A program made the translations under genes and the position numbers. Shown here piece by piece: positions 1-64,000 of a DNA stretch of 64,000 nt. Source of the stretch: Rouxiella sp. WC2420 (lineage in GTDB: Bacteria; Pseudomonadota; Gammaproteobacteria; Enterobacterales; Enterobacteriaceae); contig NZ_CP165628.1 of assembly GCF_041200025.1 (NCBI RefSeq), positions 4,216,001 through 4,280,000 of the forward strand. The letters are read 5' to 3'. Below the pieces are notes generated by a model, which was not told where the DNA came from, did not search any database, and was given only the letters and a program-made list of their open reading frames with translations. The stretch's first letter is position 1. Each line of letters opens with the position of its first letter.

Positions 1-265
1 GTCCTTTTTTTAAGCCCACGCCATTAAGAACCTTTGATAGCTCTGCTGCGCTGGCATTGTTCAGGCTGACCTTTTCCTCCTCGGCGTTAGCTGTAGCCGC
101 TTCTTTTGCCGCTGGCGTAGCGGCTTTTTTGTCTTTGCTTACCGATTTTTCGACACTGGTCGAGGACGTAGTTTTAGCCGCGCTTTCAGTAGCAGCCTGC
201 ACGCTTAACGGCATAACTGCGAGTCCCAAAGCTAGTGTCAGTGTAGTGATTGATAGTTTTTTCAT
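1..265 (-). CDS. ybaV: ComEA/YbaV-family helix-hairpin-helix protein, 3' end outside window
   Basis: The reading frame starts at an ATG whose complement lies at 263-265 and runs off the left edge, so only about the first 88 residues are visible. It begins with a basic N-terminus and hydrophobic stretch ending near AQA-like residues (MKKLSITTLTLALG...VQAA), a Sec signal peptide. A low-complexity Ala/Lys/Ser linker follows, then VSLNNASAAELSKVLNGVG, which is the opening of a ComEA-type helix-hairpin-helix DNA-binding domain. In E. coli ybaV lies next to ppiD, as here. The protein is predicted to be periplasmic; its exact role is not established. Confidence 0.85.
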   Translation of the reverse strand, partial: MKKLSITTLTLALGLAVMPLSVQAATESAAKTTSSTSVEKSVSKDKKAATPAAKEAATANAEEEKVSLNNASAAELSKVLNGVGLKKG

Positions 266-348
266 GCTGTAATCCTCCGTGTTGTTGACAGCACGGACAG
301 AGTGTCGCAATGGGAATTGAATAACAAACGGCAGAAGTCAGAAATGGA

Positions 349-370
349 AAAGGCCGCGAAAGCGGCCTTT
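349..370 (-). terminator. Intrinsic terminator downstream of ppiD
   Basis: A 9-bp perfect stem (AAAGGCCGC / GCGGCCTTT) with a GAAA loop lies about 45 bp past the ppiD stop. On the minus strand it is followed by a short T-rich stretch. Confidence 0.7.
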
Positions 371-416
371 AGGTATTGCAGAGTGTTGCACTCAGGCTCC
401 GTGAAGCCTCGCAAAT

Positions 417-2297
417 TTACTGATTCTGCGCGGCAGCACCATACTTCACTTTTGCCTGATGGCGCAGACTAGCTAACAGCGCATCAAAGGTATTGTTGGA
501 AGAAGTCTGTTGCAACTGCTGAGCAAATTGACTGGCTTCAGCATCAGGTAATTTGCCCTGAGTGACTGCCGTCAACTTAATCAGAACCGTATTGCCATTG
601 TTGTCCTGAGAAATTCCGTAGCTTGGTTTGTCTGCAGTCGCCTGTGGCAATGCATAAACATTTTGCTCGAAATCTGACGGCTGGGCAGTACGCTGTACTT
701 TTTGTACGCCGCCGAAACTGACACCGGCGGCTTTCAGTGCATCATCGCCTTTGCCTTCTTTCAGTGCCACCAACAATTTTTGCGCATCGATACGAGCCTG
801 ATCGGCTGCTTTCTGGCGTTTCACCAAGGTCGCTACCTGATCTTTCACTTCGGCGAATGGCTTGATACCGGCCGCTTTATGAGAGTCAACGCGAACAACG
901 AAGGCACGGTCACCATCAACGGTAATGACGTCGGAATTGCTGCCTGGCGCGTTGTCATGGCCGAGCAGTGAACCGTCAAATAGCACCTGATCTACTGGCT
1001 TGAAGTTAATAGCTGCAGGGATATTCTGCTGAGTAAACCAGTCGGTATGCGCAGCCTGAGTTCCGGCGGCTTTCTCGGCAGATGCCAGAGATTCGTTGTC
1101 GTTGCTCGCAGCATCGCTAACTTTCTGCTGAAGTGCATAGTAAGCATCCAGCGCTTTCTCTTGCTTGAGCTTGTCTACAATACCGTCGTGCACCTGAGCC
1201 AGCGGTTTTACCTGCTCTGGCACGATATCAACCAGACGCAGAATGAAGTAACCGCTGTCGGATTTAATTACACCGGAGGTCTGGCCTTTGGTGGTCAAGT
1301 TAGCGCTTTTGAATTCTGGCAGCGTGGTTTCTGGCTCCATCCAACCCAAATCACCGCCCTTCTTGCCACTAAGGGTATCGATAGACTTTGTTTTTGCCAG
1401 CTCGGCAAAATCCGCACCACTTTTCAGCTGAGTGTCGATAGCCTGGGCATCGGCCTGATCTTTAGCCACAATAACGCTGTAACGACGGCGTTCCGGCTGG
1501 CCAAATTCGCTTTTATGCTGGTCATAGTAAGCCTCGACATCCGCATCGGTGACCTGAATTTTGCCCTGCATCGCTGCCGCATCCATTTCGATGTAGCTAA
1601 CTTTCATTTGTTCTGGAGCAACAAACTGCTCTTTGTGCTGGTCGTAGAAAGCCTGTAATTCGCTGTCGCTCGCCTGCTGTTTGGCAGCGAGAGTGTCAGT
1701 GTCGAAAGTTGCAGTGTGGACATCGCGCTCCTGCAGCACCAGCTCGGCCATGGATTTGGTTTCAACCGGCAGCACGAAATCAGAATCGCCATAAGCCTGA
1801 GCTAACTGTTGGCTGACCAGCTGCTTCTTCATCAGCTGTGCGAAGTTATCCGCGGTATAACCCATACCCTGCACGGTTTGCAGATATTTGGCATTATCAA
1901 AACGATTGTTGGTCTGGAACTGAGGAGTGGCCAGAATCGCATCTTTGATTTGCTGATCACTCACGGTCACGCCCAATTTTTGTGAGTACTGCTCGAGAAG
2001 AGTGACGTCAATCAGGTTGTTAAGTGACTGCTGACGCAGTTGCTGCATGTAACCTTCGCTACCGGCTAGCGCAGCGAACTGGTCACCAAGCTGCTGCTGC
2101 AAACGGCTGCGCTGATTCTGAACCGCGTCGTCAAGCTGTGCACGGCTGATTTCCTGGCCGTTTACTTTCGCCGCATAGTCGCTAGACCCTCCGATTAAGT
2201 AATTGCCAACACCGGTCAAAACAAAAGATAAAACGATCAGACCAAGAATGATTTTGAGCACGACGTGATTAGCTGCCGCGCGTAAGTTGTCCATCAT
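417..2297 (-). CDS. ppiD: Peptidylprolyl isomerase-like periplasmic chaperone PpiD
   Basis: This 626-residue protein is an inner-membrane-anchored periplasmic chaperone that helps newly exported outer-membrane and periplasmic proteins fold near the Sec translocon. A single membrane segment lies at about residues 12-34 (VVLKIILGLIVLSFVLTG), followed by a SurA-like N-terminal domain and a central parvulin-type domain around residues 225-360 (ADFAELAKTKSIDTLSGKKG is the typical parvulin signature). The length is close to the 623 residues of E. coli PpiD. It is transcribed alone, downstream of hupB, with its own terminator. Confidence 0.97.
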   Translation of the reverse strand: MMDNLRAAANHVVLKIILGLIVLSFVLTGVGNYLIGGSSDYAAKVNGQEISRAQLDDAVQNQRSRLQQQLGDQFAALAGSEGYMQQLRQQSLNNLIDVTLLEQYSQKLGVTVSDQQIKDAILATPQFQTNNRFDNAKYLQTVQGMGYTADNFAQLMKKQLVSQQLAQAYGDSDFVLPVETKSMAELVLQERDVHTATFDTDTLAAKQQASDSELQAFYDQHKEQFVAPEQMKVSYIEMDAAAMQGKIQVTDADVEAYYDQHKSEFGQPERRRYSVIVAKDQADAQAIDTQLKSGADFAELAKTKSIDTLSGKKGGDLGWMEPETTLPEFKSANLTTKGQTSGVIKSDSGYFILRLVDIVPEQVKPLAQVHDGIVDKLKQEKALDAYYALQQKVSDAASNDNESLASAEKAAGTQAAHTDWFTQQNIPAAINFKPVDQVLFDGSLLGHDNAPGSNSDVITVDGDRAFVVRVDSHKAAGIKPFAEVKDQVATLVKRQKAADQARIDAQKLLVALKEGKGDDALKAAGVSFGGVQKVQRTAQPSDFEQNVYALPQATADKPSYGISQDNNGNTVLIKLTAVTQGKLPDAEASQFAQQLQQTSSNNTFDALLASLRHQAKVKYGAAAQNQ

Positions 2298-2500
2298 AGT
2301 GAAGCAACACTCCGCTGTATTTGGGGTTTAAAACTTGGGCTGCGTGGATGATACCAACGATCCCTGTGACACCCTTCAGGGTGTTGCACAATAAACTGCG
2401 TGTTTACACTGACACTTCGTTTCGAGTGGTGTTCAAAAGAATCACTGTTAACAGGCAATGTCTAAAACATGAGCCACTCTGCGTGCTGGCTCGCAAAAGT

Positions 2501-2526
2501 AAAAAAAGCGCATCTCCAAGATGCGC
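2501..2526 (-). terminator. Intrinsic terminator of hupB
   Basis: The minus strand carries an 8-bp stem (GCGCATCT / AGATGCGC), a TGG loop and then seven T residues, 50 bp past the hupB stop. Confidence 0.9.
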
Positions 2527-2574
2527 CTTATATATTACCTTACCAACCCTGTGACGTCAGGTTATTGTTAGTAA

Positions 2575-2850
2575 TTATCCGTTTACCGCATCTTTCAAAG
2601 ATTTACCTGCGCGGAAGCCAGGTACTTTGGCAGCCGGAATACTGATTTCTTTACCGGTTTGCGGGTTACGGCCAGTGCGAGCAGAGCGCTCACGAACTGC
2701 AAAAGTACCGAATCCTACCAGTGCAACTTCTTCCCCGGCTTTCAGAGAATCAGTTACCGATGCAAGCACCGCGTCCAGCACACGTCCAGCGGCCGCTTTA
2801 GAAATATCCGCACCGGCTGCAATTTTGTCGATCAGTTGTGACTTATTCAC
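2575..2850 (-). CDS. hupB: DNA-binding protein HU subunit beta
   Basis: HU is the small histone-like nucleoid protein that bends DNA as a dimer. The 91-residue protein begins [20 protein letters not shown] and contains the beta-arm signature [10 protein letters not shown] near residues 60-70; the usual length is 90. It sits between lon and ppiD as in E. coli. The terminators on both sides mark it as a single-gene unit. Codon use and sequence conservation match a highly expressed gene. Confidence 0.98.
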
Positions 2851-2998
2851 GTTTTCATCCCCTCTTAAAATTCTATCGTCACGCCGAAATTTCCCTACGG
2901 ACGTGACAGCGCAGCTGTTATATCAAGCTTGTCAGGGGTATGCAAGCTACCCAGAAACCGTTGCCCCCGTCTGACATGGCTTACTAACTTAACGGCAC

Positions 2999-3034
2999 AA
3001 AAAAAAGCTGGCAAGTAGGAATTCACTTGCCAGC
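2999..3034 (-). terminator. Intrinsic terminator of lon
   Basis: A 10-bp perfect stem (GCTGGCAAGT / ACTTGCCAGC) followed on the minus strand by eight T residues lies about 35 bp past the lon stop. Confidence 0.93.
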
Positions 3035-3067
3035 CTCAGTTTTACTTACACTTTATGCATCAGGTCA

Positions 3068-5422
3068 CTATTTCGCAGCGACAGGCAGTGCACCAAACGC
3101 TGGATTTTGCAGCGCAAAGTTCAATACGTCATCGATACGCTTGACCGGATGAATCTCCAGATCTGCTAATACGTTGTCTGGGATCTCTTCCAGATCGCGT
3201 TTGTTATCGTCCGGGATCAACACCACTTTGATACCACCGCGATGTGCGGCCAACAGTTTTTCTTTCAGGCCACCGATTGGCAATACCAAACCACGCAAGG
3301 TTATCTCGCCAGTCATTGCAACATCGGCACGCACCGGGTTACCGGTCAGGCAAGAAACCAGCGCGGTACACATTGCAATACCGGCACTTGGACCATCTTT
3401 CGGCGTCGCCCCTTCTGGTACGTGAACGTGAATATCACGTTTTTCGTAGAAGTCAGGGTTAATACCCAGCTTGTCGGCACGCGCGCGAACCACTGTCAAG
3501 GCAGCCTGAATCGACTCTTGCATCACTTCACCCAATGAACCGGTGTAGGTCAGCTTGCCTTTGCCCGGAACACAGGCGGTTTCAATGGTCAGTAACTCGC
3601 CGCCCACTTCGGTCCACGCCAGGCCAGTGACCTGTCCTACGCGGTTTTCAGTGTCAGCACGGCCGTAATCAACCTTCTGCACGCCCAGATAGTCTTTAAG
3701 GTTATCGCCATTAATGACAATGTGCTTCAGGGTCTTGTCCAGCAGCAGTTGTTTAACTGCTTTGCGGCACAGCTTGGAAATTTCACGCTCCAGGCTACGC
3801 ACGCCGGCTTCACGGGTGTAGAAGCGAATAATGCCGATAATCGCGCTGTCTTCAACCGTCAGCTCGTTTTTCTTCAACGCGTTACGCTCGATCTGTTTCG
3901 GCAACAGGTGCTGTTTGGCAATGTTCAGCTTTTCGTCTTCGGTGTAGCCCGACAAACGAATGACTTCCATACGGTCAAGCAGCGGTGCCGGTATGTTCAT
4001 CGAGTTAGAGGTCGCGACAAACATCACGTCTGACAAATCGTAGTCGACTTCCAGATAGTGGTCGTTAAAGGCCACGTTCTGTTCTGGATCAAGTACTTCC
4101 AGTAAAGCCGATGCCGGATCGCCACGCATGTCGGAAGACATTTTGTCGATTTCATCAAGCAGGAACAGTGGGTTCTTAACGCCAACTTTCGCCATTTTCT
4201 GGATCAGTTTGCCTGGCATAGAACCGATATAGGTACGACGGTGACCGCGAATTTCCGCTTCGTCACGCACGCCACCCAGTGCCATACGCACATATTCACG
4301 ACCGGTTGCGCGAGCAATGGACTGCCCCAGAGAGGTTTTACCCACACCCGGAGGCCCTACCAGACAAAGGATCGGCCCTTTGATTTTGCTGACGCGCGTC
4401 TGCACTGCGAGGTACTCGAGGATACGGTCTTTCACCCGCTCCAGACCAAAGTGGTCGGTATCCAGTACCTCCTGCGCCTTACGCAGGTCTTTTTTCACTT
4501 TACTGCGCGCGTTCCATGGCACCTGAAGCATCCAGTCGATGTAACCACGGACTACTGTGGCTTCGGCGGACATTGGTGACATCATTTTCAGCTTTTGCAG
4601 CTCGGCTTCTGTTTTTTCACGCGCGTCTTTTGGCATTTTTGCCGCATCGATTTTGCGTTTCAGCGCTTCATGCTCGTCGGGCGCGTCGTCCATCTCGCCC
4701 AACTCTTTCTGAATAGCTTTCATTTGCTCATTCAGATAGTACTCGCGCTGGCTTTTTTCCATCTGTTTTTTGACGCGATTGCGGATACGTTTCTCAACCT
4801 GTAACAGGTCGATTTCCGATTCCATCATCGCCATCAGGTATTCCAGACGTTCGGTAATATCGAACATCTCGAGCACCGACTGTTTGTCGACCAGCTTCAA
4901 TGGCATATGCGCAGCGATAGTATCCGCCAGGCGTGCCGCGTCTTCGATGCTGTTCAGTGAAGTCAGGACTTCCGGCGGGATTTTTTTGTTCAGCTTGATA
5001 TAACCTTCAAACTGATTAATAGCCGTACGTACCAGAACTTCCTGCTCACGCTCGTCAACAGCTGGCGATTCCAGGTATTCGGCCTGGGCAGCAAAGTGTT
5101 CACCGCTGTCGGACAGTGTCGTGATGCGGGCGCGCTGTAAACCTTCAACCAGAACTTTGACGGTTCCATCTGGAAGTTTAAGCATCTGTAAAATAGAGGC
5201 TACGGTGCCCACTGAGAACAAATCGTTGATACCAGGCTCATCCGTCGAGGCCTCTTTTTGCGCAACGAGCATGATTTTTTTATCATTGTCCATTGCCGCT
5301 TCAAGACAGCGAATCGATTTCTCCCGGCCAACGAACAGCGGGATCACCATGTGCGGATAAACCACCACATCGCGCAGAGGCAATACGGGGATTTCTATGC
5401 GTTCGGAACGCTCAGGGTTCAT
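3068..5422 (-). CDS. lon: ATP-dependent protease Lon
   Basis: Lon is the cytoplasmic hexameric AAA+ serine protease that degrades misfolded proteins and regulators such as SulA. The 784 residues equal the E. coli length. Domains in order: N-terminal substrate-binding LAN domain (about 10-200), coiled-coil helices, AAA+ module with Walker [10 protein letters not shown] (about 356-364) and Walker [10 protein letters not shown], and a C-terminal protease domain with the catalytic serine in [12 protein letters not shown] (about 679) and the partner lysine in GLKEKLLAA. The start ATG follows a sigma-32 type promoter at 5509-5538. It lies downstream of clpX but has its own promoter and terminator. 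Confidence 0.98.
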
Positions 5423-5508
5423 AGAGCTCTCTCTTAGTTTAGCTTCCGCCAGGTTAAGGAAATCTCGTGAAACACGAGTCAGCGGGTTTCAGCAAGTAGT
5501 TAACTGAG

Positions 5509-5538
5509 TATATGGGGATGAATATCTGACATTCAACG
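5509..5538 (-). promoter_or_regulatory. Sigma-32 (heat-shock) promoter of lon
   Basis: Read on the minus strand, TTGAAT (complement of 5531-5536) is followed after 13 bases by CCCCATATA (complement of 5509-5517). This matches the sigma-32 consensus CTTGAAA - 13 to 17 - CCCCATNT and the known heat-shock promoter of E. coli lon. It lies about 90 bp before the lon start. Confidence 0.85.
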
Positions 5539-5552
5539 ACAAGAATGCGAGG

Positions 5553-5583
5553 AAAAAAAAATGGGGGAAAAAATCCCCCATTT
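5553..5583 (-). terminator. Intrinsic terminator of clpX
   Basis: Minus strand reads AAATGGGGG, an AT loop, CCCCCATTT and then a run of T residues, about 30 bp past the clpX stop. Confidence 0.9.
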
Positions 5584-5612
5584 CTCCACTAAACGTCTGT
5601 AAAGCTGGCTAT

Positions 5613-6887
<1,275 letters not shown>

Positions 6888-7033
6888 CAGTAAACCTCTT
6901 CTTTAATCTTTGTCCCGCGGACAACTCACGGCGGTACGACCATTTAACCCAACAGACATGTCACTAACTGACGCACACATGCTGATGTCTATTGAACAAT
7001 TCACTCATAGATTGTGCCTTGGGTAAAGCATTG

Positions 7034-7053
7034 GGCGGCGATTTATCGCCGCC
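7034..7053. other. Hairpin in the clpP-clpX intercistronic region
   Basis: GGCGGCGA / TCGCCGCC form a perfect 8-bp GC-rich stem with a four-base loop about 60 bp past the clpP stop. No T-run follows on the minus strand, so it is more likely an mRNA-processing or partial termination structure than a full terminator. Confidence 0.5.
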
Positions 7054-7112
7054 GCACAAAAACGTCGGTATGAGTTTAACTATAGACCATCGCGCCAGCA
7101 GAAAATTGCCTG

Positions 7113-7742
7113 TTAGAGTTCGCCGCGATGAGTCATTACTTTATCCACTAAGCCATACTCTACAGCTTCACTGGCTGACAGGAAACGATCTCGCTCAGTG
7201 TCACGCTCTATTTCTTCAAGAGATTTGCCCGTATGTTGCGCCATCAGCGTGTTCATGCGGTTTTTCACTTTCAGGATTTCTCTGGCGTGAATGTCGATAT
7301 CGGTTGCCTGGCCCTGGAAACCGCCCAGCGGCTGGTGAATCATCACGCGTGAGTTTGGCAGCGCGTAACGTTTGCCTTTAGCACCGGCTGTCAGCAGGAA
7401 TGAGCCCATTGAACAGGCCTGGCCCATACAAATAGTGCTGACATCAGGCTTGATGAACTGCATGGTGTCATAGATTGACATCCCTGCGGTGATCACACCG
7501 CCCGGAGAGTTGATATAAAGATAGATATCTTTCTCTGGGTTTTCGGCTTCCAGAAACAGCATCTGGGCCACAATCAGGTTAGCCATATGGTCTTCAACCT
7601 GGCCAGTCAGGAAGATGATACGTTCCTTTAACAGGCGGGAAAAAATATCGTAAGAGCGCTCACCGCGTGAAGTCTGCTCTACAACCATCGGTACTAGGGC
7701 CATGTTTGGCGCAAATTGTTCTCTTTCACCACTGTATGACAT
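7113..7742 (-). CDS. clpP: ATP-dependent Clp protease proteolytic subunit ClpP
   Basis: ClpP forms the tetradecameric serine-protease chamber that degrades proteins unfolded by ClpX or ClpA. The protein has 209 residues (E. coli 207) including the short propeptide [14 protein letters not shown]. The catalytic triad is visible: Ser111 in GQACSMG, His136 in MIHQPLGG, and an Asp in the ERDTERDRF region. It is the first gene of clpP-clpX and is preceded by a clear sigma-32 promoter at 7902-7929. Confidence 0.98.
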
Positions 7743-7901
7743 AACCGTCTCCTAATAGAATTCTCTTTAGCGCGAGTTGAAACCGATTCTACTTGAGATA
7801 AGCGATGATGACTATGCTCAAGCGGACAAGTCGCCACATACACGGCTGACGGTGGTTATCAGTCAGAAGCTAACAGCAAAGTTACCCTTGTAGCACTAGA
7901 C

Positions 7902-7929
7902 AATTGGGGAGAGAGCGCAAGATTTCAAG
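7902..7929 (-). promoter_or_regulatory. Sigma-32 (heat-shock) promoter of clpP-clpX
   Basis: On the minus strand CTTGAAA (complement of 7923-7929) is separated by 13 bases from CCCCAATT (complement of 7902-7909). This is an almost perfect sigma-32 promoter. clpP-clpX is known to belong to the heat-shock regulon in E. coli. Confidence 0.88.
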
Positions 7930-8100
7930 CCTTGCGACGAATTCTTTTGCTTACCTTAACCATTAAGTCAGCAAATAGCTCACTTATTGTACTGACCGGC
8001 TTTTTTCGGTTATCACTCTGATAAATATAGCGCAACGTCCCTTAAATATAGAGCAGTCACTATCTAAAAAACCAGTCCAAAGCCAGAATAGGCAAAATAA

Positions 8101-8130
8101 AAAAGCCCGTAGCGCAAACTACGGGCTTTT
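8101..8130 (-). terminator. Intrinsic terminator of tig
   Basis: AAAAGCCCGTAG / CTACGGGCTTTT form a 12-bp perfect stem with a six-base loop, about 50 bp past the tig stop, with further A/T-rich flanks. It could work in both directions. Confidence 0.9.
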
Positions 8131-8182
8131 AAGACCTTACCCGGCTGGCTCATTAAGAACCAGCGGATAACTCCCAGAACAA

Positions 8183-9487
8183 TTAAGCCTGAGTGGTCTG
8201 GTTCATCAGCTCGGTAAAGGTCGTGGCTTTTTCAGTCACTTTTGCTTTGGACAGCAGGGTTTCGACGGCTTGTTCTTCCAGCGCGACGTTACGCATGTTG
8301 TTCATCAGCTCTTTATTTTTGCTGTAGAACTCAACAACTTCTGATGGATCTTCGTAAGCGGAAGCCATTTCTTCGATCAGCGCTTTAACGCGATCTTCGT
8401 CAGCTTTCAGTTCGTGCTGGCTGATAACTTCGCCCAGCAACAGACCAACAACAACGCGACGCTTGGCTTGCTCTTCGAACAGCTCGCGTGGCAGTTCCAG
8501 GGCTTGCTTCTCGTTGCCACCGAAACGCTGTGCAGCCTGCTGACGCAGAACGTCAACTTCGCTGTCGATCAGGGCAGCTGGCACGTCGATTTCGTTAGCT
8601 TTAACCAAGCCTTCGATGGCCTGAGTCTTGATACGGTTACGCACCGCGCCTTTCAGCTCACGGTCCATATTTTTACGCACTTCAGCACGCAGACCGTCTA
8701 CAGAACCATCAGCCACGCCGAAACGTTTGATGAATTCTTCAGTCAGTTCTGGCAGAACGCGGGTTTCAACTTTCTTCAGAACGATAGCGAACCTGGCTTC
8801 TTTACCTTTCAGGTTTTCAGCGTGGTAATCTTCCGGGAAGTTTACGTCGATGGTGAATTCTTCACCGGCTTTGTGACCGACCAGACCTTCTTCGAAGCCT
8901 GGGATCATGCGGCCCTGGCCCATAGCCAGTACGAAATCAGAGGCTTTGCCGCCTTCGAATTCTTCACCGTCGATAGAACCAGAGAAATCAACAGTCACGC
9001 GATCTTCAGCTTCAACAGCAGCTTCAGAGTCTTTCCAGTCAGCCTGTTGCTTGCGCAGGGTTTCCAGCATGGTGTCAACATCTGCTTCGTTAACTTCAAC
9101 AACCGGTTTTTCTACTTCGATGTTTTCCAGATCTTTCAGTTCTACTTCTGGGTAAACTTCGAATTCAACGGTGAAGTTAAAATCTTCGCCCTGCTTGTAT
9201 TCGCCTGGAACATAGTTCGGCGCGCCAGCTGGGTTGATTTTTTCTTTGATAATCGCATCAACAAAGCTGCGTTGCATCATATCGCCCAACACGTCCTGGC
9301 GAACGCTTGCGCCGTAACGCTGTTCGATAACGTTGTGTGGAACTTTGCCCTTACGGAAGCCGTCGATACGTACAGTTTTAGACGCTTTTGCCAGCTCGCT
9401 TTTTACTGCTTTTTCAATGCTTTCAGCAGGAACAGTAATAGCGATACGGCGACCAAGGCCTTGAGTGGTTTCAACAGAAACTTGCAT
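8183..9487 (-). CDS. tig: Trigger factor, ribosome-associated chaperone and peptidylprolyl isomerase
   Basis: Trigger factor binds the ribosome exit tunnel and is the first chaperone to meet nascent chains. The 434 residues (E. coli 432) show the N-terminal ribosome-binding domain with the signature GFRKGKVP at about residues 43-50, a central FKBP-type PPIase domain (about 150-245, [17 protein letters not shown]...), and a helical C-terminal chaperone domain. It lies upstream of clpP as in E. coli and ends at a strong terminator. Confidence 0.98.
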
Positions 9488-9810
9488 CTTGTTACCTCAA
9501 AAAAATCAAAGTGCTCGGTCAACCCCGAACCGGGATGCACTGCACTAAGCAGATCCCTGGCTCAGTGTTCGAGGAAGTCCCGAAACCATTCCGGAAAAAT
9601 AAGACGCGACATTATAGCGGCGCAACGGCGGCACGTCGAGGATGCGTGTCTTGAAATCAAAAAAACGCGACATCATCGCCTTTAAAACAAAAACGGCCCG
9701 CAGGCCGTTTCAAAATTCGCTTCTACTAATACAGCAACTCGGGGGGAAAGTTCCAGAGATACCGTCGATTAATAGCGATTTAGGGTGATTTTTGCAGAAA
9801 GATCTCTGTT
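9488..9810. other. bolA-tig intergenic region
   Basis: The 323 bp hold the bolA terminator (9691-9710) and the leader and promoter zone of tig. I see no gene in it and no promoter strong enough to name. Confidence 0.6.
9691..9710 (-). terminator. Intrinsic terminator of bolA
   Basis: AAACGGCC / GGCCGTTT with a CGCA loop is followed on the minus strand by TTTTTGTTTT, about 100 bp past the bolA stop. Confidence 0.8.
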
Positions 9811-10131
9811 TTATGCAAGAGTTCCTGCACCACGGCACGGCGGAGATGCCGGAACCGTATCCTGTAACCCTTCCCATTCCTTAAGCGTGTAAGTGTGCAA
9901 TGCCAGAGCGTGCACGCTTCCTGCCAATTCTTCTGACAGCATAGAATAAATTGAGCGGTGACGTTGTAAAAAACGCTCGCCTACAAACTTATCGCTTACC
10001 AACACCACCTTGAAATGGCTCTCTGACCCAGCAGGCACGTTGTGGCGATAACTTTCGTCTGTGACATCCAGATGCGTGGGTTCAAACGCAGCTGCCAACT
10101 TTGCTTCTATTTGCTCGCGAATCATAGCCAT
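9811..10131 (-). CDS. bolA: BolA family transcriptional regulator / Fe-S cluster-linked protein
   Basis: BolA is a small stationary-phase protein affecting cell shape and, with monothiol glutaredoxin, Fe-S handling. The 106 residues (E. coli 105) show the class II KH-like BolA fold with the conserved motifs [20 protein letters not shown] and HALALHTYT, including the conserved histidine. It is divergently transcribed from yajG and ends with its own terminator. Confidence 0.96.
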
Positions 10132-10434
10132 CTCCTTAAAAACACGTTTTACAGAGAACTGCGCCCAACTATTTCGCCGTCTTACCTTAAATAGTAGGCG
10201 GTTTTCTGTTTTATTCTTTCTTTCAAAAAGAAAATATTACTTATGTGAACAAAAAGGTAGTTTGAGACACAATTTAGTACGCCATAGGGCTAATTTTTTG
10301 CTTCTCCGCGATAAATTCATCGTTTTAGCGGTCCAATCTCATGGCAAGCCGAATATCCGCAATGCTATGATGCTGCCCATTCTACAATCAAAAAACGTCA
10401 AATCCTGACTTTGAAAAGATGGAAAATTGAGAAC
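10132..10434. other. Divergent bolA-yajG promoter region
   Basis: About 303 bp separate the two divergent genes. The sequence is AT-rich in its centre. A TATGAT hexamer at 10366-10371 could be the yajG -10 element, but no good -35 is seen. No gene is supported here. Confidence 0.45.
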
Positions 10435-11019
10435 ATGAATATGTTGAAAAAAATCCTTTTCCCTGCACTGGCACTCTTTATGCTTGCAGGCTGTGCTACC
10501 AGCAGCAACACCCTGAACATTTCGCCTAAAATCGCCTTGCCTACACAGGACCCATCCCTGATGGGCGTGACCATTAGCATCAATGGTGCCGACGTGCGTC
10601 AGGACAAAGCGCTGGCCAAAGTTAATCGCGACGGACAACTGGTCTCACTGACCCCTTCTCGTGACATGCGTTTCCTGCTGCAAGAAGCGCTGGAAAAACA
10701 GATGACCGCTCGCGGCTATATGATTGGTCCTGACGGCGCCGTTGACTTGCAAATCGTGGTTAACAAACTGTATGCCGACGTCCAGGAAGGCAACCTGCGT
10801 TACAACATCACCACCAAAGCCGATATCTCTATCATCGCTACTGCGAAAAACGGCAACAAGCAGGTCAAGAACTACAACACCAGTTATAACGTTCAGGGCG
10901 CATTCACCGCGACCGATTCCAAAATCACCAACGTAGTCAATACTGCGCTGGGTGACGTTATCTCTGATATGGCACAGGACACCAGCGTGAGCGACTTTAT
11001 CAAGGCGAACTCACACTAA
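10435..11019 (+). CDS. yajG: YajG family outer-membrane lipoprotein
   Basis: The 194-residue protein begins MNMLKKILFPALALFMLAGC, a lipoprotein signal peptide with lipobox LAGC. I chose the ATG at 10435 over an upstream TTG because it gives a normal signal peptide and the E. coli-like length (192). The rest is one periplasmic domain. YajG is a conserved lipoprotein of unknown function always found beside ampG; in E. coli it precedes ampG in an operon. A hairpin just after the gene (11030-11057) lies between the two. Confidence 0.93.
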   Translation: MNMLKKILFPALALFMLAGCATSSNTLNISPKIALPTQDPSLMGVTISINGADVRQDKALAKVNRDGQLVSLTPSRDMRFLLQEALEKQMTARGYMIGPDGAVDLQIVVNKLYADVQEGNLRYNITTKADISIIATAKNGNKQVKNYNTSYNVQGAFTATDSKITNVVNTALGDVISDMAQDTSVSDFIKANSH

Positions 11020-11029
11020 TCCCTGCCCG

Positions 11030-11057
11030 CTTCTGCCCGGCAACTGTCGGGCAGAAG
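11030..11057 (+). terminator. Hairpin between yajG and ampG
   Basis: CTTCTGCCCG / CGGGCAGAAG form a perfect 10-bp stem 10 bp past the yajG stop. The following ACTTTGATTTT is only weakly T-rich, so it may be a partial terminator (attenuator) before ampG. Confidence 0.6.
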
Positions 11058-11175
11058 ACTTTGATTTTACGGTTCCCTTTGGCATTCCCCATCGATTCCC
11101 TCCTTTATTATCCGCGTTTATCCTTTATCATGCCCTTGAGCCCCCTTTTCAACGGCCTGCGGGAATACGGATGCC

Positions 11176-12654
11176 ATGCTAAAACAGTACTTTTCAATTT
11201 TTACCCAACGTAATACCGCGATCCTGCTGCTTCTGGGCTTTGCTTCCGGCTTACCTCTGGCGCTGACCTCTGGCACGTTACAGGCCTGGATGACAGTCGA
11301 TAATCTGGATCTCAAAACCATCGGTATCTTCTCGCTAGTCGGTCAGGCCTACGTGTTTAAATTCCTCTGGTCGCCGATGATGGACCGCTATACGCCAAGC
11401 TTTCTTGGACGCCGCCGAGGCTGGCTGGTCCTTACGCAGCTGTTGCTGGTAGTCGCAATTTTTGCCATGGGATTTATGGACCCGACGCGTAATTTATTCT
11501 GGCTCGCAGCGCTGGCAGTGCTCATAGCCTTTGCCTCTGCTTCTCAAGACATCGTATTCGACGCCTATAAAACCGATCTACTTAGCGCCGAGGAGCGCGG
11601 TAACGGTGCAGCGGTTTCAGTACTGGGCTATCGTCTGGCGATGTTGGTATCAGGTGGATTGGCGCTGTGGCTGGCCGACCGCTATCTCGGCTGGCAACAT
11701 ACTTACTGGCTGATGGCCGTGTTGATGCTTGTAGGCGTGGCTGCAACGCTGTTTGCCCCCGAACCTGATATCCATCAACCCGCTCCCGCTACGCTGGAAA
11801 TGGCGGTAGTAGCACCGTTGAAAGATTTTTTTGGTCGCAATAATGCGTGGCTGATTTTACTGTTAATCGTGATGTACAAACTCGGTGATGCCTTCGCAGG
11901 CAGCCTGAGCACCACCTTTTTGATCCGCGGCGTCGGCTTTGATGCCGGTGAAGTCGGGCTGGTAAATAAAACATTGGGGCTGTTGGCCACCATCTTCGGC
12001 GCACTGCTCGGCGGGGTATTAATGCAGCGCCTGAGCCTGTTTCGCGCGTTGATGCTGTTCGGCATCTTGCAGGGAATATCAAACGCCGGTTACTGGATTT
12101 TGGCGATTACCGACAAACACCTTTATTCGATGGGCACGGCTATCTTCTTTGAAAACCTGTGCGGCGGGATGGGAACGGCGGCGTTTGTCGCGCTGCTAAT
12201 GGCGCTGTGCAACAAATCATTCTCGGCAACCCAGTTTGCTCTGCTTTCGGCGCTTTCGGCGGTGGGCAGAGTCTATGTCGGGCCAATAGCGGGCTGGTTT
12301 GTCGAGGCTCACGGCTGGCCACTGTTTTACCTGTTCTCTATCGTAGCTTCCGTACCTGGCTTGCTGCTGCTGGCGCTGTGCCGCCAAACCCTTGAGCACG
12401 CAAAAAAAACTGACTCCTTTTTACCGCGCATTCATTTCCCCGTGTCGTATCGCTGGGCGCTGCGTTTGCTGTTAATCGGCAGTTTAATGCTGGCACTGTG
12501 GGTATTAATGCTGATTACCGATGGGCTTAACTGGACCCACGCATCGTCACTGGCGGTTAAAATTATGCAGGCAGGAGCCTTATTTGCCGTGGTGGGCATC
12601 TTACTGGGCAGCACGCTCGATTTCCTCGCCCTGCGCCGTCAGCAAAGAATTTAG
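11176..12654 (+). CDS. ampG: Muropeptide MFS transporter AmpG
   Basis: AmpG imports anhydro-muropeptides from the periplasm for cell-wall recycling and supplies the signal for AmpC beta-lactamase induction. The 492 residues (E. coli 491) form a major-facilitator protein with an estimated 12-14 membrane segments. The N-terminal region FASGLPLALTSGTLQAWM and the SPMMDRYTPSFLGRRRGW loop are characteristic of AmpG. The ATG at 11176 is 156 bp past yajG. Confidence 0.96.
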   Translation: MLKQYFSIFTQRNTAILLLLGFASGLPLALTSGTLQAWMTVDNLDLKTIGIFSLVGQAYVFKFLWSPMMDRYTPSFLGRRRGWLVLTQLLLVVAIFAMGFMDPTRNLFWLAALAVLIAFASASQDIVFDAYKTDLLSAEERGNGAAVSVLGYRLAMLVSGGLALWLADRYLGWQHTYWLMAVLMLVGVAATLFAPEPDIHQPAPATLEMAVVAPLKDFFGRNNAWLILLLIVMYKLGDAFAGSLSTTFLIRGVGFDAGEVGLVNKTLGLLATIFGALLGGVLMQRLSLFRALMLFGILQGISNAGYWILAITDKHLYSMGTAIFFENLCGGMGTAAFVALLMALCNKSFSATQFALLSALSAVGRVYVGPIAGWFVEAHGWPLFYLFSIVASVPGLLLLALCRQTLEHAKKTDSFLPRIHFPVSYRWALRLLLIGSLMLALWVLMLITDGLNWTHASSLAVKIMQAGALFAVVGILLGSTLDFLALRRQQRI

Positions 12655-12734
12655 CGAAATTCTGGCGCGATTGATAATCCCTTCTACACTCTCATTAGCA
12701 TTTGCGGTTACTTCGCCTTCATTTACTTAATTTC

Positions 12735-12762
12735 CGGGATACACAATTGTTGTGTATCCTGG
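12735..12762. terminator. Hairpin downstream of ampG
   Basis: CCGGGATACACAA and TTGTGTATCCTGG pair over 13 positions with one G-T pair, a tight TTG-type loop and no T-run after it. It lies 80 bp past the ampG stop and may end ampG transcription or be a small repeat element. Confidence 0.45.
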
Positions 12763-13122
12763 GGAATCATTGTTGTTATTTGGTTAATATCTTGATTTAC
12801 TCTGATCTGGATCAATTAATGCTTTAACAACATTAAAAAAATATTTCCTGTTTACAACTTGTTTCAACCACCTTTTTTTTCAGCGTTTTTTTAATCTTAT
12901 TTAAACCAAATTACAACATCCTGTTTACATAATTTCTACCTATATAAAACATTTAAAAAAAGCACTAAATATCCATACCGTTGCTAGGCCTTGTTTTTCC
13001 TCACCATAGTGAAGGTTAATAGCGCAAGGTACTGTTGCCACAAAGAAATTGTCACTTACCGTAACATGTGTGACAACGTTAACATAAAGTGTGGGACGTG
13101 CATTTACACAGCTTTAAGCGTG

Positions 13123-13151
13123 TTTACAGTACCGTAACCTTCCCGTAAAAT
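13123..13151 (+). promoter_or_regulatory. Sigma-70 promoter of the cyo operon
   Basis: TTTACA at 13123-13128 and TAAAAT at 13146-13151 are separated by exactly 17 bases. They lie 48 bp before the cyoA ATG, whose ribosome site is the GAGG at about 13188. Confidence 0.7.
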
Positions 13152-13198
13152 GCCCGCACACATGAGCGACAATAGAGCCCTGTTATTGAGGTCGTTAG

Positions 13199-14152
13199 AT
13201 GAGACTTAAGAAATACAATAAAAGTATTGGGATGTTGTCTATATTTGCATCTACTGTTCTACTGAGTGGCTGTAATTCGGCAATATTGGATCCCAAGGGA
13301 GCAATTGGACTTGAGCAAAGAACGCTGATACTGACAGCGATTGGTTTAATGCTAATCGTCGTTATACCAGTAATCATTATGGCTTTTGCTTTTGCATGGA
13401 AGTATCGCGCTTCTAATACAAACGCTAAGTACAGTCCAAATTGGTCACACTCCAACAAAGTAGAAGCTGTGGTATGGACCATTCCAATTATTATTATCGC
13501 CATCCTGGCAACAATAACCTGGAAAACCACTCACCAGCTTGATCCGTTCAAACCTATCGTTACCAATGAAAAGCCAATGACCGTCGAAGTTGTTTCACTC
13601 GACTGGAAATGGTTGTTTATTTATCCAGAGCAAGGTATCGCGACGGTTAATGAACTGGTGATCCCTAAAGATGTTCCTGTGCAGTTCAAAGTGACTTCTG
13701 ACACTGTCATGAACTCCTTCTTTATCCCGCAGTTAGGTGGGCAGATTTACGCGATGGCCGGTATGCAGACTCAATTGCACTTGATTGCAAACGAAGCTGG
13801 TACCTATAAAGGCATCTCGGCAAACTACAGTGGTCGCGGCTTCTCTGGTATGAAGTTCAACGCTATTGCAACACCTACGCGTGCCGATTTTGATACGTGG
13901 GTTGCTAAAGTTAAGCAAGCTCCGAATCAGCTCGCAACAATGGGTGATTTCAAGAAACTGGCCGCGGACAGTATCGACAACCCAGTCGAATACTTCTCTA
14001 CCGTTCAACCAGACTTGTTTAAATCAATCATTGATCAGTACTCGCATGACATGAATATGCCAGCAGGCCAGACAATGCCTATGCCAGCCGGTACAGACAT
14101 GAAAGGTATGGATATGGGTGACAAGTCTCACACTGCCGGAGCCGGGGAATAA
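13199..14152 (+). CDS. cyoA: Cytochrome bo3 ubiquinol oxidase subunit II
   Basis: CyoA is subunit II of the aerobic ubiquinol oxidase. The 317 residues (E. coli 315) begin with a lipoprotein signal peptide with lipobox LLSGCN, then two membrane helices (about 45-70 and 92-112), and a periplasmic cupredoxin domain. As in all quinol oxidases, that domain lacks the CuA cysteine/histidine ligands of cytochrome c oxidases. The C-terminus is Met/Gly/Asp-rich ([16 protein letters not shown]). It is the first gene of cyoABCDE, 3 bp before cyoB. Confidence 0.97.
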
Positions 14153-14155
14153 AAG

Positions 14156-16147
14156 ATGTTCGGAAAACTAACGTTAAACGACATTCCATTTGATGTACCT
14201 ATCGTCATGGTTACCGTTGGCGCTATCATTTTGGGCGGTATCGCCCTGTTAGCGGCAATTACCTATTTCGGTAAATGGAAATATCTGTGGTCAGAGTGGA
14301 TTACCTCTGTTGACCATAAAAAACTGGGTATCATGTACATCATCCTTGCGATTGTCATGCTTATCCGCGGCTTCGCCGATGCCGTTATGATGCGTACCCA
14401 ACAGGTTATGGCATCGGACGGTAGTCCCGGCTTCCTGCCACCGCACCACTACGACCAGATCTTCACCGCGCACGGCGTAATCATGATCTTCTTCATGGCG
14501 ATGCCTTTCGTTATCGGTCTGATGAACGTAGTTGTACCGTTGCAAATCGGTGCGCGTGACGTTGCCTTCCCATTCCTGAACAACATCAGCTTCTGGTTCA
14601 CCGCCGTTGCTGTGGTACTGATCAATATCTCTCTGGGTATTGGTGAGTTCGCACAGACAGGTTGGCTGGCCTATCCGCCGTTGTCAGGTAAGCTGTATAG
14701 CCCTGGGGTGGGGGTCGATTACTGGATATGGAGTCTACAGATATCCGGTATTGGTACCTTGCTGACCGGTGTTAACTTCTTCGCAACCATCATGAAGATG
14801 CGTGCGCCTGGTATGCCGCTGATGAAAATGCCGGTATTTACCTGGGCTGCACTGTGTACTAACGTCCTGATCATCATTTCCTTCCCGATCCTGACCGTTA
14901 CTATTGCACTGCTGACTCTCGACCGCTATCTGGGCACCCATTTCTTCACCAATGATATGGGCGGCAACATGATGATGTACATCAACCTGATTTGGGCCTG
15001 GGGCCATCCGGAAGTGTACATTCTTATCCTGCCAGTGTTCGGTGTGTTCTCGGAAGTTACCGCAACCTTCTCCAAGAAACGCCTGTTTGGCTATACCTCA
15101 CTGGTATGGGCAACGATTGCCATCACCGTGCTGGCGTTCATTGTTTGGCTGCACCACTTCTTCACCATGGGTTCAGGCGCAAACGTCAATGCCTTCTTCG
15201 GCATCATGACGATGATCATTTCTATCCCTACCGGGGTAAAAATCTTCAACTGGCTGTTCACCATGTATCAGGGTCGTATCACCCTGAACGCAGCAATGCT
15301 GTGGACCATCGGCTTCATCATCACCTTCTCAGTGGGTGGTATGACCGGCGTTCTGCTGGCGGTTCCAGGTGCTGACTTCGTACTGCACAACAGTCTGTTC
15401 CTGATTGCCCACTTCCATAACGTTATTATCGGCGGCGTGGTATTTGGTTGCTTCGCAGGTCTGACTTACTGGTTCCCTAAATCATTCGGCTTTACGCTGA
15501 ACGAAAAATGGGGCGTGCGTGCCTTCTGGTTCTGGATCATCGGCTTCTTCGTAGCATTTATGCCGCTGTATGCCCTGGGCTTTATGGGTATGACTCGTCG
15601 TATCAGCCAGAACATTGACCCGCAGTTCCACACCTTACTGTGTGTTGCCGCGTTCGGTGCCTTCCTGATTGCCTGTGGTATCGCGTGTATCTTCATCATG
15701 TTCTGGGTTTCTGTACGTGACCGTGAACTGAATCGCGACCTGACCGGTGACCCATGGGGTGCTCGTACTCTGGAGTGGTCAACTTCTTCTCCTCCTCCGT
15801 TCTACAACTTCGCTATCGTGCCACATATCCACGACCGCGATGAGTTCTGGGACATGAAAGAGAAAGGTACTGCTTACAAGAAACCGGCTAAATATGAAAA
15901 AATTCATATGCCTAAAAACAGCGGCGCGGGCTTTGTAATTGCCGTGTGCAGCCTGGCCTTCGGTTTCGCAGCTATCTGGGACATGTGGTGGTTAGTGATC
16001 GCTGGATTCGCCGGTGTTGTTATCACCTGGATCTGGAAAAGCTTCGACGAGGATGTTGACTACTACGTTTCAGTTGAAGAAGTTGAACGTATCGAAAACC
16101 AACATTATGAAAATATCAGCAAAGCGGGTGTGAAACATGGCAATTGA
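14156..16147 (+). CDS. cyoB: Cytochrome bo3 ubiquinol oxidase subunit I
   Basis: This is the catalytic, proton-pumping subunit that reduces oxygen at a heme o3-CuB centre. The 663 residues equal the E. coli length. Visible key sites: the low-spin heme histidine in [12 protein letters not shown], CuB ligand and cross-linked tyrosine in WGHPEVYI, the paired CuB histidines in WLHHFFTMG, and the heme histidines in [11 protein letters not shown]. About 15 membrane helices are expected. Its last 11 bases overlap cyoC. Confidence 0.98.
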
Positions 16148-16757
16148 TTCCCTGAATCCCCATAGCGCGGTCCATGATGAAGATCATGGTCACCACGACG
16201 CGGGTGAGACCAAAGTCTTTGGCTTCTGGATTTACCTGATGAGCGACTGCGTGTTGTTTGCAAGCCTGTTTGCAACCTTCGCAGTACTGGTACACGGGAC
16301 CGCTGGTGGTCCCTCTGGTAAAGACATTTTCGAGCTGCCGTTTGTATTGGTAGAAACCTTCTGCCTGCTGTTTAGTTCTATTACTTACGGCTTCGCAATG
16401 TTGGGTATGAGCAAAGGTAACGCGGGCGCTGTCAAAGGCTGGCTGTTCGTTACCTTCCTGTTCGGTCTCGGCTTCATCGGCATGGAACTCTATGAGTTCC
16501 ATCACCTGATTAGCGAAGGTTTCGGTCCGGATCGCAGTGGCTTCCTGTCTGCATTCTTTGCACTGGTTGCTACTCACGGTCTGCACGTAACCTGCGGCCT
16601 GATTTGGATCATCACCATGATCGTTCAAATCAGCCGCCGTGGCTTGACCCCGACTAACCAAACGCGTCTGATGTGTCTGAGCCTGTTCTGGCACTTCCTT
16701 GATGTTGTATGGATTTGTGTATTCACCGTTGTTTATCTGATGGGGGTCCTGGGATGA
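16137..16757 (+). CDS. cyoC: Cytochrome bo3 ubiquinol oxidase subunit III
   Basis: Subunit III of the quinol oxidase, a structural membrane subunit with five helices. The 206 residues (E. coli 204) start with a His-rich soluble tail ([14 protein letters not shown]) and then [19 protein letters not shown], typical of the family. The start overlaps cyoB by 11 bp and its stop overlaps the cyoD start in an ATGA arrangement, which implies translational coupling. Confidence 0.97.
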
Positions 16758-17086
16758 GTCATTCAGCAACTTCCCACGGCGGCGCAAGCCACGGCAGCTT
16801 CAAGTCTTACATGATTGGCTTCGTTCTATCGATTATCCTGACGGTTATCCCGTTTGCGATGGTGATGAGCAACACTGCATCACACTCGTTAATTCTGGGA
16901 ACAGTCATTGCTTCAGCGATAATCCAGATCGTGGTCCATCTGGTGTATTTCCTGCATATGAATACATCATCGGAAGGACGCTGGAACCTGATTGCGTTCC
17001 TGTTCACCGCTGTGATTATCTTTATCGTTGTTGTGGGCTCACTGTGGATTATGTATAACCTCAACCTCAATATGATGGTCAGTTAA
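16754..17086 (+). CDS. cyoD: Cytochrome bo3 ubiquinol oxidase subunit IV
   Basis: Small subunit IV, needed for assembly of the oxidase core. The start at 16754 gives 110 residues (E. coli 109) and an ATGA overlap with cyoC; a longer upstream start is not needed. Three membrane helices are visible (about 18-40, 45-67 and 78-100), including [11 protein letters not shown]. It is followed after 14 bp by cyoE. Confidence 0.96.
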
Positions 17087-17100
17087 AAGCCGAGCTGCAT

Positions 17101-17994
17101 GTGATGATTAAGAAATACCTGCAAGTAACTAAGCCAGGAATTATTTTCGGTAATTTAATTTCTGTCGTGGGGGGATTCCTCCTTGCTTCCAAAGGAAGCA
17201 TCGATTTCCCTCTCTTTCTCGCTGCGTTTGTTGGCGTCTCGTTGGTTGTCGCTTCAGGCTGTGTGTTTAACAACTACATAGACCGCGACATCGACAAGGT
17301 AATGGAAAGAACGAAGAACCGAGTCCTGGTAAAAGGACTTATACCGCCGAAAACCACCCTGGTTTACGCTACTATCCTGGGTATTTTAGGCTTCGCACTG
17401 CTGTACGTTGGCGCCAACCCATTGTCTATGTGGTTGGCGGTAATGGGCTTTGTGGTTTATGTCGGGATTTATAGCCTGTACATGAAACGCCACTCAGTCT
17501 ACGGCACGCTGATTGGTAGCTTATCCGGCGCAGCGCCGCCGGTTATCGGATACTGTGCCGTAAGCGGCCAGTTCGATACCGGTGCGTTGATCCTGTTGCT
17601 GATCTTCAGCCTGTGGCAGATGCCGCATTCCTATGCGATAGCCATCTTCCGCTTTAAAGATTATCAGGCTGCCAACATTCCGGTTCTGCCGGTAGTTAAA
17701 GGCGTTGCAGTCGCCAAGCATCATATTACGGTCTGGATCCTGGCCTTTATGATCGCCACTCTGATGCTGACACTCAGCGGTTACGCGGGTTATAAATACC
17801 TGATCGTCGCAGCGGCAGTGAGCGTGTGGTGGTTGGGCATGGCTCTGCGCGGATACAAAACTGAAAATGACATCGTTTGGGCAAGAAAGCTGTTTGTTTT
17901 CTCCATCGTTGCCATCACTTCACTGAGTGTCATGATGTCTGTCGACTTTAATGCAGCAGCAGCACCTAATCACTTACTGGCCTACGTTTGGTAA
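17101..17994 (+). CDS. cyoE: Protoheme IX farnesyltransferase (heme O synthase)
   Basis: CyoE converts heme B to heme O by adding a farnesyl group, giving the cofactor of the oxidase encoded just upstream. The UbiA-family prenyltransferase signature [18 protein letters not shown] is seen at about residues 58-75 and the second Asp motif [20 protein letters not shown] at about 165-185. The 297 residues start at GTG 17101, followed at once by ATG 17104; E. coli CyoE also begins MM. A strong terminator follows. Confidence 0.96.
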
Positions 17995-18012
17995 GCTATT
18001 GAGTTAAAGGTT

Positions 18013-18045
18013 AAATGGCCGGTATCGCTACCGGCCATTTTTTTT
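18013..18045 (+). terminator. Intrinsic terminator of the cyo operon
   Basis: AAATGGCCGGTA / TACCGGCCATTT form a 12-bp perfect stem with a TCGC loop and eight or more T residues, 20 bp past cyoE. Confidence 0.95.
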
Positions 18046-18186
18046 GGATCTCTCACCTGAAATACCCCAGTTTAAAAAACATTCTCGTCAATCTTGAGAA
18101 ATCTGAAATATCTGCTAAACATCCAGCGATTTACCTGCGCGCAAAGAAAACACTACAATGACGCTGTTTGTAATTTTGAGGTAGCA

Positions 18187-19551
18187 ATGAACGATAATCA
18201 AATGACTCGGCAGGAAAGTCGGGCAACCTGGGGACTAGGGACGGTATTTTCATTACGCATGCTCGGCATGTTCATGGTTTTGCCGGTTCTAACCACTTAC
18301 GGTATGTCTTTATCCGGGGCCAGCGAAACCCTCATCGGTATCGCCATTGGTATTTACGGCCTGGCTCAGGCCATTTTCCAGATCCCCTTCGGCCTGCTCT
18401 CTGACCGCATGGGGCGTAAACCGCTTATTGTCTTCGGACTGCTGATCTTCACGGCAGGTAGTGTCGTTGCCGCCAGTACCGACTCCATTTGGGGCGTGAT
18501 TATTGGTCGTGCGCTGCAAGGCTCGGGTGCCATTGCCGCAGCGGTCATGGCGCTAATGTCAGACCTGACTCGCGAGCAGAACCGCACCAAGGCTATGGCC
18601 TTTATCGGAATCAGCTTCGGCATTACCTTCGCCATCGCGATGGTATTAGGCCCAATCATCACCCACGCCTGGGGTTTGAACGCGCTGTTTTGGGCGATTG
18701 CCGTCCTGACACTTGCCGGCATCGTGATCACTTTAACCGTGGTCCCCTCCCCTGCTACGCATATTCTCAATCGTGAATCGAGCATGGTAAAAGGTAGCTT
18801 CAGTAAAGTGTTGACCAACAGCAAATTACTGAAACTCAACTTTGGTATCCTTTGCCTGCACATTCTGCTGATGTCGAGCTTTGTGGTGTTACCTCGAGTG
18901 ATGGAGAGTGCCGGTTTCCCACCAAGTGAACACTGGCGCGTTTATCTGATCACCATGCTGACGTCATTTATCGCGGTGATCCCGGTTATTATCTATGCCG
19001 AGAAAAAACGCCACATGAAGCAGGTCTTTATGGGTTGCGTGGCGGTTCTCCTGCTTGCGGAACTGGTGCTGTGGTTTGCCGGTCTGCATTTCTGGGTAAT
19101 TATTGCCGGTATCCAGCTGTTCTTCCTGGCGTTTAACGTGATGGAAGCGATTCTGCCTTCGCTAATCAGTAAAGAATCTCCAGCAGGCTATAAAGGCACG
19201 GCGATGGGCCTTTACTCCACCAGCCAGTTTATTGGCGTGGCGATCGGCGGCAGTCTGGGCGGATTTATTTTTGGTCATGCAGGAGCCGGTGCGGTATTCC
19301 TGGTGTGTGCGGCCATTGCCCTGGTTTGGTTCTTTGTCAGTGCGACCATGTCCGAGCCGCCTTATGTTAGCAGCCTGCGCATTACTCTTTCTGAAGAAGT
19401 GGCTAAAGACGCGTCGCTGGAATCACGCATGAAATCGCAACCTGGCGTTGCCGATGTCGTTGTGGTGGCGAGCGAACTGAGTGCTTACGTGAAAGTTGAT
19501 ACCAAACAGACTAATCGTCAGGCGCTTGAGGCGTTTGTTAGTCAGGCCTGA
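18187..19551 (+). CDS. yajR: MFS transporter YajR
   Basis: YajR is a 12-helix drug/proton antiporter-family protein with a C-terminal soluble YAM domain. The start at 18187 gives 454 residues, as in E. coli. The conserved MFS motif A FGLLSDRMGRKPLIVFG is present at about residues 69-85. After the last helix (VWFFVSATM) a domain of about 65 residues (SLRITLSEEVAKDA...) is the ferredoxin-like YAM domain. The natural substrate is not known. The gene ends at a bidirectional terminator shared with yajQ. Confidence 0.95.
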   Translation: MNDNQMTRQESRATWGLGTVFSLRMLGMFMVLPVLTTYGMSLSGASETLIGIAIGIYGLAQAIFQIPFGLLSDRMGRKPLIVFGLLIFTAGSVVAASTDSIWGVIIGRALQGSGAIAAAVMALMSDLTREQNRTKAMAFIGISFGITFAIAMVLGPIITHAWGLNALFWAIAVLTLAGIVITLTVVPSPATHILNRESSMVKGSFSKVLTNSKLLKLNFGILCLHILLMSSFVVLPRVMESAGFPPSEHWRVYLITMLTSFIAVIPVIIYAEKKRHMKQVFMGCVAVLLLAELVLWFAGLHFWVIIAGIQLFFLAFNVMEAILPSLISKESPAGYKGTAMGLYSTSQFIGVAIGGSLGGFIFGHAGAGAVFLVCAAIALVWFFVSATMSEPPYVSSLRITLSEEVAKDASLESRMKSQPGVADVVVVASELSAYVKVDTKQTNRQALEAFVSQA

Positions 19552-19564
19552 TTGAAGTAGGTAG

Positions 19565-19605
19565 AAAAAAAGGGGACTACGACTGAGTCGTTTGTCCCCT
19601 TTTTT
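19565..19605. terminator. Bidirectional terminator between yajR and yajQ
   Basis: AAAAAAAGGGGAC ... GTCCCCTTTTTT with an inner GACT/AGTC stem lies between two converging genes and has a T-run on both strands. Confidence 0.93.
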
Positions 19606-19634
19606 GTCGTCCTTTTAAAAAGGAAGACTATTTT

Positions 19635-20126
19635 TTAGTCGCGGAAGTTCTTGAACTGGAACGGTTGTCCGAGATCGCCACCGCGCACCAGCGCCATTAC
19701 AGCCTGCAAATCGTCGCGAGCCTTGCCGGTTACACGCACTTCATCGCCCTGGATCTGCGCCTGCACTTTCAATTTACTGTCTTTAATCAGCTTCACAATC
19801 TTCTTGGCCAGCGCGCTCTCAATGCCTGAATGCAGCTTGGCGTTGACGCTAAAGGTTTTACCGCTGTGCTCCATCTCTTTAGGAATTTCCAGTGCGCCGC
19901 CTTCAATGTTGCGCTTGAGCAAGGCAGAACGCAGGATATCCAGCAGCTGCTCGACCTGAAAATCTGAAACGCTGGCAACTTTGATGCTTTCGTCTTTTTC
20001 GTTCAGTTCAAAACTAGCCTCAACGTTGCGAAAATCGAAACGGTTGGCCAAATCACGGGTAGCATTCTCTACCGCGTTGCGAACTTCCTGCATATCAATT
20101 TCAGAAACAATATCGAAAGATGGCAT
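19635..20126 (-). CDS. yajQ: YajQ family nucleotide-binding protein
   Basis: A 163-residue cytoplasmic protein of the YajQ (DUF520) family, which binds nucleotides; members in other species bind cyclic di-GMP. The chosen ATG (complement at 20124-20126) gives [20 protein letters not shown], the standard start, rather than a longer upstream one. [18 protein letters not shown] near the C-terminus is typical. A single-gene unit converging on yajR. Confidence 0.94.
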
Positions 20127-20245
20127 TGTCGCTTCTCCCTTAAATTTATTTGTACGTAACTCTTCGATGGCCATCATAATACCTTCTTAGCTGCCCATTT
20201 CCAAAGACCGGCCGTACAAACTGAAGCTTCTGCCTGCTTTTAAGA

Positions 20246-20569
20246 CTATTTTAGCCCCAATAGTCTTAGCCCAGCCGTTAAAGCCGCTGCAACAAGAATG
20301 ACGACAATTAGAGGCCGCTTGCGCCAGGCAAGAAATGCCGCTACCGCGACGCCAGTCGGGCGAGCAAAACCGGCAAAGTCCTCCCCCTGATAAAAAGTTG
20401 CAATCGCGGCGACAGCCAACAGCAAAGTGGTTGCTGCATCGGCGAGCAATGCCGTAGCATTGGCTGAAAGTGTCAGGCGACCGCCAAGTTTGAAACCGGC
20501 AAAACGGAATGCGTAGGTGCCCAATGCCAGCAACGCAATGCCCGTGATGATCAATGCTTGATGACTCAT
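20246..20569 (-). CDS. azlD: AzlD family branched-chain amino acid export subunit
   Basis: A 107-residue membrane protein with four predicted helices. It is the small partner of AzlC in LIV-E type exporters of branched-chain amino acids (like YgaH of E. coli). ATYAFRFAGFKLGG near the N-terminus is the usual AzlD motif. Its ATG overlaps the azlC stop in an ATGA arrangement, which supports a two-subunit transporter. The pair is absent from this position in E. coli. Confidence 0.88.
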   Translation of the reverse strand: MSHQALIITGIALLALGTYAFRFAGFKLGGRLTLSANATALLADAATTLLLAVAAIATFYQGEDFAGFARPTGVAVAAFLAWRKRPLIVVILVAAALTAGLRLLGLK

Positions 20570-21240
20570 TTATTCCTCCTCCAGGCCGCCAGCCCCAGCA
20601 GCGAGAACAACACCGGTAGCCCGGTAGGTAACCAAGGCACCGCTGCCAATGAAATCAGCATTCCACTCAGCGCCCGGCGTAATGTTTGGCGCTGCCTCAA
20701 TGCGGAAACTGTCAGCGCCATGATAATGGCGGGAAATACGGCATCCAGACCAATCACATTGATATCTGGAATGAATTTCCCCAAAGATCCGCCAATCAAT
20801 ACGCTGACCGGCCAGCAAACGGCTATACCAAGCCCGCACAGCCAATAGGCAATACGCGCCTTGGCCGGGCTTTTTTGTGAAATGCCGAATACCACGCTTT
20901 CATCATTCATAATGTGGCAACCAAACAGCTGACTGGCTTGATTATTTTTTCCGATTAATTCGTTAACCGCCATACCAAACGGCAGATGACGCGCATTGAC
21001 CAATAGCCCCGCCGCCGCCCCGGCAAACGGGCTGCCGCCACCCGCCACAATGCTGACAAACAAAAACTCTGAGGCACCCGCCATCACCAGCAGCGACAAT
21101 GTCATCGGCACCCAAAGTGGAAAACCGCTGGCCGTGGCCAACGATCCGTAAGATAACCCAACAACCCCGTCAGCCAGACAGACCAGAGCGATGGCTCTAA
21201 TAACATCGCCACCCAGAGGCGAAATCCATGATGAACGCAT
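20566..21240 (-). CDS. azlC: AzlC family branched-chain amino acid export permease
   Basis: The larger subunit of a branched-chain amino acid exporter (YgaZ-like). The ATG at 21240 gives 224 residues (MRSSWISPLGGDVIRAIALV); upstream alternatives run into the divergent gene's promoter. The motif VNARHLPFGMAVN in the middle is characteristic of AzlC, and about six to seven hydrophobic helices are seen. It is divergent from an XRE-cupin regulator gene, with a shared inverted-repeat region between them. The substrate is inferred from the family only. Confidence 0.87.
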   Translation of the reverse strand: MRSSWISPLGGDVIRAIALVCLADGVVGLSYGSLATASGFPLWVPMTLSLLVMAGASEFLFVSIVAGGGSPFAGAAAGLLVNARHLPFGMAVNELIGKNNQASQLFGCHIMNDESVVFGISQKSPAKARIAYWLCGLGIAVCWPVSVLIGGSLGKFIPDINVIGLDAVFPAIIMALTVSALRQRQTLRRALSGMLISLAAVPWLPTGLPVLFSLLGLAAWRRNK

Positions 21241-21252
21241 AATTCCTATCCC

Positions 21253-21322
21253 ATATCGAACGCGTAGACTGTTATAATGAACAATCCGCAACAGACTTTC
21301 AAGCCGAACGATCGTTCGATAT
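21253..21322. promoter_or_regulatory. Candidate operator between azlC and the XRE-cupin gene
   Basis: ATATCGAACG at 21253-21262 is repeated exactly inverted as CGTTCGATAT at 21313-21322. The right site is part of a perfect 14-bp palindrome CGAACGATCGTTCG at 21305-21318. These CGAACG half-sites flank both divergent starts, the usual place for binding by a divergently encoded regulator. The regulator-site pairing is inference. Confidence 0.6.
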
Positions 21323-21342
21323 ATAAAACGATGGGATCCACA

Positions 21343-21891
21343 ATGACTCAACCTATTAGTATTATTGCCAAAGCACTGGTGAGAGAACGGCAAAGAACGG
21401 GGCTGTCTTTGGCTGAAATTTCACGTCGCGCGGGAGTCGCTAAATCGACGCTGTCGCAATTGGAATCCGGCAACGGTAATCCAAGTATTGAAACCCTGTG
21501 GTCGCTTTGCGTGGCGTTGGATATCCCCTTTGCTCGCCTGATGGAGCCGCAAGTGGACTCCTCACAAGTCATTCGCTTTGGTGAAGGCCCGTCAGTAACG
21601 GCCGAAATGGCCCATTACAAAGCCATCCTGCTCGCCACCTGCCCGCCCGGCGCCAGAAGAGATATCTACATGTTGATCACACAGCCGGGCGATGACCGCC
21701 ATTCACATCCGCACTCACCGGGTGCCGTAGAACACATCATTGTGACAAAAGGCCGTGCTTTAATTGGCCCCGAAGACAATCCGGTAGAATTAAATCCCGG
21801 CGATTACATTTGCTATCCCGGCGATCAACCCCACGTTTTCAAAGCATTGGAACCCGATACCCATGCGGTTATGGTCTTGGAACAGAATTAA
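21343..21891 (+). CDS. XRE family transcriptional regulator with C-terminal cupin domain
   Basis: A 182-residue cytoplasmic DNA-binding protein. Residues about 8-62 form a helix-turn-helix of the XRE type (GLSLAEISRRAGVAKSTLSQ). Residues about 100-180 form a cupin barrel with the metal-site histidines in DRHSHPHSPGAVEHI and the second motif PGDYICYPGDQPHVF, a likely small-molecule sensor. The start at ATG 21343 fits the family; ATG 21331 is possible. It is divergent from azlCD, so it probably controls that exporter and itself in response to an amino acid or related ligand. Confidence 0.88.
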   Translation: MTQPISIIAKALVRERQRTGLSLAEISRRAGVAKSTLSQLESGNGNPSIETLWSLCVALDIPFARLMEPQVDSSQVIRFGEGPSVTAEMAHYKAILLATCPPGARRDIYMLITQPGDDRHSHPHSPGAVEHIIVTKGRALIGPEDNPVELNPGDYICYPGDQPHVFKALEPDTHAVMVLEQN

Positions 21892-22006
21892 CACTTGGCA
21901 TAAAAGTGTGATCTGGGCCACAAAAGGCTATACTTGAATTATAGATTTTACATTTTGGCAACATCTGCGTTTCATCTAAATGGCTTTAAGCTTTTAAGAC
22001 ACAATC

Positions 22007-22123
22007 TATACCCCTGTAGGTTTAGTGCTGTAACAAAGCAGCGACCCAGTTAATCCCTCAAGTATGTGACTAGGGTTAGCGAGGGATGTGAATGCAGTTA
22101 CAGTACGAAAGATGCGGGGTATA
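22007..22123 (+). repeat. Degenerate ERIC element upstream of panE
   Basis: The 117-bp stretch begins TATACCCC and ends GGGGTATA, a perfect 8-bp terminal inverted repeat matching ERIC ends. Inside, GTGCTGTAAC (22025-22034) pairs with GTTACAGTAC (22096-22105). The core GTTAATCCCTCAAG...GTGACTAGGGTTAGCGAGGG is a decayed ERIC centre missing about ten bases. It ends just before the panE ribosome site (AGGAG). Confidence 0.75.
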
Positions 22124-22134
22124 TAGGAGCAAAA

Positions 22135-23049
22135 ATGAAGGTTACTGTTTTAGGCTGCGGAGCTCTGGGCCAGCTCTGGCTCTCCACGCTGTATCAGCAA
22201 GGACATGATGTGCAAGGTTGGGTGCGCATTCCCCAGCCGTTTTGCGCCGTGAACGTCATCTTTCCTGACGGACAGGCGTTTAATCGCAACTTGCCCACTA
22301 ATGATCCACAGCATTTGGCCGACAGTGAGCTATTGCTAGTCACGCTAAAAGCCTGGCAGGTCTCGAGCGCCCTCGGCGCATTGCTACCGCAGATTAACGA
22401 AAACTGCGTAATATTGTTGTTGCACAACGGCATGGGCACGATTGACGAACTGCCACGTCACCGCCAGCCGATTCTTTTGGGCGCAACAACGCACGCGGCC
22501 CGCCACGAAGGCAACGCGATTGTTCACGTTGCCGCGGGCATTACACATATCGGCCCAGGCAATACTCGCGGCACCGGGGCGAGTCACATTGCTGACATGT
22601 TGCACGAAGCCTTACCCGACGTGGCCTGGCACGACAATATTTTGCCTTCGCTGTGGAACAAACTCACGGTGAACTGCGTGATTAACCCGCTGACCGCGCT
22701 GTATAACTGTACCAACGGCGATCTGCTGGCCTATGGGGATCAGATTGAAAAAATCTGCGCAGAAGTGGCCGAAGTGATGGATTTCGAAGGTTATCAGACG
22801 CATAAAGATTCGCTGCTAAACTTTGTTTATCAGGTGATCGACACAACTTCGGCCAACCATTCTTCAATGCTGCAGGATATTCGCAATCAGCGTCACACCG
22901 AGATAGATTACATTACCGGATATGTGCTCCGCCGTGGGCGTAATCATGGCCTGCAACTGCCAGTTAACACCGCTTTATTTGAAAAAATTAAAAGAAAGGA
23001 AAATGATTATGAGCGTTTCGGCTCTGGTATGTCTGGCACCTGGCAGTGA
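22135..23049 (+). CDS. panE: 2-dehydropantoate 2-reductase
   Basis: PanE reduces ketopantoate to pantoate with NADPH in pantothenate/coenzyme A synthesis. The start at 22135, with AGGAG seven bases upstream, gives 304 residues (E. coli 303). The Rossmann motif GCGALGQLW is at residues 7-15, and the C-terminal catalytic domain includes [17 protein letters not shown] with the catalytic lysine. Its last 41 bp overlap the start of yajL. An ERIC-like element lies directly upstream. Confidence 0.96.
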
Positions 23050-23599
23050 AGAACTGGAAGCCGTCACGGCGATAGACCTGCTGGTGCGCGCCGGTGTCAA
23101 CGTCACGACCGCCAGCGTTGCCGGGGATGGCAATCTTGAGATTTTGTGCTCGCGCGGAGTAAAAATACTCGCCGATGTGGCGCTAGTGGATGTAGCTGAT
23201 GAAGATTTTGACGTCATCGTGTTACCCGGCGGCCTGAAAGGCGCAGAATGCTTTCGCGATAGTCCGCTATTAGTAGAAAAAGTCCGTCATCTCAACGTGA
23301 CGGGCAAGTTGGTAGCAGCAATATGCGCGGCTCCGGGTCTGGTTCTTGAATATCACGATCTTTTTCCGGTGGCGAATATGACCGGCTCTCCTTCGTTGAA
23401 AGACAAAATTTCTGTCAATAAATGGATGGAAAAACGCGTGATGTTTGATCCTCGGGTTAATCTGTTGACCAGTCAGGGGCCAGGAACTGCTATCGAATTT
23501 GCCCTTAAGATGATTGACCTGTTGATAGGTAAAGAAAAAGCTGCCGAGGTTGCCTCACAGTTAGTGCTGTATCCAGGGGTACACAACTATCAAGACTAA
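23009..23599 (+). CDS. yajL: Protein/nucleic acid deglycase YajL (DJ-1/PfpI family)
   Basis: YajL is the E. coli homologue of human DJ-1; it protects thiols and is reported to act as a glyoxalase or deglycase. The start at 23009 is chosen since AAGGA lies eight bases upstream and the 196-residue product matches E. coli exactly; ATG 23003 would add two residues. The nucleophile-elbow cysteine is in [12 protein letters not shown] (about Cys106) and the conserved Glu is near residue 15 ([10 protein letters not shown]). It overlaps panE by 41 bp, implying cotranscription. Confidence 0.95.
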
Positions 23600-23693
23600 T
23601 TGCTTCACTTTCGTTTCTTACTAGATTTAAGCGAAAAGTATAAGTTTATATGTTGCAACGGCTCTAAAATCTCATTTTTGAGCCGAGAACCCA

Positions 23694-24098
23694 ATGACAT
23701 CAATAAAGCCCTCTACCGCCAATGCGGTGTTTTATCCCTCTCATGTTAATCAGCCACCGAGTGCCAATCCCACAAACCTAAGCACTGCCCAACAAATGAT
23801 TAAACAAATCAATGGATTAAAAAGCGCGTCAAAAATGCTCGAAAGTAATACTTCTGCGTTCAATAAAAAATGTAATAAGGCACTCAGATCGTTAGATAAA
23901 ATAGTTAAATATCCAGACAGTAAGTGCGCCGCTGTTGCAGTAGCAAAATTAGCTAGGCGAATGGATAAAATCTATGAATCCTCAAAATTTGCAGAGTTGC
24001 ATGCAGCAATTCCTACCCCAATGGATCAGGTAAGAACTCGACTATTAATAATGAACCTTGAGCTTTTGAAGGTTACCTCAGATCAATTATTGCACTGA
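23694..24098 (+). CDS. Hypothetical protein, orphan
   Basis: I do not recognise this 134-residue protein. The first 30 residues are rich in Ser, Pro, Asn and Thr and look unstructured. The rest (about 31-134) is predicted helical and basic, with Lys/Ala-rich segments such as AVAVAKLARRMDKIYES and two cysteines. There is no signal peptide or membrane segment. The DNA is more AT-rich than panE-yajL, and no strong ribosome site precedes the ATG. It lies alone between yajL and an acid phosphatase gene, at a place with no counterpart in E. coli, so recent acquisition is possible. The polar N-terminus resembles secreted effectors in general character only. Confidence 0.6.
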   Translation: MTSIKPSTANAVFYPSHVNQPPSANPTNLSTAQQMIKQINGLKSASKMLESNTSAFNKKCNKALRSLDKIVKYPDSKCAAVAVAKLARRMDKIYESSKFAELHAAIPTPMDQVRTRLLIMNLELLKVTSDQLLH

Positions 24099-24264
24099 CT
24101 TTTCCCCAGTCGCCAAAGTTTTGAGGTAACTCAGAGCTTTGCGCGACCGTGGTCACAATAGCGTGCCATGCTCGTTGCAGTCCTATCAGTGGTTGTTATG
24201 ATTTTATGTCTAAATATTTCATAAAGTAATAGAACTCATTGCAATCACCATAGGGAAATCAAGC

Positions 24265-24987
24265 GTGAAAAAATTAACCTCTGCCTTATTAATCAGTTTA
24301 GTATTAACCGGTTACGCTCATTCAGCAGATAAACATTACCTCACACTGCAAGACACAGCAGACAGCATGCAGCTTCTGCCGCCGCCTCCCGCTTTTGACA
24401 GTGTGGCGTTTCTGGCCGACAAGGCTGCTTATGAGCAGGGAAAATATTTGCGCAATACGCCACGCGGCGAAATTGCCTACAGCGATGCCGACTCCACCGC
24501 CGATAACGTGACTAAAAACTTCTCTAAACCTTTTGGTTTTGATATTGATGCAAAAAATACGCCTGCGACCTATGAACTGATTTCAACGATGAAAGAAGAT
24601 GCGGGCGATTACGCCACTAAATCGGCGAAAGAAAAGTACAACCGTATTCGCCCGTTCGCTTTCTTTCATGAGCCAACCTGCCGCCCGGAAGATGAAAGTA
24701 AATTAGCCAAAAACGGTTCTTATCCATCAGGTCATACTGCAATTGGTTGGTCGATCGCTCTGGTGCTGGCCGAGATCAACCCGCAGCGCCAGAACGAGAT
24801 CCTCAAGCGCGGTTTTGAACTGGGGCAAAGCCGAGTAATTTGCGGGTATCATTGGCAAAGCGATGTGGACGCGGCGCGGGTGGTTTCATCGGCTGTCGTG
24901 GCTAGATTGCACAGTAATCCGCAGTTCGTCAGCCAGTTGGAAAAAGCTAAAGAAGAAATTTCCAAAATGCAGTCAGCCAATAAATAA
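24265..24987 (+). CDS. phoN: Class A non-specific acid phosphatase (PAP2 superfamily)
   Basis: A periplasmic enzyme that removes phosphate from many organic monoesters. The 240 residues begin with a Sec signal peptide (about 1-20, ending AHSA). The full PAP2 signature is present: Lys122-x6-Arg129-Pro130, PSGH at 154-157, and Ser189-Arg190-x5-His196-x3-Asp200. Length and layout match PhoN/PhoC of Salmonella, Morganella and Rahnella. It is a single gene ending at a bidirectional terminator. phoBR lies elsewhere in this window, but no Pho box was seen here. Confidence 0.93.
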   Translation: MKKLTSALLISLVLTGYAHSADKHYLTLQDTADSMQLLPPPPAFDSVAFLADKAAYEQGKYLRNTPRGEIAYSDADSTADNVTKNFSKPFGFDIDAKNTPATYELISTMKEDAGDYATKSAKEKYNRIRPFAFFHEPTCRPEDESKLAKNGSYPSGHTAIGWSIALVLAEINPQRQNEILKRGFELGQSRVICGYHWQSDVDAARVVSSAVVARLHSNPQFVSQLEKAKEEISKMQSANK

Positions 24988-25001
24988 GAGGCCACTTAAA
25001 T

Positions 25002-25034
25002 AAAAAAAGGGACTGCCGAAGCAATCCCTTTTTC
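25002..25034. terminator. Bidirectional terminator between phoN and thiI
   Basis: AAAAAGGGACTGC / GCAATCCCTTTTT with a CGAA tetraloop and one mismatch lies between the converging genes, with A/T runs on both sides. Confidence 0.9.
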
Positions 25035-25052
25035 ATGCGCAATACTTAACGA

Positions 25053-26501
25053 CTAAGGGCGATAAACCTTAACGTTTTTATAGCCTTGCTCATGCAGATA
25101 CAGCGCCTGCAAGCGACTCATTACACCGCGATCGCAGTACAGCAGGTAGGTTTTGCTCTGGTCGAACGAGCCAAACATGCCGCCGAGTTTATAAAACGGC
25201 AACACCTCAACCTCAACGCCTTCAAGCTGCAGAGGCTTCTCTTCCTGCTCGTCAGGGGCACGGATATCCAGCACCACATCGGTTGCAGCAAATTCAGCCA
25301 CGGTTTCAACTTCGGCAACTTCCTGCTCGGTTTCTTCGGCAATGGTGCGGATGTCCTGATTTCTGGCTTCGGAAATGACTTTTTCCAGAATCGAGAAATC
25401 AAACTGTTGTTCTTCCGCTTCAATCTTGGCTTTAATTGCCTTGACCGTCGGGCTTTTGGAAATCACACCGCAGTATTCTGGCATAGTTTTAGCAAAGTCT
25501 TCGGTGCCGATTTCACGCGCAATATCGATGATGTGCTGCTTGTCATGAGAAATCAGCGGGCGAAGAATCAGGGTGTCGGTGGCATTGTCAATCAGGCGCA
25601 GGTTCGACAGCGTCTGGCTGGATACCTGACCCAAGGCTTCACCGGTCACCAACGCCTGCACGCCGTAGCGCTCGGCAATTGTCGAAGCGGCACGAACCAT
25701 CATGCGTTTTAATACCACACCCATCTGGCCGTCTTCGATTTTCTCGAGGATTTCACCCACCACTGGCTCAAAATCAATGGCGATAAAACGCACTCGATGC
25801 GAACTGCCAAAACGGTTCCACAGATAATAAGCGACCTGTTTTACACCAATTTCATGGGCCGAACCGCCGAGATTGAAGAAGCAATAATGTACACGGCTGC
25901 CGCGACGCATCAGCATGTAGCTGGAAACGCCCGAGTCAAAACCGCCGGAAATCAGCGACAGCACGTCTTCCTGGGTGCCGATTGGGTATCCGCTCAGGCC
26001 TTTATAGCGACTCTTAATCAGGACCAACTGGTCGTCGTTGATTTCAAGCTTAACGGTTACTTCAGGGTTAGTGAGATTCACTGACGCCGAGGCAATATTC
26101 TGATTTAGACCGCCACCGACGTAGCGTTCAACGTCACCAGAGCTGAAGCTGTGCTTGCCGCGGCGTTTAACGCGCACGCAGAAGGTTTTGCCTTCCAGCT
26201 CTTCACGATAGGCTTCAAGAGTCTGCTCAAAGATGTGGTGCACATCGTTGTACGGACGGTCTTCAACCTCGAGTACGTGATTAATACCTGGAATTCGGCA
26301 AAGCATTTCAACAATCTGATCATGTTTGCTTTCGTCTTTGCTGCGAACTTCGATATGATCCCAATGGCGAACCACGGCCAAAGTCTCATCGCTAGGCTTC
26401 ACAACGTTACGAATGCTGCTTGCAAGTATCTTAATGAAGCGCAAACGCACAGATTGGCTCTTGATGGTGATTTCTGGAAACAATTTAATGATAAACTTCA
26501 T
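25053..26501 (-). CDS. thiI: tRNA 4-thiouridine synthase / thiazole sulfur carrier ThiI
   Basis: ThiI transfers sulfur from IscS to tRNA uridine-8 and to ThiS for thiamine. The 482 residues equal E. coli. The N-terminal ferredoxin-like and THUMP domains span about 1-165, the PP-loop ATPase motif [12 protein letters not shown] lies near residue 183, and the C-terminal rhodanese domain carries the persulfide cysteine Cys456 in [10 protein letters not shown]. It is divergent from xseB-ispA-dxs, which makes another thiamine precursor, DXP. A large hairpin lies 58 bp before its start. Confidence 0.97.
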
Positions 26502-26558
26502 GGCATTCTTTTGTTGGCTGGTGAGAATACTGGGTCGTAAGTGTATGAATAAGGATCT

Positions 26559-26615
26559 AGAATCTACTATTGGTAAAGGTATGCTTCAACGAAACTGCCC
26601 TTACCAATAGATTCT
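26559..26615. other. Long imperfect inverted repeat upstream of thiI
   Basis: AGAATC-(TAC)-TATTGGTAA at 26559-26576 pairs with TTACCAATA-GATTCT at 26601-26615, a 15-bp stem with a 3-base bulge and a loop of about 24 bases. It lies in the divergent thiI-xseB region, probably in the thiI leader. There is no T-run on either side. Confidence 0.6.
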
Positions 26616-26746
26616 GCGGCGCGAAGTATAGCACTTTAATCGGGTACTTTGCGCGCAAAAGGATGCATCATACTGTCCGGTTATCCGCGTCATAGGTTTC
26701 TGAAAAGAGCTTACGACTCCCCGACCTTCGATATTGAAAGAGAATT

Positions 26747-26989
26747 ATGCCAAAAAAAGCTGCACCACCTGCCAATTTCGAAACTGCATTGGCTGAACTT
26801 GAACAAATCGTCGCACGCCTTGAATCAGGGGAACTGCCACTGGAAGACGCGCTGAATGAGTTTGAACAGGGCGTACAGCTTGCTCGTCAGGGGCAGCAAA
26901 AATTACAGCAGGCTGAACAGCGGGTACAAATTCTGCTCGACAGCGATAATGACGCCCCTTTGCAACCTTTTACACCGGAAGCTGAGTAA
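26747..26989 (+). CDS. xseB: Exodeoxyribonuclease VII small subunit
   Basis: XseB is the small subunit of ExoVII, which degrades single-stranded DNA; several copies bind one XseA. The 80 residues equal E. coli. The signature [20 protein letters not shown] is at about 10-29. It is the first gene of xseB-ispA-dxs; the stop is 6 bp before ispA. xseA is not in this window, as in E. coli where it is also elsewhere. Confidence 0.97.
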
Positions 26990-26995
26990 TACCTG

Positions 26996-27925
26996 ATGTC
27001 CCAAACAGAACAACAATTCGAAGCGAAAAGCTTCAGCCATCAGCTCCGCGACATGCAACAACGTGTCGATGGCGTGCTTGAAGCCTACATGACGGTGTTG
27101 CCTTTTGCCGATACACCGCTGGTTCAGGCGATGCGCCACGGTTCGCTGCTGGGCGGAAAACGACTGCGCCCTTATTTAGTGTATGCCAGTGGACAACTTT
27201 TTGGTCTGAATCCGAGCAATCTGGACGCGCCTGCCGCCGCCATTGAATGCATTCACGCCTATTCTTTGATTCATGACGATCTTCCGGCCATGGACGACGA
27301 TGACCTGCGCCGCGGACAACCAACCTGCCACATCAAATTTGGTGAGGCCAACGCCGTTTTGGCCGGTGATGCGCTGCAAACGCTGGCGTTTTCCATACTG
27401 GCGGATGTCGAAATGCCCGACGTGGCGGTTAACGATCGCCTGTCGATGATTTCTGAGTTGGCTCGAGCCAGTGGCGTCGCCGGAATGTGTGCCGGACAGG
27501 CCCTGGACCTCGCCGCAGAAGGCCAACAGATTGATTTAAATGCGCTGGAGCTAATCCATCGTCATAAAACCGGCGCACTGATCCGTGCAGCCGTGCGCAT
27601 TGGTGCACTGGCTGCCGGTAAACCAGGACGCGATGCACTGCCAATGCTTGACCGCTATGCTGAGGCCATTGGTCTCGCCTTCCAGGTACAGGACGATATT
27701 CTGGATGTTATTGGCGATACCCAAACGCTGGGCAAACGCCAAGGCGCGGATCAACAGCTTGGTAAAAGCACCTACCCTGCCCTTTTGGGTCTGGAAGGCG
27801 CACAGGCCAAGGCCAAAGACCTTTATCTGGAAGCCGTAGCCGCCCTGGATGAGCTGGCCACACATTCTTACAACACGGCCCCATTGCTGGCGTTAGCCCG
27901 CTTTGTTATCGAGCGTGATAGCTGA
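26996..27925 (+). CDS. ispA: Geranyl / (2E,6E)-farnesyl diphosphate synthase
   Basis: IspA condenses IPP with DMAPP and GPP to make farnesyl diphosphate for quinone, undecaprenyl and heme O synthesis. The 309 residues are about ten longer at the N-terminus than in E. coli (299). The first Asp-rich motif HDDLPAMDDDD (about 93-103) and the second FQVQDDILDVIGD (about 229-241) are intact. The FPP made here is the donor used by CyoE, encoded 9 kb away. It is in an operon between xseB and dxs. Confidence 0.97.
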   Translation: MSQTEQQFEAKSFSHQLRDMQQRVDGVLEAYMTVLPFADTPLVQAMRHGSLLGGKRLRPYLVYASGQLFGLNPSNLDAPAAAIECIHAYSLIHDDLPAMDDDDLRRGQPTCHIKFGEANAVLAGDALQTLAFSILADVEMPDVAVNDRLSMISELARASGVAGMCAGQALDLAAEGQQIDLNALELIHRHKTGALIRAAVRIGALAAGKPGRDALPMLDRYAEAIGLAFQVQDDILDVIGDTQTLGKRQGADQQLGKSTYPALLGLEGAQAKAKDLYLEAVAALDELATHSYNTAPLLALARFVIERDS

Positions 27926-27992
27926 TTTGCCCCAAACGCTGTCGTCGCGATATTTCCAAATTAATTGGATGAGCCTCTTATATGAGTAACCA

Positions 27993-29855
27993 ATGAGTCT
28001 TGATATAGCCAAATACCCAACGCTGGCACTGGCGGAGAACCCTCGGGAACTCCGCTCGCTTCCTAAAGAAAGCTTACCCAAGCTTTGCGACGAGCTGCGC
28101 CAGTACCTGCTGGACAGCGTCAGTAAGTCCAGCGGACATTTTGCTTCCGGTCTGGGTACCGTTGAGCTGACGGTTGCCATGCATTACGTCTACAACACAC
28201 CTTTTGATCATTTGATCTGGGATGTAGGGCATCAGGCCTATCCGCACAAAATTCTGACCGGTCGCCGTGACAGAATTTCTACAATTCGTCAAAAAAATGG
28301 TCTGCATCCGTTCCCGTGGCGTGATGAAAGCGAGTACGACGTGCTTTCTGTCGGCCACTCTTCGACCTCGATAAGCGCCGGTCTGGGCATGGCCGTTGCC
28401 GCCGAGCGTGAAGGCAAAGGCCGCCGTACTATCTGCGTCATTGGCGACGGTGCCATCACTGCCGGTATGGCGTTTGAAGCCATGAACCACGCCGGTGATA
28501 TCAAATCCGATATGCTGGTGGTGCTCAACGATAACGAGATGTCAATTTCCGAAAACGTTGGTGCGCTGAATAATCACTTGGCGCAGCTGCTGTCGGGCAA
28601 ACTTTATTCCCGCCTGCGTGAAGGCAGCAAAAAAGTGTTGTCAGGCGTTCCGCCAATCAAGGAACTGATCCGCCGCACCGAAGAGCATTTGAAAGGTATG
28701 GTCGTGCCGGGTACGCTGTTTGAAGAGCTGGGCTTTAACTACATCGGCCCGGTTGACGGACACGACGTGGTGGCGCTGGCGCAAACCCTGAAAAACATGC
28801 GCGACCTGCAAGGTCCACAGCTGCTGCACGTCATGACCCGCAAGGGCAAAGGCTACGCGCCGGCAGAAAACGATCCCATCAGTTTCCACGCGGTGCCAAA
28901 ATTCGATCCGGCGAGCGGCACGCTGCCAAAAAGCAAAGAAGGTCTGCCGAGCTATTCGAAAGTGTTTGGTGACTGGCTGTGCGAAACCGCAGCGGGTGAC
29001 AGCAAGCTGATGGCCGTCACGCCTGCAATGCGCGAAGGTTCGGGGATGGTCAAATTCTCAAAAACTTACCCGCAGCAGTACTTTGACGTCGCGATTGCCG
29101 AACAGCACGCAGTTACCTTCGCCGCAGGTCTGGCGATTGGCGGTTACAAGCCGGTGGTGGCGATTTATTCTACCTTCCTGCAACGCGCCTACGATCAGGT
29201 CATCCATGACGTGGCCATTCAGAACCTGCCGGTGTTGTTTGCAATCGACCGTGGCGGCATTGTCGGCGCTGACGGGCAAACTCATCAGGGTGCGTTCGAC
29301 CTGTCGTTCCTGCGCTGTATTCCGAATATGATTATCATGACGCCAAGTGATGAAAACGAATGTCGCCAGATGCTGCATACCGGTTATCACCACAATCAGG
29401 GCCCGGTTGCCGTGCGTTATCCACGCGGTACCGGCACTGGCGCGACCTGCGAGCCGCTGATTTCCTTGCCAATCGGTAAGGGCGTGGTGCGTCGCGAAGG
29501 CGAAAAAATAGCTATTCTCAACTTCGGTACTTTACTGCCAGAATCCAAAGCGGCAGCAGAGAATCTCAACGCAACGCTGGTTGATATGCGCTTTGTGAAA
29601 CCTCTGGATAACGAGTTAATTCTGTCTCTGGCTGCCAGCCATGACTCGCTGGTTACGGTTGAAGAAAACGCCATTATGGGCGGTGCGGGCAGCGGCGTGA
29701 ACGAATTGCTAATGTCGAAACGCGTTAGGGTTCCAGTGCTTAACATCGGCCTGCCTGACCTGTTTGTGCCTCAGGGCACACAGGAAGAAGTGCGCAGCGA
29801 TTTGGGTCTTGATGCCGCCGGTATCGAGCGTCAAATCAATGACTGGCTTGCCTGA
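27993..29855 (+). CDS. dxs: 1-deoxy-D-xylulose-5-phosphate synthase
   Basis: Dxs condenses pyruvate and glyceraldehyde 3-phosphate to DXP, the first step of the MEP isoprenoid pathway and a precursor for thiamine and pyridoxal phosphate. The 620 residues equal E. coli. The thiamine diphosphate motif runs from [18 protein letters not shown] (about 152-169) to LNDNEMSIS; the transketolase-like middle domain includes the catalytic Glu in [13 protein letters not shown] (about 370) and [15 protein letters not shown]. It is the last gene of xseB-ispA-dxs. Confidence 0.98.
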
Positions 29856-29877
29856 TATTCCACAGTAATCTGCCTTG

Positions 29878-29910
29878 TATCCCCCTTTTTCTTTAGCAAA
29901 AAGGGGGATT
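29878..29910 (+). terminator. Terminator of xseB-ispA-dxs
   Basis: TCCCCCTTTTT / AAAAAGGGGGA form an 11-bp stem with a CTTTAGC loop, 22 bp past dxs. The T-tract after it is weak (TTTAT). Confidence 0.75.
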
Positions 29911-30051
29911 TATCTCTCCAGTCCTCTTCAGCTACATTTTCCCGTTCCAGACTGAGCTACAGTTAACGTTACCCACGTTTTTAAGAAGTTCACTTTGCGC
30001 TCGTCGCGGAGATAGCGAACTTCTGTTCAATAAGTTGATGCCGGAGAAATC

Positions 30052-31026
30052 ATGCAATATACCCAATTAGGAACTACCGGGCTGAAAGTGTCACGCCTGT
30101 GCCTCGGCTGTATGACCTATGGTGAGCCATCGCGGGGGAAACACGCCTGGACACTGCCCGAAGAGAGCAGCCGCCCACTGATTAAGCAGGCTGTCGACGC
30201 CGGAATTAACTTTTTCGATACTGCCAACAGCTATTCTGACGGCAGCAGCGAAGAAATTGTCGGCAAAGTACTGCGCGAATTTCTACCACGCGACCAGTTC
30301 GTGCTGGCAACCAAGGTATTTTTCCCGCTGTCGAACCTCAAAGGGGGCCTTTCTCGCGCCTCGATTCTACAATCTATCGATGACAGCCTGAACCGCCTCG
30401 GCACCGATTATGTAGATTTGCTGCAAATCCATCGTTGGGATTATGAAACGCCGATCGAGGAAACGTTAGAGGCCTTGAATGAAGTGGTTACCGCCGGCAA
30501 GGCGCGCTTTATAGGCGCTTCTTCCATGCACGCCTCACAGTTTAAACAGGCGCTGGATTTGCAGAAACTGCACGGCTTTGCCCCGTTTGTCTCAATGCAG
30601 GACCAGTACAACCTGATCCAACGCGAAGAAGAAAAAGAGATGCACCCGCTTTGCCTGGAAAAGAATATTGCTGTGTTGCCGTGGAGCCCATTGGCGCGCG
30701 GCCGCCTGACTCGTCCATGGGGTGAAACGACTGCACGCTCGGTTTCTGACGAGGTGATCCCGGCACTTTATGGTGAAACCGAAGAGGCAGATGCCAAAAT
30801 TGCCGAACGCGTAGCTAAAATCGCCGAAGACCACAGTGTGCCGCGCGCGCAAATTGCGCTGGCGTGGATCTTGAGCAAACCGGCGGTGACTGCGCCGATT
30901 ATTGGCGCCTCGCGGGCTGGGCACCTAGAAGATGCGATTGCCGCTCTGGATATCAGATTGAGCATTGAAGAGATTGCCGAGTTGGAAATGGCCTATGTTC
31001 CTCATCAGGCCACCGGCTTCAAGTAA
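30052..31026 (+). CDS. yajO: Aldo/keto reductase YajO
   Basis: A 324-residue NADPH-dependent (beta/alpha)8 barrel oxidoreductase. The catalytic tetrad is visible: Asp in NFFDTANSYSDGSSEE with its Tyr five residues on, Lys in VLATKVFF, and His in LLQIHRWD. The cofactor site includes the C-terminal GASRAGHLEDAI. E. coli YajO has the same length and position after dxs and has been linked to thiamine-precursor metabolism. It has its own leader 197 bp past dxs. Confidence 0.93.
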   Translation: MQYTQLGTTGLKVSRLCLGCMTYGEPSRGKHAWTLPEESSRPLIKQAVDAGINFFDTANSYSDGSSEEIVGKVLREFLPRDQFVLATKVFFPLSNLKGGLSRASILQSIDDSLNRLGTDYVDLLQIHRWDYETPIEETLEALNEVVTAGKARFIGASSMHASQFKQALDLQKLHGFAPFVSMQDQYNLIQREEEKEMHPLCLEKNIAVLPWSPLARGRLTRPWGETTARSVSDEVIPALYGETEEADAKIAERVAKIAEDHSVPRAQIALAWILSKPAVTAPIIGASRAGHLEDAIAALDIRLSIEEIAELEMAYVPHQATGFK

Positions 31027-31108
31027 GGCAGTTTCCCTTTAGTCACCTGATTTTTTCCTGATTTTTGCTACGGGAACTGCGAAGTAATCTGATAAGTTGC
31101 TGAAATAT

Positions 31109-31146
31109 AAAACGGGCGTCGGGATATTCTCCCTGACGCCCGTTTT
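31109..31146. terminator. Bidirectional terminator between yajO and pgpA
   Basis: AAACGGGCGTC-GGG / CCC-T-GACGCCCGTTT forms a long stem between the converging genes, with A and T runs outside. Confidence 0.85.
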
Positions 31147-31213
31147 GTCGTGGTCTAGCTTAGAATGCTCGAATCGCGGATTGGCTTTGCCAATCGGATC
31201 ACATTTACATCTA

Positions 31214-31798
31214 TCAGAACAGCCCGGTCGGCCAGTGATGACCAATCAGATAGATAATCGCCGCGCCAAATACCCCGGCCACTACATCATCAATCATGAT
31301 ACCCATGCCGCCCTGCACGTTGCGGTCAAACCAGCGGATAGGCCACGGCTTCCAGATATCTAAAATACGGAACACCACGAAGCCGATAACTACCCACTGC
31401 CAGTCATTGGTCGGCAACGCCATCAGGGTTATCCACATGCCGACAAATTCGTCCCACACGATACTGCCGTGATCGTGTACGCGCATATCTTTTGCCGTCT
31501 GGCGGCAGAGATAAACCCCGATACAGATGGAGAACATTACCACCAGCGAATAGACCTGCCACGGCAGATAAGTCAGCACTATCCAGAAAGGGATCGCGGC
31601 GATAGAGCCTGCGGTACCTGGTCCGACTGGAAATAATCCGCTGCCGAAGCCAGTTGCCAGCAGGTGCCACGGATTACGCAAGTCAAGTCGCTTCTTCGCC
31701 GCCGCCATATCGGCAGCATCGTTACCTGTTCTGCCTTTGTGGCGCATCGGCCGTTTTTTGTTTCCTGCATTACCGCGGGTATTGTTCTCGATGGTCAC
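31214..31798 (-). CDS. pgpA: Phosphatidylglycerophosphatase A
   Basis: PgpA dephosphorylates phosphatidylglycerophosphate to phosphatidylglycerol at the inner membrane. The GTG start at 31798 overlaps the thiL stop in a GTGA arrangement and gives 194 residues, about 22 more than E. coli (172) because of a basic, Asn/Arg/Lys-rich N-terminal extension. The core SNPWHLLA-like start ([16 protein letters not shown]), the [16 protein letters not shown] motif and [17 protein letters not shown] with conserved acidic residues are all present. Last gene of the nrdR-rib-nusB-thiL-pgpA cluster. Confidence 0.94.
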
Positions 31799-32781
31799 GA
31801 GCCATTCTCCTGTGCGAAATGATCGAATCCCTGCCATTCAAGCTCAACGGTCTCGCCTGAACGCTGATATTTGATGCCTTCAGAAAGCGGTGCGATTTGG
31901 CCGATACAGGTAAACTGCGCGCCTAAATGGCCCAAGGCAACGTCTAATGCCCCGCGATTGATTTCTGGAACCGTGAAGCACAGTTCATAATCCTCTCCCC
32001 CGGTAAGCGCCCACTTCAGCGCCTGCTCCGGCTCGACGTGCTGTTGCAACTCAGAGGAGTATGGCAGCAAATCGAGATCCAGACGTGCACCGCATTCGCT
32101 GGCCTTGAGAACATGTTTGAGGTCGGAAATCAGGCCATCGGAAATATCAATCGCCGAAGTGGCAAGTTGGCGCAGCGCCTGTCCCTGTAACACACGCGGC
32201 TTGGGACGGAGATGGCGCTTGCACAATACATCTGAGGCCTTTTCGTCATCAATGATAAGGCGGTCCTGCAAAATAGCCAGACCCGCCGCGCTGTCACCCA
32301 AAGTCCCGGTGACATAGATCCAGTCCCCTACCTTTGCGCCACTTCGCAACAAGGCGCGACCGGCGGGGATAAGCCCCTGAATCGTTAAAGTCATACTCAA
32401 CGGACCGCGCGTGGTGTCGCCGCCAATCAGCTGCATGCCATAATAATCAAGCTGCTCAAACAGGCTGTCACTAAACGCCTCTAACCAGTCGGTATTCACT
32501 TCCGGCAATGTTAACGCCAGGGAAACCCAGGCAGGATCTGCCCCCATAGCGGCTAAATCACTGAGATTGACCGCCAGTGCTTTATAGCCGAGGTCGGCAG
32601 GTGAAATCGTTTTTAGGAAGTGTATGCCTTCGACAAGGGTGTCAGTACTCACCGCTATCTGCTGTTTGTCGGCAACAGTCAGCAGGGCGCAATCGTCGCC
32701 AATGCCTAACTGAACGTCCTGACGAGCCGTTCTGTAGCGATTAAAATAGCGCGCAATTAAATCAAATTCGCCGCATGCCAT
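31795..32781 (-). CDS. thiL: Thiamine-monophosphate kinase
   Basis: ThiL phosphorylates thiamine monophosphate to the active coenzyme thiamine diphosphate. The ATG at 32781 gives [16 protein letters not shown], the standard start, and 328 residues (E. coli 325). The ATP/Mg site acidic motifs GIGDDCALL (about 27-35), [13 protein letters not shown] and [10 protein letters not shown] are present. It follows nusB and overlaps pgpA by four bases. Its product uses thiamine whose precursors are made by Dxs and ThiI in the same window. Confidence 0.97.
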
Positions 32782-32821
32782 AGTATTATTCCAAAAATTG
32801 ACGATCCTGCGTTTCACAATG

Positions 32822-32849
32822 CATTAAGGCCGGAGATCCGGCCTTAATG
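32822..32849. other. Perfect hairpin between nusB and thiL
   Basis: CATTAAGGCCGG and CCGGCCTTAATG form a 12-bp perfect stem with an AGAT loop in the 92-bp gap. There is no T-run, so it may be an mRNA stability or partial attenuation structure. Confidence 0.6.
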
Positions 32850-32873
32850 AAACGCGTTCTTTAACAAGGAACG

Positions 32874-33287
32874 TTACTTCTTACGAATGTGCGGGCCTGC
32901 TTTATCCAGCACACCGTTAACAAACTTGTGGCTGTCTTCGGCACCGAAGGTTTTCGCCAATTCGATTGCTTCGTTGATAGCCACTTTGTAAGGGACGTCC
33001 TGGCGCTTGCTCAGCTCAAAAAGAGCCAGACGCAAGATCGCACGTTCAACCTGACCCAATTCTTCGAGCTGACGAGACAAATACGGAGCCATCAGCGCGT
33101 CGAGCTTGTCGGCCGAGGTGGCAACACCTGACAGCAGCTCACGGAAATAGGTAATGTCGACATCTTTGACATCCTGCTCGGTCAGGAACTGTAATTCAAC
33201 ATCGGCGATGTCGTTTTTAGACAACTGCCAAGAGTAAAGCGCCTGTACGGCACATTCACGGGCGCGGCGACGAGCAGCAGGTTTCAC
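32874..33287 (-). CDS. nusB: Transcription antitermination factor NusB
   Basis: NusB with S10 (NusE) binds boxA RNA to prevent early termination in rRNA operons. The 137 residues (E. coli 139) form one all-helical domain with the arginine-rich N-terminus [16 protein letters not shown] and the C-terminal signature [25 protein letters not shown]. It lies 20 bp after ribE in the riboflavin cluster, as in most Enterobacterales. Confidence 0.97.
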
Positions 33288-33307
33288 GGAATTCCCCTTA
33301 ACTAGAT

Positions 33308-33778
33308 TCAGGCCTTGATGGCCTTGATAACATTGATCATTTCAAGCGCGGTCAGGGCAGCTTCTGCACCTTTATTACCGGCTTTGGTTCCCGCGCGTTC
33401 GATGGCTTGTTCAATGCTTTCTGTTGTCAGCACACCAAAGGCAACCGGGATTTCACTGTTCATCGCAACGCTGGACAGGCCAGAGCTGCATTCGCCAGCA
33501 ACGAATTCAAAATGGGCGGTACCCCCACGGATAACGGTGCCCAGCGCGATAACAGCATCATATTTCTTGCTGTTAGCCAACGCGCGAGCCGCGAGAGGCA
33601 GCTCATAAGCACCAGGAACCCATACAACGGTGATGTTGTCGTCTGCAACCTGGCCAATACGTTTCAACGCATCAATCGCGCCGGAAAGCAGGCTGTCGTT
33701 GATGAAATTGTTAAAACGGGCAATCGCGATGGCTACTTTCGCGTTAGGAGTTGCTACAACACCTTCAATAACGTTCAT
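33308..33778 (-). CDS. ribE: 6,7-dimethyl-8-ribityllumazine synthase
   Basis: The enzyme condenses the ribityl-uracil with dihydroxybutanone phosphate, the penultimate step in riboflavin synthesis, as a 60-mer shell. The 156 residues equal E. coli RibE (RibH). Active-site motifs are [14 protein letters not shown] and [14 protein letters not shown]. It follows ribD by about 180 bp in the same orientation. Confidence 0.97.
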
Positions 33779-33959
33779 AAAGTTTCCTTAGAATGGGTTA
33801 AATCGTTATGTTTTTTATGACAAAGCTTTTAAGTTAAAGCATCGACCCAGCCCATGCTTAGCCGCAGGGGGGCGGATTCTATCATATTATTCACCTGCCT
33901 GGACACACGGTTTTGTAAACCTGCTCAGACAGTACCAAATATTGGCCGTTCTTTAGCTC

Positions 33960-35102
33960 TTAATAGACCGGTTTCATACGCAAACGCAGATCCGGGCCGA
34001 CCTGCCTGACATCACTGAATTCAAAGGCTGGAGCATCGGTCAGGCTTTCCAGCCCAGGTAATACGCAAAGCGCACGACCGTTTTCACCCAGCAACTTTGG
34101 TGCCATGTAGATAATAAGCTCATCGACTAAACCGGCCTGCAACAGCGCACCTGCCAGCTCTGATCCGGCTTCGACCCAGACGGAATTCACCTGCTGTTTA
34201 GCCAGCTGCATCATCAGGATTACCAGATCAACGCGGTTGTCGGCGGTTGCCGGCACCACGAGCTGCCGGAGATTTTCTGGCCAGCTCTGCCCGTCGGCCT
34301 GCAAACGGGCCAGCAGGGTCTCGCCCGGCTGATGCACCAATTTGTGCTGCGGGGTTACCCGGTTTTTGCTATCGACAATCACCCGCAACGGTTGGCGAAG
34401 AGCATCAGGTGCGGTACTGCCAATCGCTGACAACGCCTGGTTGTATTGATCCTGCGTATCTTGATCCAGCTCGCTCCAGCGCACAGTTAATGACGGATCG
34501 TCGGCCAGGACGGTAGCGCTGGAACTCAGAATCGCCGAGCTGGCGGCGCGAAAACGCTGAACGTCCTGACGCGCGGCAGCGGAAGTAATCCACTGACTTT
34601 CCCCCGAGGCCATTGCGGTTCTGCCATCTAGCGAGGCGGCCATCTTAAGCTGCACGTAAGGGAAACCAGTGCGCATACGTTTCAGGAAGCCGAGATTCAC
34701 CGCTTCGGCCTGGCTAAGCATCAAACCATTGCTGACTTCTACCCCTGCCTGCCTGAGGCGATAAAGACCACGACCGGCGACCTCGGGATTTGGGTCCTGC
34801 ATTGCGGCCACGACACGGATAATACCGGCGTTGAGCAAAGCATCAGCACAGGGCGGCGTGCGGCCATGATGGCTACAGGGTTCCAGCGTCACATAGGCAG
34901 TTGCGCCGCGAGCCTGCTCACCGGCCATGCGCAGGGCATGAACCTCGGCGTGCGGTCCTCCGGCTTTGATATGATAACCTTCGCCGACTATCTCGCCGTC
35001 GCGAACTATCACACAGCCTACGTTAGGGTTTGGAGTGGTGGTAAAGCGTCCCTTGCGCGCAAGCTCAAAAGCTCGCGCCATGTAGTAATCGTCGCTGAAC
35101 AT
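33960..35102 (-). CDS. ribD: Bifunctional riboflavin deaminase/reductase RibD
   Basis: RibD deaminates and then reduces the pyrimidine intermediate in riboflavin synthesis. The 380 residues (E. coli 367) hold an N-terminal zinc deaminase domain with HAEVHAL and PCSHHGRTPPC (about 50-85), and a C-terminal NADPH reductase domain (about 147-378, KMAASLDGRTA, WVEAGSELAGALL). It starts 29 bp after nrdR and is followed by ribE. Confidence 0.97.
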   Translation of the reverse strand: MFSDDYYMARAFELARKGRFTTTPNPNVGCVIVRDGEIVGEGYHIKAGGPHAEVHALRMAGEQARGATAYVTLEPCSHHGRTPPCADALLNAGIIRVVAAMQDPNPEVAGRGLYRLRQAGVEVSNGLMLSQAEAVNLGFLKRMRTGFPYVQLKMAASLDGRTAMASGESQWITSAAARQDVQRFRAASSAILSSSATVLADDPSLTVRWSELDQDTQDQYNQALSAIGSTAPDALRQPLRVIVDSKNRVTPQHKLVHQPGETLLARLQADGQSWPENLRQLVVPATADNRVDLVILMMQLAKQQVNSVWVEAGSELAGALLQAGLVDELIIYMAPKLLGENGRALCVLPGLESLTDAPAFEFSDVRQVGPDLRLRMKPVY

Positions 35103-35131
35103 GGCCTTCCCTGTGGAGTTAGAAAGAAGTG

Positions 35132-35581
35132 TTAGTCCTGAAGCCGGGCAATTTCTTCACCGAACTCACGGATATCTTCAAAACTGCGGTACACCGACGC
35201 AAAACGTATATACGCCACTTTATCCAGCCCTTTCAAAGCATCCATCACCAAATTGCCAATCATCTTGGCGGGAACTTCACGTTCACCGGTGGCGCGAAGT
35301 TGCGATTTAATATGGCTGATCGCCATTTCCACGTCATCGGAACTGACAGGGCGTTTCTCGAGTGCTTTTAAAAAACCGCTACGCAGTTTGTCTTCGTTGA
35401 ATGGCTCACGGACTTCATTGCTTTTGATCACGCGAGGCATAACCAGTTCTGCCACTTCGAAAGTGGTGAAACGTTCGCTGCACACCAGACACTGGCGACG
35501 ACGGCGGACCTGTGATCCATCGCCTACCAGACGTGAATCGATAACCTTGGTGTCAACGGCTGCACAAAATGGACAATGCAT
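35132..35581 (-). CDS. nrdR: Transcriptional repressor NrdR
   Basis: NrdR represses ribonucleotide reductase genes and senses ATP/dATP. The ATG at 35581 gives MHCPFC... and 149 residues as in E. coli; longer upstream starts are unlikely. The zinc ribbon is CPFC at 3-6 and CLVC near 31-34, followed by the ATP-cone domain (about 49-139, [18 protein letters not shown]). First gene of the cluster leading to ribD. Confidence 0.97.
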
Positions 35582-35720
35582 AGAACTTCCTGCTCGGATA
35601 TTATCTGGACAGTAGTTTACCGCGAACTGACCCGACAACAAAGGCTGTCAGATAACCAACGCACTATCATGATAAACTTGGGCATTAATTCTTCATAAAA
35701 CCTATAAGGACATCAGGTCA

Positions 35721-36269
35721 ATGACTTCCTATTCTCGCGCTATTTTCGCCGTTACCGCCCTGCTTGGTTTGGCGGGTTGCGCCCAGCAGAAACCTGCCAC
35801 GCCAGCACTGACTAGCGAAGTCAGCCAGCTTAATCAGAAACTCGACAGGCTGACGGATCTTGCTGGCGCGCTGGAACGTCAGACCTTGCTGAACCGCCAA
35901 TCCACCAGCGGCGTTTATTTGTTGCCACAGGCTAAAACGGCAGCCTTGCTGAATACTGAATTCGGTCAGTTGAGTCTCGAGTTGGACTCAGTTTCGCCAG
36001 ACAGCACCGGCACCAGCGCGATATTGAAAATTAAGGCTACCTCTGGCAAACCGCTGCCGTCGTTTAGCGCAGTCGTTGAGTGGGGACAGCTGGATCAGGT
36101 CACCGGCAAACCGCTGACTGTGGATATGCAATCTCAAATTATTACCGTTACACCACGTCTGTTACCTTCAAGCGAGCAAACGACCGAAGTGCGGTTTAGC
36201 CATGTCACTCCAGAAACGCTGGGCTTTGTCCACCTGCATCAGCTGACGCCGATTAGCGCACAGAAGTAA
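35721..36269 (+). CDS. yajI: DUF3251 lipoprotein YajI
   Basis: The 182-residue protein opens with a signal peptide and lipobox LAGC at about residues 17-20, so it is a periplasm-facing lipoprotein. A short coiled-coil stretch (TSEVSQLNQKLDRLTDLAGALE) follows, then a beta-rich DUF3251 domain. In E. coli yajI also lies beside nrdR, divergently. Function unknown. It ends at a terminator shared with secF. Confidence 0.88.
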   Translation: MTSYSRAIFAVTALLGLAGCAQQKPATPALTSEVSQLNQKLDRLTDLAGALERQTLLNRQSTSGVYLLPQAKTAALLNTEFGQLSLELDSVSPDSTGTSAILKIKATSGKPLPSFSAVVEWGQLDQVTGKPLTVDMQSQIITVTPRLLPSSEQTTEVRFSHVTPETLGFVHLHQLTPISAQK

Positions 36270-36303
36270 CTTCACTTGTAGCATCCAGAGCAGATCGCAG
36301 GCG

Positions 36304-36343
36304 TAAAAAAAGGCCTCACAGCTAAATACTTTGAGGCCTTTTC
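36304..36343. terminator. Bidirectional terminator between yajI and secF
   Basis: AAAAAGGCCTCA ... TTGAGGCCTTTT forms a stem of about 11 bp with A and T runs on the outside, between converging genes. Confidence 0.9.
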
Positions 36344-36393
36344 CATAAGGTTTTTTCACTTAATCGGGCGCTACAGAGAGCACCCGATCAGGC

Positions 36394-37368
36394 TCAAGGC
36401 AGGATAGACGGTTGATCCGCCCCTTCCTTCTCGACCTTCTGCTGCAACATATGTTCGCGCTTCATACCCAGCTTCAGAGCCAGGGCGGATGCGACATAGA
36501 TTGAAGAGACAGTACCGATTGAGACACCAATCAACATGGTCAGTGAGAACCCTGCAAGCAGAGGCCCCCCGAAGATGTAGAGCATCAACACCACCATCAG
36601 CGTGGTCGCTGAGGTCATGATGGTACGGCTTAGCGTCTGGGTCAGCGACACGTTCATGATTTCGTAAGAGTTACCGCGACGAATCTTGCGGAAGTTTTCA
36701 CGAATACGGTCCGATACCACGATACTGTCGTTCAGTGAATAACCAATAACTGACATCAAAGAGGCGACGATGGTTAAATCAATTTCAATCTTGAACAGTG
36801 CCAGCACGCCCATGGTGATGACAACGTCATGCGCCAATGCCAATACGGCACCCAGCGCCAAACGCCACTCAAAACGGAAACCGACATAAATCAGGATACA
36901 AATCAGCGCGATCAACAGCGCCATGCCTCCAGCCTGTGCCAGATCGCTCCCCACGCTTGGACCAACAAACTCGATACGTTTAACGGTAGCGGTTTTATCG
37001 ACATCGGCGTTAATCAGGCTGATAACCTTGTTACCTAATTCCTGACCGGCAGTGTCAGACTTCGGTGGTGGTAAACGAACTACCACGTCGCGGCTGCTGC
37101 CAAAGTTCTGCACGATCGGATCCTGGAACCCGGCCTTCTCCAGCGAACCGCGCATATCATCGAGGTTGGCAGGCTGAGACAGGGTAATTTCAATGACCGT
37201 ACCACCGGTAAAGTCCAGACCCCAGTTAAACCCGCGAACACCCATAATCAGCACGGAGGCGATTAACAACAGGCCTGAAAGACAAAAGGCCACGTTGTCC
37301 CAGCGCATAAAGTCGATGACTTTACGGCCGTAGTTTAGTTGTTCAACAGTATATTCTTGCTGTGCCAC
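36394..37368 (-). CDS. secF: Protein translocase subunit SecF
   Basis: SecF with SecD and YajC uses the proton gradient to complete protein export through SecYEG. The GTG start at 37368 gives 324 residues (E. coli 323) beginning as [16 protein letters not shown]; upstream starts lie inside secD. Six membrane helices are expected; the motifs [12 protein letters not shown] and [21 protein letters not shown] are family hallmarks. The C-terminus ([20 protein letters not shown]) is identical to E. coli. It follows secD by 10 bp. Confidence 0.97.
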
Positions 37369-37378
37369 AACGCACTCC

Positions 37379-39226
37379 TCAGATAGACAGCTTTTTGATG
37401 CGTTTGCCGCCGTAAAGCATGTTGACGATGGCACGAGTACCGACGATCGACGTAAACATAGAGGTCGCAACACCGATAGCCGTGGTGATTGCAAAACCTT
37501 TAATCGATCCCGTACCGACCGCATACAGAATAATTGCCGTGATCAACGTCGTGATGTTTGCATCGACGATACTGGAGAACGCACCGCTGTAGCCTTCGTG
37601 GATCGCCTGCTGAACGGAACGCCCGTTACGCAGCTCTTCCTTGATACGCTCGTTAATCAGTACGTTGGCGTCAACCGCCACCGCCAGCGTCAGTACGATA
37701 CCTGCAATACCTGGCATGGTCAGCGTTGCACCCGGAAGCAGGGACATAATCCCGACAATCAGTACCAGGTTAACGATCAGTGCCGAAGTCGCAATCAAAC
37801 CAAACTTACGGTAGAACACTACCATAAACAGAATCGATGCCAGCAGGCCAAACAGACAGGCTTCAAGACCCTGAGAGATGTTTTGAGCTCCCATGGTTGG
37901 ACCAATGGTCCGCTCTTCAACAATCTGAATTGGCGCAATCAGCGCACCGGCACGCAGCAGCAGAGACAGCTGGCGAGCCTGGTTCGGATCGTTCACACCG
38001 GTAATACGGAAGCTGTTACCCAGACGAGACTGAATGGTCGCGACGTTAATAACCTGTTCCTGCTTGGCCAGAATCGCACGGCCATTGGCATCTTTCTTAC
38101 CGCTGTCCTTATACTCTACAAACAGGGTCGCCATCGGCTTGCCGATGTTGTCCTTGGTGAAGTTGGACATAATGTTACCACCCGCGCTGTCGAGGGAAAT
38201 ATTAACCTGTGGTTGGTTATATTCGTCCTGACTCGAGGTAGAATCGGTAATGTGGTCACCAGTCAGAATCACGCGCTTGTACAGCACAACTGGCTGTCCA
38301 TCCTGCATATTCTTGACTTCGCTGTCGCCAGGAACACGTCCGCTGGCCGCCGCTGTCGCATCAACGTTGGTGTTAACCAGGCGGAATTCCAGCGTTGCGG
38401 TTGCACCCAGAATTTCTTTGGCGCGAGCGGTGTCCTGAATACCTGGCAGCTCTACCACGATACGGTCAGAACCCTGACGCTGTACCACTGGCTCGGCAAC
38501 ACCCAGCTGGTTCACACGGTTACGCAGAATATTGATGTTCTGCTGTACTGCGTATTCTTTGGCCTCGCTGATGCGATCGTCAGTCATCACGACACGAAGA
38601 TCGGTGTCACCGCTGTTGCTGAATACCAGATCACGATGGCGCGGCGAAAGGTAGCTTGAGGCTTTGTCGCGGGTAGCAGAATCACGGAAACTCAGTACAA
38701 CGCCGTAGTTATCAGCCTTGCGAACCGTGGCATAAGGAATGCTCTGGTCACGAAGGTCGCTACGCATGTTGTCCATGGTCTGTTCTTGCAGTTTGCCCAG
38801 CGCAGTGTCCATGTCGACTTCCATCAGGAAGTGCACGCCGCCGCGCAGGTCGAGACCCAGTTTCATAGGCTCGGCACCCAGCATGGTCAGCCAGGAAGGC
38901 GTCGCAGGAGCCAGGTTCAATGCGATAACAAATTTGTCGCCCAGCGCCGCGGTCAGAGCATCGCGGGCGCGCAGCTGAACGTCGGTGTCGTTGAAGCGAG
39001 CAAGGATTGAGCCGTTTTCCAGCGCAATGGACTTGCTGACAAGTTTATCTTTATTCAGTAGATCTCTGACTTGGTCCAGCGTTGCAACACTGGCGTCCGA
39101 ACCTCGGGCGCCAGTAATTTGAACAGCCGGATCCTCACCATAAAGGTTGGGAAGCGCATATAGCAGACCGACGATGATCACGAAGATCAGCATCAGATAC
39201 TTCCACAAAGGATAACGGTTTAACAC
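37379..39226 (-). CDS. secD: Protein translocase subunit SecD
   Basis: SecD pulls exported proteins into the periplasm with SecF. I chose the GTG at 39226 ([10 protein letters not shown]) because it gives 615 residues, exactly the E. coli length. One helix near the N-terminus is followed by the large P1 periplasmic domain with [16 protein letters not shown] (about 125), and five C-terminal helices with [18 protein letters not shown] (the proton-relay Asp at about 519). It is in the operon queA-tgt-yajC-secD-secF. Confidence 0.97.
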
Positions 39227-39253
39227 GGCAGTTCCCTTCGGGAAAATCAAAAA

Positions 39254-39586
39254 TTAAAGCGCCTTCATCGTACCTTTCGGCAGAACGGCAGCTACGAAGT
39301 CACGCTTGATCATTACTTCGGTGGTCTCGTTCAGTGCGATAACAACGTAACCGGTATCAGCTACTTTGCTCACACGACCGATCAGGCCGCCGGTTGTCAT
39401 GACTTCATCACCTTTACCGATGGAGTCCATCAGTTTTTTGTGCTCTTTAGAACGCTTTTGCTGCGGGCGCAGGATCATGAAATAGAAAATCAGACCAAAT
39501 ACCACCAGCATGATAACCAGAGAGTAAGGACTTCCCTGTGACGTGGCGCCAGTTGCTGCGACGGCATCAGAAATGAAAAGACTCAT
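39254..39586 (-). CDS. yajC: Sec translocon accessory protein YajC
   Basis: YajC is a small single-helix membrane protein associated with SecDF and YidC. The 110 residues equal E. coli. A membrane helix spans about 20-40 (SLVIMLVVFGLIFYFMI), followed by a basic cytoplasmic tail (LRPQQKRSKEHKKLMDSI). It sits between tgt and secD, 27 bp before secD. Confidence 0.96.
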   Translation of the reverse strand: MSLFISDAVAATGATSQGSPYSLVIMLVVFGLIFYFMILRPQQKRSKEHKKLMDSIGKGDEVMTTGGLIGRVSKVADTGYVVIALNETTEVMIKRDFVAAVLPKGTMKAL

Positions 39587-39689
39587 TTAAATTCCCTCAT
39601 TGTTGTTATAAAACAAGTTATTGAAACACAAAAATCTTTGATTTCGCATTATTGAACATGACTTAGAGCCACGTTTAATTTTTGCAAAA

Positions 39690-40820
<1,131 letters not shown>

Positions 40821-40913
40821 TCAATTCTCCACACCGGAAAAACAGTCCAATGCTTGGTAAGATTCAGGTTAAACCTGAAAAGTAAGGCCCTGGACGATAA
40901 GAGCCAGCAAAAA

Positions 40914-41984
40914 TTACTGTCCCACAATTTCCTGTGAAGCCAGTAGGTTACGGTGGATGAACATCGCATCACCATAACTAAAGAAACGATACTGCTCTGC
41001 CACCGCCTGATGATAGGCGTTCATAGTATTTTTATAACCGGCGAAAGCCGAGACCAGCATAATCAGCGTCGATTCAGGCAGATGGAAATTAGTGATAAGC
41101 ACGTCGATCACATCATATTCATAGCCAGGGAAAATAAAGATACTGGTGTCACCAAAGAATGGCGCAATCAGCCCGTTTTTACAGGCCTTGGCCGCGCTTT
41201 CCAGCGAACGAACCGAGGTGGTTCCCACCGCCACCACGCGATTACCGCGCGCTTTACAGGCGATTACCGCATCCACGACTTCCTGCGGTACTTCGGCGTA
41301 TTCGGCGTGCATTACATGCTCTTCGATAGTATCGACACGTACCGGCTGGAAGGTGCCTGCGCCAACGTGCAGGGTCACAAACGCAAATTCGATGCCTTTT
41401 TCCTGCAACGCATCCATCAGCGGCTGATCAAAATGCAGTCCCGCCGTCGGTGCAGCAACCGCCCCCAGGCGTTCGCTGTAAACTGTTTGATACAGCTCGC
41501 GGTCGGCGTCTTCGTCAGGACGATCAATATAAGGAGGCAACGGCATATGGCCGATCTCGTCGAGCAGAGTAAAGACATCGCGGTCTTCATTGAATTCCAG
41601 CTCGAACAAAGTATCGTGACGCGCCACCATGGTCGCCTTGATGTTTTCGGCGTCGCCCAGCAGCAATTCTGCGCCCGGCCTGGGTGATTTGGAGGCTCGC
41701 ACGTGGGCCAGCACGCGTTTTGAATCCAGCACGCGCTCAACCAGCACTTCAATTTTTCCACCGCTAGCCTTGCGACCAAATACGCGGGCAGGAATAACGC
41801 GGGTATTGTTGAATACCAGCAGATCGCCCGGGTTCAGCTTGTCTAAAACGTCGGTGAAAATACCATGAGTCAGTTCGCCGGTCGGCCCGTCCAGAGACAA
41901 TAAACGACAACCGCTGCGCTGACTCTGCGGATAGCGGGCAATCAGGGACTCGGGGAGTTCGAACGTAAAATCGGCAACACGCAT
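40914..41984 (-). CDS. queA: S-adenosylmethionine:tRNA ribosyltransferase-isomerase QueA
   Basis: QueA transfers ribose from S-adenosylmethionine to preQ1-tRNA to make epoxyqueuosine. The ATG at 41984 gives [16 protein letters not shown] and 356 residues, as in E. coli; a start five codons upstream is possible. Conserved motifs are [30 protein letters not shown] and [11 protein letters not shown]. First gene of queA-tgt-yajC-secD-secF. Confidence 0.97.
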
Positions 41985-42205
41985 AGCTGATATTTCCACT
42001 TAAACTGAAGATATAAAATCGTTTATCCCGCTTTTTGCCGCGAACGGCTGCACGCAGGATAAAAAAACAGGCGGCTTAGTCTAGAGTGCGCGCGTTGTGG
42101 CTGCAAGTTTTACCCTTAATAAATGATGCTTCCTGACGGTACGTCAAGTGGACAGCGAAGCCAATGGCGCTGCAACTTGCGGCATAAAGGCGTTATACTG
42201 CGCAA

Positions 42206-42787
42206 ATGAATTTTCTCGCACACCTTCATCTGGCCAAACTGGCCGACAGTTCGCTGATGGGCAACCTGATGGCGGATTTCGTTCGCGGCAATCCCGAGGG
42301 CCTGTATTCTGCTGCTGTAGTCAGCGGAATACGCATGCATCGGCGAGTTGACGTGATGACCGATTCACTGCCGGAAGTAAAAGTTGCCCGTGACTTTTTC
42401 CGCCCCGAATTTCGACGAGTGTCCTCCATAACGCTCGACGTCGTTTGGGATCACTTCCTGTCGCTGCACTGGGACAAGCTTTGCCCGGAGATGCCGCTGG
42501 CAGTGTTTATCAATCAGTGTCGTGAAACGATTGAACCTCATCTGGCAGAAACTCCCGAGCGATTTCAAAGTCTCAATACCTATCTTTGGCCTCAACGATG
42601 GATGGAGCGTTATGCCGAACTCCCCTTCATAGGCGATGTGTTACAAGGTATGGCCAATCGGCGGCCACGACTGGCGGCTCTCGCTGGCTCGTTTTACGAC
42701 GTTAGTCTCCAATACGAGCATTTAGAGCGACAGTTCTGGCAGTTTTACCCGCAAATGATGCAACAGGCCAAGAATAAGCAGATCTAG
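42206..42787 (+). CDS. acpH: Acyl carrier protein phosphodiesterase
   Basis: AcpH removes the phosphopantetheine arm from acyl carrier protein. The 193 residues equal E. coli Acp[11 protein letters not shown] at the start and [11 protein letters not shown] are hallmark motifs of the family, with HD-type metal-binding residues ([14 protein letters not shown]). It is divergent from queA, as in E. coli, and single. Confidence 0.95.
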
Positions 42788-42797
42788 ATCACATTTG

Positions 42798-42863
42798 ATA
42801 GCCGAATGCTATCTGATCGATTGGTCCCATGGGGTTTATTCCCCTAGTCGTTGCACTTATACT
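42798..42863 (+). promoter_or_regulatory. Candidate OxyR site and promoter of the peroxiredoxin gene
   Basis: ATAG (42798-42801), seven bases, CTAT (42809-42812), seven bases, ATTG (42820-42823) follow the ATAG-N7-CTAT-N7-ATAG spacing of OxyR sites; the fourth quarter-site is lost. Directly downstream is TTTATT (42835-42840), 17 bases and TATACT (42858-42863), a weak -35 with a good -10 that would suit an activator. Assignment is inference. Confidence 0.5.
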
Positions 42864-42914
42864 GGCTGCGATTTGTTAATCCCTCCATTTACCTAATACT
42901 AGAAAGGAGTTTTT

Positions 42915-43517
42915 ATGGTTCTGGTAACTCGTCCGGCCCCAGATTTTACCGCAGCAGCTGTTCTTGGCAGCGGCGAAGTTGTTGAAAACTTCAACTTTAA
43001 AAAACACACTGCAGGTAAAGCTACCGTTGTTTTCTTCTGGCCAATGGACTTCACTTTCGTGTGCCCATCTGAGCTGATCGCTTTCGACAAGCGTTACGAA
43101 GACTTCCAGTCAAAAGGCGTTGAAGTAGTCGGTATCTCTTTTGACTCTGAGTTTGTTCACAATGCATGGCGTAACACCCCTGTTGAAAACGGCGGCATCG
43201 GCAAAGTGAAATACGCGATGGTTGCTGATATCAAACGTGAAATCCAGAAAGCCTACGGCATCGAACATCCAGACGCTGGTGTTGCTCTGCGTGGTTCTTT
43301 CTTGATCGATGATAAAGGTATCGTGCGCCACCAGGTTGTTAACGACCTGCCGCTGGGCCGTAACATCGATGAAATGCTGCGTATGGTTGACGCGCTGCAA
43401 TTCCACGAAGAGCACGGCGAAGTTTGTCCTGCACAGTGGGAAAAAGGCAAAAAAGGCATGAGCGCATCACCAGACGGCGTTGCTGCATACCTGTCTGAGC
43501 ATGCTATCAGCCTGTAA
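42915..43517 (+). CDS. tsaA: Typical 2-Cys peroxiredoxin (AhpC/TSA family)
   Basis: Reduces hydrogen peroxide and organic peroxides in the cytoplasm. The 200 residues show the peroxidatic Cys50 in DFTFVCPSEL and the resolving Cys171 in HGEVCPAQW; this is the eukaryote-like TSA branch found in Yersinia and Serratia rather than E. coli AhpC (187 residues). GAGG-like AAAGGAG precedes the ATG by six bases, a strong ribosome site. It is a single gene with its own terminator. No ahpF is adjacent. Confidence 0.94.
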   Translation: MVLVTRPAPDFTAAAVLGSGEVVENFNFKKHTAGKATVVFFWPMDFTFVCPSELIAFDKRYEDFQSKGVEVVGISFDSEFVHNAWRNTPVENGGIGKVKYAMVADIKREIQKAYGIEHPDAGVALRGSFLIDDKGIVRHQVVNDLPLGRNIDEMLRMVDALQFHEEHGEVCPAQWEKGKKGMSASPDGVAAYLSEHAISL

Positions 43518-43558
43518 TCACATTTGATTATTGGCGTTAGCTAAAACAGAATTGCCCG

Positions 43559-43588
43559 ACGGTCAGCCTATGCTGGCCGTTTTTTTTT
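43559..43588 (+). terminator. Intrinsic terminator of the peroxiredoxin gene
   Basis: ACGGTCAGC / GCTGGCCGT form a 9-bp stem with one G-T pair, a CTAT loop and then eight or more T residues. Confidence 0.93.
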
Positions 43589-43793
43589 GCCTCGCATTTT
43601 TAAACCCTCTCTCCAACTCAATTTTTTTCGACCAAGCTCATACTCCTGCCTGCCTTTGTATCTCATATGTTAAATAACATCTAAGCTGATGTATGTTATT
43701 GCAGCATTTGAATTTTTGTTTCAATAAATGGCCTGCGCTTTGCATTATTAACGCGACAAAAAATCACACTACAGGGTGTAACCAGGAGCTTTT

Positions 43794-45569
43794 ATGTTTT
43801 TAAAACAATGGACGAAGCCGTTAACCGTACCTCTGACCTTGGCCGCGCTGCTAGTCAGCGGTTCTCTATATGCCGCCTCTAACCCGGCGGTAGAAGCCAA
43901 AAACGGCATGGTGGTGACCTCCCAATACCTCGCCTCTCAGGTGGGCGTCGATATTCTCAAGAAAGGTGGTAACGCGATTGATGCCGCAGTAGCGGTGGGC
44001 TACGCCGAGGCGGTGGTCAACCCATGCTGTGGCAACATTGGCGGCGGTGGCTTCATGACGGTGCATCTGGCCAACGGCAAAGACACTTTCATCAATTTCC
44101 GTGAGATGGCGCCCGCTGCGGCCAGCGCCAATATGTATCTCGACGCACAGGGTAATATCAAAAAAGGTGCCAGTCTGTATGGTTATCTGGCGGTAGGCGT
44201 ACCGGGTACGGTGATGGGTCTGGATCACGCTCAGCGCACTTACGGCAAGCTGACTCGCGCTCAGGTAATGGCTCCGGCAATCAAGCTGGCGCGCAATGGT
44301 TTTGTGCTGACTCGCGCCGACACCGATATTCTCGACACCAAGACCGCAAAGTTTAAAGACCAGCCCGACGTGGCGAAAATCTTCCTGCGCAAGGACGGCA
44401 CTCCGCTGCAACCGGGCGACAAGCTGGTTCAAATGGATCTGGCCAAGACGCTTGAGGCAATTTCTAAGCACGGCCCTGATGCTTTCTATAAGGGCAAAAT
44501 TCCTGCTGCGGTCGAGGCGGCCTCGAAAAAAGGCGGCGGTATTATCACCGCGGCTGATTTTGCCAACTATAAGGTGACTGAAACCGCGCCAGTAACCTGC
44601 AGTTATCGTGGCTACAAGTTTGTTTCTGCGCCTCCGCCAAGCTCGGGCGGTGTGACGATGTGTGAAACGCTGAATATTCTTGAAGGTTATGACCTGAAGA
44701 GCATGGGCTTTAACTCGGCGGCGTCTATTCATTATCTGACTGAGGCAATGCGCCATGCTTATATGGATCGCAACACCTTCCTTGGCGATCCGGCGTTTGT
44801 TGACAATCCTGTCGATCGTTTGTTGAGCAAGAGCTACGCTGCTGATATCCGTAAGAAAATCGAAGCTGACAAGGCCACGCCTTCTTCGCAGGTTCAGCCT
44901 GGTATGGAGCCGCACGAGAAGCCGGAAACCACGCATTATTCTATCGTAGACAAAGACGGCAATGCAGTTTCGACCACTTATACAATCAATGGGCTGTTTG
45001 GTTCCATCGAGATTGCTCCGGGTACAGGGTTCTTCTTGAATGATGAGATGGACGATTTTACCAGCAAGGTCGGCGAGAAAAACATGTACGGGCTGGTGCA
45101 GGGCAGTAAAAATGCCATCGCCCCCGGTAAGCGCCCACTATCGTCGATGAGCCCGAGTTTAATCACTAAAGACGGCAAAACCTTTATGGTTCTGGGGTCG
45201 CCGGGGGGGTCTCGTATCATCACTATTACGCTGGAAACCGCGTTGAATGTGATCGATTTCGGCATGCCTCCGCAGGAAGCAGTAAATGCGCCGCGTATTC
45301 ACCATCAGTGGTTGCCGGATGAGGTGTATTACGAGCAGCGCGGTGTCTCGGCTGACAGTTTGAATTTGTTGCAGAAGATGGGTTACAAAATGGTTGAGCA
45401 GACGCCGTGGGGGGCTGCTGAGCTGATTATGGTTGGGTTGCCGGGCGCGGTGGGTGTTACGCCACAAAGTTCTGGAAATGACGCGGCGGTATCGGGCAAG
45501 GTGCGAGAGGGATATCTTTACGGCGCCAATGACGTTCGTCGTCCTGCCGGGGCGGCAATAGGTTATTAA
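43794..45569 (+). CDS. ggt: Gamma-glutamyltransferase
   Basis: A periplasmic enzyme that cleaves glutathione and other gamma-glutamyl compounds. The 591 residues (E. coli 580) begin with a Sec signal peptide (about 1-28, ending SLYAAS). The precursor self-cleaves before Thr379 in TTHYSIVDKDGNAVSTTYT; this Thr becomes the N-terminal nucleophile of the small subunit. RPLSSMSPSL and GSPGGSRIITITLET shape the active site. In E. coli ggt is elsewhere, so its place beside acpH is lineage-specific. The neighbouring proY and brnQ import amino acids. Confidence 0.96.
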   Translation: MFLKQWTKPLTVPLTLAALLVSGSLYAASNPAVEAKNGMVVTSQYLASQVGVDILKKGGNAIDAAVAVGYAEAVVNPCCGNIGGGGFMTVHLANGKDTFINFREMAPAAASANMYLDAQGNIKKGASLYGYLAVGVPGTVMGLDHAQRTYGKLTRAQVMAPAIKLARNGFVLTRADTDILDTKTAKFKDQPDVAKIFLRKDGTPLQPGDKLVQMDLAKTLEAISKHGPDAFYKGKIPAAVEAASKKGGGIITAADFANYKVTETAPVTCSYRGYKFVSAPPPSSGGVTMCETLNILEGYDLKSMGFNSAASIHYLTEAMRHAYMDRNTFLGDPAFVDNPVDRLLSKSYAADIRKKIEADKATPSSQVQPGMEPHEKPETTHYSIVDKDGNAVSTTYTINGLFGSIEIAPGTGFFLNDEMDDFTSKVGEKNMYGLVQGSKNAIAPGKRPLSSMSPSLITKDGKTFMVLGSPGGSRIITITLETALNVIDFGMPPQEAVNAPRIHHQWLPDEVYYEQRGVSADSLNLLQKMGYKMVEQTPWGAAELIMVGLPGAVGVTPQSSGNDAAVSGKVREGYLYGANDVRRPAGAAIGY

Positions 45570-45628
45570 TATTTAAACCTTGTTGACCGAGATACTCGCC
45601 CATAAAGTGATTAAGTAAATAGAAATCA

Positions 45629-45660
45629 AAAGGGAGGTGAGCGCTTGCTTACCTCCCTTT
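45629..45660. terminator. Bidirectional terminator between ggt and proY
   Basis: AAAGGGAGGT ... ACCTCCCTTT form a 10-bp stem, extended inside by AGC/GCT, between converging genes. Confidence 0.88.
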
Positions 45661-45684
45661 CTTATTGCTGCAGGTTATTGATTA

Positions 45685-47070
45685 TCAGGCCTGCCTGCGG
45701 GTTTTAATCCAATAGCTGACCACCAGTGCAAGAATCCATACTCCCCCAACATACAATGACATGCGGGTATCCGGGAAGTAGCCAATCAGCCCGATGATAA
45801 AGAACAGGAAAATGATAGCGACAATCGAGGTGAAGATGCCGCCGCGCATCGGGAATTCCAGCTCAGAAATCTGTTTGCGGCTTAACTTGAGGCGGAAACC
45901 AATCTGCGAGAAAAGGATCATAATCCATACCCAAACGGTGGCAAAGGTCGCAAGTGAGGCAATGACCAGGAACACGTTTTCCGGCATGATGTAGTTCAGA
46001 TACACCGCAATCAGCAGGGCAACCATCATCACAATCACGGTCATAAATGGCGTGCCGCGACGGGATACTTTAGCAAACACTTTTGGTGCCTGCCCCTGAT
46101 TGGCCATGCCGTGCAGCATGCGGCCGACGCCAAAGATATCGGCGTTAATAGCCGAAAGCGAAGCAGTAATCACTACAAAATTAAGAATAGTTGCAGCAGC
46201 GGCAATGCCCATGTGCTGGAAAGTCAGAACAAACGGGCTGCCCTGAGTACCCACCAGATTCCATGGGAAAATGGACATGATCACAAACAGCGTGCCCATG
46301 TAGAACACCAGAATACGCCAAGGCACAGAGTTAATGGCTTTCGGAATGGTGGTTTTTGGATCCTCGGCCTCGCCGGCAGTAATACCGATAATCTCGATGC
46401 CGCCATAGGCAAACATCACCAGTTGCAGTGAAAGAATGGTGCCCATCAAACCATGACTAAAGAAGCCGCCGTGGCTCCACAGGTTGCTTATGCCGGTCGG
46501 ATGTCCTCCGTTGCCAATGCCCCAGATGATGATGCCCAAACCGGCGAGGATCATCACGATGATGGTCAATACTTTGAAGAACGAGAACCAGAATTCCAGC
46601 TCGCCGAACACTTTAACGCTCATCATATTAATGCCGCCGATGATAAGCACCACGCTCAGAACCCACATCCAGTGCGGCACGTCGGGGAACCAGACGCCCA
46701 TGTAGATGCCGAACGCTGTCACGTCGGCGATACCGACGATCAAAATTTCAAAGCAGTAGGTCCAGCCGGTGATATAGCCTGCCAATGGTCCTAAATAGTC
46801 TTGTGCATAGCGTGAAAACGAGCCAGTCTGTGGGTTGTTTACCGACATCTCTCCCAGCGCACGCATGATGATAAAGGCAATAATCCCGCCAATGAGGTAG
46901 GCGAGCAGCACGCTTGGCCCCGCCATTTTTATCGCATCTGCCGAACCGTAAAACAGGCCGGTACCAATCGCCGAGCCGAGAGCCATAAAGCGAATGTGTC
47001 GGGTACTTAATCCGCGTTTGAGCGAAGTCGAGGGTTTCTCGGCCGACTGTGTATCTAGAGATTGTTGCAT
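45685..47070 (-). CDS. proY: ProY-type amino acid permease (proline-specific permease family)
   Basis: A 461-residue inner-membrane APC-family permease with 12 predicted helices. The N-terminal substrate/Na-site motif [23 protein letters not shown]-like stretch begins at about residue 32, and [22 protein letters not shown] is close to ProY of E. coli, which is next to brnQ there also. Proline transport is the family assignment, not shown here. It follows brnQ; a terminator separates them. Confidence 0.92.
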
Positions 47071-47143
47071 TTAAAAATTCCAAATCATAAAGCGCGGTCT
47101 AAAAACGAGATAACGGAATGATCGCCGCTATCCTCTGCCAACG

Positions 47144-47170
47144 AAAAAGCCACGGAAACGTGTCCGTGGC
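47144..47170 (-). terminator. Intrinsic terminator of brnQ
   Basis: On the minus strand GCCACGGA / TCCGTGGC form an 8-bp stem followed by TTTTTCG, 66 bp past the brnQ stop. Confidence 0.88.
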
Positions 47171-47235
47171 CCTGATTGGCGAATGCTTAATCAACGCGGG
47201 TGCCACTCACCGAGGGCACCTTTCTGGCGTTTTCA

Positions 47236-48555
47236 TTACTGGTGTGCTGTAACGCTGCGCGCACCACTCACTTTGTCGTAAATCCCAACCAGCAGCAGCA
47301 TCAACACTGACGGTGGAAGCCAGGACAAACCTTGCTCGGCCAGCGGCAAATGAGCAGTCCATTCCGGCAGGCTGGCAGCAAAGTTGGAGCTTTTGATACC
47401 GTCAATAATACCGAAAATCAGGCTGACCAGCATCACCGGCGCGATAATACGGGCGGTACTATTCCACCAGCGCAGGGTAAAGCTCAGAACAACCAAGGCG
47501 ATGCACGGTGGATAAATAGCGGTCAGAATCGGGATTGAAATCTGAATCAGGTGGCTCAGGCCAAGGTTAGAAACCAGCATCGAGAACAGGCCCAGAATAA
47601 ATACCAGCGTCTTGTAAGACAGCGGCAGATATTGCGAGAAGAACTCGGCGCAGGCGCAGGTCAGGCCAACCGCCGTCACCATACAGGCGATGAAGATAAG
47701 CGCTGCAAGGAAGAAGCTACCGACACCGCCAAAGGTCTGCTGTACGTAGGTGTGCAGAATAACAGCACCATTTTGCGCCTGTGGTACCAGCGATGCGGTG
47801 TTAACGCCGAGCTTGAACAGGCTCAGGTAAACCAGCAGCAGGCCCAGACCGGCAATCAAACCGGCTAAAACAGTGTAGCGAGTCAGCAGCCTGGCGTCGC
47901 TTACTCCGCGAGAACGTGCTGCGTTAACAATGACAATACCGAACACCAATGCGCCCAGCGTATCCATAGTCAGATAACCATTCACGAAACCGTTGGAGAA
48001 CGGCTGGGTTTCGTAAGCCTGAGTGGCTGGCAGCGGTTGACCGGCAGGCCACAGCACGGCAGCAATACCCAGGATTGCCAGCGCAACAATTTTCAGCGGA
48101 GCCAGAATATGGCCTACAGTATCGAGCAGGCGGCCCGGATAAAGCGAAATTCCGATCACCAGCACGAAGTAAATCAGGCTGTACACCAAGAGCGGAGTTG
48201 CGCCGTCACCGGTTAACGGTGCAATCCCAACTTCAAAAGAAACCGTTGCGGTACGAGGCGTGGCGAAAAGCGGACCAACGGCCAGGTAGCAGACAGTCGC
48301 CAATAACAGACCCGCCTTGCGGCCAATTGGGGTGCTCAGCGCATCAATACCGCCACCGACACGAGCAAGAGCAATCACGGTCATCACCGGTAGACCGACG
48401 GCAGTGATCATAAAACCGAGTGCGGCCCACCATACGTGGTGACCGGCCTGTAATCCTACCATCGGAGGGAAAATGATATTTCCCGCACCGACAAATAAGG
48501 CAAAGGTCATAAAGCCCAATGCCAGAATATCTTTGGTTTTTAACTGATGACTCAT
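47236..48555 (-). CDS. brnQ: Branched-chain amino acid transport system II carrier BrnQ
   Basis: BrnQ is a Na+-coupled importer of leucine, isoleucine and valine (LIVCS family) with about 12 helices. The ATG at 48555 gives [15 protein letters not shown] and 439 residues, exactly E. coli; a start eight codons upstream is possible. [14 protein letters not shown] and [19 protein letters not shown] are signature motifs. This window therefore carries both an importer (BrnQ) and a putative exporter (AzlCD) of branched-chain amino acids. Confidence 0.96.
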
Positions 48556-49028
48556 GATGATGTCGTGATGCCTGTGCAAAATGAATAAAAGTGTCCGCTG
48601 CTGGCACTCGGCATAAACTTGAGGAAGTTGCCTGACGATATGAAAATGACTTTTTTATGCAGGGGGAATGCGAGTGCAGCGGCGTTAAGGTACGCTTTTA
48701 TAGTGCATGAAGGCAAGTCTCGATCCTAAAAGCAGAATCTTAAACTGGATTTGAAACGCTGAGCAGTAAAATTCACTGGATTTAGCTAAAAAATCACCAC
48801 ATGATACGTATGATATTTGAGCAATCAATGCCAACTTTGCGCTTTAATTAAATGAAAAGTGCGTGAAACTGCCGTGAAATGGACGTTTCACGCACAAAAA
48901 TGCGGGTTATTTTTAACTAAATAGCAACAGTCAGCTTTGTAAGCGCTAAATTAATGATCTTGCAGCACTATTAAATGCACAAAGAGCTTGAGTCTCTTAT
49001 AAATCTGATAGTCAGATTTGAAGATGCT

Positions 49029-49077
49029 TAAAAACAAAAACCCGAGCGACTTTTAGAAATAAGTCACTCAGGTTTGG
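49029..49077 (-). terminator. Terminator of the MetE-like gene
   Basis: AAACCCGAGCGACTT ... AAGTCACTCAGGTTT pair over about 13 bp with two mismatches. On the minus strand the hairpin is followed by TTTTTGTTTTT. The ERIC array lies between it and the stop codon, so the array would be transcribed as a 3' untranslated region. Confidence 0.75.
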
Positions 49078-49099
49078 AATATTTTCATTCTCAACACCA

Positions 49100-49227
49100 A
49101 AAGCGCAGAGATTTCGAATTAGAGCAAGGCAGCAAGCGAGTTCATCCCCAGGAGCTTACACAGGTAAGTGACTGGGGTGAACGAGGGAGGCGAACGCCGC
49201 TATAGCATCAAAGATCAAACTGTTGCC
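49100..49227. repeat. ERIC element, tandem unit 1
   Basis: First of three 128-bp units. The core from about 49141 to 49192 contains ATCCCCAGGAGCTTACA and GTAAGTGACTGGGGTGAACG, almost identical to the sequences from which standard ERIC primers were designed. This unit differs from the others at several bases (GAATTAGAGC, GCAAGCGAG, ATCAAACTGTTG), so it is the most diverged. Confidence 0.93.
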
Positions 49228-49355
49228 AAAGCGCAGAGATTTCGAGTTAGAGCAAGGCAGCAACCGAGTTCATCCCCAGGAGCTTACACAGGTAAGTGAC
49301 TGGGGTGAACGAGGGAGGCGAACGCCGCTATAGCTCGAAAAATCAAGCTTTTACC
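49228..49355. repeat. ERIC element, tandem unit 2
   Basis: Second 128-bp unit. GATTTCGAGTTAGAGC near its left end pairs with GCTATAGCTCGAAAAATC near the right, and GTTCATCCCCAG pairs with CTGGGGTGAAC around a short loop, so the RNA folds as one long hairpin. Its right junction AAGCTTTTACCAAA copies the 3' end of the neighbouring gene. Confidence 0.93.
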
Positions 49356-49483
49356 AAAGCGAAGAGATTTCGAGTTAGAGCAAGGCAGCAACCGAGTTCA
49401 TCCCCAGGAGCTTACACAGGTAAGTGACTGGGGTGAGCGAGGGAGGCGAACGTCGCTGTAGCCCGAAAGATCAAGCTTTTACC
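49356..49483. repeat. ERIC element, tandem unit 3
   Basis: Third 128-bp unit, reaching into the stop codon of the MetE-like gene (49479-49481). It has GTGAGCGAGG and CGTCGCTGTAGC variants relative to unit 2. The period is exactly 128 between all three GCG-AGAG marks (49103, 49231, 49359). Confidence 0.92.
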
Positions 49484-50579
49484 AAATGCGTTCAGCCAGA
49501 TCGACAACTAACTTGAGTTTGTCCCACTGCTGCTTGTCGCTGAGACTATTGCCTTCTTCGGTGGACGCAAAACCACACTGCGGGCTTAGGCAGATCTGGT
49601 TGATATTCAAGAACTCAGCCGCTTCGGCGAGTCGCGCCTCCACGTCTTTTGCCAATTCAAGATCGCCGGTTTTAGTGGTAATCAGGCCCAGAACTGCCTG
49701 CTGCTGGCCGGGCTTGATGAAGCGCAGTGGCTCGAAACCGCCGGCACGCTGGTTGTCATATTCCAGGAAGAAACGGTCGATATTTACAGTACCGAACAGG
49801 ATCTCTGCCACAGGCTCGTAGCCGCCTTCTGAAATCCAGGTTGAACGGAAGTTACCGCGGCACACGTGCAGACCGATGATTAGGTCTTCCGGCTTGCCTT
49901 CGATAGCCTGATTCAGCACCCGAGCGTAGGTTTTCGCCAGCTCTTCCGGATTATCGCCACGGGCAATGATCTGCTTTTTCTGGTCTTCTGAGCACAGGTA
50001 CGCCCAAACGGTGTCATCCAGTTGCAGGTAACGACAACCGGCGGCGTAAAACGCCTGGATAGCGTCGCGGTAAACTTGAGCTAAATCGTTGAAAAAGTCT
50101 TCCTGATTTGGATACACGCCTTTAACCGCATCACGGTTGAAACGGAAGTGCATCACGCTTGGGCTAGGGATAGTCATTTTAGCTACCGCATCGCCACTGA
50201 TGCTTTTCAGAAAGCTGAAATGTTCAATCATCGGGTGATCGCCAAAGGCAATCTTATCAACCACTTTGATACTGCGAGATTTGGTCTGCACGCCGTTGAA
50301 CTGAATGCCCTGCTCTGCATCATAACCTTCAACGCCCTGCAGACCCTCGAAGAAGTCAAAGTGCCACCACGCGCGGCGGAATTCACCATCAGTGACCACT
50401 TGCAAACCGGCTTCGCGCTGCTGCTCAACCACGCGGCGAATTTCGCTGTCTTCAACCGCACGCAGCTGCTGAGCATCGATTTCACCGGCTTTAAACTGCT
50501 GACGTGCTTGCTTTAGCGCTTCTGGACGCAAAAAGCTACCAACGACTTCGGCGCGATAAATTGGGTTTGATACTGACAT
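49479..50579 (-). CDS. MetE C-terminal-like, cobalamin-independent methionine synthase family protein
   Basis: A 366-residue cytoplasmic protein of the short UROD/MetE-like family (YxjG/YxjH type), equal to the C-terminal catalytic half of MetE. The start at ATG 50579 gives MSVSNPIYRAEVVGSFLRPE. Zinc-site candidates are His-x-Cys in GLHVCRGNFRS (about residue 235) and Cys in LSPQCGFAST (about 340); the substrate region LQLDDTVWAYL is also typical. Members make methionine from homocysteine with small methyl donors, but the donor is unknown. Not present here in E. coli. Its stop codon lies at the edge of a three-copy ERIC array. Confidence 0.9.
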   Translation of the reverse strand: MSVSNPIYRAEVVGSFLRPEALKQARQQFKAGEIDAQQLRAVEDSEIRRVVEQQREAGLQVVTDGEFRRAWWHFDFFEGLQGVEGYDAEQGIQFNGVQTKSRSIKVVDKIAFGDHPMIEHFSFLKSISGDAVAKMTIPSPSVMHFRFNRDAVKGVYPNQEDFFNDLAQVYRDAIQAFYAAGCRYLQLDDTVWAYLCSEDQKKQIIARGDNPEELAKTYARVLNQAIEGKPEDLIIGLHVCRGNFRSTWISEGGYEPVAEILFGTVNIDRFFLEYDNQRAGGFEPLRFIKPGQQQAVLGLITTKTGDLELAKDVEARLAEAAEFLNINQICLSPQCGFASTEEGNSLSDKQQWDKLKLVVDLAERIW

Positions 50580-50877
50580 TATGAACTCCTGGCAAAAGCC
50601 CCGACGAACCTGTCGCCGTGACATTGATTAATGGGTAGCACGACATCCCGGAGATTAGTTAACAATGTTAATAATACCGAGAAGTTACATTAGACATCTG
50701 GATGTCTAAACGGCTTTAAATCTATGCTGCCATGAATAGTGTTCATCACCAAACGAGGAATTCTCACATCACATGAAATAAATTCATGATCGGGCGTCAC
50801 AATTTCACGTTGCCCAAAGTGTGAACTGATTAAATAAGATTAAAACGGACCATCGCTGATCCGTTTATCGTGAAGAT

Positions 50878-52200
50878 TTAATGCTTAACGCGGTGATGGT
50901 GAGGCAATTGAGGAGCATCGACAATCAGTCGATAAGGCAATGTGAATAGAAACCGCGTCCCTACCCCGACTTCGCTTTCTATATCCAACTTTGAATGATG
51001 ATGACTGAGCGCATGTTTGACGATAGCCAGCCCCAGCCCGCTGCCACCGGTCTGCCGTGAACGCGCCTTGTCTACACGATAGAAACGCTCGGTCAGCCGG
51101 GGAATATGCTGTGGTGCAATGCCCGGGCCGTTATCGCTGACCTGAAACTGTGCGCCCTGCGCGGTCTGCTGCCAGCTAACTTCAATGCGCGTGCCCGCTG
51201 GCGTGTGATTGACCGAGTTATACACTAGATTCGAAACCGCACTGCGCAGCTGCTCGTCGTTGCCATAAACTTTAAGCTGTTCATTGATTTTGAATACAAT
51301 TTCATGGCGACCATTGCTTAGCGTCTGCACCTCGCGCTCCAGCATGCCCAACATTCCTGGCATGTCGACTTTCTCCTGCAAATCAATGTTGGTTGCCGCC
51401 TCGATACGCGATAAAGTCAGCAACTGTTTAACCAGCCCGTCCATGCGCCGCGTCTGTTCCTGCATAGTATCCAGCGCTTTACTGCGGAACGGCTCCTTCA
51501 GCGCCTCGTCGTCCATCATCTCAAGATACCCTTGCAACACTGTCAGCGGTGTGCGCAGTTCATGGCTGACATTGGCAAAGAAGTTTCGACGAGCGCCTTC
51601 CAGCTGGCGCATCTGGGTGACATCACGCGCCACAATCAATAGCTGCCCTTCCGAATACGGCATGACTCGAAATTCAACGTAGTGATTGTTATTAAGGTGC
51701 AAGTTAAGCGGACGGGTAAAGTCGCGGCTCTGGATCCAGACGCGTAGTTCGGGATAACGCAGCAGGTTAAACAGGTGTTGGCCGTTGTCTTCCGGCCAGC
51801 GGAAACCAAGCAGTTCCTGTGCCAGGCCGTTGCACCAGAAGATATTGCCTTCTTCCGTCGTCAGTACCACGGCGTCAGGGAGGGATTCAGCTCCGCTGCG
51901 GAAGCGTTTAATCAGCAGCGCCAGTTCGCGCCTTCTGCGCCGGTTACGCATCTGCATCTGATTAAGGCCATAAAATAGCGGTTCCCAGCTCCATAATCCG
52001 CTGGGAGGAGTAATACTTCGGTCAAGCCACAGCCAGTGTGAAAGTTTAAGCTGATTAAAATAATTCCAGCCCAGAGCCGCCACTAAAGAAGCCAGCAATA
52101 ACCAGGGCAAATAGCCAATAAAAATGGCTAATATCAGCGCCGGACAGCAAAACATAAATAATTCGCCGGCCAGCCGACTCCACGATAATCGTTCTAGCAC
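50878..52200 (-). CDS. phoR: Phosphate regulon sensor histidine kinase PhoR
   Basis: PhoR senses phosphate limitation through PstSCAB-PhoU and phosphorylates PhoB. The 440 residues (E. coli 431) show two N-terminal membrane helices (about 12-45), a PAS domain (about 95-190), the phospho-acceptor His213 in [11 protein letters not shown], and the ATPase domain with N-box [21 protein letters not shown] and [12 protein letters not shown]. It follows phoB by 102 bp in which a decayed ERIC-like hairpin lies. Confidence 0.97.
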
Positions 52201-52242
52201 ACAGTATCTCCGCTGTGAGTGAAAGATATAACATCATCAATT

Positions 52243-52297
52243 CATACCCAATATATTTCACGATGCCCGTAAAGGTGCAACGTGAAATAGCTGAGGT
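52243..52297. repeat. Short ERIC-like remnant between phoB and phoR
   Basis: ATACCCAATATATTTCACG on the left pairs with CGTGAAATA and a later GGTAT on the right. TATTTCACG (52254-52262) and CGTGAAATA (52281-52289) are a perfect 9-bp inverted repeat. The ends resemble ERIC ends while the 70-base core is missing, so it is a deletion derivative or a chance hairpin. Confidence 0.55.
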
Positions 52298-52302
52298 ATT
52301 AA

Positions 52303-52992
52303 TTAATAGCGGGTTGAGAATCTATAACCCGTTCCACGCACCGTTTGGATCATACGGTCATGACCGCTGGTTTCCAGTGCTTTGCGCAGGCGGCGGATAT
52401 GTACATCCACTGTACGATCCTCGACGTATACGTTAGTGCCCCAGACGTTATTGAGCAACTGTTCACGGCTGTAAACGCGCTCGGAATGGGTCATAAAGAA
52501 GTGTAGAAGCTTGAATTCGGTAGGCCCCATGTCCAGCGCAAGCTCGTTGGCCATCACACGGTGCGAGGATGGATCCAAGCTTAACCCTTTCATATCAATA
52601 ACTTCTTCGACCGCCATTGGTGAGATACGACGCATAACTGCTTTAATGCGCGCCACTAACTCTTTAGGCGAAAACGGCTTGGTAATATAGTCATCCGCGC
52701 CAACTTCCAGCCCGCGAACGCGGTCTTCTTCTTCGCCACGGGCGGTCAGCATCATCACCGGAATATCGCGGGTCAGCGCTTCGCGTTTTAGATGTTTAAT
52801 AAACTGAATTCCGGATCCACCGGGCAACATCCAATCGAGTAAAATTAATTCCGGGTAAGGTTCAATCAAACGATTGACCGCCGAATCGAAATCTTCAGCC
52901 TCAATGGCTTGATAACCATTTTGCTCAAGCACAAAACAAACCATTTCACGGATCGGTGCTTCATCTTCCACAACTAATATGCGTCTAGCCAT
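52303..52992 (-). CDS. phoB: Phosphate regulon response regulator PhoB
   Basis: PhoB activates genes for phosphate scavenging by binding Pho boxes. The 229 residues equal E. coli. The receiver domain has the phospho-acceptor Asp53 in [11 protein letters not shown], and the C-terminal winged-helix DNA-binding domain (about 130-227) ends in [17 protein letters not shown] and GTGYRF. A Pho box lies 58 bp upstream, so it controls itself. Confidence 0.98.
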
Positions 52993-53049
52993 TTTGATAG
53001 CCTGCCAAATAAGTTAGCGAACTTAATTTTGATTTCGGGCGCCATTATG

Positions 53050-53077
53050 CGTCAGTTTTGTGACAGATTTATGAAAA
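53050..53077 (-). promoter_or_regulatory. Pho box upstream of phoB
   Basis: The minus strand reads TTTCATAAATCTGTCACAAAACTGACG, matching the two CTGTCAT-type direct repeats spaced 11 bases apart and nearly identical to the E. coli phoB Pho box. Confidence 0.88.
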
Positions 53078-53213
53078 ACAATTTCGAGTGTAATTAAGTG
53101 TAGCCAAGCCGTCATATTAAGTTCAGGCACATGACATGGTTATGATTTTTCGGGGACAGAGAAGGTCGTGGGCGTTTATACTTGCCGCCTGTTACAGCCA
53201 CCGCGAGACCCCC

Positions 53214-54452
53214 ATGCGACTGATTCACACCTCTGACTGGCATCTCGGCCAGTACTTTTTTACCAAAAGCCGTGCGCCTGAACATCAGGCTTTTCTTGAC
53301 TGGCTAATCGGACAGGTTGAACAGCATCAGGTCGATGCGGTGATTGTCGCGGGGGATATTTTCGATACCGGCTCGCCGCCAAGCTATGCGCGCGAACTGT
53401 ATAACCGCTTTGTGGTGAACTTACAGCAGACAGGCTGCCAGCTGATTGTGCTGGCGGGAAACCATGACTCAGTCGCTACGCTGAACGAATCTCGCGAGCT
53501 GCTTTCCTGCCTCAATACTCAGGTGATCGCGACTGTCGGTGAGGATATTTCTCGCCAGGTGATTACCCTGAAAAACCGCGAGGGTCAGCCGGGGGCAATA
53601 CTTTGTGCAATCCCGTTTTTACGCCCGCGCGATCTGCTGGCTAGTCAGGCAGGGCAATCCGGTAGCGAAAAACAGCTTGCATTACAAGAAGCTATCGCCG
53701 GACATTATTCAGCGCTTTATCAGGCAGCCTGCGATCATCGCCAGCATCTCGGCGTGGCGGTGCCGATTATCGCTACCGGCCATCTGACCACTGTCGGTGT
53801 AACCACTTCCGACTCGGTGCGAGACATTTATATCGGTACCTTAGACGCCTTCCCCGCTCAGGCCTTCCCGCCGGTAGATTACGTGGCGTTGGGGCACATT
53901 CACAAAGCGCAGAAAATCGCCAGGACCGAGCATATTCGCTACAGCGGCTCGCCAATCCCCCTGAGTTTTGACGAAGCCAGCAATGAAAAAAGCGTTTATC
54001 TGCTGGATTACACCGCCGATCAACTTAACAGTATTGAAACATTGGCGATCCCGCGCTCTCAGCCGATGGAAATCATTAAGGGCACACTGGCCGAGATTGA
54101 AAAACAGCTGCAGTCCTATGAAAAAAATCAGGAAACGCTGCCGGTTTGGCTCGATATTGAAGTCGCGACGCAGGATTATCTCAGCGATATCCAACGGCGT
54201 ATCCAGCAGCTTACCGATCCGTTGCCGGTGGAGGTCGTGCTACTTCGGCGCAGTAAAGAGCAGCGTCTGAGCGGTCTGTTACAGCAAGAGAAAGAAACGT
54301 TGAAAGAGCTTAGCGTCAGCGAAGTGTTTGAACGCCGACTGGCGCAGGAAAATACCCCTGAAGAGGGCCGCCAGCAGCGGATACGCACCCTGTTCTCGCA
54401 GGTGCTGGAACAGGTCGAAAACGGCCATTCTGCCGGAGAAACCAGCCAGTGA
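53214..54452 (+). CDS. sbcD: Exonuclease subunit SbcD
   Basis: SbcD is the Mre11-type nuclease of the SbcCD complex, which cuts hairpins and DNA ends. The ATG at 53214 gives [12 protein letters not shown] and 412 residues (E. coli 400); a start farther upstream would add an unlikely leader. The five phosphoesterase motifs are present: SDWHLG, GDIFDTG, AGNHDS, ATGHLT and ALGHIHKAQ. Its TGA overlaps the sbcC GTG start. Confidence 0.97.
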
Positions 54453-57400
54453 AGATCCTGTCATTACGATTAAAAAATATCAATTCACTGGAAGGTGAAT
54501 GGAAAATTGATTTCACCGCCGAACCCTTCGCCAGTAATGGACTTTTTGCTATTACTGGCGCAACCGGGGCCGGTAAAACCACCCTACTCGACGCAATTTG
54601 CCTGGCGCTGTATCACCAAACGCCGCGCCTGGATGTGTCTCCGAGCCAGAACGAATTGATGACCCGCCATACCGCAGAATCGCTGGCCGAGGTCGAGTTT
54701 GAGGTTAAGGGCGTAGGCTATCGCGCCTTCTGGAGCCAGCGCCGGGCGGGTAACTCGCCAACCGGTAATTTGCAGGCACCAAAGGTCGAGCTGGCACAAC
54801 TGGCCGACGGCAAAATTCTCGCCGACAAAGTACGCGATAAGCTTCCGGCGATTGCCGAGCTGACGGGGCTGGATTTTGGCCGTTTTACCAAATCGATGAT
54901 GCTCTCTCAGGGGCAGTTTGCCGCCTTCCTTAACGCCAGGGCCAACGAACGAGCCGAACTGCTGGAAGAGCTGACCGGCACCGAGATTTATGGACGACTG
55001 TCTGCACAGGTATTCGATCGTCATAAACAGGCGAAGATCGACCTCGATCTGCTGCACCAGCGCGCCGCCGGTATTGAATTACTCAGCGAGGAACAACGCC
55101 AACTGCTCGAACAAGAATTAACTCAGCTGGGATTGCAGGAAACCACGCTCAGCCAGCAAACAGTGGAACAACAGCAAGGTCTAAACTGGCTGCAACAGTG
55201 GAAAAACATTCAGCAAAAACAGCAACAATACCAACAACAGCTTGTCGATGCCGAAAGTCAGGCGCAACAGGCCGAGCCGCAATTAAAGCAGCTGGCGCGC
55301 AGCGAACCGGCGGAAAAGCTTCGCCCGTTGTTAAAAGATCGCCAGCGCTATCAACAGCAGCAGGCTGATTTACAGCGGCAGCTAACGCAGCTCGGTGAGC
55401 AGCAGCAACAGTTGCAACATTCCAAAACCCCTTTAAATGAGGCTCTGGAAAAAGCGCTGCATCATCAGCAGCAACAGGCCGCCGAACAACTGCGGCTAGA
55501 GAAGCTAATCGAGGAGCAAGTCCAGCCGCTGGACAGCAAAATCCATCATTTGCAGGAAAAGCTGAGCGACGATCGGCAAAGGCATCTTAAACAGCAAAAC
55601 CAGCAGCGGGAATTGGCTGAAGAGCTACAAAAATTGGCTAGCGAGCAAACTGCCTCGGCGCAAAGAAATCAGCAATTTCAGGCTAAAGAGGCCGAACTTG
55701 TTGCACAGTTGAATAGCCAAACGCAGCAGCAAAGCGCGCTGGAAGCACAGTCGCCGCAGACCGCTTTACGCAGTCAACATTCGGAACTGGTCGGACTGCG
55801 CCCCGTTCGCCAGCAACTCTCCACCCTTCAGCCGCTGTTTCAGCAAGTATCCCAGCGGATTAGCCAGCAGCATCTGGAATTTGACGCACGCGAGGGAGAG
55901 CTGCTCGAGGCTGAAAAAAATCTTAACCAGACGCGTGAAAAGTACAAGCAGCAAAAACAGCATCTGAACGATGTCGAAAAACTGCTGGCGCAGGAGCAGC
56001 TGATTGTCAGTCTTGAAGCAGAACGCTCTCGCCTGCAAACCGGTCAGCCTTGCCCGCTGTGCGGTTCGACGACACATCCGGCTATCGAATCCTATCAGGC
56101 CGTCAGTCCGTCCGAGACCGCGCTGCGGGTGCAGCACATGCGTGAAGAAACTGAAAAGTTGCATACCAATGGCACACAGTTACGGACTCGTACCGAAGGA
56201 TTAAAAGAACAGCAACAACGGCTGCAAACTGCGCTGCAACAAGATCAAAAACAGCAAGCGGGATATCTCGAACAGTGGCAACAGGCCTGTGGACAGCTTT
56301 CATTAGGTTTCACCTTGCAAGACAGCGAGGCGCTGCAAAACTGGCTGCAAGAATCTGAACAGCAAGAGCAGCGCTGCCAGCAGCTTATCCGCCAGCACGA
56401 TGAGGCCGCTCAGGCAGTCCAGAAAGCCAAAGAAACGCTTTATGCGGCGCAGGCTGAACAGAATCACTTGCAACAGCAGGTAGTAATTCAAAACGAGCGC
56501 AGTCTCACGCTGCATAAACAGCACAGTGAGTGTCGGCAACTGGTGGAACAGCAGGCAAAACTGTTAGCCGAAAGTGAGCAATTACTTACTCAGCAGCGCA
56601 GCTCTCGCATTGAACTGTTTGGTGATCGACAGGTGGCACAGGTTCGTGAACAGCTGCGCCAACAGCTGCAAATGGCTGAGCAAACACGTCAACAAGCCTA
56701 TGAAAAATTGCAGACGGTGCAGCAGCAGCTCGACCAGCTCGGCGGTCAACTGGTCACCCTGCATCACAGTCACAAGCTGGGCGAAACTGATTTACATCAG
56801 GCTGAGCTGGCCTGGTTACAGGCGCTGCAAAACAGTGATTTCAACGATGAGCAGGCAGTGATTGATGCATTAATCGAAGAGACCCTACGCCAGCAGCTGC
56901 AACAACTTAAAGAAAGCGTGCAGCGACAGCTGACCCAGAGCAAAATTCTGCTGCAACAGGCCAGCGAGCAGTTGGAACAACATCTACAATCACGCCCGGC
57001 CGGGCTCAACGAGCATACAAGTCATGTCGAAACGCTCGCCGAACAGATCGCCGCACTCAACGTCCAGCTGAGGACGCTACAACAGCGCCAGGGCGAGCTG
57101 CGTAGCCAGCTAACCAGTGATACTCAGCGTCAAAGCGGTCAACAGGCGCTGTGGCAGCTGATTGCCGAATCACAGGAAACCTATGACGACTGGAGCTACC
57201 TCAATCAGATTGTCGGCTCTAGCGATGGCGCAAAATTCCGCAAGTTTGCTCAGGGGCTGACGCTGGAACATCTGGTTTATCTGGCTAACAGGCAAATGGA
57301 GAAACTCCACGGCCGCTATTTCCTGCAAAGAAAAACCAGCGAGGCGCTGGAGCTGGAGGTGGTAGACACTTGGCAGGCAGATGCCGTGCGCGACACTCGC

Positions 57401-57703
57401 ACACTTTCAGGCGGCGAAAGTTTCCTGGTCAGTCTGGCGCTGGCTTTGGCTTTGTCAGATCTGGTCAGCGATAAAACGCGCATCGACTCACTGTTCCTCG
57501 ATGAAGGTTTTGGCACCCTCGATGCTGACACGCTGGACACCGCGCTAGATGCACTGGACAGCCTGAATGCCAGCGGCAAGACCATTGGCGTAATCAGCCA
57601 CGTTGAGGCAATGAAAGACCGCATACCGGTGCAGATCAAAGTGAAAAAAGTTAACGGGCTGGGCATTAGCAGACTGGACAGTATCTTCAGGGTCAACGGC
57701 TGA
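54449..57703 (+). CDS. sbcC: Exonuclease subunit SbcC (SMC-like ATPase)
   Basis: SbcC is the Rad50-type ATPase partner of SbcD. The GTG start at 54449 overlaps the sbcD stop (GTGA). The 1084 residues (E. coli 1048) show Walker [10 protein letters not shown] at about 37-45, long coiled coils of unusually Gln-rich composition, the central zinc hook CPLC (about 533) and the C-terminal signature [19 protein letters not shown] with Walker [12 protein letters not shown]. SbcCD processes palindromes, the kind of DNA that the nearby ERIC repeats form. Confidence 0.97.
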
Positions 57704-58071
57704 CTCTGATTAATCCGCGCCTGTTATTCATGGAAAACACTCCGAAAACGGTCAGTGGTAATTAGCAATGAACTCCAAGTGCTGCGCGCAATGCACAGCA
57801 CTTTTTAACAATGACTTTTTAATTTGAAAGAAAAAATTCACTTCTGAAATAAATTTACTGACAAGTTAATAATTTAAAATCAAATAGTTAAAATTTTGTT
57901 ATGTATTTTAAACACATTTGTTTACCAAAACCCACACGGAGACAAAGGTTAGCCATTGTATCTTGAGTGAAATTCGATCAGCCGCCCAGGCTGGCACTCG
58001 GCCTCACCCTACCACTAGCTAACTTCCGCCAGGGAGTGTTTGTACGATTTCGTATAACATGTGAGCAAAAT
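57704..58071. other. Gap between sbcC and the dehydrogenase operon
   Basis: This 368-bp stretch is AT-rich from about 57,810 to 57,920 and should hold the promoter of the dehydrogenase operon. I see no clear terminator for sbcC, no operator and no gene. A longer N-terminal reading frame from 57967 exists but lacks a signal peptide start. Confidence 0.5.
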
Positions 58072-58794
58072 ATGAACAGTATTCCATTAAACAGAAGGCG
58101 TTTTATTTTTGGATCGTTAGTCGTAATAGGATCGTTTACTGCCAAAGGAGGGTTATCAAACGTATTTGCTGCTGTTTCGGCACCCATGAAGGAACTATCA
58201 GAATATAAACCTCAGTATTTCAATGCTGATGAATGGACTTTTTTGAACTCCTTATGCGATCGCCTAATTCCCTCCAGCAGTGATGGTCCGGGAGCTTTGG
58301 AAACTCATGTCCCGATATTTATTGATAAACAAATGCTGACCAAATATGGCAAAGGCGAAAGCTGGTATATGCACGGTCCTTTTAATAGCCAAGCCAGTCA
58401 TTTATTCGGTTATCAACTGCCTTTTAGTCTACAAACGCTTTACCGCAAAGGTATTGCCGCTACAGAACAATATGTAAAAGCCAAATATAACCAATCTTTC
58501 TCTTCATTATCCGCTTCGCAGAAGGATGAGGTTATTACCGCACTTGAGAATAACAAAATAGACTTCTCGCAATTAGGGGAAAAGGATCTTACATCCGGCT
58601 ATTTCTTTACCCGCGTCATGGATAATACCAAAGAAGGGTATTTATCCGATCCACAATATGGCGGAAATAAAAATATGGCTTCGTGGGTAATGATTGGTTT
58701 TCCCGGCGCACGAGCAAGCTTTCCTGAATGGATAAAAATTCACAACGTTAAATATCCATTAGGGCCTGTTTCGATCAGTGGCGAGCAGGCTTGA
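58072..58794 (+). CDS. Gluconate 2-dehydrogenase subunit 3 family protein (gamma subunit)
   Basis: A 240-residue exported small subunit of a membrane-bound FAD dehydrogenase complex. The start at 58072 puts a twin-arginine signal (LNRRRFIFGSLVVIG) at residues 6-20, so the complex is folded in the cytoplasm and exported by Tat; the flavoprotein without signal would travel with it. The motif FLNSLCDRLIPSSSDGPGA is typical of the family. It is 26 bp before the flavoprotein gene. Substrate could be gluconate, 2-ketogluconate or a polyol. Confidence 0.9.
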   Translation: MNSIPLNRRRFIFGSLVVIGSFTAKGGLSNVFAAVSAPMKELSEYKPQYFNADEWTFLNSLCDRLIPSSSDGPGALETHVPIFIDKQMLTKYGKGESWYMHGPFNSQASHLFGYQLPFSLQTLYRKGIAATEQYVKAKYNQSFSSLSASQKDEVITALENNKIDFSQLGEKDLTSGYFFTRVMDNTKEGYLSDPQYGGNKNMASWVMIGFPGARASFPEWIKIHNVKYPLGPVSISGEQA

Positions 58795-58820
58795 TATTCT
58801 GACATATTGGAAATAAGACA

Positions 58821-60590
58821 ATGAAAAAAACCAATGATGCAGTTGATGTTGTTGTTGTCGGCCTTGGATGGGCCGGATCGATATTAAGTATAGAAATGGC
58901 GAAAGCCGGGCTTAAGGTCAGAGCGCTAGAACGGGGTCACGACCGCCCAAGTTCTGAAATGGGTTACCCTATTCCGGCAGATGAACTGGCAAATACCAAG
59001 CGCCACGTCCTGATGCAGCAGGCCTCGACGCTAACCTACACGGTTCGACATAATGCGACTGAGACCGCACTACCCATGCGTGAACTCGGCGCTTTTCGCG
59101 TCGGGGACGGCGTTGGCGGTGCTGGCCTGCACTGGACGGCGATGTTAATTCGCCCTTCACCGACGGACTTGAAGTTAAAAACTTTTGTTGACCAGCATTA
59201 CGATAAAAATGCGCTCGACGCGGAATTGCGGGTCATGGACTTCCCTTTCTCATGGGAAGAAATTGAACCGCATTTTGATTTCTTTGATCAGGTTTGTGGC
59301 ACTTCTGGCGCAACAGGGAATTTAAACGGCAAAATTTTGGCCAATGGCGACCCGTTTGAAGGCCCGAGATCCAATCTATTTCCTACTAAACCGCTGGAAG
59401 ATACGCTGAATGGCGCGATGTTTAGAAAGGTAGCAAGCGAAATGGGCTATCATCCGTTTTCCAACCCTTCCGCTGCTATTACTGAGCCTTGGACTAATCC
59501 ATACAAACAGCAGATCGCACCCTGTAACTATTGCGGATTTTGCCAGTTCTATTCCTGCATAAACTATTCTAAAGCTTCTCCACAGACCACTATATTGGAT
59601 GCGATTAAACTTTATCCTAATTTCGATTATCGCACTCAGGCTAACGTAATTCGTGTTGAAAAGTCGCCTGATGGCAAAACAGCGACCGGTGTCACTTATA
59701 TTGATGCCGATGGCAATGAAGTTTTCCAGCCTGCCAAAATTGTCATCCTCGCCTCCTTTGCACTTAATAACGTGCGACTGATGCTTAATTCGCAAATTGG
59801 TAAACCGTATAACCCAATAACCGAAGAAGGCGTGGTGGGAAGAAATTACGCCTACCAATACGGTGGCGGTTTTACTCTGTTCTTCGACAAAATGGAGTTT
59901 AATCCGTTTGCTGCTGCCGGCCCAACCGGCGTGATGTTTAACGACTTTGGACCAGGCAATTTCGATGCTTCGCATTTAGGCTTTATTGGCGGCGCAAAAG
60001 TCCACAGCTCACAGGCAACCGGCACACCGCTGGCCACTGCACTCAAAGGCGGTACGCCCAAGTGGGGCAATGGCTGGAAGAAAGGTCTGAAAGACAGCTA
60101 CGGGCATTCTATGGGCATGAAAATGACCGTCTCCAATATGTCGACACGAGGCAATTTCCTGGATTTGGACCCCACTTATACAGACGAACACGGCATGCCG
60201 CTGCTGCGCATGACCTATGACTTTGTCAAAAATGACGTGCGTTTGATGCGCTTCCTGCGCGGAAATATGCTCGGAATTGTCAAGAATCTAAATCCAGATA
60301 GCTACACGGAAAGCGTTCCGGATTACGACAGTCATTTCAATATTTCGCCAGCATACAGCTCAACCCATAATACCGGCGGCGCAGTGATGGGCGACAACCC
60401 GAAAACCTCAGCAGTGAATCGCTATTTGCAAAGCTGGGATGTTCACAACGTCTTTGTTCAGGGAGCCTGCGCTTTCCCACAAAACTTCCAGGCGAATCCA
60501 ACGGCACTGGTCGGCGCCTTAGCCTACTGGTCAGCCAAGGCCATTCGTGAACAGTATCTTAAAAATCCTGGCCCATTGGTTCAGGCATAG
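58821..60590 (+). CDS. GMC-type FAD dehydrogenase, gluconate 2-dehydrogenase alpha subunit family
   Basis: The catalytic flavoprotein that oxidises a sugar or sugar acid in the periplasm and passes electrons to the cytochrome subunit. The 589 residues begin with the FAD motif VVVGLGWAGSI (about 11-21). A C-terminal GMC active site includes STHNTGGAVMG and NPTALVGALAYW. Cysteines 235, 238, 241 and 246 (CNYCGFCQFYSC) resemble the iron-sulfur cluster site described in related FAD glucose dehydrogenases. No signal peptide, fitting export with the Tat-carrying small subunit. Confidence 0.92.
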   Translation: MKKTNDAVDVVVVGLGWAGSILSIEMAKAGLKVRALERGHDRPSSEMGYPIPADELANTKRHVLMQQASTLTYTVRHNATETALPMRELGAFRVGDGVGGAGLHWTAMLIRPSPTDLKLKTFVDQHYDKNALDAELRVMDFPFSWEEIEPHFDFFDQVCGTSGATGNLNGKILANGDPFEGPRSNLFPTKPLEDTLNGAMFRKVASEMGYHPFSNPSAAITEPWTNPYKQQIAPCNYCGFCQFYSCINYSKASPQTTILDAIKLYPNFDYRTQANVIRVEKSPDGKTATGVTYIDADGNEVFQPAKIVILASFALNNVRLMLNSQIGKPYNPITEEGVVGRNYAYQYGGGFTLFFDKMEFNPFAAAGPTGVMFNDFGPGNFDASHLGFIGGAKVHSSQATGTPLATALKGGTPKWGNGWKKGLKDSYGHSMGMKMTVSNMSTRGNFLDLDPTYTDEHGMPLLRMTYDFVKNDVRLMRFLRGNMLGIVKNLNPDSYTESVPDYDSHFNISPAYSSTHNTGGAVMGDNPKTSAVNRYLQSWDVHNVFVQGACAFPQNFQANPTALVGALAYWSAKAIREQYLKNPGPLVQA

Positions 60591-60600
60591 AGGAGGCAGC

Positions 60601-61881
60601 ATGAAACTAAAGGCCATTAGCCTGTTATCTCTCACCATGCTGTCCGGGATTTTTATGCACAGCGTTCAGGCTGCACAGAGCAATGATGTCGATGCACTGA
60701 TTAGCAAAGGCGCCTATCTGGCCCGCGCCGGAGACTGTGCTGCATGCCACACGTCCAAAGGGGGCGACTCTTTCGCCGGCGGTTTGCAGATCAAAAGTCC
60801 GATGGGCGTGATCTACTCCTCCAATATCACTCCCGACCCGGACCATGGCATAGGTCAATACACCGAACAGCAATTTGCTGATGCAGTGCGTAAAGGGGTT
60901 CGTGCGGACGGTAGTTATCTTTACCCAGCAATGCCTTATCCGGATTATCAGGGGATTAGCGATGAGGATATTCACGCGCTTTATACCTATTTCATGAAAG
61001 GGGTCAAACCTGTTGCTAAATCTGCCCCTGAAACGTCGCTGAGTTTCCCGTTCAGCCAGCGCTGGGGTATACGTTTCTGGAATATGATGTTTACTTCGGA
61101 TAAAACGTTTGCACCGGCCAGCAATGCGCCTGCAGAGGTGAATAGAGGAAAATATCTGGTTGAAACACTCGGCCACTGCGGCAGCTGTCATACGCCACGC
61201 GGTGTTGCGATGCAGGAAAAAGCGCTGAATGATTCCGACCCGGCATTCCTGTCCGGCAGTGAACTGAATGATTGGCCAGTGCCCGCGATTCGCAGCCCGG
61301 ACGGCTGGACAACGCAGGATATTGTTGACTATCTGGGAACCGGACGTAACCACTTTGCCTCAGTGGGCGGGGAAATGACCAGCGTTGTCGAGCACAGTAT
61401 GCAATATATGACGCCCGACGATCTCAAAGCCATCGCCGTTTATCTACAGTCGCTGCCCGCGGAGAAAACCGCCGTAAATCAGAAACCTGATGTGGCAAAA
61501 GCCACCGCAGACACAGCGCAATTCCTCACGGCGGGCAAAGGCTTGAGTCAGGGACAACTGCTGTATCTCAATAACTGTGAAGCCTGCCACTGGACTAACG
61601 GCAATGGTGCCAAAGGCATATTCCCTCGCCTTAACGGAGCCGCAATTGTGCAGGCCGATAATCCTACCGGATTAATCAGTACCGTACTGAACGGCGCGGC
61701 AACACCTTCGACGCAAAACGCGCCATCGGTACTGTTTATGCCAGGGTTCGCGGGCAGACTTTCCGATCAGCAGGTTGCTGATTTGACGACTTTTGTACGT
61801 CAAGGATGGGGTAATAACGCGCCAGCGGTAACGGTGGATCAGGTGAAAAAGGTCAGAGATGCGATGGAAAAGAAGCAGTAA
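60601..61881 (+). CDS. Triheme cytochrome c subunit of the membrane dehydrogenase
   Basis: The cytochrome subunit that carries electrons from the flavoprotein to ubiquinone. The start at 60601 follows a strong ribosome site (GAGGAGGCAGC) and gives 426 residues with a Sec signal peptide (about 1-28, ending VQAA). Three heme c motifs are visible: CAACH from Cys46, CGSCH from Cys193 and CEACH from Cys326. Downstream is a strong terminator. Electrons could then pass to the bo3 oxidase encoded in this window. The cytochrome c maturation genes are not in the window. Confidence 0.94.
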   Translation: MKLKAISLLSLTMLSGIFMHSVQAAQSNDVDALISKGAYLARAGDCAACHTSKGGDSFAGGLQIKSPMGVIYSSNITPDPDHGIGQYTEQQFADAVRKGVRADGSYLYPAMPYPDYQGISDEDIHALYTYFMKGVKPVAKSAPETSLSFPFSQRWGIRFWNMMFTSDKTFAPASNAPAEVNRGKYLVETLGHCGSCHTPRGVAMQEKALNDSDPAFLSGSELNDWPVPAIRSPDGWTTQDIVDYLGTGRNHFASVGGEMTSVVEHSMQYMTPDDLKAIAVYLQSLPAEKTAVNQKPDVAKATADTAQFLTAGKGLSQGQLLYLNNCEACHWTNGNGAKGIFPRLNGAAIVQADNPTGLISTVLNGAATPSTQNAPSVLFMPGFAGRLSDQQVADLTTFVRQGWGNNAPAVTVDQVKKVRDAMEKKQ

Positions 61882-61916
61882 TAAATGACGAAAAATAAAT
61901 AGAGTCTTATTTATTA

Positions 61917-61960
61917 CAATAGAAACGGGCCGCTGAAAAATTCAACGGCCCGTTTCTATT
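61917..61960. terminator. Bidirectional terminator between the dehydrogenase operon and the ligase-like gene
   Basis: AATAGAAACGGGCCG and CGGCCCGTTTCTATT form a 15-bp stem around an inner TGAA/TTCA, ending at the stop codon of the converging gene. Confidence 0.92.
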
Positions 61961-63231
61961 TAGTCAGGCCGTTTTTCTGAGCGTGTGCAAATCCATGACA
62001 GGAGAATAATCATCGAGAACAACACGATATATTGCTCGGAAATTAATAACACATCGGTTAAGCCATACAGGAAGGCCGATAATGCTACCATCGACACAGG
62101 ATTCAACAAGAATCCGGAAATGCCGTTGCGGAACATCAGTGCGATAAAGAAATACAGCAGCGCCAGGATGCCAAAAATTCCGGACAAAGAGGCTAACTGA
62201 ATAAATTCATTATGCAAATGAACATCGATGTAACGTAATGCAAATGAATGAGACTGGTTGTGGCTATCTAGATACTGCCGAATACGCTGGTTGCGCCCGG
62301 TCTCGGTTTGCCCAAATGGGTACTCTTTAAAGGCAATAATCCCCATTTTCCACATCGTAAATCGCGAACCTAGGGAGGACTGATCGTCGCCTTGTTTATA
62401 CATCTGCAATTCACTGCACGTGAGATCAAAGCGTGATTGAACTATCTTCGATTGCGAGCCGCCGCCCACCACCACCACCACCAGCAATATCAGTATGCCA
62501 AGCGATTTTGGGGTCAATTTTTTATCCTGCCACAACGTTGCCAGCACCAGAAGCACTGAGAGTATCAGGTGCAATACCATCGAAGAACGCGTCTCGGTGA
62601 GAAAAATAATGTATAGCGACACTAGCGTCATCAGCAGAATGCCGAGATACTTTTTGCCTGAAGTGCAGTTACGGGCGATAAGCGTCATGATCGACAGCGC
62701 AAGGGCGCTATAGGCGTAAGCCGTCAGCGTGGCGCGGCTAATACCCAAAACGACCCGATCAGGCTTGGTGAAATGCAGCCAAACTCCATAGACACTGGCG
62801 GCAACAAAGGCGGCAAATAGAGAGGCCAAAGCCAGGCGCTTTAAAGAACTCGCCGATAAACGGTGCTCCTGCGCTGCCCAGCAAACGTAGAAGGCTATAA
62901 TGCCACTAAGAAACCAGCGTTTACTGGCGGTAAACAGTACCCATTCATTCGCTTTATCCGGGGTGGCAACCGTCGCGAAAAGTGACCAGGCAAAATAGAG
63001 GATGGCCAATGCAATCATAGGCATGGCAAATCGCGTGGAGCTAAATATCCTTTTAAATTCTCTATAATTTATAACGATGCCCGTTATAGACAAATAGCTA
63101 CAGAAGTAAAAAAGTTCTCTGCTGGTTTTTTCATGCGTATAACCGTAAGGCAAAATAAAGATTAAAAGCGCAACTACGAAAATAAACAGATAGTGATTAA
63201 ATTTTTCCCGTCCAATTAAGCCTGACGCCAT
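61960..63231 (-). CDS. O-antigen ligase family (WaaL/Wzy_C) membrane protein
   Basis: A 423-residue inner-membrane protein with about 11-12 helices. The start at ATG 63231 has GGGAAACGAGC upstream; a TTG farther up is less likely. A large periplasmic loop (about residues 265-350) and the motif VHLHNEFIQLASLSG match the catalytic region of O-antigen ligases and polymerases of the Wzy_C family. Such proteins join sugar polymers to lipid A-core or other acceptors. It stands alone, away from any LPS cluster here, so its acceptor and donor are unknown. It is codirectional with the araC-like gene upstream. Confidence 0.85.
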   Translation of the reverse strand: MASGLIGREKFNHYLFIFVVALLIFILPYGYTHEKTSRELFYFCSYLSITGIVINYREFKRIFSSTRFAMPMIALAILYFAWSLFATVATPDKANEWVLFTASKRWFLSGIIAFYVCWAAQEHRLSASSLKRLALASLFAAFVAASVYGVWLHFTKPDRVVLGISRATLTAYAYSALALSIMTLIARNCTSGKKYLGILLMTLVSLYIIFLTETRSSMVLHLILSVLLVLATLWQDKKLTPKSLGILILLVVVVVGGGSQSKIVQSRFDLTCSELQMYKQGDDQSSLGSRFTMWKMGIIAFKEYPFGQTETGRNQRIRQYLDSHNQSHSFALRYIDVHLHNEFIQLASLSGIFGILALLYFFIALMFRNGISGFLLNPVSMVALSAFLYGLTDVLLISEQYIVLFSMIILLSWICTRSEKRPD

Positions 63232-63352
63232 GCTCGTTTCCCGTGCAACTATCAAATTTTAAGCTGTAAAACCCAGTAGACTGCCATAATCGTGGGGGTT
63301 AATCGATTTAATTTGTCCCCGGTTAAAATTTCGTAACTTATCTAGGTATTTA

Positions 63353-64000
63353 TTAATGTTGTCGCTCCTGACGCCATTGACGAGGGCTGACGCCAAACCA
63401 GCGGCGGAAGGCGCGCGAAAAGGCGCTAACCTCTGAATAACCCAGCAAAAGGGCCATCTCTGAAATAGGTAGCTGCTGTTGCTGCAGATAGTGGGTAGCC
63501 AACTCGCAGCGCACTTTATCCACCAGTACGGTAAAGGTCAGATTCTGCTCACGCAGCCTGCGCTGGAGCGAACTTACCGACATGCCCATCTTATCGGCGA
63601 CGTCATCAAGAACCGGCTCACCCATTGTTAACACCTGGCGAACCTGCGATCGCGCGCGATCGACTACAGACTGCTGCGAGTGACTGTCGGTATTCAGCCG
63701 GCGGATCGCATCCTGCATCACTAGCAGCAAAGTCTGATCTTGCTCCGGCATCGATCGCTGGAGATCGCGCTTGGCGATCAGTAGCGAGTTGAAGGGTTGA
63801 TCAAAATAGACCGGTGCATCGAAGATCTTGCAGTGCTCATGCCACTGCTCGGGGCGCGGATGCTCAAAATGCACCTCACGCGGCGCCCAATTTTTACCTA
63901 AACCGTGGCGCAGCAGGTTCAGGATCATCCCTAGTGTCAGCTCGGCATCCTGACGTTTACATAAAATACCGCCGTGACGCACCTGATAGTCAAAGCGATA
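63353..64000 (-). CDS. AraC family transcriptional regulator, 5' end outside window
   Basis: The open frame continues past the right edge (YRFDYQVRHGG), so only the C-terminal 215 residues are visible. The last 100 hold two helix-turn-helix motifs: VADKMGMSVSSLQRRLREQNL and ISEMALLLGYSEVSAFSRAFRRWFGVSPRQWRQ, the AraC signature. The preceding part resembles the N-terminal ligand domain of OruR/ArgR-type AraC regulators. Target genes are not evident; the neighbouring ligase-like gene is 121 bp downstream. Confidence 0.88.
   Translation of the reverse strand, partial: YRFDYQVRHGGILCKRQDAELTLGMILNLLRHGLGKNWAPREVHFEHPRPEQWHEHCKIFDAPVYFDQPFNSLLIAKRDLQRSMPEQDQTLLLVMQDAIRRLNTDSHSQQSVVDRARSQVRQVLTMGEPVLDDVADKMGMSVSSLQRRLREQNLTFTVLVDKVRCELATHYLQQQQLPISEMALLLGYSEVSAFSRAFRRWFGVSPRQWRQERQH

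Follow-up and report, generated by a model that had tools for sequence, protein, structure and literature searches.

An ERIC is normally met as one copy at a time, so the locus behind a metE-like gene of Rouxiella sp. WC2420, where three copies stand head to tail, raises the question of how and why such a row came about. ERICs (IRU; RU-1, MITEEc1) are 127-bp enterobacterial MITEs that serve as a typing tool and are known as dispersed elements, and this usual single, dispersed state is not what the locus displays. It was analysed within a 64,000-nt stretch of the chromosome (the window), and the copies were then followed through the chromosome, a draft of the same species and other genomes of the family.

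Repeat search identified three 128-nt copies with a spacing of 128 + 128 (Table 1). TRF (minimum score 50) gave 49100-49483 as the sole tandem array of the 64-kb window (period 128, 3.0 copies, 94% matches, 0% indels, score 670), and pairwise alignment of the units shows agreement at 122, 119 and 116 of 128 positions (91–95%). All three approaches agree with an earlier note on this DNA, which had described three ERICs in a 128-bp tandem sharing one core; the core pattern is found with 0 mismatches in 3/3 units. Over its full length each unit has 71–74% identity to the 127-nt E. coli ERIC consensus (the sequence in Table 1a of PMC2759123), compared with an average of 46% and a maximum of 54% for shuffled units. 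The length (about 127 bp) and conserved central core are those of an ERIC, as are the terminal inverted repeats with one long imperfect hairpin, and on core, length, hairpin and copy number (see below) membership of the ERIC family is sound. An Rfam search returned no family at threshold, the V_AS5 (RF02818) match scoring 28.4 bits where the gathering score is 96.

The metE-like protein matches NCBIfam NF005085 (662 bits; cut-off 313). The array had been placed between the stop of this gene and its terminator; the position is right, except that the first ERIC begins at the stop codon itself and overlaps the TAA. The proximal TA of the array is part of this stop codon, and the distal end is without a visible TA or TA duplication. 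Terminator-like sites in the scanned region number four, with a shuffle mean of 2.9, and the terminator-like hairpin is supported by its 15-pair stem and, by eye, its presence in the same-species draft (G392), not by this count.

Table 1 Positions of the array and associated features (window coordinates unless a chromosome position is given).
Feature	Position	Strand	Remarks
ERIC unit 1 in mRNA order, gene-proximal	49356..49483	-	overlaps stop codon
ERIC unit 2	49228..49355	-	gene-side junction TCGCTTTGGTAAAAGC, resembles gene end ATTTGGTAAAAGC
ERIC unit 3, distal	49100..49227	-	gene-side junction GCGCTTTGGCAACAGT
TAA stop of metE-like gene	49479..49481	-	inside unit 1, overlapped by ERIC terminus
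metE-like gene, 381 aa	49479..50624	-	5-methyltetrahydropteroyltriglutamate--homocysteine S-methyltransferase, short form
Intrinsic-terminator-like hairpin	49038..49075	-	downstream of array; also in same-species draft G392
Second ERIC in window, single, diverged	22007..22127 (chromosome 4238007-4238127)	-	61.7 bits
IS3-family element between arrays 3313741 and 3315731	L090 1769-2880 (chromosome about 3314568-3315679)		

The locus is not isolated. A covariance model (R1) built from 30 ERIC copies, with matches kept at E up to 0.01, finds at least 149 ERIC copies at at least 70 loci of the chromosome, a lower bound (150 candidates were scored), and the many dispersed copies that characterise ERIC are present. 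With an array defined as two or more same-strand copies whose starts lie <200 bp apart, 26 of the 70 listed loci are tandem arrays of 2–8 units and, unlike ERIC/IRU as known, the copies of WC2420 are largely tandemly amplified (105 of the 149 listed). Periods are mostly 116–138 bp; the longest regular arrays have 8 units, with periods of 125 and 130 bp, some arrays close with an extra, cut-off unit that the model does not count, and two of the 26 (3952143 and 3894972) are irregular. The IS3-family element of Table 1 lies between arrays 3313741 and 3315731 (6 and 2 units); with a common period of 130 bp and units that match closely, the two were probably a single array that the element divided. 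The earlier note was right about ERIC identity, tandem layout and location and missed that the array is one of about 25 in the genome; its view of a tandem triplet as unusual is true of most genomes searched, but not of this one.

Searched across 392 genomes of the family, a strict pattern for tandem ERICs was matched in 27, with 29 pairs in WC2420 and at most four in any other, although it misses longer units (e.g. in genomes G042 and G169) and draft assemblies may hide arrays, the comparison being firmest for near-complete genomes. In the two-contig congener G351, 40 ERIC matches include three pairs within 200 bp, partly between partial matches. Copy number alone does not explain the arrays, as genome G151 has 137 ERIC matches, none in tandem and no pair within 200 bp. 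Two loci with longer units belong to other genera: G042:C93:41124-41701 carries four ERIC cores with 186-bp spacing, and G169:C1:3796132-3796635 three cores with spacings of 323 and 161 bp.

Among named loci, the best matches of the metE-like protein, by protein identity, are in Serratia sp. M24T3 (100%), Rouxiella badensis (90%), R. silvae (89%) and R. aceris (86%). At three of 51 gene loci, those of R. badensis, R. aceris and M24T3, the gene match is followed after 47–49 bp by an ERIC core (up to 8 mismatches), so that the ERIC there starts at the stop codon; M24T3 has two cores before the contig ends, and one Rahnella locus among the 51 has a core 336 bp from the gene match. By eye, there is one unit in R. 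badensis, one cut short in R. aceris and none in R. silvae. In G392 a contig break falls inside the metE-like array, leaving two full units on each contig end; the four full units differ pairwise at 3–8 positions, and the far end also holds part of a fifth, distinct by eye. The count at this locus is then at least five units in G392 (the fifth partial) vs three in WC2420.

Comparison was extended to 20 stretches of G392 chosen for at least two ERIC matches, in which both flanks of 16 WC2420 loci were found. The length difference is a whole number of units (within 4 bp) at ten of these 16, one locus is equal and five differ by other lengths, with the proviso that arrays in a draft are possibly collapsed, which may explain some of these differences. 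Collapse cannot explain 652289, 4684656, 3768641 and 1096259, at which G392 has more sequence, the difference at 1096259 not being in whole units. Unit number, which the earlier note had suggested comparing between related strains, therefore varies within the species in the manner of a VNTR, subject to the draft state of G392.

Units within an array have a mean identity of 0.913 vs 0.571 between loci, and the nearest relative of 101 of the 105 array units is in their own array. Internal junctions, by eye, are mostly identical inside an array and different between arrays. The arrangement is that of a minisatellite or VNTR: head-to-tail units, a constant period and units closest to their neighbours. 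Because units resemble those of their own array (91%) and not those of other loci (57%), the arrays most likely grew by in-place duplication of one ERIC rather than by serial transposition.

The ends of the arrays were compared in 23 of the 26 (one half of the split array and the two irregular arrays left out). Likeness of the proximal terminus to the consensus is 0.65 in first units, 0.47 in later units and 0.69 in single ERICs, with the first unit higher than later ones in 15 arrays, lower in two and equal in six (Wilcoxon p = 0.0008), a pattern that suits a single insertion with later in-place duplication. Host-flank bases within the junctions, whose presence would establish duplication in place, stand out in few arrays: distal agreement of at least 6/8 bases was seen in five of the 23, four of which are explained by a cut-off unit or the IS split, leaving 1296743, and proximal agreement of 6/8 in one (5127706), the metE-like array having 5/8. 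Mean agreement is 3.5/8 distally (2.3 for unrelated arrays) and 2.5/8 proximally (2.1). Bases shared at the ends of 4083456, 4182928, 4457300 and 4684656 were considered as host flank and on checking are mostly ERIC terminus. The flank-base argument accordingly comes from 1296743 and 5127706 and, weakly, from the metE-like array, and with traceable flank bases in few arrays the case for local origin is carried mainly by unit similarity. In the metE-like array itself, TTTGG occurs as a direct repeat, once at the gene end (ATTTGGTAA) and once immediately past the last unit (CTTTTGGTG), and the junctions have the form CGCTTTGG+TAA.. or CGCTTTGG+CAA... The two internal junctions are unlike each other, and there is little terminus loss in later units (0.55 vs 0.60).

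Two other origins have to be set against this. Tandem arrays are a classic assembly problem and two G392 contigs do end within the metE-like array, but an artefact is barely conceivable given that the array is also present in the independent G392 draft, where the units at the two contig ends can be told apart, and that the three WC2420 units differ from one another. Separate ERICs could also have been inserted in turn, each using as its target the TA that closes an ERIC already in place. TA duplication is reported for ERIC in an excerpt of PMC2759123, and a related MITE is likened to IS630-type elements in an excerpt of PMC6267812; junctions at 698418, 3957271 and 1093341 look, by eye, like near-complete ERIC-to-ERIC joins, and clear host-flank bases are seen in few junctions. 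The gap between within-array and between-loci identity is strong counter-evidence, later units lack part of the terminus, and no two of the 137 matches in G151 lie within 200 bp, making such stepwise insertion improbable.

With in-place duplication as the preferred reading, the course of events may be pictured as follows. In the Rouxiella lineage, a single ERIC (a non-autonomous MITE bounded by terminal inverted repeats) would have inserted at the TAA stop of the metE-like gene. The ERIC-bearing piece would then have been copied on the spot; the likeliest route is slippage during replication, or template switching, at short direct repeats such as TTTGG, with the hairpin-forming palindrome presumably aiding the process. 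From the first pair of 128-bp copies onwards, unit number could rise and fall through more slippage or through unequal recombination, which would also keep the units alike, and the same process may have run independently at about 25 loci. The account as a whole, an ERIC minisatellite arising from one insertion at the stop and in-place duplication, with strain-variable unit number and independent recurrence at about 25 loci, is judged very probable. ERIC identity, a local, non-transpositional origin, strain-variable number and recurrence in the genome are well supported, and the molecular cause of the duplication (slippage, hairpin) is what we infer. SbcCD attacks DNA hairpins, and loss of this nuclease was considered as a cause of the arrays; there was no sign of it, as frames at 53136-57703 of the window that we take to be sbcD and sbcC are open over 438 and 1084 aa.

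ERIC loci are also largely uniform in their orientation to replication. The gene at chromosome base 1 is dnaA (by eye), which we take to place ori there, and an exact dif match at 2,571,489 places ter at 2.57 Mb; GC skew is mostly positive before 2.57 Mb and negative after. Relative to this map, CACCCCAG... reads the way the fork moves at 62 of the 70 listed loci, comprising 26/26 arrays and 36/44 singles (Fisher p = 0.022). The bias persists at loci with an antisense upstream ORF (24/27) and at those where both neighbours are antisense (15/17), so the direction of the genes seems not to account for it. At 10 of the 15 fork-aligned loci with both neighbours antisense, 20/20 neighbour proteins match Pfam families; three of the 15 are doubtful (3313741, beside an IS; 5127706, misread; 4949683, perhaps misread). 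Fifty of the 70 listed loci are in the ori-proximal half. Elsewhere fork-aligned ERICs number 30/40 in G351 and 89/137 in G151 and, among the matches listed, 15/37 in G087 and 20/32 in eight other genomes, counts that use rounded chromosome sizes and an ori assumed to be opposite dif. A general replication-orientation rule for ERICs was rejected on the weakness of the bias in other genomes.

On the mRNA strand, single units fold at -40.0, -45.8 and -35.5 kcal/mol (z -3.4, -4.2 and -2.1). In the fold of the whole stretch (457 nt) the minimum-energy structure pairs across units and the centroid retains three core hairpins. The three consecutive long hairpins of the earlier note thus hold only roughly, being borne out by single-unit folds and the centroid, but not by the minimum-energy fold. 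At 62/69 loci the CACCCC strand, the one transcribed at the metE-like locus, forms a less stable fold than the complementary strand; hairpin strength did not separate arrays from singles (p = 0.61 and 0.82), and compensatory changes are found in 15/23 stem pairs of the covariance model alignment (30 ERIC copies). Gene context was taken from the longest open frame, with sequence available for 69 of the 70 loci. A same-strand upstream ORF is present at 42 loci, and at 29 of them, including 15/18 arrays, the ERIC begins at the stop codon of that ORF. By the same rule the upstream ORF is antisense at 8/26 arrays, of which two are explained (the IS split and a misread gene) and six remain; the misread gene belongs to array 5127706, where at least this one longest-ORF call is wrong and the junction shows, by eye, a sense gene ending in TGA.

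We infer that the metE-like array is transcribed as the 3′ UTR of its gene, in which case its hairpins, as far as the terminator, may alter how long the mRNA lasts. ERICs at the 3′ ends of Yersinia genes were reportedly described by De Gregorio in 2005. Such 3′-end ERICs alter transcript levels through an unmasked RNase E site, not RNase III, according to an excerpt of a review (PMC10969869); the WC2420 array shares with them the position at a gene end and differs in having several units in a row. By this analogy, an effect of the 3′ UTR on mRNA is plausible at the metE-like locus. A 3′-UTR role cannot be the general reason for arrays, since six have no same-strand gene directly upstream by the longest-ORF rule.

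Two further ideas address what maintains or drives the arrays, and both are held tentatively. Selection might keep an array as a tunable 3′-UTR module in which unit number sets the half-life of the upstream gene's mRNA or how its end is processed. The frequency with which ERIC begins at an upstream stop codon, the compensatory stem changes and the transcript effects ascribed to Yersinia 3′-end ERICs (excerpt of PMC10969869) point this way; the six arrays still with an antisense upstream ORF, transcription of the weaker-folding CACCCC strand, unit numbers that differ within the species, and the fact that selection on a DNA palindrome could also yield compensatory changes point the other, and the proposal seems on balance unlikely. 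Equally doubtful is that amplification is strand-specific and coupled to the fork, so that only ERICs with the hairpin on one fork strand duplicate and the fork both sets orientation and drives growth. This would suit the alignment of loci, above all of arrays, and its persistence beside antisense neighbours. The bias is, however, weaker in G351, G151, G087 and the eight other genomes, arrays differ from singles only at p = 0.022, three of the 15 fork-aligned loci between two antisense neighbours are uncertain, and selection after insertion could give an equal bias. A bolder combination, in which the ERICs of this lineage act as fork-tied tandem-duplication engines that turn dispersed MITEs into dozens of strain-variable minisatellites, mostly at gene ends and tuning expression, is a shade less likely again.

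Known systems resemble the ERIC minisatellite in part. BrickBuilt of Porphyromonas gingivalis (PMC4596501, in excerpt) likewise joins a MITE to a minisatellite of variable unit number, but its repeat, of 23 nt, is internal to the MITE, and the unit repeated in WC2420 is the complete MITE. Photorhabdus has MITEPlu5 (PMC6267812, in excerpt), an ERIC-related MITE with a strong predicted hairpin that is mobile between strains; the copy variation reported there concerns tandem units of 7–16 bp, not the MITE. In the CC-licensed PMC literature, represented partly by excerpts and without De Gregorio 2005 and Wilson and Sharp 2006, no report of ERIC tandem arrays or of ERIC orientation to replication was found. 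What seems new here is the tandem, local and genome-wide amplification of a known element. A genome with about 25 arrays, set against one such as G151 with 137 matches and none in tandem, makes the old question of how palindromic MITEs shape genomes directly testable, including why one lineage duplicates its ERICs, why they keep to one fork orientation and whether expression responds to several hairpins lined up behind a stop codon. The arrays also offer VNTR markers and are a likely cause of contig breaks in short-read assemblies.

Tandem repeats of comparable period are sparse between the ERIC loci. TRF on 400 kb of ERIC-free chromosome stretches, a control picked between known ERIC loci that measures non-ERIC tandem repeats only, gave two places with a period of at least 100. 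A non-ERIC array at L194 2476-2757 (chromosome about 4752476) has a period of 111 bp and 2.5 copies, its unit holding, by eye, a terminator-like hairpin, and an array with a period of 141 bp lies between tRNA-Lys genes at L192 120-1021 (chromosome about 4000120).
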